DNA of 64,000 nt. Origin: Aliarcobacter butzleri (GTDB lineage Bacteria > Campylobacterota > Campylobacteria > Campylobacterales > Arcobacteraceae). The DNA is taken from positions 1,860,001 to 1,924,000 of the forward strand of contig NZ_LT906455.1 in NCBI RefSeq assembly GCF_900187115.1, read 5' to 3'. The position numbers were made by a program, and so were the translations under genes. The notes beneath the pieces were generated by a model that was not told the origin of the DNA, searched no databases, and saw only the letters and a list, made by a program, of their open reading frames with translations. Of this stretch, positions 1 through 64,000 are shown one piece after another (positions within the stretch are counted from its first letter, which is position 1; each line of letters begins with the position of its first letter).

Positions 1-46
1 AGAAGGACACGAAGTTTATATCAAAAGTAAAGATATAACTCAATAA
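1..46 (+). CDS. 3' end of an unidentified protein (partial)
   Basis: The first bases read in frame as the last 14 residues of a protein (EGHEVYIKSKDITQ) followed by TAA at 44-46. The rest lies outside the window. It converges with the minus-strand gene ending at 67, with a hairpin between them. Too little is visible to name the product, and the reading frame is inferred only from the open stretch and the stop. Confidence 0.4.
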   Translation, partial: EGHEVYIKSKDITQ

Positions 47-53
47 ATAATAA

Positions 54-81
54 CTAAAAGAGGAAATCAATTCTCTTTTAG
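54..81. terminator. Possible bidirectional terminator hairpin
   Basis: A perfect 9-bp inverted repeat, CTAAAAGAG (54-62) and CTCTTTTAG (73-81), with a 10-nt loop. It lies between two convergent genes and overlaps the stop codon of the minus-strand gene. The flanks are T-rich rather than a clean T-run, so termination is plausible but not certain. Confidence 0.45.
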
Positions 82-555
82 CTGTTGTAAGATTTTGTTT
101 GTATTTTTATTACTAAAATAAATAGCCATTGCAAATAATATTAAACACAATACAAAAAATACTATTGTTATTAAATCCCATTCATTATTTGCATTTTGTG
201 CTACTGATAATTTCTTTGTCGAATCATTCTTACTTTTTAATTCTTCTTTAAACCCTTCTAATGGAGCTATTCCTTCTTTTACTATTGTATGTCCTGGTCC
301 TCCATCAAGAACTACTTGATATGGCTCTTTTGGAATAGTAATAGTAAGTTCACTTGCTTCTGGTAGTCTCTCTTTATACAACACATCTCCACTTATTAAA
401 GATTCTACTCTTACTAATGCTCCTGCTGCATCTTCTCCTGTACTAAATTCTCCAATTACTGTTATTGTATTATCTTTATTATCTATTACATTCATTATCA
501 AATTATGTGCAAATAAGCTAACACTTAAAAACATAAAAACAAATATCTTTTTCAT
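67..555 (-). CDS. Exported single-TM envelope protein next to PepSY protein
   Basis: About 162 residues. It starts with a typical signal peptide (MKKIFVFMFLSVSLFAHN), continues with a beta-rich domain of carboxypeptidase-regulatory-like appearance, and has one membrane helix at about residues 128-148 with a short lysine/asparagine tail. Two adjacent ATGs (558 and 555) are possible starts; the second is better spaced from the upstream GGA. A longer in-frame start further upstream would lie inside the preceding gene and lacks a ribosome site. It follows the PepSY gene by 13 nt and is probably its operon partner. The function is unknown; a role in periplasmic metal or iron handling is inferred from neighbours only. 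Confidence 0.7.
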   Translation of the reverse strand: MKKIFVFMFLSVSLFAHNLIMNVIDNKDNTITVIGEFSTGEDAAGALVRVESLISGDVLYKERLPEASELTITIPKEPYQVVLDGGPGHTIVKEGIAPLEGFKEELKSKNDSTKKLSVAQNANNEWDLITIVFFVLCLILFAMAIYFSNKNTNKILQQLKEN

Positions 556-568
556 CATTTTTCCTTTT

Positions 569-2152
569 TTAATTTCTTTCTTTAGTCCAAAAAGCTTGGA
601 TTTTTTCTCTTTGTGTTGGAAGTTTTTTTGCAACAAAAAGTAAAATAACTCCAAATATAAATAAACCAATATCAACACTTAAAATTACATACATTTGTTC
701 ATTTATCAGTCTAATAGGAGAAAAACCACTATTTATAAAATGAACAATTGGACTTAAAATAAATAATATTCCACCAAGATATAAAAACTCTTTTGCTGTT
801 TTATATGAATCTAACCTATAAAATGCCCAAGTCAAAGTTCCTATCCAAAGAACAGCAAATAAACCTTTTTGAATTAAAACTCTATTTTCCATATCAAAAG
901 GAAGTATCCATTGTAAAAAAAATAATAATCCAGTTGCAGGAATAACACCAATCATAACTGCAAGAGAAAGTTTTCCAAAGCCTTGATAAACTGGAATATC
1001 TAAAGGAAATTTTCTAGCTCTTTTTTCAAGCCAAAGTAATACTCCAAATCCTATTGCAAAAGTAGAAACTGTCATTAAAGTAGCTATAAATAATCTTGTA
1101 AAAGTATCAACTCCAAACAAAAAATGTAAGAAAAAAACACTATCATAAAATAATCCACTCCAATGTTTATCCATAACTTTTTGTTGTGATATAAGAGTTC
1201 CATCAACTCCACTTAAAGTAACACTTGGTTTATTCGAAATACCATTTAGAAATGGCATATATGGATTATAACCTTCAAACTTTGCAATTGCACTACTATC
1301 ATACCAATTTATAATTTTTACTCTTTGAAAATCAATTTCAGGAGCAATTTCTTTTGCTTTTTTTAACAATTCATTCATTGGAAGCATAGCTACAATATCA
1401 TTTTTCTTTTCAATTCTTGGTTCATCTGGATATAAAACAGGTCCTGTTAATTTCCATATTTCATGAGTTTCACCTTTAGAAGCAAGATAAGTCATAGGAG
1501 CAGAACCATCATAACCTATGTTCATAAAAGCGCCTGTTAATGTAATAATTATAAAAGGAGGAAATACCCAAGTAAATATTTTCCTATGCCATTTTGAAAA
1601 TACTCCTGTTTTTGTGCCTGTACTATTTTTATACTTTATTTTTAGTATTAATATAACTCCACCAATAACTAAAAACATAACTCCCACAGCCATAAAACCA
1701 AATAAAAAATATCCAAAATCTTTAAATGGTCTTCCATAATGCATATGATTTAAAAAACTTGCAAGTCGTGATAAATCACCTTCATTTTTAACTTCTAAAC
1801 TTGTATTTGGATTAAATACTTTTGTTTCTACAAAGTCTGTTGATATTCTAAGAGCTGGATCTTCCATATATCCTGGAAAAATGATAGAAATTGGATTTAT
1901 TTTTGGATATTCAGGATCTGCTAAAACTGGATCTACCATTGCACCATAGTTTATAGTTGTAGGTTCAGCTACTTTAAAATGTCTTGATGGTTTTTCCCAT
2001 ACTTGAATATAAGGAAGTAAAATTGCAAAAATTCCAAAAAATACTGCTACATACATAAGAAGTGAAAAACTTATTCCTGTTGTAACATGAACTCTTTGAA
2101 GTCTTTGATTAAATAATTTCTTTTTTTCTTGTTGCGTTATTTCTTGATTCAT
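569..2152 (-). CDS. PepSY-associated TM helix (PiuB-like) membrane protein
   Basis: 527 residues with a membrane helix near residues 26-50, a periplasmic stretch, helices near 150-175 and 195-215, a second soluble part, and a cluster of helices in the C-terminal 190 residues. This is the layout of the PepSY-TM family, which includes proteins encoded beside siderophore receptors and thought to be inner-membrane ferric-siderophore reductases. Candidate haem or metal-binding histidines lie in HMHYGRPF and KWHRKIF. It sits between the small DUF3649-like protein (8-nt gap) and the exported protein ending at 67, and shares a promoter block with the nearby TonB receptor. Family assignment is good; the iron-reductase role is inferred from family and context. 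Confidence 0.85.
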   Translation of the reverse strand: MNQEITQQEKKKLFNQRLQRVHVTTGISFSLLMYVAVFFGIFAILLPYIQVWEKPSRHFKVAEPTTINYGAMVDPVLADPEYPKINPISIIFPGYMEDPALRISTDFVETKVFNPNTSLEVKNEGDLSRLASFLNHMHYGRPFKDFGYFLFGFMAVGVMFLVIGGVILILKIKYKNSTGTKTGVFSKWHRKIFTWVFPPFIIITLTGAFMNIGYDGSAPMTYLASKGETHEIWKLTGPVLYPDEPRIEKKNDIVAMLPMNELLKKAKEIAPEIDFQRVKIINWYDSSAIAKFEGYNPYMPFLNGISNKPSVTLSGVDGTLISQQKVMDKHWSGLFYDSVFFLHFLFGVDTFTRLFIATLMTVSTFAIGFGVLLWLEKRARKFPLDIPVYQGFGKLSLAVMIGVIPATGLLFFLQWILPFDMENRVLIQKGLFAVLWIGTLTWAFYRLDSYKTAKEFLYLGGILFILSPIVHFINSGFSPIRLINEQMYVILSVDIGLFIFGVILLFVAKKLPTQREKIQAFWTKERN

Positions 2153-2160
2153 CTCTTACC

Positions 2161-2466
2161 TTAAATATTATATAAAATTGCAATTAAAATTGAAAATATC
2201 AAAGTTGGAATAATCACTCTTAATATTGCGCTTAATTTACTATATGCTAAACTAATCCATAAAGCAACTATCGCCCAAGCCATAGTATTAAAAAGTAGTG
2301 GTACAACAATAGATTCTCCAGGTTTTCCAGGAATCATATAAATAAGTAAAGTCATACCTAAATATGCAACTATTAATCCACCAAATATAGCACAGAGCGT
2401 CCTAAAAAGTCCGATCTTTTTCCCGCTTGCTTCGGGAACACTTAAAGATTTTATTAACTCTTTCAT
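2161..2466 (-). CDS. Small three-helix inner-membrane protein (DUF3649-like)
   Basis: 101 residues from the ATG at 2466, chosen because AAGGAG stands just upstream; the in-frame ATG 42 nt further upstream has no such site. Three hydrophobic helices cover most of the protein, after a short charged N-terminus (MKELIKSLSVPEASGKK). Small proteins of this type (DUF3649) commonly precede PepSY-TM genes in siderophore-uptake loci; this assignment is from memory of the family pattern and is moderately sure. It is the first gene of a three-gene minus-strand operon and lies directly downstream of the 59-nt promoter block shared with the TonB receptor. Confidence 0.7.
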   Translation of the reverse strand: MKELIKSLSVPEASGKKIGLFRTLCAIFGGLIVAYLGMTLLIYMIPGKPGESIVVPLLFNTMAWAIVALWISLAYSKLSAILRVIIPTLIFSILIAILYNI

Positions 2467-2514
2467 TATTCTCCTTATAAGAAAAGATATTATGATAATT
2501 AATTTCATAAAATC

Positions 2515-2573
2515 GTAATTATTTCCATATTTAGCTTAAACAATTCTGCTTAAAAGTTCAATCATGATAAATA
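2515..2573 (-). promoter_or_regulatory. Promoter block shared with the TonB receptor (copy 1)
   Basis: A 59-nt stretch that matches 7363-7421 at 45 of 59 positions with no gaps. It includes a run of 22 identical bases (2552-2573), an identical TTCTGC (2544-2549), CTTAA and AATTATTTC. It ends 49 nt upstream of the small membrane-protein gene. Read on the minus strand it carries TTATCATGATTGAAC, with an ATCATGAT palindrome, but no strong -10 box at 17-nt spacing, which suggests activator-dependent transcription. Confidence 0.6.
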
Positions 2574-2579
2574 AGAGAC

Positions 2580-2606
2580 AAAAAAAGCTAAGAATTAGCT
2601 TTTTTT
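2580..2606. terminator. Rho-independent terminator of the metal ATPase operon
   Basis: An 11-bp perfect stem, AAAAAAGCTAA (2581-2591) and TTAGCTTTTTT (2595-2605), with a GAA loop. On the minus strand it is followed by T7. It overlaps the ATPase stop codon and is a convincing terminator for that gene. Confidence 0.8.
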
Positions 2607-4718
2607 ATATGAACAAAAAGAGTCTTTTTTAGGTTTTTCTTCTATTGTTTTTAAAATTCTCATCGAGTTAAATATCGCTATTAATGCAACTCCCATATCC
2701 GCAAAAATCGCTTCTTTCATACCAATAATTGCATCTGCACCTAAAACTAAAAATATAACTTTTATAAACATAATAAAAATGATATTTTGATACACAATAG
2801 TTTTTGTTTTTTTAGCAATTTTTATAGCATCACTTATTGAATTTAAATTATCATTTAAAACTACAATATCTGCTGATTTTATAGCTAAATCACTACCAAC
2901 TTTTCCCATAGCAAAACCTACATCAGAATTTGCCAAAGTTGGAGCATCATTTATTCCATCACCTACAAAAGCTGTAATCTTTCCTGTTTTGTTTTTTATC
3001 TCTTCATAACTTTTTAGTTTGTCTTGAGGTAGAAGTTCATATTTTACCTCATCAATTTGTAAATCATCTGCTACTTTTAAAGCAACTTCTTTTTTATCAC
3101 CTGTTAGCATATAAGTTTTAGAAATATTTAATTTTTTAAGTTCATTTATAAAATCTTTTGCTTCATTTTTTATAATATCACTTACAACAATAAATCCTTC
3201 AAATTTAGAATCAATAGCAATATAAACGATATTTAATTCTTCTTTTATCTCTTTTCTTACTTCTACACCAAACTGTTTAAGTAGTCTTTCATTTCCAACT
3301 AAAATATCTTTATTTTTTATCTTTGCTTTTATTCCCAATCCACTTAACTCTTCACAAGAACTTACTTCTTTTAAATTTAACTCTTTATCATAAGCGTTTA
3401 CTATTGCCTTTGCTATTGGATGTGTTGAAAAACTTTCTACTAAAGCAGCATATTCTAAAAGTTTATTTTCATCTAAATTAAAACTCTCTACTCTTGTAAC
3501 TTGAAAAACTCCTTTTGTTAAAGTTCCAGTTTTATCAAAAATAATTTCTTGAATCTCTGTTAATTTTTCTATATAGTTTGCACCTTTTACTAATACACCT
3601 TTTTTTGAAACAGCACCAATTGCACTAAAAAATGATAAAGGAATAGAAACAACTAAAGCACAAGGGCAAGAAATAACCAAAAATACTAATGCTCTTTCAA
3701 TCCAATCAGAATAAATCGCACCTTCGATAAATAAAGGAGGAATAAATGCTAAAATTAAAGCTAAAGCTATAACAATTGGAGTATAAACTGATGCAAATTT
3801 TGTTATAAATTTTTCTGCGTTTGCTTTTTTTGAACTTGCATTTTCAATAAGTTCTATAATTTTTGCAATAGTTGAATCTTTATATAAAGAAGTTACTTTT
3901 ACATAAGAAGCTATTGAAATATTTATAAATCCACTTAAAACTTCTTCATTCTCTTTTATCGTTTTTGGTTTAAATTCACCTGTAATTGCACTAGTATCAA
4001 AAGAACAATCATTACTTTGCAAAATTCCATCAACAGGAACTTTTTCACCAGCTTTTACTAAAATAATATCCCCTATTTTTACATCTTCAGGAGCTTTTTG
4101 TATAACATTTTCACCCTCTTTTACATTTGCATATTCTGGTTTTATATCTAAAAGTGAGTTTATACTATCTCTTGAATTATTAACTGCAACTTTTTGGAAC
4201 ATTTCACCAATTTGATAAAATACCATAACAGCAATACCTTCAACAAAATCTCCCAAAACAAAAGCTCCAATAGTAGCAATTGACATCAAAAAATTTTCAT
4301 CAAAAAATCTAGCATTTGTTAAATTTTTAAAAGCTTTAAATAAAACATCAAAACCAACTAATAAATATGCTACTAAATAAACTGTAAATTTTAAATAATT
4401 GTTTTCTATATAGTTGTAAGAAATATAAGTTAGAAAAAAAGAAATCAAAGTGATAATTAAAAGTTTTTTATCTAAATTTTGCCAAAATGTTTTTTGAGTT
4501 TTTATCTGATCTTTTAAAATAATTACATCTTTTTCTATCTTTTGAATCTCTTTTTCTATTTTGTCTAAAATATCTTTTTTTGTATTTTGCTCAAAAGTGA
4601 GAGTTGAAGTAGAAAAATTTAATTTTACATTTGATAACTCTTCCATATTAGCTAAAGATTTTTCAATCTTTAAAGCACAAGATGCACAATCTAAATTTTG
4701 TAATTTGACCTTTTTCAT
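2595..4718 (-). CDS. cadA: P1B-type heavy-metal ATPase (Zn/Cd/Pb exporter)
   Basis: 707 residues. Order of domains: an N-terminal HMA metal-binding domain with LDCASC (residues 8-13), paired helices, the A-domain, the metal-site helix with CPC (351-353), the phosphorylation motif DKTGT (D395), the STHP motif of the nucleotide domain and GDGINDAP. The last helices carry FIK and FADMG, the Lys and Asp typical of the Zn2+/Cd2+/Pb2+ subgroup rather than Cu+ pumps. It hydrolyses ATP to export divalent metal from the cytoplasm. The gene follows the ArsR-type regulator by 4 nt, so the two form a repressor-pump operon. The symbol zntA would be equally apt; the preferred metal cannot be settled from sequence. 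Confidence 0.93.
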   Translation of the reverse strand: MKKVKLQNLDCASCALKIEKSLANMEELSNVKLNFSTSTLTFEQNTKKDILDKIEKEIQKIEKDVIILKDQIKTQKTFWQNLDKKLLIITLISFFLTYISYNYIENNYLKFTVYLVAYLLVGFDVLFKAFKNLTNARFFDENFLMSIATIGAFVLGDFVEGIAVMVFYQIGEMFQKVAVNNSRDSINSLLDIKPEYANVKEGENVIQKAPEDVKIGDIILVKAGEKVPVDGILQSNDCSFDTSAITGEFKPKTIKENEEVLSGFINISIASYVKVTSLYKDSTIAKIIELIENASSKKANAEKFITKFASVYTPIVIALALILAFIPPLFIEGAIYSDWIERALVFLVISCPCALVVSIPLSFFSAIGAVSKKGVLVKGANYIEKLTEIQEIIFDKTGTLTKGVFQVTRVESFNLDENKLLEYAALVESFSTHPIAKAIVNAYDKELNLKEVSSCEELSGLGIKAKIKNKDILVGNERLLKQFGVEVRKEIKEELNIVYIAIDSKFEGFIVVSDIIKNEAKDFINELKKLNISKTYMLTGDKKEVALKVADDLQIDEVKYELLPQDKLKSYEEIKNKTGKITAFVGDGINDAPTLANSDVGFAMGKVGSDLAIKSADIVVLNDNLNSISDAIKIAKKTKTIVYQNIIFIMFIKVIFLVLGADAIIGMKEAIFADMGVALIAIFNSMRILKTIEEKPKKDSFCSYKKS

Positions 4719-4722
4719 AAAA

Positions 4723-5064
4723 TTATCCTTTTGTTATATGCTCAAATCCCATATCAAAAATCCTTTTTATATGTTCATCATCAAGTGAATAATATATCCA
4801 TTTACCTTCTCTTTTTGACTTTACAATTTTTGCATTTTTTAGTGCTTTTAGTTGGTGAGAAATCGCAGATTGACTGATATTTAAAATTTCACTTATTGCT
4901 CCAACACATAAAGTTTCTTCTTTTAAAATAGCAATTATTTTTATTCTAGTAGTATCAGCAAAAGCTTTAAAAAGCTCTGCTACGTCATATAAAGTTTCAT
5001 CACTAGCTAAAGCTTTTCTTACATTTTCTACTTCTTTTGAGTGTTCACAGCAATTTACAATCAT
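4723..5064 (-). CDS. ArsR/SmtB-family metal-sensing repressor (CadC-like)
   Basis: 113 residues with a winged helix-turn-helix typical of ArsR/SmtB repressors (recognition helix in ISQSAISHQLKALK, wing in KREGKWIYYSL). Cysteines in the N-terminal NCCEHS and in the ETLCVG segment fit the alpha-3N type metal site known from CadC, where Cd, Pb or Zn binding releases the operator. The start at 5064 is preferred over an upstream in-frame ATG at 5103 because AAGGA precedes it and the longer form would cover the operator. It is co-transcribed with the ATPase and probably represses both. Confidence 0.88.
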   Translation of the reverse strand: MIVNCCEHSKEVENVRKALASDETLYDVAELFKAFADTTRIKIIAILKEETLCVGAISEILNISQSAISHQLKALKNAKIVKSKREGKWIYYSLDDEHIKRIFDMGFEHITKG

Positions 5065-5082
5065 ATTATTCCTTTTTATATA

Positions 5083-5108
5083 AACATATGAACATATAAT
5101 CATATATT
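5083..5108. promoter_or_regulatory. Candidate ArsR/CadC operator
   Basis: Inverted repeat AACATATGA (5083-5091) and TCATATATT (5100-5108): arms match at 8 of 9 positions with an 8-bp centre. It lies 19 bp upstream of the repressor start codon. The position and AT-rich dyad fit SmtB/CadC-family operators; binding is inferred. Confidence 0.55.
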
Positions 5109-5178
5109 AAAAAGAATTAATTTTAGTTTATATTTTATTTGAAGATAAAAAAGTTTTTAATCTCTTTTATCCTTAATT

Positions 5179-7305
5179 TTAGAAAGTATATTTCATACCA
5201 AGAGTAAAGTTTCGAGGGTCACCATAAAGCATAGAGTTAACTCCAATACCTTCATAATATTTTTCATCAAAAACATTGTTTATATTTAACTGTAAATCTA
5301 AACTTTTATTTATTTTATATCCAGCCATTAAATCAGTAGTGATAAATGCATCTTGTGTGATTTTAGTTGCACCACTTCCTGTATAAACTTTACTTTTATA
5401 GTTCAATCCTGCACCAAATCTATAATTACTAATAGTATATTTAGCCCATAAATTTGCTGTTGTTCTTGAAGAATCTGTATTAAATTTACTTCCATCAGGA
5501 TTTTCTGCTTCAAAGTTTGCTAATCCAAAATCTAAACTAAAATCATCTGTAAGATTTCCTTGTACTCCCAATTCAAAACCTTTACTTACAACGCCGTCAA
5601 TTCTTTCAAAGGCATTTTTTAAAGGATTGCTAGCAATTGGTATTCCAGTATCTTCAAAACCTGTTTGCTCAATTCTAAATATAGATAAAGAAGTATTTAA
5701 ACGTCCATCAAAATATTCCCCTTTAATTCCCGTTTCATAGCTTTTCCCTTCTGCTGGGTCTAAATAATTATTATCTTTATCTTGTCTATCTGTTGGTTTA
5801 AATATACTCGTATAACTCACATAAATAGAGTAATTTTTATCTATATCGTAAACTAAACCAGCATAAGGAGTAATTTCATCGTCAAATTCTCTATTCCCAT
5901 TTCCATTTTTAGCTTGATATTCCCAAGATGAAACTCTAATACCAGAGATAAGTTTTAAATCTTCCATTAAAGAAAATCTTCCTGCCAAATAATAACCTTT
6001 TTGTATAGTTTTACTTGGTAATTCTAAAGTAGGAGTATTTGCACTTAATTGCGGATTATCAATATTTATATTACTAAAATTTAAAGAGGAAGCACTAATA
6101 TAACCAGTCCCAGCAAAATTATTCTTTTTAAAATCATATTTGTTATATCCAAATCCAGTAATTATCTCATGGTCAAGTTTTGCTAATTCAAAAGGAATTG
6201 AGGCATACAAATTTAGATTATTTTCTTCTTCTTTTGCATCACTTACATAATCATACAAAAATCCATCTGCATTATTAGTCACTTTATTAACTGTTCCAAA
6301 ATAATATGCTATTGCTGTTTTTGAATCCATTGTTCTATTTGAATAAGACGCATTAATTGAAATATCATCATATATATACTGTTTTAAATCTGCAAAATAA
6401 CTTGTAGTTTTATTATCCCAATAAGTCCAATCATCTGAAACTGTTTTAGAACGACTAAAATTAGTTCTTGAACCATCAGTATAAAATGCTGGCAATCCTC
6501 CCCATCTTACTCCATCTCTTTGAATATTTTCATAACTAGCACCAAAAGATAAATATGTAGTATCTGTTAAATCCATATCAACTACACCATAAAAAACATC
6601 TGTTTGTTTTTCATAATTATCCATATATGATTTTTTATCTTGATGTTTTGCTACAAATCTAGCTCTTACACTTCCATCAGTATTTAGTGGAGTTTGAACA
6701 TCTGCTGAAGACGTATAATTATCCCAAGAACCTGCGCTTAAATCAATAGTTCCTTTAAATTCTTTTGAATTAGCATGCTTTCTAATATAGTTTAAACCTA
6801 AAGCAGGATTTCCAGCACCTGTCATAAGTCCATTTGCACCTTTTACAATTTCAACTCTATCAAAAATGATTAAATCAGTATCATTTGCACCATAATCAGC
6901 AATTGAATAAGTAGGCATTCCATCATATAAATTATAATCAATAGTAAATCCTCTAGCTGTTGGATATACTCTTTCATCCCACTTATTTAGAGTAACACCT
7001 GGCGTTTTAGATAATAATTCTTGATAAGAAGTTATATTTTGATCTTCTAATCTTTGTCTAGTAAAAACTAAAACAGATTGAGGAGTTTCTCTTAAAGATA
7101 AATCCAATTTTGTGGCTGTACTTGTAGCTCCTGTTGTATATGAACCTGTTTCTTCTGTTACACTATTCAAAATCAAATTATTCTCTGAAACTTTTATCTC
7201 TTCAAGTACTGTTGTGTTTTGACTATTTTGTGCTGCAAAAAGTTGGCTTCCCAAAACCATCGACACACAAAATGACATTGATATCATTTTTCCTTTTTTA
7301 TTCAT
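5179..7305 (-). CDS. TonB-dependent siderophore receptor
   Basis: 708 residues. A signal peptide (MSMSFCVS-type hydrophobic core ending in AAQ), a short linker with a TonB-box-like stretch (LEEIKVSE), a plug domain (roughly residues 55-190 with ETPQSVLVFTRQRLED, LSKTPGV and FDRVEIVKGANGLMTG), then a 22-strand beta-barrel ending in an aromatic residue (GMKYTF). The plug wording is typical of the ferric siderophore (FhuE/FpvA/FoxA-type) group. It imports an iron chelate across the outer membrane using TonB energy. AAGGA precedes the start. Upstream are a Fur-box candidate and the 59-nt block shared with the DUF3649/PepSY operon, and the next gene is divergent. The siderophore cannot be named. 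Confidence 0.9.
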   Translation of the reverse strand: MNKKGKMISMSFCVSMVLGSQLFAAQNSQNTTVLEEIKVSENNLILNSVTEETGSYTTGATSTATKLDLSLRETPQSVLVFTRQRLEDQNITSYQELLSKTPGVTLNKWDERVYPTARGFTIDYNLYDGMPTYSIADYGANDTDLIIFDRVEIVKGANGLMTGAGNPALGLNYIRKHANSKEFKGTIDLSAGSWDNYTSSADVQTPLNTDGSVRARFVAKHQDKKSYMDNYEKQTDVFYGVVDMDLTDTTYLSFGASYENIQRDGVRWGGLPAFYTDGSRTNFSRSKTVSDDWTYWDNKTTSYFADLKQYIYDDISINASYSNRTMDSKTAIAYYFGTVNKVTNNADGFLYDYVSDAKEEENNLNLYASIPFELAKLDHEIITGFGYNKYDFKKNNFAGTGYISASSLNFSNINIDNPQLSANTPTLELPSKTIQKGYYLAGRFSLMEDLKLISGIRVSSWEYQAKNGNGNREFDDEITPYAGLVYDIDKNYSIYVSYTSIFKPTDRQDKDNNYLDPAEGKSYETGIKGEYFDGRLNTSLSIFRIEQTGFEDTGIPIASNPLKNAFERIDGVVSKGFELGVQGNLTDDFSLDFGLANFEAENPDGSKFNTDSSRTTANLWAKYTISNYRFGAGLNYKSKVYTGSGATKITQDAFITTDLMAGYKINKSLDLQLNINNVFDEKYYEGIGVNSMLYGDPRNFTLGMKYTF

Positions 7306-7324
7306 TTGTTTTCCTTTTATCTAT

Positions 7325-7342
7325 TTATTATGATTACAATAA
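7325..7342. promoter_or_regulatory. Fur-box candidate upstream of the TonB receptor
   Basis: An 18-nt AT-rich dyad, TTATTATGA facing TTACAATAA, whose arms agree at 7 of 9 positions, 20 bp upstream of the receptor start codon. Campylobacterota Fur sites are AT-rich dyads of this kind. No equally clear site was seen at the DUF3649 operon. Confidence 0.4.
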
Positions 7343-7362
7343 CTAGTCTCATGTATTGTTTT

Positions 7363-7421
7363 GGAATTATTTCTTATTGTCACTTAAGTTTTTCTGCAAA
7401 AAAGTTCAATCATGATAAATA
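7363..7421 (-). promoter_or_regulatory. Promoter block shared with the DUF3649/PepSY operon (copy 2)
   Basis: The partner of 2515-2573: same length, 45 of 59 positions identical, with 22 consecutive identical bases at 7400-7421 and identical TTCTGC at 7392-7397. It ends 58 nt upstream of the receptor start and points the same way relative to its gene as copy 1. The conservation outside coding DNA, at fixed spacing, argues for a common regulator binding both promoters. Confidence 0.6.
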
Positions 7422-7450
7422 CTTTTCTCAAAGGAGCCACTTTTTGGACA
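7421..7450. promoter_or_regulatory. Paired AAAAGT motifs upstream of the transposase-derived regulator
   Basis: Read on the minus strand this stretch has AAAAAGT (7439-7445) and AAAAGT (7421-7426), whose T ends are exactly 18 bp apart, with GGCTCC between them. Terminal inverted repeats of IS1595-type elements, as I remember them, start with GG and contain AAAAGT, so these could be relic ends now used as operator half-sites. They sit between two divergent promoters. The idea is inferential. Confidence 0.3.
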
Positions 7451-7517
7451 TTTTTTTATATTAGAATACCATCAAAATTTAATCAATCTTAGTGAAAAAA
7501 TAAAAAGAGAATATATT

Positions 7518-8072
7518 ATGAAATTAAAATTAAAAGAAATATGTGAATATTTTAGTAAAGATTTTACAGCAAGTGAAACATCAAAAATACTCAATTTGAG
7601 TAGACCAACTGTAAATTACTATTACAAAATATTTAGAGAATCAATCATAAATGATTTATTTATTTTAAAAGGAAATACATTTCAAGTAGAATATATAAAA
7701 TTTAGAAATGAGTATTTTTTTTATATTATAAACAAAAATTCAATTTATTTAATAGAAGAACATTCAAAATTATTAGCAAATTTAAAAATCTTTATAAAAA
7801 ATGAAATAAAAAAATCTCTGATAAATAATTCAAAATCAAATGCAATTAGAATCCTTTACAATAAACATACACAAAATTTCACAGTTGTAGGCTTTTATAC
7901 CTCAACTCTTGGATTACAAGAGTTTATAAATAACCGTTTGAAGAAGTTTAGAGGTATAAAAAAAGAAAATATATATTCTCATATCAAAGAGTCAATATTT
8001 AGATTTAATTTTTCAAATAATGAAATAAATGAAAAAATATTAAAAAGTTTATCTATAAAACAAGGTCTTTAA
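7518..8072 (+). CDS. Transposase-derived HTH protein, probable regulator
   Basis: 184 residues. The N-terminal 45 residues are a helix-turn-helix (FTASETSKILNLSRPTVNYYYKIFRE) of the kind that opens IS1595/ISXO2-type transposases, and the C-terminal part (LKKFRGIKKENIYSHIKES then FRFN) matches the end of the same transposases. The catalytic core between them is shortened and has no ELDESYFG-like segment, so DDE transposition is very unlikely. The frame is intact, it has a ribosome site, and its stop overlaps the ATG of the RND pump gene (TAATG), so it is translated with the efflux genes and kept under selection. A DNA-binding regulator of the operon and perhaps of the divergent TonB receptor is my inference. 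Confidence 0.7.
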   Translation: MKLKLKEICEYFSKDFTASETSKILNLSRPTVNYYYKIFRESIINDLFILKGNTFQVEYIKFRNEYFFYIINKNSIYLIEEHSKLLANLKIFIKNEIKKSLINNSKSNAIRILYNKHTQNFTVVGFYTSTLGLQEFINNRLKKFRGIKKENIYSHIKESIFRFNFSNNEINEKILKSLSIKQGL

Positions 8073-11000
8073 TGTACAAACTAATAGACTATTTTTATAA
8101 AAATTCTCAACTTAATCATACTATTTTAGTTTTTTTCCTCATTTTAGGAATTTTTTCATATATAAATATCCCTAAAGAAGTTTTTCCTACAACTCAACTT
8201 GAAAAACTTGATATAGAAGGAAGTTACTCAGGAGCTAGTGCAGAAAGTTTAAATAACTTTGCAGTAAGTGAAATAGAAAATCAACTAAACTCTATTTCAG
8301 GACTTGGGAAAATCACTTCATATATTTATTCAGGATTTTTTTCAATCAATATTGAACTTCAAGATGGAGTTGATAAAACTATAAAATTAAATGAAGTAAA
8401 AGATGCAGTAAGCCTTGCAAAAAGATATTTTCCTTCGGATATGGAAGAACCAAATGTAAGAATTATGGATGAAGAGTGGTCATTATTATCTATTGCTTTA
8501 TCTTCTTCAAAATATAATCAAAGAGAGTTATTAAAAATTGCAGATAATTTGAAAAACTCTTTAATGCAAATTAAAAATATAAACAAAGTACGAAATTTTG
8601 GAGATGCAGATTTACAAATAGAGTTAGCTTTAGATAATAAAAAAATAAATATGTATGGATTAAATAGTTCTAGCGTTATTGATGCAATATCACAATTATC
8701 TTATATCTATCCTGTTGGAAATATAGAACAAGTTGGCGATCATGTATATTTAAGTGCTGCTAACAATAAATTTGACTCGAAATTTTGGGAAAATAGTATT
8801 TTAAAAATAGATGGAAAAAAGATTTATCTAAATGATATTGCAAACATAACTATTGGATATCCTAAAAAAGAGACTATTTCTCGACTTAATGGAGAAAATA
8901 CTTTAACTCTAAGAGTATATAAAAATAAAAATGGCGATAGTATCAAACTAACAAAAGAGATAAAAGAGTTACTTAAAAGTACTGAAGCTTCTTATGAAGA
9001 TATTACTTTAGTTGTTTCAAGAGACAATTCTAAATTAATCAATGAAAGATTAAATACGATTTTGGCAAATATAACTTTAGGATTAATCTTAGTTGGATTT
9101 GCTATGTATATTTTGATTAGTCCTAGATTATCATTTGTTATTATTTTAGGTATTCCTTTTTCATTTATTATTGGATTACTATTTTTAGAAATGATGGGAT
9201 ATAGTCTAAATATGGTTTCAATGATGGCTATGTTAATAGCTCTTGGAATTGTAGTTGATGATGCAATTATCGTAAGTGAAAATATCCAAAGACATATTGA
9301 TGAAGGTTATGAACTTGACAAAGCTATTTTAAAAGGAACAAAACAGATGATAGGTCCAGTTATAATAGCTGGAATTACAACTGTTTTTGCTTTTATATCT
9401 ATGTTATTTGTTAGTGGAGAAATGGGACTTTTTATTAAGTTAATTCCTATTGTTATTACTTGTTTGATAGTTTCATCAATTATTGAATCATTTTTATTTT
9501 TACCACTTCATGCAAAACATATTTTAAAGGTAAATGAAAAACAATTAGATTGGACAAAAGTATATAACTTTTATGAAAATATTTTACACAAAGTAATAGA
9601 ACATAAAAGAAGCTTCTTAGTTATATTTTTTATAACTATTCCCATAATTTCAATTATTCTTATAAAAACTAGTAGATTTCAACTTTTTCCAGATATTGAT
9701 TCAAGTAATATTGAAATTGCAGTTAAACTTGAGAACTCTATTCCTATTGAAATAACCGATAATATTGCAAAAAAATATGAAAAAGCTCTTTTAGATAATG
9801 CAAAAGAACTCTATATAAAAAATATAACAACAACAATTGGATTATATGTTGATATTGCAGATAATGAAGAAGAGATAGAAAATGCTTTTATTCTTTCAGT
9901 GGAACTTGAAGAGTTTAGAGAAGAAAATTTTGTAGAAAACTATATAAATCCTATTTTAAACTTTAGTTTTGATTTTGAAAGATCAGATAAAGTAAGACTT
10001 ATTAGCTCTAATGATGCTATGAATATGATTAGAGATTTAATCAATCCTTTATTAAAAGAAGACAATGCCGTTGACTATAATATAATCTCTCAAAAAATGG
10101 GTATTGATTCAACAGATATTGAGATTTTATTGAATTCTTATGATACTTCATTATTAGTTCAGAATATTGAAAAATTAAAAGAAAAACTAAAAAATATAAA
10201 TGGAGTAAAAGATATATCTGATAATACTATTTTAGGACAAAGTGAATACAAATATATAGTAAATGCTTATGGAAGACAATTAGGACTTACAGATAGTGAT
10301 ATAGCAAAAGCTATTAGTAGTTTCTTTTTAGAAAGAGAACAAGCAAATACTTTCAATGAAGATGGAATTATCAAAATAATAACAAAATCAATAAATAAAG
10401 ATAGTATAAAAGAGTTAAAAAACTTTTATATTCCACTTGAAAATAACCAATTTGTTCAATTAAAAGAAGTTGTAGATTTCAAAATTGAAAGAAATTTCAA
10501 CGAAATGCAAAAAATCAATGGACAAATTTATAAAAAAGTTATGGCAAATGTTCAAAATGATATTGTAAATGCAACTGAAGTTTTAGAAAAACTTGAAGGC
10601 ACTATAGAAGATATAAAAAAATCTGGTATTCAAATAAATTTTGGAGGAGAAAAAGAAAAAAGCGATAAATTGGCTTTAGACATTATCAAAGCTTTTTTAG
10701 TTTCAATATTTTTAATATTTATAACTTTACTTATAATCTTCCCCTCTTTTAAAAGTACTTTTGTGATTTTGTCTGTTATTCCTTTTACAATTTTAGGACC
10801 AATTATTGGTCACTTTATAATGGGAATAAATCTAAATTCACAATCAATGATTGGTATGCTAGGACTTGCTGGTGTTGTTATAAATGATGGAATTATTATG
10901 CTTAATTTTTTACATCATACAAGAACAAAAAAAGAGTTTTTTGAAAATGCAAAATTAAGAGTTCGCCCTATTTTAATAACTTCTATTACAACAATGTTAG

Positions 11001-11152
11001 GTTTATTTACTTTAATATTTTTTCCAACAGGAGAATCTATAATGCTTCAACCAATAGCCGTTTCTTTAGGATTTGGGATTTTATGGGGAACAGTTTTAAA
11101 TTTAGTTTATGTCCCTGCTCTTTTTGCAACTTTATATAAAATCAAGGATTAA
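8072..11152 (+). CDS. RND efflux pump, inner-membrane permease
   Basis: 1026 residues, the usual length for AcrB-like transporters. Two homologous halves each have one helix followed by a large periplasmic loop and then five or six helices. The proton-relay aspartates are present in GIVVDDAIIVSEN of the fourth helix; the second half has GVVINDGIIMLN in the matching place. It would export a toxic compound or metal through the adaptor and channel encoded next, driven by proton influx. The ATG overlaps the stop of the HTH gene and only 2 nt separate it from the adaptor, so these are one operon. The substrate is not predictable from what I see. Confidence 0.92.
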   Translation: MYKLIDYFYKNSQLNHTILVFFLILGIFSYINIPKEVFPTTQLEKLDIEGSYSGASAESLNNFAVSEIENQLNSISGLGKITSYIYSGFFSINIELQDGVDKTIKLNEVKDAVSLAKRYFPSDMEEPNVRIMDEEWSLLSIALSSSKYNQRELLKIADNLKNSLMQIKNINKVRNFGDADLQIELALDNKKINMYGLNSSSVIDAISQLSYIYPVGNIEQVGDHVYLSAANNKFDSKFWENSILKIDGKKIYLNDIANITIGYPKKETISRLNGENTLTLRVYKNKNGDSIKLTKEIKELLKSTEASYEDITLVVSRDNSKLINERLNTILANITLGLILVGFAMYILISPRLSFVIILGIPFSFIIGLLFLEMMGYSLNMVSMMAMLIALGIVVDDAIIVSENIQRHIDEGYELDKAILKGTKQMIGPVIIAGITTVFAFISMLFVSGEMGLFIKLIPIVITCLIVSSIIESFLFLPLHAKHILKVNEKQLDWTKVYNFYENILHKVIEHKRSFLVIFFITIPIISIILIKTSRFQLFPDIDSSNIEIAVKLENSIPIEITDNIAKKYEKALLDNAKELYIKNITTTIGLYVDIADNEEEIENAFILSVELEEFREENFVENYINPILNFSFDFERSDKVRLISSNDAMNMIRDLINPLLKEDNAVDYNIISQKMGIDSTDIEILLNSYDTSLLVQNIEKLKEKLKNINGVKDISDNTILGQSEYKYIVNAYGRQLGLTDSDIAKAISSFFLEREQANTFNEDGIIKIITKSINKDSIKELKNFYIPLENNQFVQLKEVVDFKIERNFNEMQKINGQIYKKVMANVQNDIVNATEVLEKLEGTIEDIKKSGIQINFGGEKEKSDKLALDIIKAFLVSIFLIFITLLIIFPSFKSTFVILSVIPFTILGPIIGHFIMGINLNSQSMIGMLGLAGVVINDGIIMLNFLHHTRTKKEFFENAKLRVRPILITSITTMLGLFTLIFFPTGESIMLQPIAVSLGFGILWGTVLNLVYVPALFATLYKIKD

Positions 11153-11154
11153 AA

Positions 11155-11853
11155 ATGACAAAATATATTTTTTTACTATTTCCAATATTTTTATTTGCTA
11201 ACTCATATATAGCAAAAATTGAACCAAAAGATGAATTTAGTATCTATGCAAATGCAAGTGGAGAAATAACATATCTTGATAAAAATAAAGAGATGAATAT
11301 TATAAATGGTGTTATCGTAAAAATTGATAATGTTTTAGATAAAGAAAATCTTAGCCTTTATCAAACTCAATTAAAACTTTTAAATGAAAAACTCTCAATT
11401 TTACAAGATTATTACAATAAATTTAAAACTATAAAAGGTAAAAGTGATTTTGAAAAAGATGAAAAATATATGGAAATTATTGAATTAAAAAATAGTATAA
11501 AAGATTTAGAAATTTCAATAGCAAATACAAAAAATACTCTAAGCAAAAAAGAGATTGCCTTAGACAACTTATATCTAAAAGAGTTTGTTGTTAATAAATA
11601 TGATTATGTAAATGTAGGAACTAAAATCGCAACTGCATATGATATAAGTAAAGCAAAACTAGTTATTTATCTAAATAGTGAAGATTATAAAGATATAAAA
11701 TCAAAAGAGATTTATTTAGATGGTAAAAAATCAGATGTAAAAATAAAAAAGCTTGATATTACTCCTGATAAAACTTTTATTTCTGCATATAAATTAGAAC
11801 TAGAAATTGATTCAAAAGAGTTTGGTAAAAGTATAACTGTGGAGTTCAAATAA
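11155..11853 (+). CDS. Short periplasmic adaptor (HlyD/MFP-like) of the RND pump
   Basis: 232 residues: signal peptide (first 16 residues, FLLFPIFLFANS), a half-lipoyl segment near ANASGEITYLD, a charged coiled-coil of about 70 residues (85-150), a second lipoyl half (YDYVNVGTKIA) and a beta-barrel-like end. It is short compared with usual RND adaptors (about 350-400 residues) and seems to lack the full membrane-proximal domain. The gene order permease-adaptor-channel, with overlapping starts and stops, supports the role. Similarity is structural rather than motif-based, so confidence is moderate. Confidence 0.7.
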   Translation: MTKYIFLLFPIFLFANSYIAKIEPKDEFSIYANASGEITYLDKNKEMNIINGVIVKIDNVLDKENLSLYQTQLKLLNEKLSILQDYYNKFKTIKGKSDFEKDEKYMEIIELKNSIKDLEISIANTKNTLSKKEIALDNLYLKEFVVNKYDYVNVGTKIATAYDISKAKLVIYLNSEDYKDIKSKEIYLDGKKSDVKIKKLDITPDKTFISAYKLELEIDSKEFGKSITVEFK

Positions 11854-13010
11854 TGAAAAAATTTTTATATTGTTTTTTATTCTCTTCTTTACTTTTTGCA
11901 AATGAAAAATCAAATGAAGTTTTAATGCCTTTAAAAAATGAAATAAGAGATTTAGAAACAAAAAGCATAGAAGAAAAAAAAGAGGTAAATAAATATGAAT
12001 GGTTAAATGATTTGAATATATCACTTAGTCAAAGTAAAGATGATGAAAATATAAAAACAAAAGATTATTCTTTAAATTTAAATCAAAAGATACTTGACTT
12101 TGGTGGTATTTCTTCTCAAATTGATTATGCAAATAATTTATTTAAACAAGAAGCTTTAAAAATAAAAATGGAAAATTTTGAAGATTTAAATACTTTGTAT
12201 AAAAACTTTATTGATTTAAAAATAAATGATATAAATATTTTACAAAATGACTTGAATATAAAAAATAGTGAAATAGAAGTTGATATAAAAAAATCTCAAT
12301 ATAGAAATGGTCAAAGTGATATTAGTGATTTAAACGATGCTATTATGAAAAAAAACTTATTAGAAGATTCAAAAATGAATCTAAAACTCAATAAAGTTAT
12401 TTATGAAAATGATATAAAAAAACTAACTTCTTACGAATTAAATAATTTAAGTATTCCTTCAATATATTTGATTTCAAAAGATATATTTTTAGAAAAATCT
12501 ACAAAAAAACTATATGCAAATTTAGAATCGCAAGTAAGCCAAAATGAATACAAAAAAACTAAAAGCAAATATCTTCCAGCTTTAAACCTAACTGGAGCAG
12601 TTGGATATCAAGATTCTACTACAAAAAAATCGCAAGATTATTATAATTATGGTGCAAGTATAACTATGCCTTTAAATTATACCTTTTCAAATGACATAGA
12701 ATATTCAAAACTAGTATATTTACAAAATAGAAAAAAAGAAGAATTAACATCAATTGAACTAGAAAAAGTTTATGATAGTTCAATTGAAACAATAAAACAA
12801 TTCGAAAATAGAATAAATCTTGCATTAAATGACATAAAACTTTATGAAGAACTTTTAGAATTAAATCAAGAAGAGTTTAATGCCGGATTTAAAGCAGATG
12901 AAGATGTTCAAACGCTGAAAAACTCGAAAGAAATAAGAAAATTAGATATTGAAAAATATAAATTAAATATCAAAAAAGAGCTTTTATACATATATTTTCA
13001 AACAATTTAA
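11853..13010 (+). CDS. TolC-family outer-membrane efflux channel
   Basis: 385 residues with signal peptide (MKKFLYCFLFSSLLFANE), long alpha-helical repeats rich in Lys/Glu/Asn/Leu, and two beta-strand pairs (LNLNQKILDFGGISSQIDYA; SITMPLNYTFSNDIEYSKL), which is the pattern of TolC-like trimeric channels. It is on the short side. The start overlaps the adaptor stop (TAATG). It completes a tripartite pump with the two preceding proteins. No clear terminator follows; the next promoter is that of the cold-shock gene about 20 nt on. Confidence 0.82.
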   Translation: MKKFLYCFLFSSLLFANEKSNEVLMPLKNEIRDLETKSIEEKKEVNKYEWLNDLNISLSQSKDDENIKTKDYSLNLNQKILDFGGISSQIDYANNLFKQEALKIKMENFEDLNTLYKNFIDLKINDINILQNDLNIKNSEIEVDIKKSQYRNGQSDISDLNDAIMKKNLLEDSKMNLKLNKVIYENDIKKLTSYELNNLSIPSIYLISKDIFLEKSTKKLYANLESQVSQNEYKKTKSKYLPALNLTGAVGYQDSTTKKSQDYYNYGASITMPLNYTFSNDIEYSKLVYLQNRKKEELTSIELEKVYDSSIETIKQFENRINLALNDIKLYEELLELNQEEFNAGFKADEDVQTLKNSKEIRKLDIEKYKLNIKKELLYIYFQTI

Positions 13011-13030
13011 TCTAATAATTTTTTTAAAAT

Positions 13031-13059
13031 TTGCTTTTATTTATTTTTTCAGATACAAT
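13031..13059 (+). promoter_or_regulatory. Sigma70 promoter of the cold-shock gene
   Basis: TTGCTT (13031-13036), 17 bp, TACAAT (13054-13059). Transcription would start near 13066 and leave a leader of about 150 nt before the start codon, with an AAAGATG/CATCTTT stem near 13070-13097. Long structured leaders are usual for cold-shock mRNAs. Confidence 0.6.
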
Positions 13060-13216
13060 CGGCGCATTAAAGATGATTTAGAGTTTAATCACATCTTTAG
13101 TTTGCTTTTATTGATACTCACAAATTAATACTAACACCTAATAAAAATAAAACTCCATATTACACTTTATATATAGCTTCACATATGAAGCAACATCAAA
13201 CAATAAGGAATTGCAA

Positions 13217-13435
13217 ATGGCAAATCAAAATATCGGAACAGTAAAATGGTTCAACAGTGAAAAAGGTTTTGGATTTATCCAATTAGAAAATGAAGATCAA
13301 GAGTTTTTTGTTCACCATAGTGAAATTAATTCATCAAATTACGGAAGAGCTACATTAAATGATGGTCAAAAAGTATCTTTTGAAATCGGTAAAAACGATA
13401 AAGGTCCTCAAGCAAAAAATGTTAGAGCTATCTAA
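13217..13435 (+). CDS. Cold-shock domain protein (CspA family)
   Basis: 72 residues, a single cold-shock beta-barrel with RNP1 KGFGFI (residues 16-21) and RNP2-like FFVHHS, and a basic surface. It binds single-stranded RNA and DNA as a chaperone. The ATG at 13217 is the start because AAGGAA stands 6 nt upstream; an in-frame TTG at 13211 would add only two residues and overlaps the spacing. The second half of RNP2 has HHS instead of the common HFS. A 46-residue gene follows 33 nt downstream and is probably co-transcribed. Confidence 0.93.
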
Positions 13436-13468
13436 TATAAAAAATAAAATAAATTGTAAAGGAGAAAA

Positions 13469-13609
13469 ATGTCAATAACAAATGTTAGTATAAAAGCAAA
13501 ACAAGTAATTTTACTAAGACTTTTAAACGATGGTGAAAGTCTAATAGATGCAAGTTCAAAATCTGGATTATGTATCAAAGTTGCAAAAGAATATTTAAGC
13601 AGCAAATAG
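13469..13609 (+). CDS. 46-residue small protein downstream of cspA
   Basis: An ORF of 46 residues with a strong ribosome site (AAAGGAG, about 5 nt before ATG). The sequence starts MSITNVSIKAKQVILLRLLN and ends VAKEYLSSK. It has two amphipathic helices separated by a glycine turn (SSKSGLCIK) and looks like a minimal helix-turn-helix fragment. It sits 33 nt behind the cold-shock gene in the same direction and ends just before the convergent response-regulator gene. I do not recognise a family. The ribosome site and codon use support a real gene. Confidence 0.6.
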   Translation: MSITNVSIKAKQVILLRLLNDGESLIDASSKSGLCIKVAKEYLSSK

Positions 13610-13632
13610 TTATTTTATCTAATAAAAGATAA

Positions 13633-14313
13633 TTAAACAGTAGTAATTTTATAGCCAATCTTTGAAAAATTATATAAGCAATCTTTTGGAAGTTTTTTTC
13701 TTAGTTTTCTTGCTACTGTTCTTAAAGCCCCTTCGCTCATAAAATCATCATTCCAAACAATAGATTGTATAGTATCATAATCGACTAATCTATCGCTATT
13801 TTCGCAAAGAAGAGATAATAAATCAACTTCTTTTATTGATAATTTTTCGATATTTTCATTTTTATATAAAATTTTATTTGAAAGGTCAAAATAACAATCT
13901 TTTGAAAAATATTTTATATTTTTGCTATTTTTTATTTTATTTACGCAATCGCTTAAAATAGGAAATATTGTTTCATGACGAATAGGTTTTACTAAATATT
14001 TTTCAAGTCTTAATTCAATAGCTTCTAATAAATACTCTGTTTTAGTATATGCACTTAAAACTATGATTTTAGTATAAAGATCATTTTTTCTAATTTTCCT
14101 TATCATCTCTAAACCATTAGTTTTAGGCATATTTATATCTGTTATTATAATATGTGGTTTTTTATTATCAATTATTTCAAAAGCTTCATTAGCATCTTTT
14201 GCTTCATATACTTCTTCAAATAATCTTCTAAGATAAGTTACAGCATTTATTCTGATATTTTCTTCATCTTCTACGAATAATACTTTTATATTTTTAAATT
14301 CATTTCTACTCAT
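13633..14313 (-). CDS. OmpR-type response regulator
   Basis: 226 residues from the ATG at 14313. The receiver domain has the acidic pair (VEDEE), the phospho-acceptor D59 in TDINMP, the SAYT threonine/serine position and KPI. The C-terminal about 90 residues form a winged helix (LSIKEVDLLSLLCEN, SEGALRTVARKLRKKL, GYKI). It is divergent from the sensor kinase 75 bp away and probably forms a pair with it. An in-frame TTG at 14328 would overlap the -10 box TATAAT (14320-14325), which leaves exactly 6 nt before this ATG; the mRNA may be leaderless. Confidence 0.88.
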   Translation of the reverse strand: MSRNEFKNIKVLFVEDEENIRINAVTYLRRLFEEVYEAKDANEAFEIIDNKKPHIIITDINMPKTNGLEMIRKIRKNDLYTKIIVLSAYTKTEYLLEAIELRLEKYLVKPIRHETIFPILSDCVNKIKNSKNIKYFSKDCYFDLSNKILYKNENIEKLSIKEVDLLSLLCENSDRLVDYDTIQSIVWNDDFMSEGALRTVARKLRKKLPKDCLYNFSKIGYKITTV

Positions 14314-14319
14314 GGCGCA

Positions 14320-14325
14320 ATTATA
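14320..14325 (-). promoter_or_regulatory. -10 box of the response regulator, 6 nt from its ATG
   Basis: Perfect TATAAT on the minus strand, preceded by a T-rich run (TTATTTTTTG). Six bases separate it from the ATG, so transcription should start at or next to the start codon. Confidence 0.5.
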
Positions 14326-14334
14326 CAAAAAATA

Positions 14335-14349
14335 ATCATAAATTATGAT
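14335..14349. promoter_or_regulatory. Perfect dyad between the divergent two-component genes
   Basis: ATCATAA (14335-14341), one central base, TTATGAT (14343-14349). It lies upstream of both divergent -10 boxes and is a candidate binding site for the response regulator controlling both genes. Confidence 0.45.
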
Positions 14350-14376
14350 AATTAATATTATTTCATTAAATTATTG

Positions 14377-14382
14377 TATAAT
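14377..14382 (+). promoter_or_regulatory. -10 box of the sensor kinase, 6 nt from its ATG
   Basis: Perfect TATAAT followed by six bases and then the kinase ATG at 14389. This mirrors the arrangement on the opposite strand. Confidence 0.5.
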
Positions 14383-14388
14383 AATCTA

Positions 14389-16092
14389 ATGAAAAGCATT
14401 TTATTTCTTATTTTATTTTTTACAAATCTTTACAGCAATAATTTTGGATATTTTATAAAAGACTATATTTCTGAGGATAATATAAATTTTAGAGAACTTA
14501 AATACGAAGATTATGGAAATCTAATTTTAGATGAATTTACAATTAAGTTTGAACTAGATTTTGAAAAACTTGAAAATAAAACTTACTATTTAACAATCGT
14601 TTCTGACAAAGATAGTTTAATTTATACAAATATTAAATATGAAATAATAAATAATATAATAGTTGTAAAACTCGATAAATTTCAAGAAAAAGAGATATTT
14701 TTTAAATACAAATATGATAGTAAAAAAATTGCCCAATTTCGATGGAATTATATAAATAACTTTGAATACAAATATTTTCTAAAATATGAAGGCATATTAT
14801 ATGGAGTTGCATATGGAATAATCTTTTGTGCTTTTTTATATTATTTAATCATATTTTTTTCAACTAGAATGAAATGTTTTTTATACTATTCTTTAATGCA
14901 ACTTTTTGTTCTTTTATCTCTTGTTGGATTTATGTATTTTAGTTATCACTCTTACCTCTCTTCTATATATCAAGCTTTAGTTGATACAGCAGAAACTCTT
15001 AGTTTTTTATTCACTCTTTTATTTGCACAAGCTATTTTAAAAACTAAAGAAAAAATGCCTGCCATTCATATATTTATAAATATATTTATACTACTTAATA
15101 TCTTGGATTTAATAGCAATTTTTATATATAAATACTCTATTTTATATATTTATGTTCCTTTTTATATAGGATTTTTAATTCCAACTATTGCAGGAGCAAT
15201 TGCAGTAATTAAAGGCGATAAAAATGCATTAGTTTATACTATTGGTTGGTTAGTGGTTTGTATTTTTATATATGCAGCCGAACACTATTTAATTCCAATT
15301 AGTGGAATCTATACTGTACATATTGGCGCACCTTTAGAATCTTTGATTTTTAGTTTTGCATTAGGATATATGTTAAAAATTTTAGTAAAAGAAAAAAATG
15401 AAAAAGAAAAACTTTTAATTCACCAAAGTAAATTGGCTTCAATGGGTGAAATGATAAATAATATTGCTCATCAATGGAGACAACCATTAACTCATTTAGG
15501 TTTTATAAATATGAATTTTCAATTAGCCTTAGAAGATAAAAAAATAGATATAAAATACTTAAATGAAAAAATAAAAGAATCAAATTCTCAATTGGACTTT
15601 ATGTCAAAAACAATTGATAATTTTAAAGATTTTTACAAAGTTAATAAACAAAAAGAGAACTTTTATTTAAGCGATGAGATATATAAAGCCATCGAAATAA
15701 TGCAACCTATTTTTGATAATCTAAATATAAATTTTGAATTTAAAATAAAAGAAGATACTCAAATAATTGCTTATGAAAACGAGTATTCTCAAGTAATATT
15801 AAACCTTTTAACAAATGCAAAAGATGCAATTATCTTAAGAAAAATATCTAATCCACAAATAAAAATTATTCTTGAAACAAAAAATAATAAATCATTTACA
15901 ACTATCCTTGATAATGCTGGTGGTATAGAAAAAGAGCATTTAAACTCAATATTTGATCCATATTTTACAACAAAAGAAAAAGGAACAGGAATTGGACTTT
16001 ATATGTCAAAAATGATTATAGAATCTCACTTTAAAGGAAAAATAAATGTCTTTAATATAAAAGATGGAGTCGCTTTTTCTATTGAAATATGA
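14389..16092 (+). CDS. 7TMR-DISM sensor histidine kinase
   Basis: 567 residues from the ATG at 14389. Signal peptide (MKSILFLILFFTNLYSN), a periplasmic beta domain (about residues 18-125; 7TMR-DISMED2-like), seven membrane helices (about 135-335), then HisKA with H361 in IAHQWRQPLTH, and an HATPase domain with N-box NLLTNAKDAI, DNAGGI and GTGIGLYMSKMII. It senses an unknown signal and phosphorylates the divergent OmpR-type regulator. A TTG at 14374 in the same frame is rejected as start because it overlaps the promoter. Confidence 0.9.
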   Translation: MKSILFLILFFTNLYSNNFGYFIKDYISEDNINFRELKYEDYGNLILDEFTIKFELDFEKLENKTYYLTIVSDKDSLIYTNIKYEIINNIIVVKLDKFQEKEIFFKYKYDSKKIAQFRWNYINNFEYKYFLKYEGILYGVAYGIIFCAFLYYLIIFFSTRMKCFLYYSLMQLFVLLSLVGFMYFSYHSYLSSIYQALVDTAETLSFLFTLLFAQAILKTKEKMPAIHIFINIFILLNILDLIAIFIYKYSILYIYVPFYIGFLIPTIAGAIAVIKGDKNALVYTIGWLVVCIFIYAAEHYLIPISGIYTVHIGAPLESLIFSFALGYMLKILVKEKNEKEKLLIHQSKLASMGEMINNIAHQWRQPLTHLGFINMNFQLALEDKKIDIKYLNEKIKESNSQLDFMSKTIDNFKDFYKVNKQKENFYLSDEIYKAIEIMQPIFDNLNINFEFKIKEDTQIIAYENEYSQVILNLLTNAKDAIILRKISNPQIKIILETKNNKSFTTILDNAGGIEKEHLNSIFDPYFTTKEKGTGIGLYMSKMIIESHFKGKINVFNIKDGVAFSIEI

Positions 16093-16165
16093 CTAATATT
16101 TTATTTATTTTATAAATAGTTATTAAAATAGTTTAATATTAAGTCTTTTTTAATATAAATTCAAT

Positions 16166-16171
16166 TATAAT
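16166..16171 (+). promoter_or_regulatory. -10 box of the tRNA cluster
   Basis: TATAAT 40 bp upstream of tRNA-Gly, in an AT-rich region with a weak -35. Placement fits the promoter of the Gly-fMet-Met-Thr-Gln cluster before the island entered. Confidence 0.5.
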
Positions 16172-16210
16172 CACACTCCTTAAAAGCTTTATATAGTTTT
16201 TAAAGATTTT

Positions 16211-16287
16211 GCGGGAGTAGCTCAGTTGGCTAGAGCTTCTGCCTTCCAAGCAGACTGTCGCGAGTTCGAGTCTCGTCTCCCGCTCCA
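16211..16287 (+). tRNA. tRNA-Gly(TCC)
   Basis: Complete cloverleaf: acceptor GCGGGAG with CTCCCGC, anticodon loop CTTCCAA, discriminator T and encoded CCA. It is identical, base for base, to the minus-strand copy at 37981-38057. Confidence 0.95.
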
Positions 16288-16320
16288 CTTTAACTTTAAA
16301 GTTAAATTTTTTTCACATAT

Positions 16321-16397
<77 letters not shown>

Positions 16398-16406
16398 ATT
16401 TATAAA

Positions 16407-16449
16407 ATGTCAAGGTAGCTCAGCTGGTTAGAGCGCTGGTCTCATAAGC
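16407..16449 (+). repeat. Left attachment site (attL) / truncated tRNA-Met
   Basis: The first 43 nt match 22120-22162 exactly and end just after the anticodon loop (CTCATAAGC). Beyond that the sequence turns into island DNA (TTTGACAAATCC), so this tRNA is a 5' fragment and not functional. Confidence 0.9.
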
Positions 16450-16492
16450 TTTGACAAATCCCATGAAATCTATCTTTTCAATAAAATATAAC

Positions 16493-16520
16493 TTTTTTGT
16501 AATAGTTTGTTATAGTTTTT
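16493..16520 (+). repeat. Left copy of terminal direct repeat
   Basis: Nearly identical to 22022-22050: T6, GTAATAGTTTGTTATAG, T5, with the right copy having one extra T. One copy lies near each end of the island, so they may be arm-type sites for the recombinase or an excisionase. Confidence 0.55.
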
Positions 16521-16551
16521 CACGTTTCAAAATTTTAAGTAAAGTTTGAAA

Positions 16552-18087
16552 ATGACAAATATATATCTTAGAAACAATATTTTCTATTATCGAAAATCAA
16601 TCCCAAATCATTTAAAATTATTTTTCAAAAATAAAACTCTTTATGTTCGTACACTAAGTACAAAATCTAAAAAACTAGCGTTAAAATATGCTACACTATT
16701 AAATAACAAATTTAATGCTATAAAAGAGGTTTATAATATGTCTTTTGACATTGACTTTATATATCAATTAGTGGAAGAATTTCACAATACACAATTAGAA
16801 CTTACCGAACAAGACTTATACAATACACCAAAACCTGAAGATACAATTTTTGCTTTAATGCTGGAAGATAGTATTGAACAACTACAACATAATTATCAAA
16901 ATAATATCTTTGAAGTAGAAGAAGTCGAGTTTATACTAAATAAACTTGATTACAAGCCCAATAATGAAGAAATAATAAAAATAGGTAAAATCCTACTAAA
17001 TAGTAAAATAAATCATTTAAAGGCTATTAATGACAAGATAAACAAAGGTCTATATTATAAAGCTAGAAAAATAAACTTAGTAAAAAATAATCTTGCTGCA
17101 AATGAAACAATAACACCTACTAAAAAAGAAGTAAAAGAAGAAGTTAAAGTAGTTAATACTATTGCTTCAACTTTTGACAAATATATCAAATATCAAAGTA
17201 CACAGGATAATTGGACAAATGATACTCTACAATTAAACATAAGAGCTTTTAAACTTTTAAATATGTATTTCAAAGATAAAGATTTAAAAGATATTAAATT
17301 TGATGAGTTGATAGATTTTAGGGATACATTATTGGAGATACCTTTAGCATATACTACAAAAAACTTTTTTAAAAACAAAGATTTAGACTTTATTATTAGT
17401 AATAATGATGACTATGAAACTTTGTCCAATGATACTGTAAACAAATATATTATTAGAGTTAATCAATATCTTGACTATATGTATAAAATAGATTGTATTG
17501 CAAAAGAAAATTTTAAAATTCCAAAACTTAGTTCAGATTCAAAGAAGCGTCAAAATTATACAAGAGAAGAAATACAAAAAATTGAAAATTTAATGCAAAA
17601 TGATACTATTGAAAATCAATTTATAACAAGAGTAGCAACATACCAAGGAATGCGATTAAAAGAGATAACTCAATTAAGATCAGAAGATATTGTTGAAATT
17701 GGTGGTACACCTTGCATAAGTATTAACACAAAAGAAAATAAAACAACTAAAACCGACGCAAGTATTAGAACAATACCTATACACCCAAAATTAATAGAAC
17801 TAGGTTTTTTAGATTTTGTAAAATCTAAAAATAATAATTTATTCAATATTGATAATAAAAGTTTTAGTACATATTTTAGAAAAACATATAAAAACCAAAT
17901 TAATGAAAATAAAACTTTGTATTCATTAAGACATAGTTTTATAGATACTCTAATTCAAAGTAATCAAAAGATGGAACATATAAAAGCTTTTGTAGGACAT
18001 GCGCAAAGTGATAAAACTACTTTTGGATATAGTAATCCAATTAATATAAAACTATTAAAAGGTTTGTTAGATTATATCAATTATTAA
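16552..18087 (+). CDS. Tyrosine recombinase (integrase)
   Basis: 511 residues from the ATG at 16552 (a TTG two codons upstream is less likely). The N-terminal part is an arm-binding domain (IYLRNNIFYYRKSIP) seen in phage and island integrases; a core-binding domain follows at about 200-300. The catalytic domain shows Arg in GMRLKEI, H-x-x-R in LYSLRHSF, His in FVGHAQ and the nucleophile Tyr in TFGYSN. It starts 100 bp inside attL and points into the island, as usual for elements inserted in tRNA genes. It should catalyse integration and excision at tRNA-Met. Confidence 0.93.
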   Translation: MTNIYLRNNIFYYRKSIPNHLKLFFKNKTLYVRTLSTKSKKLALKYATLLNNKFNAIKEVYNMSFDIDFIYQLVEEFHNTQLELTEQDLYNTPKPEDTIFALMLEDSIEQLQHNYQNNIFEVEEVEFILNKLDYKPNNEEIIKIGKILLNSKINHLKAINDKINKGLYYKARKINLVKNNLAANETITPTKKEVKEEVKVVNTIASTFDKYIKYQSTQDNWTNDTLQLNIRAFKLLNMYFKDKDLKDIKFDELIDFRDTLLEIPLAYTTKNFFKNKDLDFIISNNDDYETLSNDTVNKYIIRVNQYLDYMYKIDCIAKENFKIPKLSSDSKKRQNYTREEIQKIENLMQNDTIENQFITRVATYQGMRLKEITQLRSEDIVEIGGTPCISINTKENKTTKTDASIRTIPIHPKLIELGFLDFVKSKNNNLFNIDNKSFSTYFRKTYKNQINENKTLYSLRHSFIDTLIQSNQKMEHIKAFVGHAQSDKTTFGYSNPINIKLLKGLLDYINY

Positions 18088-18179
18088 AAATAACTAAAAT
18101 AATTATTAAACTTGCCGTAGCGTTTTGAGAAAAAGATTACTATAGAAAAAAACAAGATAAGAATAAAAATAAAAAAAAG

Positions 18180-18219
18180 AAACAACTACTTTTTAACTGG
18201 ATAATGCGCCGCAGGCAAA
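18180..18219 (+). repeat. Left arm of 40-bp inverted repeat
   Basis: Reverse complement of 21985-22024 at 38 of 40 positions. It contains TAACTGGAT and ATGCGCCGCA, much more GC-rich than the surroundings. The two arms enclose the replication and mobilization genes. Confidence 0.8.
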
Positions 18220-18243
18220 AAAAGAGATGGAATGTAAAAAGAG

Positions 18244-18435
18244 AATAAACGAAGTTTATTTATTAACATTTTTGCGGCGATTAGCTTCCACGCAAAAATT
18301 ATATACTTTTTGTGAATATATTTAAAATCATATTTTAAATATGTTCAAGTGAAACTTTAGTTTCACCAGAGCATTAAAAAAGTAACTTAATATGATTTTT
18401 TGAAGCGATTTTAATTGCTTCACCGGAACGAGGTG
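18244..18435. other. Cluster of successive stem-loops upstream of iterons
   Basis: Five stems in less than 200 bp: AATAAAC/GTTTATT (18244-18260), TTTTTGCG/CGCAAAAA (18269-18298), a 15-bp near-perfect stem (18314-18346), GTGAAAC/GTTTCAC (18349-18366) and GAAGCGATT/AATTGCTTC (18402-18421), plus a short CACC/GGTG. The last two main stems are each followed by a CACC-GA motif (CACCAGAGC, CACCGGAAC). No ORF is supported here. It may be a single-strand origin, part of the replication origin, or a regulatory RNA. Confidence 0.6.
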
Positions 18436-18515
18436 TAGGAAAAAATCATCTTTTTTCTCTTTTTCTCTTTTTCGCCCCCTTGTAAGCCCCATGAAATCGA
18501 AGCTAATTTACTCTA

Positions 18516-18578
18516 AATGGGAAACTTTTGATAGATAATGGGAAAATATTGATAGATAATGGGAAACTTTTGATAGAT
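18516..18578 (+). repeat. Three 21-bp iterons (replication origin)
   Basis: Three tandem copies of a 21-bp unit beginning AATGGG and ending TTGATAGAT (18516-18536, 18537-18557, 18558-18578); the middle copy differs at two positions. They lie 80 bp upstream of the Rep_3 gene, the usual site of Rep binding in iteron theta plasmids. Confidence 0.85.
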
Positions 18579-18659
18579 AAAAGGAAAAGATTTTAATTTC
18601 TTTACCATTTGATTTTTATGTTACTTAAAACTAATTTTAAATTTAAAAAAGGATTTAAA

Positions 18660-19412
18660 ATGAGTAAAGTAGAAAAAGAAAATTTAGTAGTAAAACATAA
18701 TGCTTTAATAAATGCAACTACTAAATATAAATATGAAACAAACGAATTAAAATTAATTTGTACATTAATATCAAATATAGATAATCAAAAAGACAAAAGT
18801 TTTGATATTAAATATATGAATTTAAGAGATCTGAACTTTTCAGAAAAAGATATAACAAACGTAGAATATATAACAAACTTATGTGAGTCAATTATGTCAA
18901 AACCATTTAAAATTGGAAAAGGTGTTTTCAATTGGTTTAGTGGATTAGTTTATGATGATGGAGTTATAGAATATGCTTTTGATAAAAGATTAAAACCATA
19001 TTTATTAGAACTAAAAGATAATTTCACAAGATACAACATAAGTAATATTTTAAAACTAAGAAGTGCTTATTCAATACAAGTTTTTGAATTACTAACACAA
19101 TATAAAACTATAGGTAATAGAACAATTACAATAGATGAATTTAGAAAACTTTTAAAAATTCCAAATACTTATACAAATAAAGATATTAGGGTAATGATAG
19201 AAAGTGTACAAAAAGATTTAAAAAAAAATACAACTATAAAATTTGAATTTAGTTTTAAAAAACTTGGTAAATCATTTCATTCAATAGATTTTCAGATCTG
19301 TGATAATTTTGAAACAATAGAAAAAATCAAAAAAGAAAGAAAAGCTAAAAGACAAGAAGGTGCAAATACTTTGCAACAAAAAATGAAAGCATTAAAAATA
19401 GAAGATAATTAA
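18660..19412 (+). CDS. Plasmid replication initiator, Rep_3 family
   Basis: 250 residues from the ATG at 18660, chosen for the AAAGGA just upstream; an in-frame ATG 51 nt before has no site. It has the two winged-helix layout of RepB/Rep_3 initiators: the opening VVKHNALINATTKYKYETNELKL-type segment, then SAYSIQVFELLTQYKTIG and ITIDEFRKLLKIP. It would bind the iterons immediately upstream to start replication and limit copy number. A convergent terminator follows. Its presence in a chromosomal island points to a plasmid that integrated. Confidence 0.9.
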   Translation: MSKVEKENLVVKHNALINATTKYKYETNELKLICTLISNIDNQKDKSFDIKYMNLRDLNFSEKDITNVEYITNLCESIMSKPFKIGKGVFNWFSGLVYDDGVIEYAFDKRLKPYLLELKDNFTRYNISNILKLRSAYSIQVFELLTQYKTIGNRTITIDEFRKLLKIPNTYTNKDIRVMIESVQKDLKKNTTIKFEFSFKKLGKSFHSIDFQICDNFETIEKIKKERKAKRQEGANTLQQKMKALKIEDN

Positions 19413-19416
19413 AGTT

Positions 19417-19445
19417 ATAGGGAAATTTTATTCCCTATTTAATAT
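19417..19445. terminator. Convergent terminator between rep and the membrane-protein gene
   Basis: Perfect 8-bp stem ATAGGGAA (19417-19424) and TTCCCTAT (19431-19438) with a 6-nt loop and a TTTAATATTTTT tail on the plus strand. It overlaps the stop codon of the minus-strand gene. Confidence 0.7.
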
Positions 19446-20154
19446 TTTTATTAACTTCTTGAGTAGTATTTGTAGTATTCGTATTTTGATCATTTTTAGG
19501 AGAATTAATAAATCCTATCAATAATAGAACAAGCCAAACAAAAGATATTATTCTTGAAGTTTTTGAAAATCCTTTTTTAAGTGTAAACCAAGCAAAAATA
19601 TAAGGCATAAAAATTACCCCTATGTATATAAAAATTTTATATACCATACTAATTTCTGAAATATTTTTTTCTTTTTTAATTTCTACACGTTTATATTGTG
19701 TATAATCAATCTCTATTGATTTAGTTGCTAAACCTTGTTCTAAATAAGTATTAAAATTTTTATTATAATCTTCTACAAAGTCTACAAGATTATAAACTGA
19801 ATCTGATATTTTTCTTTTTGCAACTACTCCATAATCTTTAATTTCTAAAGTTCTCATGGCAATTTTATTTATATCTAATACTATTTTCATAAATTCTTCA
19901 TATTTCTTGCTACCAATAAATAAATCATCTAAATCTATTTCATATTTACTTATTTCTTCAAAATTATATCCATTTGTTTCAACAAATTTTTTTACAGAAT
20001 CTAAAGTTTTTGTATTCATAGAATTTAAAAATTCTTGAAATTCTTGTTCTTTTTTATCCTTTTCATTTTTTTTATTATTGTTATCCAAATTTATTTTAGT
20101 ACCTATACCAATCCTAAAACCATTCCCCAAATTTTTACTAATTCCTATAAACAT
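19435..20154 (-). CDS. Unidentified island membrane protein
   Basis: 239 residues. N-terminal stretch MFIGISKNLGNGFRIGIGTK resembles a short beta-hairpin common in phage and plasmid proteins of unknown function. Residues 30-155 are charged and helical, followed by two membrane helices (about 172-190 and 203-222) and an Asn/Thr-rich tail. I do not recognise a family. It lies between rep and the relaxase gene but on the other strand, so it has its own promoter; entry exclusion, partner recognition or a host-protective role are all possible and unproved. Confidence 0.7.
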   Translation of the reverse strand: MFIGISKNLGNGFRIGIGTKINLDNNNKKNEKDKKEQEFQEFLNSMNTKTLDSVKKFVETNGYNFEEISKYEIDLDDLFIGSKKYEEFMKIVLDINKIAMRTLEIKDYGVVAKRKISDSVYNLVDFVEDYNKNFNTYLEQGLATKSIEIDYTQYKRVEIKKEKNISEISMVYKIFIYIGVIFMPYIFAWFTLKKGFSKTSRIISFVWLVLLLIGFINSPKNDQNTNTTNTTQEVNKNIK

Positions 20155-20300
20155 AAAAGCTTATCCCCTAATAGATTTATATATTTTTATATCTTATAGA
20201 AGTGTTGCTTAAATAATCAAATTTATGTTTTTTTACAGATTAGAAGAACAAAAATGTTTTGTGATTCTTCTCTTAGAGGTGGGGAAGTTCAAGGGGATTT

Positions 20301-20380
20301 TTAAGGGTGTTCACCCCTTAAACTTACTAAAGATTAACACGAAGTGGTAATCTAGTAAGTCAAATGTAAGTATTACCATT
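20301..20380. other. Candidate origin of transfer (oriT)
   Basis: The 278-bp space upstream of the relaxase gene holds two clear inverted repeats: TTAAGGGTG (20301-20309) with CACCCCTTAA (20312-20321), and ACTTACTAAAGATTA (20322-20336) with TAATCTAGTAAGT (20348-20360), the latter with a two-base bulge. MobV relaxases act at such inverted repeats next to their own gene. The nick site cannot be fixed by eye. Confidence 0.4.
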
Positions 20381-20432
20381 ACTCGAAATTTTTAACTTAT
20401 AATTAATAGGTATCAAAATGAAGGGATACACT

Positions 20433-21887
20433 ATGAATAATTATATTAATTCAAGGATACAAGCACACAATAATCTTAAAATTAGAAATGCAATTAAACA
20501 CAATCTTAGACACACTCACAAGAGCTTATCTCAACTCGAAAACAACAATTTCAATTATATTTTTTTGGATGGAAAAGCTACTAAAATTACAAAAGAAAAT
20601 AAAAAAGAACTCTATACAAAAATATCAAGTGAATATAAAAAAGATAGACTTGAACATACCGAAATTTATAAAAAATATAATAAAAGAAATCTAAGAGATA
20701 CTTGTGGCTCATGGGGTGAAGGTGTTTTTACTTTTAGTGAACAACTAAAAGAAGATTTGAAAAACAAAAAATATAGTTTAATTGATTTATCAAATCTAGC
20801 TATTGAATGTTTAAAAGATATGGAAAAACATTTAGGAATTAAAACAAAATATATGGTTTTACACCTTGATGAAAAAACTCCACACTTTCAATATTTTTTT
20901 ACAAATTTTGACAATATGGGAGCCTCTATTACTTTTAAAAATAGAGAAACAAAAGACTTATCACCTTTACAAGATATAGCCTATAAACACTTTGGAAAAC
21001 TTGGAATGGAAAGAGGTATAAAAAAAGATTTTACAAACTCTAATTATATTAGTGCTGCAAAATATTGGAAAACTCTAGGAATAGATTTAAAAAATAAAAC
21101 TATAAGTCTTGAAGCACAATACAACAATAAAAAACAAGATATAGAAAAATCATTAAAAGAACTTTATACAGAAGTAAATTTTAAAAAGAATGAGATTAAA
21201 GATTTAAGATCTAGTTACGATAGAACTAGTCAAGAATACAAAGATTTAACAATAGTTTTTAAGCAGTTACAAGTGGAAGAAAAAACTTTGCGGGAAAAAG
21301 TAAAAGAATTAAAAGAAATTGATAATCTTGATAATTACTTAAATTCATTAAAAAGTGATATTAAAAACATTTTAGGAAAAAATACAAAACAAGTAAATTC
21401 AATCTTAGGAGTAAGTAGAATTGAGGTAGAAAATATTACTCAAATGTATAAGGAACTTGTCTCAAAAATAAGTGAACCATTAAACTCAAAAGTTAAAGAA
21501 ATTGAAGAAAAAGACAAAATTATTAAAGAACTTAATGACAAATTAGATAAAAAAGAAAATCGAATTAATGAATTAATAGTTGAAAAAAATAAATTAAATG
21601 ATACAAATAATGTTTTAAATCAAGAAAACACCCAAATTAAGCAAAAACTAACTTTAGATATACAAAATCTTGAAAAAGAACAAAAATCATTTCTAGGTAC
21701 ATTAAAACAACAAAATCAAAAATTAAGAGATAGAACTAAATATTTAAAAAAGATTTTAAAAGATCAGAATATAAAAATTACTAGAGATCAGATTAGACTA
21801 GCTCTAAACAAACCTAAACCTAAATCTAAAAAGATTGAACAATCTTTAATTAGAAAACAAGAACTCAACAACCTTAGCAGGATATAA
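20433..21887 (+). CDS. mob: MobV (Pre/Mob)-type relaxase
   Basis: 484 residues from the ATG at 20433, which has AAGGGA just upstream (an ATG at 20418 lacks one). Motif I-like IKHNLR occurs near the N-terminus and motif III-like VLHLDEKTPHFQYFF at about residues 150-165, where the usual last His of HxDExxPHxH is Gln. The C-terminal 270 residues are a long coiled coil (KEIEEKDKIIKELNDKLDKK type), as in other Mob/Pre proteins. It nicks one strand at oriT and leads it into a recipient through another element's transfer machinery; no type IV secretion genes are present here. Confidence 0.85.
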   Translation: MNNYINSRIQAHNNLKIRNAIKHNLRHTHKSLSQLENNNFNYIFLDGKATKITKENKKELYTKISSEYKKDRLEHTEIYKKYNKRNLRDTCGSWGEGVFTFSEQLKEDLKNKKYSLIDLSNLAIECLKDMEKHLGIKTKYMVLHLDEKTPHFQYFFTNFDNMGASITFKNRETKDLSPLQDIAYKHFGKLGMERGIKKDFTNSNYISAAKYWKTLGIDLKNKTISLEAQYNNKKQDIEKSLKELYTEVNFKKNEIKDLRSSYDRTSQEYKDLTIVFKQLQVEEKTLREKVKELKEIDNLDNYLNSLKSDIKNILGKNTKQVNSILGVSRIEVENITQMYKELVSKISEPLNSKVKEIEEKDKIIKELNDKLDKKENRINELIVEKNKLNDTNNVLNQENTQIKQKLTLDIQNLEKEQKSFLGTLKQQNQKLRDRTKYLKKILKDQNIKITRDQIRLALNKPKPKSKKIEQSLIRKQELNNLSRI

Positions 21888-21899
21888 ATATCCTGTAGC

Positions 21900-21945
21900 C
21901 TAGTTTTAATTCTTTTTAAAAAATTTAAAAAGGAAATAAAACTAG
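21900..21945 (+). terminator. Long hairpin after the relaxase gene
   Basis: A 21-22-bp imperfect stem starts CTAGTTTTA and closes with TAAAACTAG. A second perfect stem, CAGGATAT/ATATCCTG, overlaps the relaxase stop codon just before it. Both probably end relaxase transcription. Confidence 0.5.
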
Positions 21946-21984
21946 TGCTATCTTATTATTCATTTTTCTCTTCTACTTTATCTC

Positions 21985-22024
21985 TTTGCTTGCGGCGCAT
22001 CATCCAGTTAAAAAGTAGTTGTTT
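21985..22024 (-). repeat. Right arm of 40-bp inverted repeat
   Basis: Counterpart of 18180-18219 in opposite orientation with two mismatches. It lies between the relaxase gene and the promoter of the rebuilt tRNA-Met. Confidence 0.8.
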
Positions 22025-22050
22025 TTTGTAATAGTTTTGTTATAGTTTTT
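22022..22050 (+). repeat. Right copy of terminal direct repeat
   Basis: Matches 16493-16520 except for one extra T, in the same orientation. Together they lie about 45 bp and 70 bp inside the two att sites. Confidence 0.55.
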
Positions 22051-22074
22051 AGCTTTTTTTAAGTTTTATCCCGT

Positions 22075-22080
22075 TATAAT
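22075..22080 (+). promoter_or_regulatory. Island-encoded -10 box for the rebuilt tRNA-Met
   Basis: TATAAT 41 bp upstream of the tRNA, in island DNA. Because the island separates Met-Thr-Gln from the original promoter, this is probably the promoter now used by the three tRNAs. Confidence 0.6.
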
Positions 22081-22119
22081 CTCGACCTTGAAACAAAGAA
22101 AAAGCCTAGTTTCAAAGAT

Positions 22120-22162
22120 ATGTCAAGGTAGCTCAGCTGGTTAGAGCGCTGGTCTCATAAGC
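22120..22162 (+). repeat. Right attachment site (attR)
   Basis: Exact copy of the 43-nt left att site; here it continues into the 3' half of tRNA-Met, so the 5' half of the working tRNA is contributed by the island. Confidence 0.9.
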
Positions 22163-22198
22163 CGGAGGTCGAGGGTTCGAGTCCCTCTCTTGACACCA
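22122..22198 (+). tRNA. tRNA with CAT anticodon (elongator Met; Ile2 possible)
   Basis: Complete cloverleaf with acceptor GTCAAGG (last pair G-U), loop CTCATAA, discriminator A and encoded CCA. It lacks the initiator features of 16321-16397. A CAT anticodon could also be a lysidine-modified tRNA-Ile2, which cannot be told apart with confidence by eye. Confidence 0.9.
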
Positions 22199-22208
22199 TT
22201 TTAAGTGT

Positions 22209-22285
22209 GCTGGTGTAGCTCAGTTGGCTAGAGCAGCTGATTTGTAATCAGCAGGTCGGGGGTTCGACTCCCTTCACCAGCTCCA
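22209..22285 (+). tRNA. tRNA-Thr(TGT)
   Basis: Acceptor GCTGGTG/CACCAGC, anticodon loop TTTGTAA, encoded CCA. Identical to the minus-strand copy at 38209-38285. Confidence 0.95.
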
Positions 22286-22302
22286 CTTTTTAATCAATCT
22301 TC

Positions 22303-22377
22303 TGGGGTATCGCCAAGCGGTAAGGCAACGGTTTTTGGTACCGTCACTCGAAGGTTCGAATCCTTCTACCCCATCCA
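22303..22377 (+). tRNA. tRNA-Gln(TTG)
   Basis: Acceptor TGGGGTA/TACCCCA, anticodon loop TTTTGGT giving TTG, encoded CCA. Last tRNA of the cluster. Confidence 0.93.
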
Positions 22378-22542
22378 CTTTTATTTTCCAAAAGACACTT
22401 TTAATTCATAAATTGAAATTATTTAAAAAATCATATTTTTCCCATTTTATTGGATAATTTTTTTCTTTTAATAAATTTTATCATAAATTAAGCTTTAAAT
22501 TAATATCATTTCATCAGTTAAATTATAAAAAAAGGATTAAAA

Positions 22543-23139
22543 ATGTTAGTAACAAAAAAAGCTCCAGATTTCACAGCAACAGCTGTACTTGCGGATGGTC
22601 AAATTGTAGAAAATTTTAACTTATATGAAAACATTGGTGAGAAAGGTGCAATTTTATTCTTTTGGCCTTTAGACTTTACATTTGTTTGTCCATCAGAAAT
22701 TATTGCTTTTTCAAAAAGAACAGATGAGTTTAAAGCAAGAGGAATCAACGTAATTGGTTGTTCAGTTGATTCTCAATTCTCACACTTTGCATGGAGAGAA
22801 ACAGCAGTTGAAAATGGTGGAATTGGAAGAGTAAAATTCCCAATGGTAGCTGATTTAAATAAACAAATTTCAAAAGACTATGATGTACTATTTGGTGAAT
22901 CAGTTGCATTAAGAGGATCTTTCTTAATTGATAAAGATGGAACAATAAGACATGCAGTTATCAATGATTTACCATTAGGAAGAAACGTAGATGAAATGAT
23001 TAGAATGGTTGATGCTATGTTATTTACTAATGAATATGGTGAAGTTTGTCCAGCTGGTTGGCAAAAAGGTGATGAAGGTATGAAAGCAAACAAAGATGGT
23101 GTTGCTGATTATCTTGCTAAAAACGAAGGTAAATTATAA
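22543..23139 (+). CDS. Typical 2-Cys peroxiredoxin (AhpC/TSA)
   Basis: 198 residues. The peroxidatic Cys49 is in DFTFVCPSE and the resolving Cys169 in EVCPAGW; the active-site Pro and Thr (FWPLDFTFVCP) are present. It reduces hydrogen peroxide and organic peroxides in the cytoplasm. The thioredoxin gene follows 11 nt downstream, so its reductant is probably made in the same operon. AAAGGA precedes the start. Family and residues are clear. Confidence 0.95.
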   Translation: MLVTKKAPDFTATAVLADGQIVENFNLYENIGEKGAILFFWPLDFTFVCPSEIIAFSKRTDEFKARGINVIGCSVDSQFSHFAWRETAVENGGIGRVKFPMVADLNKQISKDYDVLFGESVALRGSFLIDKDGTIRHAVINDLPLGRNVDEMIRMVDAMLFTNEYGEVCPAGWQKGDEGMKANKDGVADYLAKNEGKL

Positions 23140-23150
23140 AAGGTTATAAA

Positions 23151-23468
23151 ATGGGAAAATACATAGATTTAAATAAAAATAATATAAAAGAAAATATTCA
23201 AGAAGGTGTCGTTCTAGTTGATTTTTGGGCACCATGGTGTGGACCTTGTCGAATGCTTGCTCCTGCTATTGATCAATTAGCAGAAGAATTTGAAAACAAA
23301 GCAAAGATTTGCAAAGTTAATACAGAAGAAGAACCAGATTTAACAAGTGAATATCAAGTAAGATCAATTCCTACTATTCTTTTCTTTAAAAATGGAGAAA
23401 TTGTTGATCAAATGATTGGAGCAACAACTAAAGCTAAACTTGAAGAAAAGTTAAACAGTTTATTATAA
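23151..23468 (+). CDS. trxA: Thioredoxin
   Basis: 105 residues with the WCGPC active site (Cys30, Cys33), the buried Asp of LVDFWAPWC and the cis-Pro in RSIPT. It reduces disulfides, here most likely including the peroxiredoxin encoded just before. A clear terminator follows. The Lys/Glu-rich first 20 residues show no export signal, so it is cytoplasmic. Confidence 0.95.
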   Translation: MGKYIDLNKNNIKENIQEGVVLVDFWAPWCGPCRMLAPAIDQLAEEFENKAKICKVNTEEEPDLTSEYQVRSIPTILFFKNGEIVDQMIGATTKAKLEEKLNSLL

Positions 23469-23503
23469 AATTTAGAAGAAATCACTCTTCTAAATTTTAA
23501 TAT
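23469..23503 (+). terminator. Terminator of the peroxiredoxin-thioredoxin operon
   Basis: Perfect 13-bp stem (23469-23481 with 23488-23500), loop AATCAC, ending in TTTT. It also stands opposite the end of the convergent YCII gene. Confidence 0.75.
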
Positions 23504-23520
23504 ATTAAAATCTATTTTAA

Positions 23521-23808
23521 TTAGTTTTTTGGAAGCAACTTAACAGGAACCATCTGGAATTCATCCATATTCCAAACATTATTTTTTACATAAGGTTCAT
23601 TTAAAAGCCATTCATCAATCTCTTCATCATTTTCAAAATCAACAAATAAAGTTGATCCAACCATCATATCATCTTCTATTAAAGCGCCAGCATCTATTAT
23701 TTTACCTTCGCTCATTAATTTTCTAGCACCTTCAATATGTGCTTCTCTTGATTCAAGTCTTCGCTCTAATGCACCGTCATTATCATAAGCTATTACTAAA
23801 TATTGCAT
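23521..23808 (-). CDS. YCII-related domain protein
   Basis: 95 residues with the ferredoxin-like YCII fold pattern: MQYLVIAYDNDGALERRLESREAH at the start, a conserved His in REAHIEGAR, Gly/Asp in DAGALIEDD, and DEWLLNEPYVKNNVW at the end. Members are small cytoplasmic enzymes of mostly unknown reaction. It reads away from the conserved small membrane gene and converges on the thioredoxin terminator. Function unknown. Confidence 0.85.
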   Translation of the reverse strand: MQYLVIAYDNDGALERRLESREAHIEGARKLMSEGKIIDAGALIEDDMMVGSTLFVDFENDEEIDEWLLNEPYVKNNVWNMDEFQMVPVKLLPKN

Positions 23809-23850
23809 AAATATCCTTTATTAATTGATTGCGTTATTCTATCACAAAGT

Positions 23851-24234
23851 TTATAAAGTGGTTGCGAGTAAAAAAAATAAAGGATATGTAATTACATTAA
23901 AATATCTAATTATAGGAAACATTTTAATATTATAAGGAACAATATCTTCCATCTCTTTATTTTTTGATAGTCCTTTCATCAAAGAAAGTTTTATACTAAT
24001 ATCAAAAAATTTTAATATTAATATAGAACTCATAAAAAAACCAAAATTATTTAAATAAAAAGATAAAAATATTGTATAAAAAAATGAAGGATGCAAAATG
24101 AAATACAAAAAAACATTCTTTTTAAAAACTAAAAAGTTATTATCTAGTAAGCCATATAAAGAATCGGATTTTTGCCAATTTACTTCAAATAACTCAAAAG
24201 CAATAAAAATAATAAGTAAGTATAAATATTCCAT
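23851..24234 (-). CDS. Small integral membrane protein, unknown function
   Basis: 127 residues with four hydrophobic segments (about 2-14, 38-62, 66-82 and 105-127), separated by short charged loops such as KGLSKNKEMEDIVP. I do not recognise a domain. It starts 36 nt after the rpoC stop, on the same strand, with the rpoC hairpin in between, so it may receive some read-through from the rpoBC operon. Confidence 0.65.
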   Translation of the reverse strand: MEYLYLLIIFIAFELFEVNWQKSDSLYGLLDNNFLVFKKNVFLYFILHPSFFYTIFLSFYLNNFGFFMSSILILKFFDISIKLSLMKGLSKNKEMEDIVPYNIKMFPIIRYFNVITYPLFFLLATTL

Positions 24235-24248
24235 TTTATATTTAAAGC

Positions 24249-24269
24249 TAATAAGGCTAGAAAGCCTTA

Positions 24270-24272
<3 letters not shown>
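24249..24272 (-). terminator. Hairpin at the end of rpoC
   Basis: Perfect 10-bp stem TAATAAGGCT/AGCCTTATTA with a 4-nt loop, overlapping the rpoC stop codon. It lacks a T-run on the minus strand, so termination may be partial. Confidence 0.5.
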
Positions 24273-32967
<8,695 letters not shown>

Positions 32968-33013
32968 TTAAGTTTGCTTTTTTAGTATAAAGCACAAAAG
33001 CATCCATAAAGGA

Positions 33014-33089
33014 TAAGATTAAAATTCCCTTAAATTTTAATCTTAACCCTCAAAGATGCTAAACTATATGCAAGGATAAATCCCTGCAT
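33014..33089 (-). promoter_or_regulatory. Hairpins in the rplL-rpoB spacer (attenuator or processing site)
   Basis: Two stems: a perfect 13-bp AT-rich one (33014-33026 with 33033-33045), enclosed by AGCATC/GATGCT, and ATGCAAGGA with TCCCTGCAT (33068-33089). In other bacteria this spacer holds a partial terminator and RNase III site that lower rpoBC expression relative to ribosomal proteins; the same role is inferred. Confidence 0.5.
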
Positions 33090-33099
33090 AACAGTTAAA

Positions 33100-33471
33100 T
33101 TATTTTACTTCTACTTTCGCACCAGCAGCTTCTAATTGAGCTTTAAATGCTTCAGCGTCAGCTTTAGAGATTCCTTCTTTAATTGTTGAAGGAGTTTGCT
33201 CAGCAGCATCTTTAGCTTCTTTTAATCCTAAACCAGTGATTGCTCTGATTTCTTTAATTACGTTGATTTTTTTATCTCCTGAATCTACAATGATAACATC
33301 GAATTCAGTTTTTTCTTCAACAGCTTCAACAGCAGCTACAGCACCACCAGCAACTGCTACAGGTTGAGCAGATACACCAAATTTTTCTTCAAATTCTTTT
33401 ACTAATTCTGATAATTCTAATACTGATAAACCAGAGATAAATTCTAAAACATCTTCTTTAGAAACAGCCAT
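33100..33471 (-). CDS. rplL: Ribosomal protein L7/L12
   Basis: 123 residues: N-terminal dimerisation helices ([25 protein letters not shown]), an alanine-rich hinge ([15 protein letters not shown]) and the C-terminal factor-binding domain with [15 protein letters not shown]. It forms the stalk that recruits translation factors. It follows rplJ by 51 nt in the usual L10-L12 pair. Confidence 0.97.
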
Positions 33472-33522
33472 TTCATTTTCCTTTTTAATATATTTTTTTA
33501 ATTTTTATTTATTGCTTAATAA

Positions 33523-34011
33523 TTAAGCAGCCTCTTCTTCTTTTTTTCTTCTAAGAGCATCAAGACCAATAGTAAAGTTTCTAACTGGTCCCATCCATAC
33601 AGATGCAAGCATTCCAAGAAGTTCTTCTCTAGATGGTAATTTAGCAAATGCATTAACTTTAGATGCATCTGAAATTTGACCTTCAATGATTCCTGATTTA
33701 ATAGCAAATTTTTCTTTATTTGCAGATGCAAATTTATCAGCTACTTTACAAGCTGAAATTTGATCATCAGACCATAAGAAAATATTTGTTCCACTTAATT
33801 CGATATCTCCAAGTTCAGCATTTTTAACTGCAACTGTAACTAAAGTATTTTTAGCTACTTGAACTTTTGTATTATTAGCTTTTGCTTCTTTTCTTAAAGT
33901 TTCTAACTCTTTATGAGTAAGTCCTTTATAGTCACAAACAACAACTGCTAATGAACTTTTAAATTCTGCTGTTAAAAAATCAATAACTTGCGATTTTTCT
34001 TCTCTTGTCAT
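33523..34011 (-). CDS. rplJ: Ribosomal protein L10
   Basis: 162 residues with the expected opening (TREEKSQVIDFL), VVCDYKGLTHKELETLRKEAK and the C-terminal helix that binds L12 dimers. It anchors the stalk on 23S rRNA and, with L12, represses its own mRNA through the leader just upstream. It is preceded by a strong GGAGG. Confidence 0.97.
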   Translation of the reverse strand: MTREEKSQVIDFLTAEFKSSLAVVVCDYKGLTHKELETLRKEAKANNTKVQVAKNTLVTVAVKNAELGDIELSGTNIFLWSDDQISACKVADKFASANKEKFAIKSGIIEGQISDASKVNAFAKLPSREELLGMLASVWMGPVRNFTIGLDALRRKKEEEAA

Positions 34012-34027
34012 ATTTTCCTCCTTTCAA

Positions 34028-34092
34028 AACATCGACTTAGGCGGGACTTACAAGAAACGAGGAAAGTTTCTTACCAGCTGTCTTTAGTTTTA
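34028..34092 (-). ncRNA. Ribosomal L10 leader RNA
   Basis: Reading the minus strand, the leader has AAAGACAGCTGGTAAG, a small GAAAC hairpin, then AAGTCCCGCCTAAG, ending about 17 nt before the rplJ start. This matches the known L10 leader fold, with a kink-turn-like motif bound by L10-L12 for autoregulation. Confidence 0.7.
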
Positions 34093-34155
34093 TTTCAGTG
34101 CTTTGAATAACACTCAAAAATATTGATAAAATATCAACACATTTGAATATTAGAA

Positions 34156-34178
34156 AAGATAAGGAAAATCCTTATCTT
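34156..34178 (-). terminator. Hairpin at the end of rplA
   Basis: Perfect 9-bp stem AAGATAAGG/CCTTATCTT over the rplA stop codon. The T-run is weak, so it may be a partial terminator or a stability element between the L11-L1 and L10-L12 parts. Confidence 0.4.
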
Positions 34179-34870
34179 ATTTCCATTAATTCCATATTAT
34201 CTAAAATAATAGATGGGCTCATAGTTAAAGAAATCGCTGCATTAGTGATATATCTTCCTTTTGCAGTTGAAGGTTTTGCTTTGTTGATTGCAGCAACGAA
34301 TGCTTCAACATTTTCTTTAATAGCTTCAGCAGAAAAAGAAACTTTTCCAACAGCTGCTTGCATATTACCTTTTTTGTCAACTCTATATGTAACTTGTCCA
34401 CCTTTAGCGTCATTAACTGCTTTTGTAACGTCCATTGTAACAGTTCCAGTTTTAGGATTTGGCATTAAACCTTTTGGTCCTAAAATTCTTCCAACTTTAC
34501 CAACAATTCCCATACAATCAGGAGTTGCAATTAATACATCAAAGTTAATATTTCCTGCTTGAATAGCTTCAGCTAAATCATCATTTCCAACAACATCAGC
34601 ACCAGCTGCTTTTGCTTCATCTAATTTAACACCTTTTGCAAATACTGCAACTCTAACTGTTTTTCCAGTACCATTTGGAAGAACAACTGCACCTCTAATC
34701 ATTTGATCAGCATGTCTTGGATCTACGTTTAAGTTAAGAGCGATTTCAACACTCTCATCAAATTTAGCTGATTTTAAATCTCTTACAGTTGTACAAGCTT
34801 CAGCTAAAGAGTATTTTCTTTCTTCAACTTTTTCAGCTAACGCTTTATATCTTTTTGAAACTTTTGCCAT
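34172..34870 (-). CDS. rplA: Ribosomal protein L1
   Basis: 232 residues with [18 protein letters not shown] at the start, the two-domain L1 layout, and [14 protein letters not shown], the L1 signature, around residue 130. It binds 23S rRNA at the L1 stalk and commonly represses its own operon. It follows rplK by 75 nt. Confidence 0.97.
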
Positions 34871-34945
34871 TATTTTCTCCGCAATATTTTTATTTTGCTA
34901 CCGCCATTATAAAGTCCGGTGGTAAGACTTTCTTAAAACAGAATC

Positions 34946-35371
34946 TTATAATTCTGTTTCAATACCAATTGATCTAGCTGAACCAGCAACAATTTTTGCT
35001 GCAACTTCTCTATCATCTGTATTTAAATCTTTGATTTTCATATCAACGATTTCCATAATTTGTGCTTTTGATAATTTTCCAACTTTATTTTTAAGTGGAT
35101 TATCACTACCTTTTTTAACCCCAGAAATTTTTTTAATTAATTCTGTCATTGGTGGTTGTTTTAATTCGAAAGTAAAGCTTTTATCTGTATAAATTGTAAG
35201 AACAACAGGAATTCTATATCCCGCTTTATCTTTTGTTTTTTCATTAAATGCTTTACAAAATTCCATAATATTAACACCTCTTTGACCTAAAGCTGGTCCA
35301 ACTGGTGGTGATGGGTTCGCTGCACCTGCAGGTATTTGAAGTTTTAAAAACCCTTGTATTTTCTTAGCCAT
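34946..35371 (-). CDS. rplK: Ribosomal protein L11
   Basis: 141 residues. The N-terminal [34 protein letters not shown] is the L11 signature, and the C-terminal domain has the 23S-binding surface. It lies between nusG and rplA, its usual place, after a 94-nt spacer with a strong hairpin. Confidence 0.98.
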
Positions 35372-35404
35372 GCTATTCCTTTAAAAAATATTTTAATGAT
35401 TAGA

Positions 35405-35449
35405 CATTAGGCAAGAAAACTATAAAGAAGCTAGTTTTTTTGCCTAATG
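35405..35449 (-). terminator. Long hairpin between nusG and rplK
   Basis: 18-bp stem (35405-35422 with 35432-35449), all Watson-Crick except one G-T, 9-nt loop. No T-run follows on the minus strand, so it may be a processing site or attenuator separating secE-nusG from the ribosomal genes. Confidence 0.5.
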
Positions 35450-35465
35450 CCTATATTAAAAAGAA

Positions 35466-35993
35466 TTATACTATTCTTTCAACTTGTGTATAAGAAATCT
35501 CAACAGGAGTATTTCTACCGAATATAGATACATTTAATTTCAAAATTCCAGAAACCATATCAAAATCTTCAACTAAACCGTTAAAGTTTGCGAATGCACC
35601 TTCATTTATTCTAACCATTTCCCCTGTATCAAAAGAAACTTTTGGTTTAGCAGCTGCTCTATTTTTAACTTTTTCTAAAATTAAATTAATATCTTTATCA
35701 GATAAAGCAGTTGGTTTTTTAGATTCGCCAATAAATCTTCCAACTTTTGGCATTGATTGAATTCTATGCCATAACCCAGTATCCAAATCGATTTTAGCAA
35801 ACGCATATGCTGGATATAAAGGTCTTTCAACAATAGTTTTTTTACCTTTTTTAATTTCAATTAAATCTTCTGTTGGCACTAAAACTTCTTGAATTCTATC
35901 ATCAGCCATCTCTTCAGCTAATTTAATTAAAGCTTTTTTTACAGACAACTCACTACCTGAATAAGTTTGTATTGCATACCATTTATGTGCCAT
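35466..35993 (-). CDS. nusG: Transcription elongation factor NusG
   Basis: 175 residues: NGN domain (KWYAIQTYSGSELSVKKAL; RPLYPAYAFAKID) and a C-terminal KOW domain (FDTGEMVRINEGAFANFNG). It holds RNA polymerase in the elongating state and links it to Rho or the ribosome. It follows secE by 9 nt. Confidence 0.97.
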   Translation of the reverse strand: MAHKWYAIQTYSGSELSVKKALIKLAEEMADDRIQEVLVPTEDLIEIKKGKKTIVERPLYPAYAFAKIDLDTGLWHRIQSMPKVGRFIGESKKPTALSDKDINLILEKVKNRAAAKPKVSFDTGEMVRINEGAFANFNGLVEDFDMVSGILKLNVSIFGRNTPVEISYTQVERIV

Positions 35994-36002
35994 TTTATAC
36001 CC

Positions 36003-36185
36003 TTAATTTATAATAGAAGATAAGCTTATTGACATTATTCCATCAATCAAAGCTAAAAATAGAGATATTACTGTTACTACAATAAAAACAGATATATAAG
36101 CTGTTCTAATTTGTTCTTTTATAGGAAAAATTACTTTTGATAATTCTGACTTTACACTAGAATAATAATTTTTTAATTTATTCAC
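36003..36185 (-). CDS. secE: Preprotein translocase subunit SecE
   Basis: 60 residues, the short single-helix form: an amphipathic helix (YYSSVKSELSKVIFP) followed by one membrane helix (AYISVFIVVTVISLFLALIDGIM). It is an essential part of the SecYEG channel. It stands before nusG, as in most bacteria. Confidence 0.95.
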   Translation of the reverse strand: MNKLKNYYSSVKSELSKVIFPIKEQIRTAYISVFIVVTVISLFLALIDGIMSISLSSIIN

Positions 36186-36263
36186 AGTTAACTCCGATTT
36201 TAATTACTATATAGATTTTAAATTCTTTTTAAAAAAGTCTCAACTTCTTTAAGAAAAATTTAG

Positions 36264-36339
36264 TGGCAGGCCAGGGGGGATTCGAACCCACAACCATCGG
36301 ATTTGGAATCCGGCGCTCTACCATTGGAGCTACTGACCT
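36264..36339 (-). tRNA. tRNA-Trp(CCA)
   Basis: Cloverleaf with acceptor AGGTCAG/CTGGCCT, anticodon loop TTCCAAA, discriminator G and encoded CCA. It lies between rpmG and secE, the usual position in this cluster. Confidence 0.93.
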
Positions 36340-36379
36340 AATTTGGACTTGTAAAATTACAAGTCCAAGAAAAGTTGTC

Positions 36380-36550
36380 TTAAGATTTTAACTTAACTTC
36401 TTTATGAGTAGTATGTTTTTTTAATCTTGGACAATATTTTTTAACTTCAAACTTTTCAGTGTGAGTTTTTGGATTTTTCCAAGTAGTGTAGTTAATATCT
36501 CCACTTTCTTGGCATTTTAATCCTATTTTAATTCTTACTGCATTTGCCAT
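36380..36550 (-). CDS. rpmG: Ribosomal protein L33
   Basis: 56 residues ([20 protein letters not shown] at the start; [23 protein letters not shown] at the end). The L33 fold and position between tuf and tRNA-Trp are clear. The zinc-binding CxxC pairs are each reduced to a single Cys (CQES, CPRL), so this is a zinc-free or weak-zinc form. It is too short to stand out by length alone. Confidence 0.95.
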
Positions 36551-36562
36551 AAACAATCCTTA

Positions 36563-37771
36563 TTATGCGATAATTTCAGCAACAACTCCAGCACCTACAG
36601 TTCTACCACCTTCTCTAATAGCAAATTTAGTACCTTTGTCTAGAGCAATTGGAGCAACTAATTCAACTGTCATTTCTACGTTATCACCTGGCATAACCAT
36701 TTCAGTACCTTCTGGTAAAGTACAAGAACCTGTTACGTCTGTTGTTCTTACATAAAACTGTGGTCTATATCCTGAGAAGAATGGAGTATGTCTTCCACCT
36801 TCCTCTTTAGAAAGGATATACACTTCGCATCTAAATTTAGTATGTGGAGTAATTGTACCTGGTTTAACTAATACTTGTCCTCTTTCAACATCTTCTTTTT
36901 TGATACCTCTTAAAAGAATACCGCAGTTATCTCCAGCTTGTCCTTGATCCATTTCTTTTCTGAACATTTCAACACCAGTAACTGTTGTTTTTCTAGTATC
37001 TCCAAATCCAACGATTTCGATCTCTTCACCAACTTTAATTGTACCTTTTTCAATTCTTCCAGTAACAACTGTTCCTCTTCCTGAGATAGAGAATACGTCT
37101 TCAACTGGCATTAAGAATGCTTGATCGATATCTCTTTCTGGAGTTGGAATATATTCATCAACTGCGTCCATTAAAGCAACGATTTTTTCTCCCCAAGGAC
37201 CAACAGCACCAGCTTTAGCTTCTTCTAACGCTTGGAATGCAGAACCAGCAATAATTGGAGTATCATCACCTGGGAAATCGTAAGTAGATAATAATTCTCT
37301 AATTTCCATTTCAACAAGTTCTAACATCTCTTCTTTATCTTGAGGATCTAATTGATCTTCTTTGTTCATAAATACAACGATGTATGGAACACCAACTTGT
37401 TTTGATAATAAGATGTGCTCTCTTGTTTGTGCCATAGGTCCATCAGTTGAAGCGATAACTAAGATAGCTCCGTCCATTTGAGCAGCACCAGTAATCATGT
37501 TTTTAACATAATCCGCGTGTCCTGGACAATCTACGTGAGCATAGTGTCTTTTTGCAGTTTCGTACTCAATGTGAGAAGTAGCAATTGTAATACCTCTTTC
37601 TCTTTCTTCTGGAGCGTTATCGATTTGATCATAATCTTTCATCTCTCCACCATATTTAACTGCAAGAACCGCAGAAATAGCAGCTGTTAAAGTAGTTTTA
37701 CCGTGGTCAACGTGACCGATTGTACCAATATTAACGTGTGGCTTATTTCTTGAAAACTTTTCTTTTGCCAT
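36563..37771 (-). CDS. tuf: Elongation factor Tu
   Basis: 402 residues with G1 [11 protein letters not shown]2 RGITIATS, G3 DCPGHADY, G4 NKED and G5 GSA, followed by the two beta-barrel domains. It delivers aminoacyl-tRNA to the ribosome. A structured leader and a -10 box lie upstream; rpmG follows by 12 nt. Codon use is strongly biased, as for highly expressed genes. Confidence 0.99.
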
Positions 37772-37805
37772 AGGAAATCTCCTTCTAAAATTTTTTGCTT
37801 AATTG

Positions 37806-37847
37806 CCCTCTGAGTAGATAAGCCCAAAGGCTTCTCTATTCAGAGGG
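37806..37847 (-). promoter_or_regulatory. Structured 5' leader of tuf
   Basis: A long imperfect hairpin: CCCTCTGA (37806-37813) with TCAGAGGG (37840-37847), and an inner TAGA-AAGCC/GGCTT-TCTA stem. No T-run follows, so it is not a plain terminator. It may protect the mRNA or regulate tuf translation. Confidence 0.5.
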
Positions 37848-37879
37848 GATTGTGTTTTATACACAAAATTGTGTTGCGT

Positions 37880-37885
37880 ATTATA
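37880..37885 (-). promoter_or_regulatory. -10 box upstream of tuf
   Basis: TATAAT on the minus strand about 110 bp before the tuf start, with a T-rich upstream region in place of a clear -35, as is usual in Campylobacterota. Confidence 0.5.
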
Positions 37886-37980
37886 TAATAAAAATACTAA
37901 AAATAACTTTAATGGGAGTAAATTAATAAAAGAGTTATAAAAAGTTGTGCTTATAACTCAGCTCCCAGTAATCAATAAAA

Positions 37981-38057
37981 TGGAGCGGGAGACGAGACTC
38001 GAACTCGCGACAGTCTGCTTGGAAGGCAGAAGCTCTAGCCAACTGAGCTACTCCCGC
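37981..38057 (-). tRNA. tRNA-Gly(TCC), second copy
   Basis: Base-for-base the same as 16211-16287 but on the opposite strand. First of four tRNAs upstream of tuf. Confidence 0.95.
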
Positions 38058-38066
38058 AACATTGCG

Positions 38067-38151
38067 TGGTGGTGAGAGAAGGATTCGAACCTTCGAAGCC
38101 GTAGGCGGCGGATTTACAGTCCGCAGGATTTGACCACTCTCCAACCTCACC
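38067..38151 (-). tRNA. tRNA-Tyr(GTA)
   Basis: 85 nt with the long variable arm typical of bacterial tRNA-Tyr, anticodon GTA in CTGTAAA, acceptor GGTGAGG and encoded CCA. Confidence 0.94.
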
Positions 38152-38208
38152 GTTAAAAAAATTATTGTTCTGGTCAAGCGCTGCTCATTTAGATTACGCA
38201 CGACAAAA

Positions 38209-38285
38209 TGGAGCTGGTGAAGGGAGTCGAACCCCCGACCTGCTGATTACAAATCAGCTGCTCTAGCCAACTGAGCTACACCAGC
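38209..38285 (-). tRNA. tRNA-Thr(TGT), second copy
   Basis: Identical to 22209-22285 on the other strand; acceptor GCTGGTG, anticodon TGT, encoded CCA. Confidence 0.95.
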
Positions 38286-38296
38286 GCCAAATAAAA

Positions 38297-38372
38297 TGGT
38301 GGTTCGAGACAGAATCGAACTGTCGACACAAGGATTTTCAATCCTTTGCTCTACCGACTGAGCTATCGAACC
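38297..38372 (-). tRNA. tRNA-Phe(GAA)
   Basis: Acceptor GGTTCGA/TCGAACC, anticodon loop TTGAAAA, encoded CCA. Outermost of the four tRNAs before tuf. Confidence 0.93.
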
Positions 38373-38409
38373 AATGCCAAATTGGAGTGAGATTATACAT
38401 CTTAATATA

Positions 38410-39588
38410 TTAATCTAAACTTAAATTATGCACTTTATTTTTGAATTCATCTCCTCTATGAGCATAAGACTTAAATTGGTCCAAAGAAGCAGCTGCAGGA
38501 GATAAAATTGCAATACTATCTTGATTCATATTTTCACTAATTTTTTCAACTGCTATATTTAAAAAATCACACTTAAACACATTTATAGAAAATTCTTCGC
38601 AATATTGCGAAATTCTATTTGCATTTGTTCCAATAGCATAAACTGTAATATCTAAATTTTTTATATTTTCAAATAATGGAACTAAATTTGCACCTTTATC
38701 ATCTCCGCCTAATATAATATGAATATTACTTTTTTGATAAGGAATTAATGCTTTTATTGTTGCATCAACGTTTGTAGCTTTACTATCATCAATCCATAAT
38801 CTATTTTTTTTATCATAAAATTCTTCAACTTTATGTTTATCAATAATAAATTCATTTATCAAATCATAGTTAATTTCATCAAAAATTATTTTACTTGTAC
38901 ATAATGATAAAATCGAATCTAATAAAAATGGTTCTTTAAATTTAATTTTTGATTTATCAATATTAAAAAATTCACATAAATCATCACTATCATTATATGT
39001 GATTACAAAAGCCTTTGTTTTTACATCTTTAAATTCATTTGGAATTATTGCTATATCATTTTCATTCATTAATTCTAAAGGTTTTAATTTTGCTTTTTTA
39101 TATTCTTCAAAACTTCCATGCCAAGTTATATGATCTTCTGTAATCGGAAGTAATATATAAATGTTTGGTTTTGCTTTATATGTATAATGTAAAGTAAATG
39201 ATGAAGTTTCTAAAATCCAAATTTTTTTATTTTCATCTAAGTAACTTAAAGGAACACCAATATTTCCACCATAGATTGAATCATATTTTTCTAATAAATG
39301 TTGACACATTTGTGTTGTCGTAGTTTTTCCATTTGTTCCTGATATCCAAATAGAAAAAGGCATAATGTCCTCAAATAAATCATAATCACTAATAAGATTC
39401 TTTGAATTTGAAATCATTTGATTGTAAGGAGGAATTCCAGGACTTACAACTGTTAATTCATCTGAATTTTTATCATATGAATTAAAATCGCTATCATCAT
39501 AAAGTGTTGCATTTGGGAATTTATCTTTTAATGCAAGAGAAGTAACACCTTTTCCTAAAACTCTAATTTTTCTATTATCTATTTTCAT
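38410..39588 (-). CDS. murD: UDP-N-acetylmuramoylalanine-D-glutamate ligase
   Basis: 392 residues. A Rossmann-type N-terminal domain (GKGVTSLALKD), the Mur ligase ATP loop WISGTNGKTTTTQM near residue 85, and the C-terminal NRLWIDDSKATN segment typical of MurD. It adds D-Glu to UDP-MurNAc-L-Ala in the cytoplasm. It follows mraY by 9 nt. Slightly shorter than the E. coli enzyme (438), as in relatives. Confidence 0.94.
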   Translation of the reverse strand: MKIDNRKIRVLGKGVTSLALKDKFPNATLYDDSDFNSYDKNSDELTVVSPGIPPYNQMISNSKNLISDYDLFEDIMPFSIWISGTNGKTTTTQMCQHLLEKYDSIYGGNIGVPLSYLDENKKIWILETSSFTLHYTYKAKPNIYILLPITEDHITWHGSFEEYKKAKLKPLELMNENDIAIIPNEFKDVKTKAFVITYNDSDDLCEFFNIDKSKIKFKEPFLLDSILSLCTSKIIFDEINYDLINEFIIDKHKVEEFYDKKNRLWIDDSKATNVDATIKALIPYQKSNIHIILGGDDKGANLVPLFENIKNLDITVYAIGTNANRISQYCEEFSINVFKCDFLNIAVEKISENMNQDSIAILSPAAASLDQFKSYAHRGDEFKNKVHNLSLD

Positions 39589-39597
39589 AATTTTTCT

Positions 39598-40659
39598 TTA
39601 TCTGATTTTTAAACTTAACAATGCAATTAAGTTTGACATAAATGCAATAATCCAAAACCTTACAATAATTTTGTTTTCTTTCCAACCTTTTTGCTCAAAG
39701 TGATGATGAATTGGTGCCATTAAAAAAACTCTTTTTTGTCTTAATTTATATGAACCAACTTGTAAAATAACAGAAACTGTTTCCCAAACAAAAATAAACC
39801 CAATTGCAAGTAATAAAATCTCAGATTTTGCAACTATTGCTAAATATCCCATAAATGCACCAAGAGGTAAAGAACCAGAATCTCCCATAAAAACTTCAGC
39901 AGGATGAGAATTAAACCATAAAAAAGCAATTAAAGCACCGCAAATTGCACTTCCCATAATAGCTAATTCACCAGCAATTTGAATATTTGGAAATAATAAA
40001 TAGTTTGCAAAAACAGCATGACCAACAACATAAACTAATATTGACAAAGTAGAAAATGCTAAAATTGATGGCACAGTTGCTAGTCCATCTAATCCATCTG
40101 TTAAATTAACTGCATTAGAAGATCCAACAATTACAAACATCCAAAATACTATCCCAAAAACTCCCATTTCAAATAATGGAAACTTATAAAATGGTGTAAA
40201 AAGTTCAGTAGAATGACCGTATAAAAAAAGAATCCCAGCTATTGAAGCAGCACATAAAAACTGAAATATTAATTTCATTCTAGGAGTTAAACCTGCACTA
40301 TTTTTCTCTTTTGATATTTTTGAGTAATCATCTTGAATTCCGATTAATGAAAAAAGAGCAAGAGTTAAAATTCCACCAACTATATAAAAATTATTAAGTT
40401 TGGCAGTTAAAACAGTAGCAATAATTGTAGAAAATATGAAAACAACTCCCCCCATAGTAGGAGTTCCAGCTTTTATTTTATGATTTTCAGGAGCTAATTC
40501 ATAAATCGGTTGAGAAGCTTTTTTGGCTCTTGCCCACCTAATAAATTTAGGCATCAAATACATAGTTAAAACAAATGCTATAAAAAAACTGATTCCTGCA
40601 CGAACAGAAATATACTGTAAGATGTTGATTTCTAGGTGTCTATAAAGCCAATAAAACAA
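39598..40659 (-). CDS. mraY: Phospho-MurNAc-pentapeptide transferase
   Basis: 353 residues with about ten membrane helices. The signature [25 protein letters not shown] and the C-terminal [12 protein letters not shown] are all present. It transfers phospho-MurNAc-pentapeptide to undecaprenyl phosphate, making lipid I. Forms an operon with murD, and is divergent from gpmI. Confidence 0.97.
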
Positions 40660-40728
40660 AATTAAACCTTGATTTTGATATAATAGGCGCGATTATAATA
40701 TATTATACTTTTTAAAAGGTTTAAATAA

Positions 40729-42204
40729 ATGAGTAATAAAACACTACTTATAATAACAGATGGAATAGGACATAACTCTTCAAATAAGAATAATGCCTTT
40801 TATACAGCAAAAAAACCAACTTATGATTATCTATTTGAAAATGTACCATATTCATTAATTCATACTTATGGAGAATATGTTGGATTACCTGATATGCAAA
40901 TGGGTAATAGTGAAGTAGGACATATGACAATAGGAAGTGGAAGAGTTTTATATCAAGATCTAGTAAAAATACATCTTGCAATAAAAAATGATACATTAAA
41001 AGATAATGAAGTTTTAAAAAATACAATTTCAAAATCAAATAATATTCATCTTTTAGGACTTGCTAGCGATGGTGGTGTTCACTCTCACATAAATCATATT
41101 ATTGCAATGGCAAAAATAGCAAAAAACATGGGCAAAAAAGTTTTTATTCATATTATCACTGATGGAAGAGATGTTGCACCAAATTGTGCAAAAACTTATA
41201 TAAATCAGATTTTAGAAATTTGTGATGAAGATATAAAAATCGCTACAATTTCTGGAAGATATTACGCTATGGATAGAGATAATAGATGGGATAGAGTAAA
41301 AAAAGCTTATGATTCAATAACTTTTGCAAATCCAAAAACTCAAGATGATATTTTATCTTATATTGAAACTTCATATAAAAATGAAATTTTTGATGAATTT
41401 ATCGAACCAACTTCTTTTGAAGGATATAATGGAATAGAAAAAAATGATGGAATAATCTTCTGTAACTTTAGAAGTGATAGAATGAGAGAGATCTCTAGTG
41501 TTTTTGCAAAAGCTGATTTTAATGAATTTGATACTTTTAAAGGTAGTTTAAATTTTGCTTCTATGACACAATATGATAAAAATGTATTTATTCCTGTACT
41601 TTTCCCTAAAGATAATCCAAAAAATACTTTAGCAGAAGTTATTTCAAATGCAGGACTTTCTCAACTTCACACAGCTGAAACTGAAAAATATGCTCATGTT
41701 ACATTTTTCTTTAATGGAGGAGTTGAAGAACCTGTTTTAAATGAATCAAGAGTTTTAATTCCTTCTCCTCAAGTTGCAACTTATGACTTAAAACCTGAAA
41801 TGTCAGCTCCTGAAGTTGGAAGTGCTGTAAGAACTGCTATGAATAACAACATAGATTTTATAGTTGTAAATTTTGCAAATGGTGATATGGTTGGGCACAC
41901 AGGAGTTTTTGAAGCTGCAGTTAAAGCAGTTGAAGCAGTTGATTTTGAATTAGGTCAAATTTTTGAATTAGCAAAAAAACAAAATTACAATATTATTTTA
42001 ACATCAGACCATGGAAATTGTGAAATGATGAAAGATGATGAAGGAAATATCTTAACAAATCATACAGTTGGAGATGTTTATTGTTTTGTTTATTCACCAA
42101 AAGTAAAAGAAGTAAAAACTGGAAGTTTAAATAATATTGCTCCAACAGTTTTAAAACTTATGAATTTAGAGATTCCAAAAGAGATGGATGAACCTTTAAT
42201 ATAA
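40729..42204 (+). CDS. gpmI: 2,3-bisphosphoglycerate-independent phosphoglycerate mutase
   Basis: 491 residues of the alkaline-phosphatase superfamily: metal Asp in LIITDGIG, the phosphoserine S61 in [21 protein letters not shown] and the late DHGNCE metal site. It interconverts 3- and 2-phosphoglycerate. The stop overlaps the start of the ABC ATPase gene (TAATG). Confidence 0.96.
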
Positions 42205-42893
42205 TGTTAAATATAAAAAAATTACAAATCTCTTCACAAAACAAAATGTTAGTAAATATCTCTTTTGAGATAACTAACTCTTGTGCATTAATAGGAGAGA
42301 GTGGAAGTGGAAAATCTTTAACTTTAAAAGCATTATTAAATCTTCTTCCATCAAATTTGAAATTAAAAAAAGAGATAGATTCACCTTTTGAGTTAAACTA
42401 TGATTCAATAGGATTTATTCCACAAAATCCATTTACTTCTTTATCTTCTATGACAAAAATCAAAAATCAATTTTTCTGTTCAAATGAAAAAAAAGAGGAA
42501 GTTTTAAAACTTTTAGATTTAGATAAATCAATCTTAAATAAATTTCCATCACAACTAAGTGGTGGTCAAATCCAAAGAGTTGTTATTGCAATAGCATTAA
42601 GCAGAAATATAAAATTACTTTTGCTTGATGAACCAACAACAGCTTTGGATATAGAAAATAAAAATAATATAATAAATATAGTAAATGATTTAAAAAAACA
42701 ACTAAATATTTTAATTCTTTTTGTAACTCATGATATAGAATCGATTAAAGATATTTGTGAAAATATTGTTATTTTAAAAAATGGAGAGATTGTTGAAAAA
42801 GGTTTGACAAAAGATGTTTTATCTTCACCAAAAGATGAATACACAAAAAGTTTGATTAATTCGACTTTTAAAAATAAAGATTTTAGGATTTAA
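42204..42893 (+). CDS. Stand-alone ABC transporter ATPase
   Basis: 229 residues with Walker A GESGSGKS (31-38), Q-loop in GFIPQNPFTS, signature LSGGQIQR and Walker B LLLLDEPTTALD. The pattern is closest to the oligopeptide/nickel importer ATPases. No permease or binding protein gene lies nearby, which is unusual for that group. It is translationally coupled to gpmI upstream and lies 3 nt before the PBP1A gene. Its partner is unknown. Confidence 0.85.
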   Translation: MLNIKKLQISSQNKMLVNISFEITNSCALIGESGSGKSLTLKALLNLLPSNLKLKKEIDSPFELNYDSIGFIPQNPFTSLSSMTKIKNQFFCSNEKKEEVLKLLDLDKSILNKFPSQLSGGQIQRVVIAIALSRNIKLLLLDEPTTALDIENKNNIINIVNDLKKQLNILILFVTHDIESIKDICENIVILKNGEIVEKGLTKDVLSSPKDEYTKSLINSTFKNKDFRI

Positions 42894-42896
42894 AAT

Positions 42897-44876
42897 ATGA
42901 TGAAATATATTTTTGGTTTAGCTGTTGTTTTAGGACTTGCCATTGCAGGTTTTTTATATGATTTGTACGATCAAATAAAAGATGACGTTGATAAAGTTGT
43001 AAACTATTCTCCAAAACAAAGTACACAGTTCTTTGATAAAGAAGGAAGGCTTTTAGCAAATACTTTTAAAGACGAAAATAGAGAATATGTGAAATATGAT
43101 GATATCCCTGCTCGTGTAATAGAAGGATTAGTTGCTATTGAAGATACACAATTTTTTGAACATTGGGGAATAAATCCTGATGCGATTAGTCGTGCTATGA
43201 TAAAAAACTTAAAAGCTGGTGGTTTTGTAGAAGGTGCTAGTACATTAACTCAACAACTTATAAAAAATCTTACTTTAACTAGAGAAAAAAAGTTAATGAG
43301 AAAAGTTAAAGAAGCCCTACTTGCAATTAGACTTGAAACTATTTTAACAAAAGAAGAAATTTTAGAAAGATATTTAAATCATACATATTTTGGACATGGT
43401 TATTATGGAATAAAAACTGCTGCAAAAGGTTATTTTAATAAAGATTTATACGAATTATCTTTAAAAGAGATAGCTATTTTAGTAGGTCTTCCACGAGCTC
43501 CAAGCTTTTATGATCCAACAAGAAATCTTCAAGTTTCATTAGCTCGAGCTAATCAAGTTATCACAAGACTGGATACTTTAGGTTGGATTACAAAAGAACA
43601 ATATGAAGAAGCTATAAATGAAACACCAACTATTCACAATCAAACTTTGACAAAAAATGTAGCTCCTTATGCTATTGATTATGCAATAAGTCAATTAATA
43701 AATGATGTTCCAGATATTATTTATGGTGGATATAAAGTTTATTTGACTATTGATTTAGATGCTCAAGAAATGGCAAATGATTCTATAAAAAGAGCTTATG
43801 AAGAGGCTTTAAAAAGAGATTTAGAAATAAGAAAAAATTCTAAAGACCCAGATAATAATCCTTATACAAAAGAGCTAAATGCAGCAATGATCACAATGGA
43901 AAGTAGCACAGGTAAAATATTAGCAATGGTTGGAGGAGTTGATTATAATCAATCAGTATTTAATAGAGCATTCCAATCAAAAAGACAAGCTGGAAGTGCA
44001 ATAAAACCATTTTTATACCAAACAGCCTTGAATGAAGGTTATAATCCTGCTAGCCAACTTTTTGATATTTCAAGAACATATAACTATACAGTAGGTGGTG
44101 TTCAAAAAAAATGGCAACCAAAAAATTATGGAGGAAACTTCCAAGGTATTGTGACACTAAGAGATTCTTTAACACAGTCAAGAAATTTATCAACTCTTAA
44201 CTTAGTAACTGATGTTGGAGTGGGAGTTGTTACAAACGATTTAAAAACATACGGATTTAAAGATATAGTTGATAATTTATCTATAACTTTAGGTTCGATG
44301 AGTGTATCTTTAGTTGAATTTAGTGAAGCATATAGCACTTTTGCAAATAATGGAACTCAAGTAAAACCATATATTGTTGAACAAATTGTAAATAAAGATG
44401 GGAAAAGTGTAACTTTTGAACCTCAAACAAAAGAGATAAATAAACCTGAACAAAATTATTTGATGGTTTCAATTTTAAATGATGTTGTAAATAAAGGAAC
44501 AGGAAAAAGAGCAGCAGTTGAAGGAATAGAACTTGCAGGTAAAACTGGAACTACAAATGATAATATTGATGCTTGGTTTTGTGGATTTTCACCATCAATT
44601 CAAACAATAGTTTGGTTTGGACAAGATGATAATACTCCTATGAGAAAAAGTGAGACAGGAAGTACTTTAGCAGCTCCAGCATTTTCATACTTCTTTAAAA
44701 AATATCTAGCACTTCATCCTGAAATTCCTAGAACATTTACAAAACCAGAAGGTGTTTATGTTGGTAATTTTAATGGGAAAGATGAACTATATACAGATAT
44801 GTCTCCTTTACCAGATATTGATTCACAAATTCTAATAGACCAATCAAATTCTAATGAAGAAGTTTTAGAGTTCTAA
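42897..44876 (+). CDS. Class A penicillin-binding protein 1A
   Basis: 659 residues: a signal-anchor helix, a glycosyltransferase domain with EDTQFFEHWG and EGASTLTQQLIKNL, and a transpeptidase domain with SAIKPF, SRN (in TQSRNLSTL) and KTGTT. It polymerises and cross-links peptidoglycan in the periplasm. It is the last gene of the gpmI operon, with a terminator following. Common symbols are mrcA or pbpA. Confidence 0.95.
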   Translation: MMKYIFGLAVVLGLAIAGFLYDLYDQIKDDVDKVVNYSPKQSTQFFDKEGRLLANTFKDENREYVKYDDIPARVIEGLVAIEDTQFFEHWGINPDAISRAMIKNLKAGGFVEGASTLTQQLIKNLTLTREKKLMRKVKEALLAIRLETILTKEEILERYLNHTYFGHGYYGIKTAAKGYFNKDLYELSLKEIAILVGLPRAPSFYDPTRNLQVSLARANQVITRLDTLGWITKEQYEEAINETPTIHNQTLTKNVAPYAIDYAISQLINDVPDIIYGGYKVYLTIDLDAQEMANDSIKRAYEEALKRDLEIRKNSKDPDNNPYTKELNAAMITMESSTGKILAMVGGVDYNQSVFNRAFQSKRQAGSAIKPFLYQTALNEGYNPASQLFDISRTYNYTVGGVQKKWQPKNYGGNFQGIVTLRDSLTQSRNLSTLNLVTDVGVGVVTNDLKTYGFKDIVDNLSITLGSMSVSLVEFSEAYSTFANNGTQVKPYIVEQIVNKDGKSVTFEPQTKEINKPEQNYLMVSILNDVVNKGTGKRAAVEGIELAGKTGTTNDNIDAWFCGFSPSIQTIVWFGQDDNTPMRKSETGSTLAAPAFSYFFKKYLALHPEIPRTFTKPEGVYVGNFNGKDELYTDMSPLPDIDSQILIDQSNSNEEVLEF

Positions 44877-44893
44877 TAAACTTCTTCATTTTA

Positions 44894-44930
44894 AAAAGCT
44901 ATAAAGGAAAATGTTCTTTATAGCTTTTAC
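44894..44930 (+). terminator. Terminator after PBP1A
   Basis: Perfect 13-bp stem (44894-44906 with 44916-44928) ending in TTTT, 17 nt after the PBP1A stop. Confidence 0.75.
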
Positions 44931-45029
44931 ACATACTTCAAAATAAAAAATCAAAACAAAATTATTATTAATAAATAGATTACTTTTAAATAAACTCTTT
45001 AATATGCTGTATTAAATTATATAACAATA

Positions 45030-45060
45030 AAAAAAGGGGAAAGTCATTTGACTTTCCCCT
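45030..45060 (-). terminator. Rho-independent terminator of glnA
   Basis: 11-bp perfect stem GGGGAAAGTCA/TGACTTTCCCC (45036-45046, 45049-45059). On the minus strand it is followed by T6, 27 nt downstream of the glnA stop. Confidence 0.9.
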
Positions 45061-45086
45061 TATAAAATATATTTATTAGCTAAATA

Positions 45087-46514
45087 TTAGCAAGAATACA
45101 TTGTTTTAAACTCAAATGGTGTAGGTCTTGCTTCATAAGGCCAAACTTGAGTTTCAAATTTATAATGTTGATAAGTATCAATCATCTCTTGTGTAAATAC
45201 TGGTTTTAAGAAATCATTATCTCTAATTAAAGCTTCTAATGAACCTCTTAAAGTATGAGGCATTTGAGGAATATCTCTTTCTCTAATTTCATCTAATGAT
45301 AATTCAAATAAATCGTCATCCATTGGTCCAACAGGCTCATATTTATTTTTAATTCCATCTAATCCAGCCATTAACATAGCAGCAAATGCTAAATAAGGAC
45401 AAGAAGTAGAATCTGGGAATCTCATTTCAATTCTTGTTGCTTTTTCACCTGCTCCATAAGGAATTCTACAAGAAGCACTTCTGTTTTGAGAAGAATAAGT
45501 TAAAATTGAAGGAGCTTCAAATCCTGGAATTAATCTTTTATAAGAGTTTGTTGAAGGATTTGTAAATGCAGCAACAGCTCTAGCATGTTTAAAAATACCA
45601 CCAATATAATGTCTTGCAGTATCACTTAAATTTCCATACTCACCTTGTTTATAGAATAGGTTTTTCCCATCTTTCCAAATTGATTGGTGTACGTGCATTC
45701 CATTTCCATTATCACCATAAAGTGGTTTTGGCATAAATGTTGCTGATTTACCATTTAAGTGAGCAACCATTTTAATTACATATTTTAATTTTTGTACGTT
45801 ATCAGAAGCTTCAATTAAATCTCCAAATACAATACCAATTTCGTGTTGTCCTTGAGCAACTTCGTGGTGTCCTAAAACAACTTCTAAACCAACTTGCTCT
45901 AAAACTTGCATCATTTCAGCTCTTAAATCAACTCCTGTATCAATTGGAGCTACAGGGAAATATCCACCTTTTACTCTTGGTCTATGTCCAACATTTCCAC
46001 CTTCGTAATCTGTTGAATCATTCCATTCACCATCTTCACTATCAACTTTATAATATGATTCATTGATTGTATCTTTTATTCTTACATCTTCAAATACAAA
46101 AAACTCATTTTCTGGTCCAAAATATGCAACATCACCAGCACCTGATTGCGCTAAATAATCTAAAGTTTTTTTAGCAATAGATCTAGGACATTTTTCATAC
46201 ATTTGTCCTTTATAAATATCATAAACATCACAAATTACAATGATTGTTGAATCTGCAGTAAATGGATCTAAAAACGCAGTACCAACATCTGGTTTTAACA
46301 CCATATCTGATCTGTGAATTGGTTGCCAAGCATCAATTGACGAACCATCAAAAGGCATTCCATTATCTAAAGTAGAAGCACTAACTGCAGTAAATTTATA
46401 AGTTACATGGTGCCATGTACCTTTCATATCTGTAAATCTAAAATCTACAAATTTAACATCATTTTCTTGACAATATTTAAAAAACTCTTCTGTGTTATTT
46501 ACAAATTTTCCCAT
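45087..46514 (-). CDS. glnA: Glutamine synthetase, type I
   Basis: 475 residues with the beta-grasp domain, [30 protein letters not shown] and [11 protein letters not shown]. It makes glutamine from glutamate and ammonia, as a dodecamer. The adenylylation Tyr of enterobacterial enzymes is replaced: the segment reads DDLFELS instead of NLYDLP. Loss of this Tyr is known from Helicobacter pylori and means that GlnE-type control does not apply. It has its own promoter and terminator. Confidence 0.97.
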
Positions 46515-46543
46515 AAGGTAAACTCCTTGAAATTAATAAATGT

Positions 46544-46549
46544 ATTCTA
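46544..46549 (-). promoter_or_regulatory. -10 box of glnA
   Basis: TAGAAT on the minus strand, 30 bp before the glnA start codon, with AAGGAG between them. There is no strong -35. Confidence 0.45.
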
Positions 46550-46611
46550 TCAGAGAAATAGAAAAAATAAACTAAATCAACTGTATATTTTTTATACAAT
46601 TAGATATTAAA

Positions 46612-47403
46612 TTAAAACTCTACTATTTTTCTATCTCTATTTTCAAAAGATATACATTTTGTATATCCTATCTTTTTTGCTATAGATGTAGCTTCATCAT
46701 ATTTAAATCCAATATGCTCAACGCTGTGTGCATCTGAACTAAATGTTATATCTATACCCATTTCATAGGCCATTTCTAACAGTGGAATAGACGGATAGCT
46801 TTCACCTATTGGTTTTCTAAACCCTGAAGTATTTATTTCTAAAACCATATTTGATTTTTTAATCTCACTTAAAGCATCTTTTGCAATGATTCTAATATCT
46901 TTTTTTGGTAAAAACTTAAATACTTTAATTAAGTCAAAGTGTCCAACTATATCAAATAAAGACGTTTTTGCCATATCTTTTATAGCAGCAAAATACTCAC
47001 TCCAAATTGTATCAATATCTTTTGATTGATAAAGCCCAATAAATTCAGGATTATCAAATCCCCACATATCATTTTTGTTTTTTAAAAAATGAACTGATCC
47101 TATTAGATAATCAACTTTTGAATTTATAACTTCATCTAAAATATATCCATCAAGATAATCAACTTCATAAGCTAATAAAATTTTAATTTTATTTTTATAG
47201 TGCTCTTTGGCTTCATTTATCCATTTTTCGTAAATTGTCTTTTGATTTATATTCATTCTATATTTTAAATCATAATTCATCGGAGCGTGACAGGCAAATC
47301 CATATTCGTCAATACCAAGTTCTATTGCTCTTTGTATATACTCATTTACTGTTCCTGTTGCATGATTACATAAAAGTGTATGATTATGTAAATCTACTCT
47401 CAA
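46612..47403 (-). CDS. PHP-domain histidinol-phosphatase
   Basis: 263 residues of the PHP family: metal ligands in VDLHNHTLLCNH, CHAPMNY, YEVDYLD, VGHFDL and SSDAHSVEHIG. This pattern fits the HisK/HisJ type histidinol-phosphatase, which removes phosphate from L-histidinol phosphate in histidine synthesis. The start overlaps the end of moaE by 4 nt. The substrate is a family inference. Confidence 0.85.
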   Translation of the reverse strand: MRVDLHNHTLLCNHATGTVNEYIQRAIELGIDEYGFACHAPMNYDLKYRMNINQKTIYEKWINEAKEHYKNKIKILLAYEVDYLDGYILDEVINSKVDYLIGSVHFLKNKNDMWGFDNPEFIGLYQSKDIDTIWSEYFAAIKDMAKTSLFDIVGHFDLIKVFKFLPKKDIRIIAKDALSEIKKSNMVLEINTSGFRKPIGESYPSIPLLEMAYEMGIDITFSSDAHSVEHIGFKYDEATSIAKKIGYTKCISFENRDRKIVEF

Positions 47404-47837
47404 TTTAAAACTCCTGCACCTTCAATAGCTGTACTTCTATCAATAGCATAAACTCTTTGCCCATTTATAATATCATATTTCCAAATTGGTGCTTTTGCTT
47501 TAAAATCTTCAACAAATTCATCTATTAATTCTAAAGCAACTCTTCTTTTTGGGCTACAAACACAAGCAATGTATGAACTTTGATGATTTTTTACATCACC
47601 TCTACTATGAGCCATTAATACTATTGCATTTTTCTCATTTGCTTTTTTTTGCCAACTATCAAACCATAATTTTAATATTGGTTCATATATATCAAAAGAT
47701 AATCCTTCAATATTGTTTTCATTTCTTACAACACCAACAAAAGTTATTATTGCACCGTAATTTAAATTTTTATACTTCTCATACCAAGAATTTGTAATTT
47801 GCTCAACAGCCAAATCTCCATCAAATATTTGTAGCAT
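47400..47837 (-). CDS. moaE: Molybdopterin synthase catalytic subunit
   Basis: 145 residues from the ATG at 47837, preceded by GGAGG inside the end of moaD. MoaE features include FVGVVRNENN, HSRGDVKNH and CVCSPKRRVALELIDEFVEDFKAKAPIWK, with the active-site Lys. It converts cPMP to molybdopterin with MoaD. moaD stops 2 nt before its start, and a PHP phosphatase gene overlaps its end. Confidence 0.93.
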   Translation of the reverse strand: MLQIFDGDLAVEQITNSWYEKYKNLNYGAIITFVGVVRNENNIEGLSFDIYEPILKLWFDSWQKKANEKNAIVLMAHSRGDVKNHQSSYIACVCSPKRRVALELIDEFVEDFKAKAPIWKYDIINGQRVYAIDRSTAIEGAGVLN

Positions 47838-47839
47838 TT

Positions 47840-48061
47840 TCAACCTCCACAAACAGGAGGTAATAGTGAGATTTTGTCTCCTGATTTTAACTCAAAATCT
47901 TTTGAAAAAATCAATTCATCATTAACAGCAACTGCACAATTTTGAAGCCAAGTTGAAACTTCTTTATCATCTTTTAAAATTTGACTTAACTCTTTTAAAT
48001 TAGTAATATCTAAATCCATATCTTCTTTATTAATAGGTCCAAGAAATTCAATTTTTACCAT
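47840..48061 (-). CDS. moaD: Molybdopterin synthase sulfur carrier subunit
   Basis: 73 residues with the ubiquitin-like beta-grasp fold and the essential C-terminal GG (LLPPVCGG), which is turned into a thiocarboxylate. Stop codon 2 nt before the moaE start. Confidence 0.95.
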   Translation of the reverse strand: MVKIEFLGPINKEDMDLDITNLKELSQILKDDKEVSTWLQNCAVAVNDELIFSKDFELKSGDKISLLPPVCGG

Positions 48062-48130
48062 TTTTAATGCCCTCTTATTATATTTGTATTATTATATCAA
48101 AAAGATTTTAAGACCGTAAGGACTATTTTT

Positions 48131-48790
48131 ATGTTATTTGCCAAAATAGAATTTATAAATTTATTACCTTTTCATATATATATGAAAAAAAATATAAAAT
48201 CAAATCAACAAAAAGCAATTCTTGAATATAAAAAATCTTATCCATCTCTAATTACAAATAAGTTTAAAACTAGAAAAGTTCATAGTGCATTTATCTCTTC
48301 AATTGAATCACGAAATGAAAAATTCTTAGATTTAGGAATAGTTGCACATGATGAAGTATTATCTGTTTTATTAGTACCAGGAGAACAAAAAGAAGATTAT
48401 CAATCAAAAACTTCAAATGCTTTAGCGAAAGTTCTTGATTTAAAAGGAGAAGTTATCATTGGAGATAAAGCACTAAAGTTTTATCACGATTATCCAAATA
48501 TCTCAAAAATTGATTTAGCAAAAGCTTGGCAAAAAAAATATAATTTGCCTTTTGTATTTGCAGTTTTATGCTACAATAAGCACGAAACACAATTAAAAAA
48601 TTTGACAAAGAAATTTAAGAAATCTCATATAAAAATCCCACAATATATACTTGAACAGTATTCAAAAAGAAGTGGTGTATCAAAACAAAATATTCTTAAT
48701 TACCTAAAAAAAATCGATTATGATTTAGGAATAAAAGAAAAAAGAGCTTTAAAACTCTTTTTAAATCTTGCACAAAAAAAAGGATTATGA
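48131..48790 (+). CDS. mqnA: Chorismate dehydratase of the futalosine pathway (MqnA)
   Basis: 219 residues with FAKIEFINLLPFHIYMK at the start, ITNKFKTRKVHSAFISS, and GEVIIGDKALKFYHDYP, the features of the MqnA/MqnD periplasmic-binding-like fold. It makes 3-enolpyruvoyl-benzoate, the first step of menaquinone synthesis by the futalosine route used in Campylobacterota. The last bases overlap uppP (ATGA). Confidence 0.85.
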   Translation: MLFAKIEFINLLPFHIYMKKNIKSNQQKAILEYKKSYPSLITNKFKTRKVHSAFISSIESRNEKFLDLGIVAHDEVLSVLLVPGEQKEDYQSKTSNALAKVLDLKGEVIIGDKALKFYHDYPNISKIDLAKAWQKKYNLPFVFAVLCYNKHETQLKNLTKKFKKSHIKIPQYILEQYSKRSGVSKQNILNYLKKIDYDLGIKEKRALKLFLNLAQKKGL

Positions 48791-49557
48791 TGACGATATT
48801 TGATTCCATATTATTAGGAATTATAGAAGGTTTCACAGAGTTTCTGCCTATTTCTTCAACAGGGCATTTAATAGTTTTAAGTGAGATTTTAGGACTTGAA
48901 CAAAATAATGTAAATAAAGCTTTTGAAATTATCATTCAGTTTGCTGCAATTATGGCTTTAGTTTTTGTATATCCATCAAAGTTTACTTTTTCTCATATTG
49001 AATTATGGAAAAAAATAGTAGTTGCTTTTTTACCAATAGGTATAGTAGGTTTTTTATTTTCATCTCAAATTAAAAATCTATTCTCAATTGAAATAATTGC
49101 TTGGATGTTTATTATTGGAGGTATTGTATTTTTAATAATTGAAAAATTTTATGATGAAAACAAAACTCATACTTTAAATGTTGAAGATGTATCGTATAAA
49201 CAAGCTATTTTTATAGGTGTTATGCAAATATTTGCTTTAATTCCTGGAACTTCAAGAGCAGGAGCTAGTATCATTGGTGCTATGATGGCTGGATTAAATA
49301 GAAAAACTAGTGCAGAATTTTCTTTTCTTTTAGCAGTTCCTGTTATGTGTGCAACAACAGGTTACGACTTGGTTAAACATCATGAAGAGTTATTAGTGGG
49401 AGCAAATTTATTAAATTTAGCTATTGGATTTATAGTTTCATTTATTGTTGCTCTTATTGTTATAAAATTATTCCTAAAATTCTTAGAAAGATTTACATTC
49501 GTAGCTTTTGGAATTTATAGAATTATTTTTGGAATTTTAATTCTTTTAATCTTCTAA
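48787..49557 (+). CDS. uppP: Undecaprenyl-diphosphatase
   Basis: 256 residues with eight helices, GFTEFLPISSTGHLIV and the second motif PGTSRAGASIIGAM. It recycles the lipid carrier of peptidoglycan synthesis. Two adjacent ATGs (48787, 48790) are possible; both overlap the mqnA stop. It converges on murG, sharing 12 bp at the ends. Confidence 0.96.
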   Translation: MMTIFDSILLGIIEGFTEFLPISSTGHLIVLSEILGLEQNNVNKAFEIIIQFAAIMALVFVYPSKFTFSHIELWKKIVVAFLPIGIVGFLFSSQIKNLFSIEIIAWMFIIGGIVFLIIEKFYDENKTHTLNVEDVSYKQAIFIGVMQIFALIPGTSRAGASIIGAMMAGLNRKTSAEFSFLLAVPVMCATTGYDLVKHHEELLVGANLLNLAIGFIVSFIVALIVIKLFLKFLERFTFVAFGIYRIIFGILILLIF

Positions 49558-50568
49558 AATTTTACTTACAATCAATAAAATAGCATCTGGTTTAATAGAA
49601 TCTTTTAAATCAATGCTCATTTTATTTATATTTGAATTTATTGCCTCAAAAAAATACTTTTCATCAAGTTCTTCTTCTCTTTGTAAAAAACATAAATTTT
49701 TATCTTTCAAAGCTTTTGCATTAAAGTATTGATGATCACCAGCAGCATATTTAAAAGGTATAAAAAAAGTTGGTAAACAATTTGCACATAATTCCCATAA
49801 AGTTGAAGCCCCTGCTCTACTAACTGCAAAATCTGCATTTTGCATTTTTAAAGGTATATCTTTAGAAAAATCAAATACATCAACTTTTATATTTAATTTC
49901 TCATACTCTTTTTTTACTCTTTCAAAATCATTTTTTCCAGTTTGATGAATAATTCTTATATTCATATCATTTAATTTTGGTGCAACTTTTAAAGCAAAAT
50001 CATTTATACAAATAGCTCCTTGAGAACCTCCAAAGAAAGCAACTGTTTTTACTTCTTGTCTAATTCTTGACAAATCAAAAAATATTTTTGAAACAGGATA
50101 ATCTTTTATAGAAGAATTTTTATCAAATGAAGAGAAAACTTCAGTTGCAAATCGTGATGTAATTTGATTAAGTTTGCCCATTTTAGAATTTTGTTCATGT
50201 ATATAAAATTTGCAACCTTTTTTTAATACAGTAGCAAAAGATGCAGCAGCAGCAGAAAAACCACCAACAGAAATAACTCTTTTTACATTATATTTTTTAT
50301 AGATTTTTAAACAAAAAAAAGTTTTTGATAAAATATTAAATAAAGAAAAAACTTTATTTAAACCTCTTTTATTTACAACTCCTTTAGTGTCTAAAAAATA
50401 TTTTTCTTTTATTCTATCATCATTCTCAAACCAAGCTTTATCTTGTCCATTTGATGAACCTATAAATATTATATCAATATCTCTTCTATAAAATTCTTCT
50501 ATAAAAGCATCTGCAACTTTAAGATGTCCACCTGTACCACCACCTGTTATAACAACTGTTTCTTTCAT
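49546..50568 (-). CDS. murG: UDP-GlcNAc transferase MurG (lipid II synthase)
   Basis: 340 residues of the GT-B fold: GGGTGGHL at the start, HEQNSKMGKLN, GGSQGA and the donor-site SRAGASTLWE. It adds GlcNAc to lipid I at the inner face of the membrane. The ATG overlaps the ftsW stop by 4 nt, so the two are coupled. Ends overlap uppP tail to tail. Confidence 0.96.
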   Translation of the reverse strand: MKETVVITGGGTGGHLKVADAFIEEFYRRDIDIIFIGSSNGQDKAWFENDDRIKEKYFLDTKGVVNKRGLNKVFSLFNILSKTFFCLKIYKKYNVKRVISVGGFSAAAASFATVLKKGCKFYIHEQNSKMGKLNQITSRFATEVFSSFDKNSSIKDYPVSKIFFDLSRIRQEVKTVAFFGGSQGAICINDFALKVAPKLNDMNIRIIHQTGKNDFERVKKEYEKLNIKVDVFDFSKDIPLKMQNADFAVSRAGASTLWELCANCLPTFFIPFKYAAGDHQYFNAKALKDKNLCFLQREEELDEKYFFEAINSNINKMSIDLKDSIKPDAILLIVSKILED

Positions 50569-51854
50569 CTAACCTTTACCTTATTGATATTCATATTTAC
50601 TTGATTGTTTACATTTTTAGTTGGAATATTCTTTTTTACAATTTCATCTTTTGCTAATCTACTTATAGATAATACTAAACCAACTGCAAGTGCCATTGCG
50701 AGCATAGAAGAACCACCATAAGATAAAAAAGGAACAGCAATACCTTTAATAGGAATCATTCCAGAAATTCCATAAGAGTTAATCAAAAATGCAATTATAA
50801 TCATCAATGCAATTCCTAAACTAAAAAGATGGTATATTGGATTTTCTACTCGTCTACTTATTTTAAAGATTCTCCATACAACACAAAAAAGTATTCCAAC
50901 TACAAAAATCAGTCCTATTAATCCTATTTCTTCAATCATTCCTGCCAAAACAAAGTCAGTATGTACTTCTGATAAAAAGCCTAATTTTAAATTTCCTAAA
51001 GCAACACCTTGCCCAAGAATTCCTCCATTATGAATTGCATTTAAAGAGTGAGAAACTTGATAAGGTTCAGGTAAATCATCTATTCTCAAAACTTCAGCCC
51101 AAGCTGGAAGCACTGATAAAATACCATCTTGAACCATAGCCCACCAAGAGTGAATTCTTTTTATCCTGTGAGGTGCAGCAATGATTAAACCAACCAAACC
51201 AACTAAAGCAATAGTTCCTAATACTAAAAATATTTTGAAAGATCTATTCGCAAATATCAAAAGTACAACTAATATTATTCCTAAAAGTACAACCTGACCT
51301 AAATCTTTTTGTAAAAAAGCAATAATAAATACAACTCCAAAAAATACTAAAAAATATGGAGATAAAAGTAAAGCTTCATCTAATAAGCCTTTTTTAGGCT
51401 GATGAATAACTTTTCTATGAAAAGACCAAGATAAAAAATAAATAAACCCTATTTTAAAAAATTCAACAGGTGATAAAGAAATTCCAGGAAGCCTAATCCA
51501 TCTATTTGCACCACCAGAAGCAGTAACTAAAGCTCCAGGCAAAAAGGGCATTGCAATCATAAGCAAAGAAAATGTTATTAGAAGAATCCATGATATTTTT
51601 CCTATAATTCTATCTGGATCAGTTTTTGCTAAAAACCACATTATAAATATAGAAACTATTCCAACTAAAGATTGTCTTAAAAAGAAATGATATTGGTCAT
51701 AACCAAAAAATTCAACAGTGTAAATAGTCAAAGAATATGAAAAAATTATACTAATTATAATTAATACTGACACCAATATAAACAATACATAATCTGCATC
51801 TTTTAAATTTGGGTTATTTTCGATAGGTTTAATCTTTTTTTTGATAAAATTCAT
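50565..51854 (-). CDS. ftsW: Septal peptidoglycan polymerase FtsW
   Basis: 429 residues, SEDS family, with about ten helices. Typical segments are GGANRWIRLPGISLSPVEFFK, LQKDLGQVVLL, GEVHTD-like SEVHTDFVLAGMIEEIG and the C-terminal KGIAVPFLSYGGSSML. It polymerises septal glycan with FtsI. The gene is divergent from ftsI, and coupled to murG downstream. FtsW and RodA are similar; the neighbours murG and ftsI support FtsW. Confidence 0.9.
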   Translation of the reverse strand: MNFIKKKIKPIENNPNLKDADYVLFILVSVLIIISIIFSYSLTIYTVEFFGYDQYHFFLRQSLVGIVSIFIMWFLAKTDPDRIIGKISWILLITFSLLMIAMPFLPGALVTASGGANRWIRLPGISLSPVEFFKIGFIYFLSWSFHRKVIHQPKKGLLDEALLLSPYFLVFFGVVFIIAFLQKDLGQVVLLGIILVVLLIFANRSFKIFLVLGTIALVGLVGLIIAAPHRIKRIHSWWAMVQDGILSVLPAWAEVLRIDDLPEPYQVSHSLNAIHNGGILGQGVALGNLKLGFLSEVHTDFVLAGMIEEIGLIGLIFVVGILFCVVWRIFKISRRVENPIYHLFSLGIALMIIIAFLINSYGISGMIPIKGIAVPFLSYGGSSMLAMALAVGLVLSISRLAKDEIVKKNIPTKNVNNQVNMNINKVKVR

Positions 51855-51882
51855 ATCTCATTATACAATAATATGGATAAAT

Positions 51883-53745
51883 ATGTCTTCAAACGAAATC
51901 GAAAAAAAGAATAAAACAAAAAAAATCGTCATACTATTTACTCTAATTTTTTTAGCTTTATTAATTTTAATGTTCTCTATTTTTAGAACAATGAATGAGA
52001 AACGGCATTTACCTTCTTTAAAAGGTGAAAAAAATGAATTAGCAGTTCGTGGAGATATCATAAGTGAAGATAACTTCAAAATTGCATCTTCTAAAAAATT
52101 ATATAGAGCATCAATAGATACAAGACACCTTGATCCAGATAAAAAAGAACTGTTTTTAACTCTTTTTTCTATATATAGTGGAATTGATTATAAAACTTTA
52201 AAAACTAAACTAGAAGAAGGAGAAAAAACTCCTGGTAATTTAGTTTTATCTTATAGTATAGATTCAAGATCTGCAAAGAATTTAAAAGAATTAGATTTCA
52301 AATTAAGACAACTTGATGTTTTTACTGCAAGACAAGTAAATGGTTCTAGAATTGTAAGAAGCCTTACTATAAGTGAAAGTGGTGAAAAAAGAACTTTTTC
52401 ATATAATGATACTCTAACTCCAGTTGTTGGATATATTTCAAAATTTGAATCAGATGCTGGAAAAACAAAAGTAAATGGAATAAAAGGCTTAGAAAATTCT
52501 TACAATAAATATTTAAATGATGGGAAAGATGGTATTTTGCAAGGATATAGAGATGTTTTATCATATATATCTTTTAATAGAACTTCTGTAATGACAAAAA
52601 GAGAAGATGGATATGCTTTAAAACTAAACATTCCATTAAAACTTCAAAAAAACAATGAAACAACATTGGATAATCACAAAAAACGATTAAGTGCTGATGA
52701 AATAATGGTTACAATTATGGAAAGTCGTACAGGAAAGATTTTATCATTAGCATCTTCTAATAGATTTAATCCTGAAAAAATCAGACAAGAAGATATAGGT
52801 TCTTTAAATGTAAATGCCGTTGAATATCAATTTGAACCAGGTTCAATTGTAAAGCCATTATCAATTGCTTTAGTTATGGATAAAGGATTAGTTAAATCAA
52901 ATGAAACTTTTTCTGCATATAATTTTAACTCGGCAAAAGGCGCTTACCCTATTGGAAAATTCTTTATTAAAGATGATCATAAATTTTCAAAACATACTTT
53001 GAGTTTAGATGATATAGTAATTTTTTCTTCAAATATTGGAACACTACAAATTGCACAAAGATTAACAGGACCTGAATTTTTTGAAGGAATGAAAAAATTT
53101 GGTTTTACAAGAAAAACAGGAATTGATTTACCTTATGAAAAAAAAGGTGTTATGCCAAAACTTTGGCAATTTTCTGTAGGAGATAAAGAAAAAAGAGATA
53201 ATATTTATAAAGCGACTGTATCATTTGGACAAGGTATGACAGCTACTTTTATACAACTTATAAAAGCATATTCTGTATTTAATAATGATGGTGCAATGGT
53301 AACACCTAAAATTGTATCTTATTTGAGTCGAGATGGGGATCAAAATAAATATGCTTCACCCTATGATAAACCGTTAGAACAGGTAATATCTAAAAAAACT
53401 GCTGATGAAATGAAAAGAATGTTAATAAAAACTGTTAATGAAGGAACAGGAAGATCAGCTAAAATTCCAGGTTTAGAAATAGGTGGAAAAACAGGAACAG
53501 CACAAATTGCAGGAGGAAGTGGTTATTTAAAAAAATATATTTCATCTTTTTTTGGCTTTGTAAATGATGAAAAAGGAAACTCGTATACAATTGGAGTAAC
53601 TGTAATAAATCCAATTTCTACTGGACCAAATTGGTATTACTATTATGCAGCTCAATCAGCAGCACCAGTATTTAAAGAAATTGTGCAAAACCTTATAAAA
53701 TTAAACTATTTATCACCAAAAGTTGATATAATTTCGGGAAATTAA
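51883..53745 (+). CDS. ftsI: Septal transpeptidase FtsI / PBP2-type class B PBP
   Basis: 620 residues from the ATG at 51883; an in-frame start at 51841 would extend into the start of the divergent ftsW. An N-terminal anchor helix (IVILFTLIFLALLILMFSIF), the dimerisation domain with RGDII, and a transpeptidase domain with GSIVKPL, SSNIG and GGKTGTAQ. It cross-links septal peptidoglycan with FtsW. Divergent pairing with ftsW suggests joint control. Confidence 0.92.
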   Translation: MSSNEIEKKNKTKKIVILFTLIFLALLILMFSIFRTMNEKRHLPSLKGEKNELAVRGDIISEDNFKIASSKKLYRASIDTRHLDPDKKELFLTLFSIYSGIDYKTLKTKLEEGEKTPGNLVLSYSIDSRSAKNLKELDFKLRQLDVFTARQVNGSRIVRSLTISESGEKRTFSYNDTLTPVVGYISKFESDAGKTKVNGIKGLENSYNKYLNDGKDGILQGYRDVLSYISFNRTSVMTKREDGYALKLNIPLKLQKNNETTLDNHKKRLSADEIMVTIMESRTGKILSLASSNRFNPEKIRQEDIGSLNVNAVEYQFEPGSIVKPLSIALVMDKGLVKSNETFSAYNFNSAKGAYPIGKFFIKDDHKFSKHTLSLDDIVIFSSNIGTLQIAQRLTGPEFFEGMKKFGFTRKTGIDLPYEKKGVMPKLWQFSVGDKEKRDNIYKATVSFGQGMTATFIQLIKAYSVFNNDGAMVTPKIVSYLSRDGDQNKYASPYDKPLEQVISKKTADEMKRMLIKTVNEGTGRSAKIPGLEIGGKTGTAQIAGGSGYLKKYISSFFGFVNDEKGNSYTIGVTVINPISTGPNWYYYYAAQSAAPVFKEIVQNLIKLNYLSPKVDIISGN

Positions 53746-53765
53746 GAAAAGGAAAAATATTTATT

Positions 53766-54272
53766 ATGTTTAGATCTAGACAAGAATTAAAAGAATATAA
53801 CTATTCAAAAGAAGAATTAGCAAAATTTGCTTATGCAAAGATAACAACTGATAAAGGAATAATTTGGATAAAACTTTTTAATGAAGAAACTCCAAATACA
53901 GTTGCGAATTTTGCAACACTTGCAAATGATGGATTTTATAATGGTTTAAATTTTCATAGAGTAATTCCAGGATTTATGGCACAAGGTGGTTGTCCAGATG
54001 GAACAGGTATGGGTGGTCCAGACTGGGCTATTAAATGTGAAATTGATGCTCCAAAACAAGTTCACAATAGAGGTAGTTTATCTATGGCTCATGCAGGAAG
54101 AAATACTGGTGGAAGCCAATTTTTCATTTGTTTTGTTCCTTGTCCACACCTAGATAGACATCATACTGTTTTTGGTGGAATTGAAGTAACAGACAAAGAT
54201 AGTTTTAAAACTTTAGATACTATCACACAAGGTGATAAAATAGTTTCAATTGAGATTTTAGAAAGTAAATAA
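53766..54272 (+). CDS. Cyclophilin-type peptidyl-prolyl isomerase
   Basis: 168 residues with NFHRVIPGFMAQGG, GTGMGGP, SMAHAGRNTGGSQFFI and HTVFGGI, the catalytic Arg, Phe and His set of cyclophilins. No signal peptide, so cytoplasmic (PpiB-like). It follows ftsI by 20 nt and ends in a clear terminator. Confidence 0.95.
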   Translation: MFRSRQELKEYNYSKEELAKFAYAKITTDKGIIWIKLFNEETPNTVANFATLANDGFYNGLNFHRVIPGFMAQGGCPDGTGMGGPDWAIKCEIDAPKQVHNRGSLSMAHAGRNTGGSQFFICFVPCPHLDRHHTVFGGIEVTDKDSFKTLDTITQGDKIVSIEILESK

Positions 54273-54303
54273 TCTCATATTTGTTAATTCCAAAAGAAGA
54301 GAG

Positions 54304-54332
54304 AGCCAAGCTATAAAAGCTTGGCTTTTTTT
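54304..54332 (+). terminator. Rho-independent terminator after the cyclophilin gene
   Basis: Perfect 9-bp stem AGCCAAGCT/AGCTTGGCT, loop ATAAA, then T7. Confidence 0.92.
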
Positions 54333-54712
54333 ATGCCTATAAAATTAGGAGAGTTGTATTTCTTTTGTTTAATCTGTTATATTGAAGAATTAAAACGTAG
54401 AGGATTAACGTATATAAAAGAAGCAATAATGATTAATAAAAATAACTCTAAATAGAACTACACAGTTGAAAAATCAAATAATATATAAAAAACAAGAAAT
54501 AATGAAATAAAATATGCTTAAAAAGATAAAAGGGAAGGAAGGCATAATAAAAATAAAACTTAGCACTAGATAGTAGAGAGAAGGAATTTTTAATAGTGTG
54601 TCAATGTAAGATATGCTGAAACATAAAGGGATAAAAAATCTAAAAAAGAGTACATAACACAATATACTACTTGGAATAAATACAAAGAGAGTAAATAAAG
54701 GAAGGAAGTGCT
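54333..54712. other. Non-coding stretch between cyclophilin and rRNA terminators
   Basis: AT-rich DNA between two terminators. The only open frame (54474-54662, minus) has a composition of Phe/Ile/Ser/Tyr produced by AT-rich sequence and no ribosome site, so I do not accept it. Nothing else is recognised. Confidence 0.5.
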
Positions 54713-54766
54713 AAAAAAAAGCCTCACCAAAGGTAGTAAGGAAGTACTAACTTAGGAAAGGCTTTG
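54713..54766 (-). terminator. Terminator of the rRNA operon
   Basis: On the minus strand, AAAGCCTTTCC pairs imperfectly with GGTGAGGC followed by T8, with an inner AGTA/TACT stem, just after the 5S gene. Confidence 0.75.
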
Positions 54767-54782
54767 AGAAAAAACTTAAAGA

Positions 54783-54898
54783 GCTGGCGATGACCTACGT
54801 TTCCACAAGGGGACCCTGCAGTATTATCGGCGATGAAGAGCTTGACTTCCAGGTTCGGAATGGAGCTGGGTATTTCCTCTTCTCTAGTACCACCAGCA
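54783..54898 (-). rRNA. rrf: 5S ribosomal RNA
   Basis: About 116 nt with complementary ends (GCTGGTGGT with ATCGCCAGC) and the conserved CCCAGCTCCATTCCGAACC. Ends are estimated. Confidence 0.93.
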
Positions 54899-55017
54899 AG
54901 TTAAGTAATAAAAGCAAATAAAGAAGTAATTGATCTTATTACTTAACTCGAAGATTAAGTGTGAATAAAAGATAATGTTAAAGTCTAAAAAATTTCAAAC
55001 ACATATTAAGTAAAAAT

Positions 55018-55043
55018 ACTTAATAAGATAGTAAACCAAAGAA
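55018..55043 (-). other. 3' strand of the 23S processing stem
   Basis: Complementary to 58026-58050 at nearly all positions (only AA against a single base in the middle). A second 15-bp complementary pair lies outside it (54972-54986 with 58217-58231). Such stems flank pre-23S rRNA and are cut by RNase III. Confidence 0.7.
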
Positions 55044-55053
55044 ATGTATAAAA

Positions 55054-57962
<2,909 letters not shown>

Positions 57963-58025
57963 ATAAATAACTCGAAAGAGTTATTTGCCTTTTAAAAGTA
58001 AATTAATACTTTTAGTTTGATAATA

Positions 58026-58050
58026 TTCTTTGGCTACTATCTTATTAAGT
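58026..58050 (-). other. 5' strand of the 23S processing stem
   Basis: Pairs with 55018-55043. The rest of the spacer 57963-58348 is AT-rich and holds no gene. Confidence 0.7.
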
Positions 58051-58348
58051 ACATTTTTCAATATATCTAATAATTTAGTTGTGTTCTATCTATGTTATAT
58101 CTATTATTTTCATAATAAACATTTTTAAGATATGAAATTTTTTTTGTTTTAATTATTTAATATTTATAAAAAATCTCTTCTTTATATCTATTATTTAATC
58201 TTTACGAAAAAATTAAAGACTTTAACATTATGTTTTTAAATATCATTAGAAACTTACTTTTTATAAGTTCTAATATAAATCTTATATATCTCTATATAAA
58301 ACTTATATTAGAATTTATTCTTCTTCTATAGTTTATCTATTAATAAGA

Positions 58349-58424
58349 TGGTGGAGAATAGCGGGATCGAACCGCTGACCTCCTGCGTGCAAAGCAGGCG
58401 CTCTCCCAGCTGAGCTAATTCCCC
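58349..58424 (-). tRNA. tRNA-Ala(TGC)
   Basis: Between 16S and 23S; acceptor GGGGAAT/ATTCTCC, anticodon TGC, encoded CCA. Confidence 0.95.
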
Positions 58425-58478
58425 AAAATCACCCAAAAAAATATTCATTCTTTTAGGACCCGATTCTAAGATTATTCA

Positions 58479-58555
58479 TGGTGGGCCTATCAGGACTTGA
58501 ACCTGAGACCTCACGATTATCAGTCGAGCGCTCTAGCCAGCTGAGCTATAGGCCC
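58479..58555 (-). tRNA. tRNA-Ile(GAT)
   Basis: Acceptor GGGCCTA/TAGGCCC, anticodon loop CTGATAA, encoded CCA; first tRNA of the 16S-23S spacer. Confidence 0.95.
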
Positions 58556-58584
58556 CTTCACCTATTCATTTCTTATTAGTTCTA

Positions 58585-58613
58585 AATAATCTTTATAAAC
58601 TAAATATGTAATC
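58585..58613 (-). other. 3' strand of the 16S processing stem
   Basis: Complementary to 60320-60350 over about 29 bp with a few mismatches and one bulge; likely RNase III site for pre-16S. Confidence 0.65.
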
Positions 58614-58660
58614 AATCTTTTTTTTTCATACTTTAAGAAACAAATCTTAAAGTATTTCTC

Positions 58661-60179
<1,519 letters not shown>

Positions 60180-60319
60180 TTTTTTGATTAAATCTCTTTA
60201 ATCTTTATGTAGTTTTGAAACTGACATATTTTATAATTACTTAAATTACAAAATTATCACTCATGTTTTTTTGAATAGACAAGAGTTTTACTTCTTGTTT
60301 TTTTTCTCTTTGTTTGTTT

Positions 60320-60350
60320 GATTAACATATTTAGTTTACAAAGATTACTT
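60320..60350 (-). other. 5' strand of the 16S processing stem
   Basis: Pairs with 58585-58613. The leader 60180-60394 is otherwise AT-rich with no gene. Confidence 0.65.
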
Positions 60351-60394
60351 CTTCTTAAACTTCTTCTTTTAAAGATCATATTTAAAATTTTAAG

Positions 60395-60469
60395 TGGCTC
60401 CGGCACCTGGGTTCGAACCAGGGACCAAATGATTAACAGTCATCTACTCTACCGCTGAGCTATGCCGGA
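60395..60469 (-). tRNA. tRNA-Asn(GTT) at the head of the rRNA operon
   Basis: Acceptor TCCGGCA/TGCCGGA, anticodon loop CTGTTAA, discriminator G, encoded CCA. It lies between the strong rrn promoter and the 16S processing stem, so it is probably the first product of the rRNA transcript. Confidence 0.93.
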
Positions 60470-60505
60470 ATCTTTTTTTAACTTATCATCTTAAATTGGA
60501 CGGGA

Positions 60506-60534
60506 ATTATAATACCTTTTTCTCTTTTTGTCAA
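60506..60534 (-). promoter_or_regulatory. Consensus sigma70 promoter of tRNA-Asn/rRNA operon
   Basis: TTGACA, 17 bp, TATAAT on the minus strand: both hexamers perfect. It is followed by CCCGTCC, a GC-rich discriminator typical of stringently controlled rRNA promoters. No second promoter this good is seen between it and 16S. Confidence 0.88.
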
Positions 60535-60581
60535 GAGATTTTTGTTTAAATTTTACTTAAATTAGAAAATTTAATGTTTTA

Positions 60582-60612
60582 AACATATAAAAGGATTTTT
60601 CCTTTATATGTT
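60582..60612. terminator. Hairpin at the end of the cytochrome gene
   Basis: About 13-bp stem AACATATAA-AAGGA/TCC-TTTATATGTT with one bulge, directly after the cytochrome stop codon. Confidence 0.6.
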
Positions 60613-60613
60613 G

Positions 60614-61120
60614 TTATTTTATATTAGAGATATATGTAGCTAATATTTCTATTTCTTCATCAGTTTTTGTTTCAACTTGTGGTTTCATAATATTTTTCAT
60701 AATTCCACCATAAGTTCCATCTTTATATCCGTTCATAGCAGTAATAATTCTTTCTTTATCCCAACCTGCAATAACTTGTGATTTTCCTAGAGCTTCTTTT
60801 TCTGCTTTTTGTCCATGACATGAAGCACAAACTTTATATAATGTTTCACCGTCAGGAGTTACTACTGCTATTTCTTCTTTATTTTCAACTTGTTCATTTT
60901 TTTTATCTTTAGTAGTATCTTCTTTTACTACTTCTTGAGCTTTTTTCTTTTCATCTACAACTTTATTAGTTGATTCTACAACTGTATTATTTGAAGTTTC
61001 ATTTATCTTTTGAGTTGTTTCCTCTTTTGTTACTGTTTGATTAGAAGTTTCTTTTTTATCTTCTGTACATCCTGAGAGCAACAATACAGCAATAGCTGAA
61101 CCCAATAAAATTCTATTCAT
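60614..61120 (-). CDS. c-type cytochrome lipoprotein
   Basis: 168 residues. Lipoprotein signal with lipobox LLSGC (Cys18), a Lys/Glu/Thr/Asn-rich linker of about 65 residues, and a small class I cytochrome c domain with CASCHG (98-103) and a candidate distal Met in the NIMKPQ region. It should be a membrane-tethered periplasmic electron carrier. Its partner is unknown; the neighbours are unrelated (rRNA promoter and clpA). Confidence 0.9.
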   Translation of the reverse strand: MNRILLGSAIAVLLLSGCTEDKKETSNQTVTKEETTQKINETSNNTVVESTNKVVDEKKKAQEVVKEDTTKDKKNEQVENKEEIAVVTPDGETLYKVCASCHGQKAEKEALGKSQVIAGWDKERIITAMNGYKDGTYGGIMKNIMKPQVETKTDEEIEILATYISNIK

Positions 61121-61188
61121 TTCTTTCCCTTTGTATATTTTTTAAATTAATCTCGCAATTATAACCAAACAATTGTATAAAAATAGTG

Positions 61189-63402
61189 TTATAAATTGCT
61201 AAAATTGAAAATAAATTCATTATTGTAGTCAATTTTCACAATACCACCTTTTTTTAGCTTTCCAAATAATATTTCATCAGTTAAAGGATTTTTGATTTTA
61301 TCTGAAATAACTTTATTTAATGGTCTTGCTCCCATTGCTTTGTCATAACCTAATATTGCTAACTCTTTTTTTGCTTTTACACTAATTTCAATTTTGATTT
61401 TTTTATCAACCAGTTGTTTTTCTAAATCTTCTATAAATTTACCAACAACTTTTGAAACAACATCAATATTTAAGCTTTCAAAAGTTACAACTGCATCTAA
61501 TCTATTTCTAAATTCTGGAGCAAAAAATTTATTTATTGCTTTATTTTCATTTAGTTTTTCATTTTTTGCAAATCCCATAACATTTGCTTCAGTTGCCCCT
61601 AAATTTGAAGTCATAATTAAAACAACATTTTGAAAGTCTGCTTTATTACCACTGTTATCTGTTAATTGTGCATTATCCATAACTTGTAAAAGAATTGACA
61701 TCAAATCAGGATGGGCTTTTTCTATTTCATCAAGTAATAAAACTGTATGTGGGTGTTTTCTTATAGCTTCTGTTAAAAGTCCACCTTGTTCAAATCCAAC
61801 ATAACCAGCAGGTGCTCCAATAAGTCTTGAAACAGTATGAGCTTCCATATATTCACTCATATCAAATCTTTCAAAATGTATTCCCATTTGTAAAGATAAT
61901 TCACGTGCTACTTCTGTTTTTCCAACTCCAGTAGGACCTGTAAATAAAAAACTTCCTATTGGCTTTTTATCTAAACCTAATCCAGCCTTATTTCTTTTAA
62001 TTGCTTGTACAATAGTTGAAATTGCAGTATCTTGTCCAAAAACTCTTTTTTGCATATTTTTTTCTAAATTTTTTAATAAACTTAAATCTGTTTTTGTTGC
62101 ACTCTTTGGTGGAATATGAGCCATTTTTGAAATTATTTCTTCAACATCTTTTGAAGTTATCGTTATATTACTTTCTGCTTTTGTCTTTAAAGTTGTTGCT
62201 AAACTAATTTTTTTAGCTGCACCTACCTCATCAATAACATCAATAGCACAATCAGGTAAAAATCTATCAGTTATATATTTTTTACTAAGTTCTACAGCAC
62301 TTTGTATTGCACTTTTTGAATATTTTACACCATGATATTCTTCGTATTTTGATTTTAAACCTTCTAAAATCAAAATAGAATCTTCAATACTTGGTTCTTC
62401 AACATCAACTTTTGCAAATCTTCTGCTAAGTGCCTTATCTTTTGAAAAGTCATTTCTAAATTCACTAAAAGTTGTTGCACCAATACATCTTAATTTTCCA
62501 TTTGCAAGCATTGGTTTTAAAATATTTGAAGCATCCATAGCAGACCCACCAACACTTCCTGCTCCAACAATTGTATGAATTTCATCTATAAATAAAATTG
62601 CATTTTTTATTTTTGAAACTTCTTTCAATAAACTCTTTAATTTTTTTTCAAAATCTCCTCTGTACTTTGTTCCCGCAATCATAGAACCCATATCAAGTGA
62701 AAAAACTTTAGAATCCAATAAAAATTCTGGAACTTTTTTTTGTGCTATTTGTAAAGCTAAACCTTCAGCTATTGCAGTTTTACCAACGCCAGGCTCTCCA
62801 ACAAGTATTGGATTATTTTTCTTTCTTCTACTTAATATCTCAATTACTCTTGAAATTTCTCTATCCCTTCCAATTACAGGATCAATTTCACCTTTTTTTG
62901 CAATTGAAACTAATTCACTAGAATTTTTATCTAAAACTTTTTCATTTTCACTATTTTCATCATTTTTTTGTTCATCTTCATCTTTATGAGAAATCTCTTC
63001 AAGTATATCAACTCTTTGTATTCCATATTTTTTTAATAAATATGTAGAATAACTCTTCTCATCTTTTAAAATAGCTACAAACATATCTTCAACATTTGCA
63101 TTTGTTTTTCCACTACTTTGAGTGTGAGAAACCATATAATCTATCGTTGAAGATAAAGATACTGTTTCTATTGGTTCATCATTTGCATCATTTGGAAGCA
63201 AAGGAGTATTTTCATCTATATAACTTTTTAATTCATTAAATAAAATATTTGTATCAACACCTAAATCTATAAAAAGATTTTCAATTGTTTGATCATTAAT
63301 CAACATCAAAAAAACATGTTCTACTGTTAAATATTCGTGTTTACTACTTTTTGCATAACTTACAGCTTGTGCAAAAATATGTCTTAATTCTTTGCTTATC
63401 AT
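61189..63402 (-). CDS. clpA: ClpA, ATPase subunit of the Clp protease
   Basis: 737 residues: Clp N-domain (first 140 residues), AAA+ domain 1 with GEPGVGKTA and ILFIDEIHT, and AAA+ domain 2 with GPTGVGKTE and VLLLDEIEKAHPD. The IGF/IGL-type ClpP-binding loop is expected in domain 2. It unfolds proteins for ClpP. The gene starts 2 nt after clpS, the adaptor that brings N-end-rule substrates. Confidence 0.96.
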   Translation of the reverse strand: MISKELRHIFAQAVSYAKSSKHEYLTVEHVFLMLINDQTIENLFIDLGVDTNILFNELKSYIDENTPLLPNDANDEPIETVSLSSTIDYMVSHTQSSGKTNANVEDMFVAILKDEKSYSTYLLKKYGIQRVDILEEISHKDEDEQKNDENSENEKVLDKNSSELVSIAKKGEIDPVIGRDREISRVIEILSRRKKNNPILVGEPGVGKTAIAEGLALQIAQKKVPEFLLDSKVFSLDMGSMIAGTKYRGDFEKKLKSLLKEVSKIKNAILFIDEIHTIVGAGSVGGSAMDASNILKPMLANGKLRCIGATTFSEFRNDFSKDKALSRRFAKVDVEEPSIEDSILILEGLKSKYEEYHGVKYSKSAIQSAVELSKKYITDRFLPDCAIDVIDEVGAAKKISLATTLKTKAESNITITSKDVEEIISKMAHIPPKSATKTDLSLLKNLEKNMQKRVFGQDTAISTIVQAIKRNKAGLGLDKKPIGSFLFTGPTGVGKTEVARELSLQMGIHFERFDMSEYMEAHTVSRLIGAPAGYVGFEQGGLLTEAIRKHPHTVLLLDEIEKAHPDLMSILLQVMDNAQLTDNSGNKADFQNVVLIMTSNLGATEANVMGFAKNEKLNENKAINKFFAPEFRNRLDAVVTFESLNIDVVSKVVGKFIEDLEKQLVDKKIKIEISVKAKKELAILGYDKAMGARPLNKVISDKIKNPLTDEILFGKLKKGGIVKIDYNNEFIFNFSNL

Positions 63403-63403
63403 T

Positions 63404-63703
63404 TTATTCTTCTTCCATAACAGCTTTTAAAGGAAAGCCTTTTTCTCTAGCCATTGTTTTTACTTGCATAACTTTTGTTAAAGCTATTTCATGAGTATAA
63501 ATTCCACATAATCCTTTTCCGTTATTATGTATATTTAACATTATTTCTGTAGCATCTTGTGTTGATTTTCTAAATATCTTTACTAAAACATCTATTACAA
63601 AATCCATAGTTGAATAATCATCATTTAAAAGAAATACATTATATTTTTTTGGCTCTTGTAAATCTAGTTCATCATTTAATTCTACTTCTATTTCATTACT
63701 CAC
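63404..63703 (-). CDS. clpS: ClpS adaptor protein
   Basis: 99 residues with NVFLLNDDYSTMDFVIDVL, the Asn-Asp-Asp N-degron pocket, and VMLNIHNNGKG-like MLNIHNNGKGLCGIYTHEIA. It binds N-terminal degrons and ClpA. clpA follows after 1 nt. Confidence 0.96.
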   Translation of the reverse strand: MSNEIEVELNDELDLQEPKKYNVFLLNDDYSTMDFVIDVLVKIFRKSTQDATEIMLNIHNNGKGLCGIYTHEIALTKVMQVKTMAREKGFPLKAVMEEE

Positions 63704-63780
63704 ATCAAACCCTTATTATTTTTACTATGATAAAATCACTTTTTTAAAAAACGTCCTATTATAACAAAAAAGAGATTATT

Positions 63781-64000
63781 ATGAAAAATGACATCACTTA
63801 TTATAAAAATAAATCAATATTTGTCAGCGCTACAAATACAGATGTGGGAAAAACTTATGCTTGCGAAAAGTTATTAAACTATTTTGCAAAAAATGGTTTA
63901 AAAGTTGGTTATTTCAAACCTTGTGAAACAGGAGTTATAAATAATAAACCTCTTGATGGTACAAAAATGTTTGAATTAGTAAAAAAATTAAACCCAAATT
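63781..64000 (+). CDS. bioD: Dethiobiotin synthetase (partial, 5' end)
   Basis: The first 73 residues are in the window: MKNDITYYKNKSIFVSATNT followed by the P-loop DVGKTY, then KVGYFKPCETGV. These match BioD, which closes the ureido ring of dethiobiotin using CO2 and ATP. It is divergent from clpS by 77 bp and continues past the window edge. Confidence 0.85.
   Translation, partial: MKNDITYYKNKSIFVSATNTDVGKTYACEKLLNYFAKNGLKVGYFKPCETGVINNKPLDGTKMFELVKKLNPN

Follow-up and report, generated by a model that had tools for sequence, protein, structure and literature searches.

The window, that is, the whole 64,000-nucleotide stretch of Aliarcobacter butzleri DNA that was analysed, contains at 7518-8072 on the plus strand an intact open reading frame encoding 184 amino acids, which begins with an ATG preceded by an RBS-like AAGAG and whose TAA stop shares bases with the ATG of an RND gene at 8072 (TAATG). 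The intact frame, the TAATG coupling and the TonB receptor gene that it faces had been described in an earlier, sequence-only reading of this DNA. The gene is present in one copy in the window's genome, with conserved neighbours; it and its orthologues are referred to below as fam. The features of the locus are as follows.

569..2152, minus strand: PepSY_TM protein, in the same operon as 2161..2466, ORF 67-678 coming next; relatives retain the PepSY_TM gene as part of the module
2161..2466, minus strand: small membrane protein, first gene of the second proposed target operon
2515..2571, plus strand: second copy of Box A/B, which matches the composite pattern exactly and precedes the PepSY operon; genome G209, a close relative, has it as well
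5179..7305, minus strand: TonB-dependent receptor (plug and barrel), divergent from the gene at 7518; proposed target of fam
7326..7346, minus strand: Fur-box/-10-like region near the start of the TonB gene; relatives have GATAATNATTATC, and the window a degenerate form
7363..7386, plus strand: Box A, GGAATTATTTC-N9-CTTA, at which fam is proposed to bind; situated upstream of the TonB gene
7410..7420, plus strand: Box B, TCATGATAAAT (family consensus TCATGACAAG), 23 bp after the CTTA of Box A
7436..7456, plus strand: Box C, 11-bp direct repeat GCCACTTTTTGGACATTTTTT, facing the fam gene; proposed response regulator site
7518..8072, plus strand: fam, domesticated and catalytically dead descendant of an IS1595/IS1016-type transposase (184 aa; from profile, model and column comparison), with a helix-turn-helix (HTH) at aa 1-44, a shortened RNase H-like core at aa 54-127 and a conserved tail, RLKKFRG...KES.FRFN, at aa 140-164
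8072..13010, plus strand: RND pump, HlyD-like adaptor and outer-membrane channel, directly 3' of fam in the window's genus only
13633..14328, minus strand: response regulator (receiver and OmpR/PhoB-type Trans_reg_C), proposed to bind Box C
14374..16092, plus strand: histidine kinase with 7TMR-DISM sensor, orthologous in all carriers

Profile searches detected fam in 29 of 104 Arcobacteraceae genomes from several genera; among named records it is present, for example, in Malaciobacter halophilus, Arcobacter sp. CECT 8985 and a Halarcobacter MAG. All carriers found among 298 Campylobacterota genomes are Arcobacteraceae. Four further genomes among the matches listed resemble the fam profile weakly and, where read, belong to a hydrogenase-linked family (see below). 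Most loci have fam and a TonB-dependent receptor gene in divergent orientation, with an OmpR-type response regulator and a 7TMR-DISM histidine kinase encoded within a few kb, and at a subset fam adjoins the kinase/regulator pair with no TonB gene adjacent; a kinase orthologue is present in all carriers. The conserved partners of fam are the gene of a TonB siderophore-type receptor and the two-component pair, here at 13633-16092. The sequence-only reading had taken the RND operon as the main partner and had pointed to RND and TonB genes as the neighbours to look for, making no link to the two-component pair; of these neighbours only the TonB gene proved to be conserved, and most carriers have no adjacent RND operon. 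This operon adjoins fam solely in the window's genus, in the same order in G204, G209, G219 and G222, and lies near it in G120.

The PepSY operon closely follows the TonB gene in several relatives; in the window and in G209 the two are separated by P-type ATPase and ArsR genes (2595-5103). The longest ORF of the small membrane protein begins at 2508, a start at ATG 2466, which has an AAGGAG, being the likelier. The TonB receptor of G209 (L109 6750-8858) is 71% identical to that of the window and the ATPase, ArsR and RND genes are 97-99% identical, the divergence of the receptor being likely due to recombination or diversification. A phage-type integrase gene (PF00589, DUF6538) is located at 16546-18087, shortly after the kinase gene.

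The window protein matches no named family in Pfam or NCBIfam, and the general models PF12762 and NF033547 fail to reach it. A search of 200 genomes of the order returned fam orthologues at 32-42% identity within the same family, together with weaker matches to full transposases that contain VDESYFG...SDGW...HINGIESFW motifs. A profile constructed from the IS1016-type IS1595 transposases ISAcra1, ISEc69, ISEc75 and ISAba36 and from Campylobacterota copies matches the window protein (E 4.5e-16) over the HTH and, as a separate block, over the C-terminal tail, these being the parts that had been read earlier as retained from IS1595-type transposases, and it matches 28 of 28 fam members (E 1e-13 to 3e-21). 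With the same profile, the next best of 260 ORF stretches from the window scored E 0.26 and the best of 1400 shuffled fam sequences E 0.15. The proposed homology to IS1595 transposases was likewise recovered by profile-profile alignment with hhalign (fam versus IS1016-type, probability 99.0%, E 5.3e-18), and fam forms a single clade (support 100/99) in a tree of 50 sequences. The relation is real: fam descends from an IS1016-type IS1595 transposase.

Five residues, D71, D134, N168, E171 and K178 (numbering of L121), are invariant in the transposases, and these D, D, N/E-K catalytic columns have no conserved acidic counterpart in the core of fam; acidic residues that never vary in fam are limited to D15 (HTH) and E158 (tail). 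The retained HTH and tail, the shortened core and the loss of the acidic motif thus agree with what had been noted from the sequence of the window. An AlphaFold2 model computed from eight fam sequences (pLDDT 90, pTM 0.84) has a three-helix N-terminus with pLDDT >90 at residues 11-40, in agreement with the HTH, which holds an invariant SR.T.N.YYK..R segment, followed by strands at 54-62, 65-72 and 75-78, a long helix, strands at 109-115 and 120-127 and three helices. This predicted beta-beta-beta-alpha-beta-beta-alpha arrangement would correspond to a trimmed RNase H-like core, and no DDE triad is found in its aligned columns. The top match to the model in VIA-align was the DDE transposase ISCth4 over 147 residues, at a Z of 5.9 that falls in the range of common arrangements, with unrelated proteins next at Z ∼5; Foldseek returned no significant match in the PDB.

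The fam protein is catalytically dead, having lost both the DDE active site and mobility. Elements related to fam show inverted-repeat arms of 15-20 bp; no terminal inverted repeats were found bracketing 7518-8072, and no full IS1595 element was found in the window's genome. Although homologous to the working IS1595 family, fam is placed outside it because the catalytic motif, the inverted repeats and mobility are missing. Pairwise dN/dS values of 0.10-0.24 (10 pairs) demonstrate purifying selection. An apparent frameshift in G209 is a run of N and not a break. Domestication is strongly supported by the single copy, the absence of detectable flanking repeats, the conserved synteny, the selection and the dead active site, so that the domestication of a transposase, as proposed from sequence alone, has held up.

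The gap between fam and the TonB gene is more conserved than the divergence of the proteins would suggest. Box A alone at one mismatch occurs in 79 of 104 genomes, which is too loose to be informative, and genomes were therefore scanned with a composite Box A/B pattern, AATTATTTC-N9-CTTA-N24-CATGAYAA. Exact matches are present in 19 of 29 fam carriers and 0 of 75 non-carriers (Fisher p 7e-14), and matches at one mismatch in 22 of 29 and 1 of 75, respectively; none at ≤1 mismatch was found in seven carriers (G070, G224, G270, G271, G273, G275 and G279). The sites precede TonB genes, and in G252 and G253 a second TonB gene also has one. In G269 (L251) a TonB gene unlinked to fam still bears Box A/B, and in G254 (L107), where the TonB gene is not adjacent to fam, Box A/B stays with the TonB gene. 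The second copy in the window precedes the PepSY operon that the ATPase/ArsR genes have split off, as fits an operator that needs to be retained. A possible origin of Box A as a fossil terminal inverted repeat was considered (AGGCTCAAGATAAGTTAA in related elements) and is unsupported, only CTTA being common to the two. The region at 7326..7346 is Fur-like by consensus.

Box C (for example GCCATTTTTTAGCCATTTTTT) is located 36-37 nt before the fam start at most loci and 81 nt before it in the window, where the fam leader, in the region 7436-7518, is 44 nt longer than in most orthologues. The short distance to the ATG suggests that the fam transcript is leaderless in most orthologues. In ten carriers tested Box C faces fam and never the TonB gene. 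Direct repeats of 11 bp are what OmpR/PhoB-type regulators typically bind.

A comparison is offered by four members of the window's genus that do not carry fam (G208, G207, G223 and G027). Each has a kinase orthologue with 65-72% identity over its full length and keeps the TonB receptor, the PepSY protein, the response regulator and the kinase, G223 also retaining the RND operon, and both fam and Box A/B are absent from all four. In three of them, G208, G223 and G027, it is the TonB gene that Box C faces (PWM 24-29.5, with 0 of 500 shuffles as high), and G223 has a further Box C directed at the RND operon; Box C is thus exchanged between the fam and TonB promoters according to whether fam is present. 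As these genomes all belong to one genus, they may reflect one or few events. In G207 a scar-like region (L244 5608-5864) contains an inverted orphan Box C pointing away from the TonB gene, and a two-mismatch Box A relic lies beside that gene; no coding remnant of fam was found there. By these sequence traces, G207 resembles a former carrier from which the gene has been lost.

Box C follows the response regulator and not fam and has the direct-repeat period of OmpR/PhoB sites, for which reasons the response regulator probably reads it. Box A/B tracks with fam, and its place upstream of the TonB promoter suits an activator, hence the proposed order of kinase, response regulator, fam, and TonB and PepSY targets. 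According to this scheme an IS1016-type IS1595 transposase that lost its DDE site and mobility would have become a host DNA-binding regulator in the Arcobacteraceae. The 7TMR-DISM kinase would signal to the OmpR/PhoB-type regulator, which would bind Box C and switch on the fam gene and, in the window's genus, the RND pump too; fam would in turn bind Box A/B and most likely activate the TonB receptor gene and, in the window, also the PepSY operon. The relay would thereby separate a two-component system from a target that, in some close relatives, seems to be under direct control of the response regulator. The computation itself shows the ancestry, the lost triad, the selection, the synteny, the strict co-occurrence of Box A/B with the gene and the exchange of Box C between promoters; we infer which protein binds which box, activation rather than repression, and the signal. 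The transcription-factor role first suggested from the sequence is supported, on present evidence, by the co-distribution of the fam gene with a specific operator, and the RND operon as its main partner is not. We consider a domesticated DDE transposase acting as a relay from kinase through response regulator and fam to the gene of the TonB iron-uptake receptor the best reading, with a probability of about 0.74.

Several other explanations were weighed. The assignments of the boxes might be exchanged, with the response regulator on Box A/B at the TonB gene and fam on Box C, where it would repress or tune its own promoter; autoregulation is common and Box A/B is confined to loci that also have the response regulator, but congeners with the regulator and without fam have Box C and no Box A/B, and an 11-bp direct repeat is the type of target expected of an OmpR/PhoB-type protein, whose domain is found here, making the exchange improbable. 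A closer variant would have fam as a co-factor in a joint complex with the response regulator over Box A/B at the TonB promoter rather than as a free-standing relay. The ∼57 bp length of Box A/B, beyond the need of one small HTH protein, and the constant association of fam with the two-component pair agree with this; carrier TonB promoters without Box C, and the unlinked TonB gene that also bears Box A/B, do not, and a joint complex is considered unlikely. Another gene co-distributed with fam could bind Box A/B.

That fam chiefly regulates the translationally coupled RND efflux operon, as the TAATG overlap and the shared gene order in four congeners might imply, is very unlikely given that the operon is not adjacent in most carriers and has its own Box C, and hence apparent direct control by the response regulator, in the fam-lacking G223. 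It is scarcely credible that fam is a functionless, decaying transposase remnant: the lost catalytic motif and shortened core would be expected of one, but the low dN/dS, the frames kept intact in carriers of several genera and the fixed synteny would not.

Two other groups, one IS1595-derived and one IS1595-like, were encountered. One, with an N-terminal zinc ribbon, an HTH and a degenerate core, is present in 78 of 298 Campylobacterota genomes, nearly always as a single copy, and includes a member in the window's own genome (G000:C1:1407342-1407977; L278, 8340, plus strand). Among the loci of this family (L278, L279-L297 and L040-L050), 20 copies were sampled, and 18 of these are located within or beside the [NiFe]-hydrogenase hyp cluster, in most cases in divergent orientation to hypB; this family is likely a second domesticated regulator. 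A common origin of the two families after domestication was not adopted, as they form separate clades in a tree whose rooting is uncertain. The other, a non-catalytic group in one genus (L037 9059-9664, L038 9458-10087 and L039 3839-4429), adjoins argH- and pckA-like genes, and its nearest relatives in the tree are intact Campylobacterota IS1016-type copies. The chances are slightly better than even that a DDE transposase gave rise in fam to a new bacterial transcription-factor family, inserted as an additional step between a response regulator and the promoter that it formerly targeted, with the response regulator site at the target where the step is lacking and at the new regulator where it is present, and that a parallel, separate domestication took place beside [NiFe]-hydrogenase maturation genes in the Campylobacterota. 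One genus provides a natural comparison in which sensor, regulator and receptor are the same and the fam step is either present or absent, with operators that match; this makes the gain or loss of a relay derived from a selfish element directly testable at this locus.

Plants and animals have well-known transcription factors that derive from transposases. In the literature searched, of which coverage was partial, no bacterial transcription factor derived from a DDE transposase was found, and nothing relevant on IS1595 domestication, DDE-derived bacterial regulators or hyp-linked transposases. The plant transcription factors FHY3/FAR1, from MULE transposases (PMC13306707), resemble fam as transposases turned into host transcription factors but are eukaryotic, come from another transposase superfamily and do not act downstream of a two-component system. 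In bacteria, the TldR proteins are RNA-guided transcription factors derived from TnpB (PMC13418256) and likewise represent a transposon protein converted to transcriptional control; TnpB, however, is an RNA-guided nuclease and not a DDE transposase, whereas in fam a protein HTH would read the operator. Prokaryotic transcription factors derived from mobile genetic elements, among them Ner/SfsB and antitoxins and Xre and RHH proteins, have been reviewed (PMC8987985); Ner/SfsB and the antitoxins are, like fam, mobile-element DNA-binding proteins recruited for host regulation, and the terms DDE and IS1595 are absent from that review.

The closest relatives of fam by descent are IS1016-group transposases such as those used for the profile, with which it aligns in the HTH and tail and shares common ancestry; it differs from them in having no DDE triad, a shorter core, no terminal repeats found, a single copy and a conserved locus. 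In regulatory layout a parallel is provided by two-component control of siderophore receptors, such as PfeRS/PirRS of Pseudomonas, in which a sensor kinase and an OmpR-type regulator are tied to a TonB receptor gene under Fur control. There the regulator acts directly on the receptor promoter, as also seems to be so in the relatives that lack fam, whereas at the fam locus a proposed transposase-derived relay intervenes.
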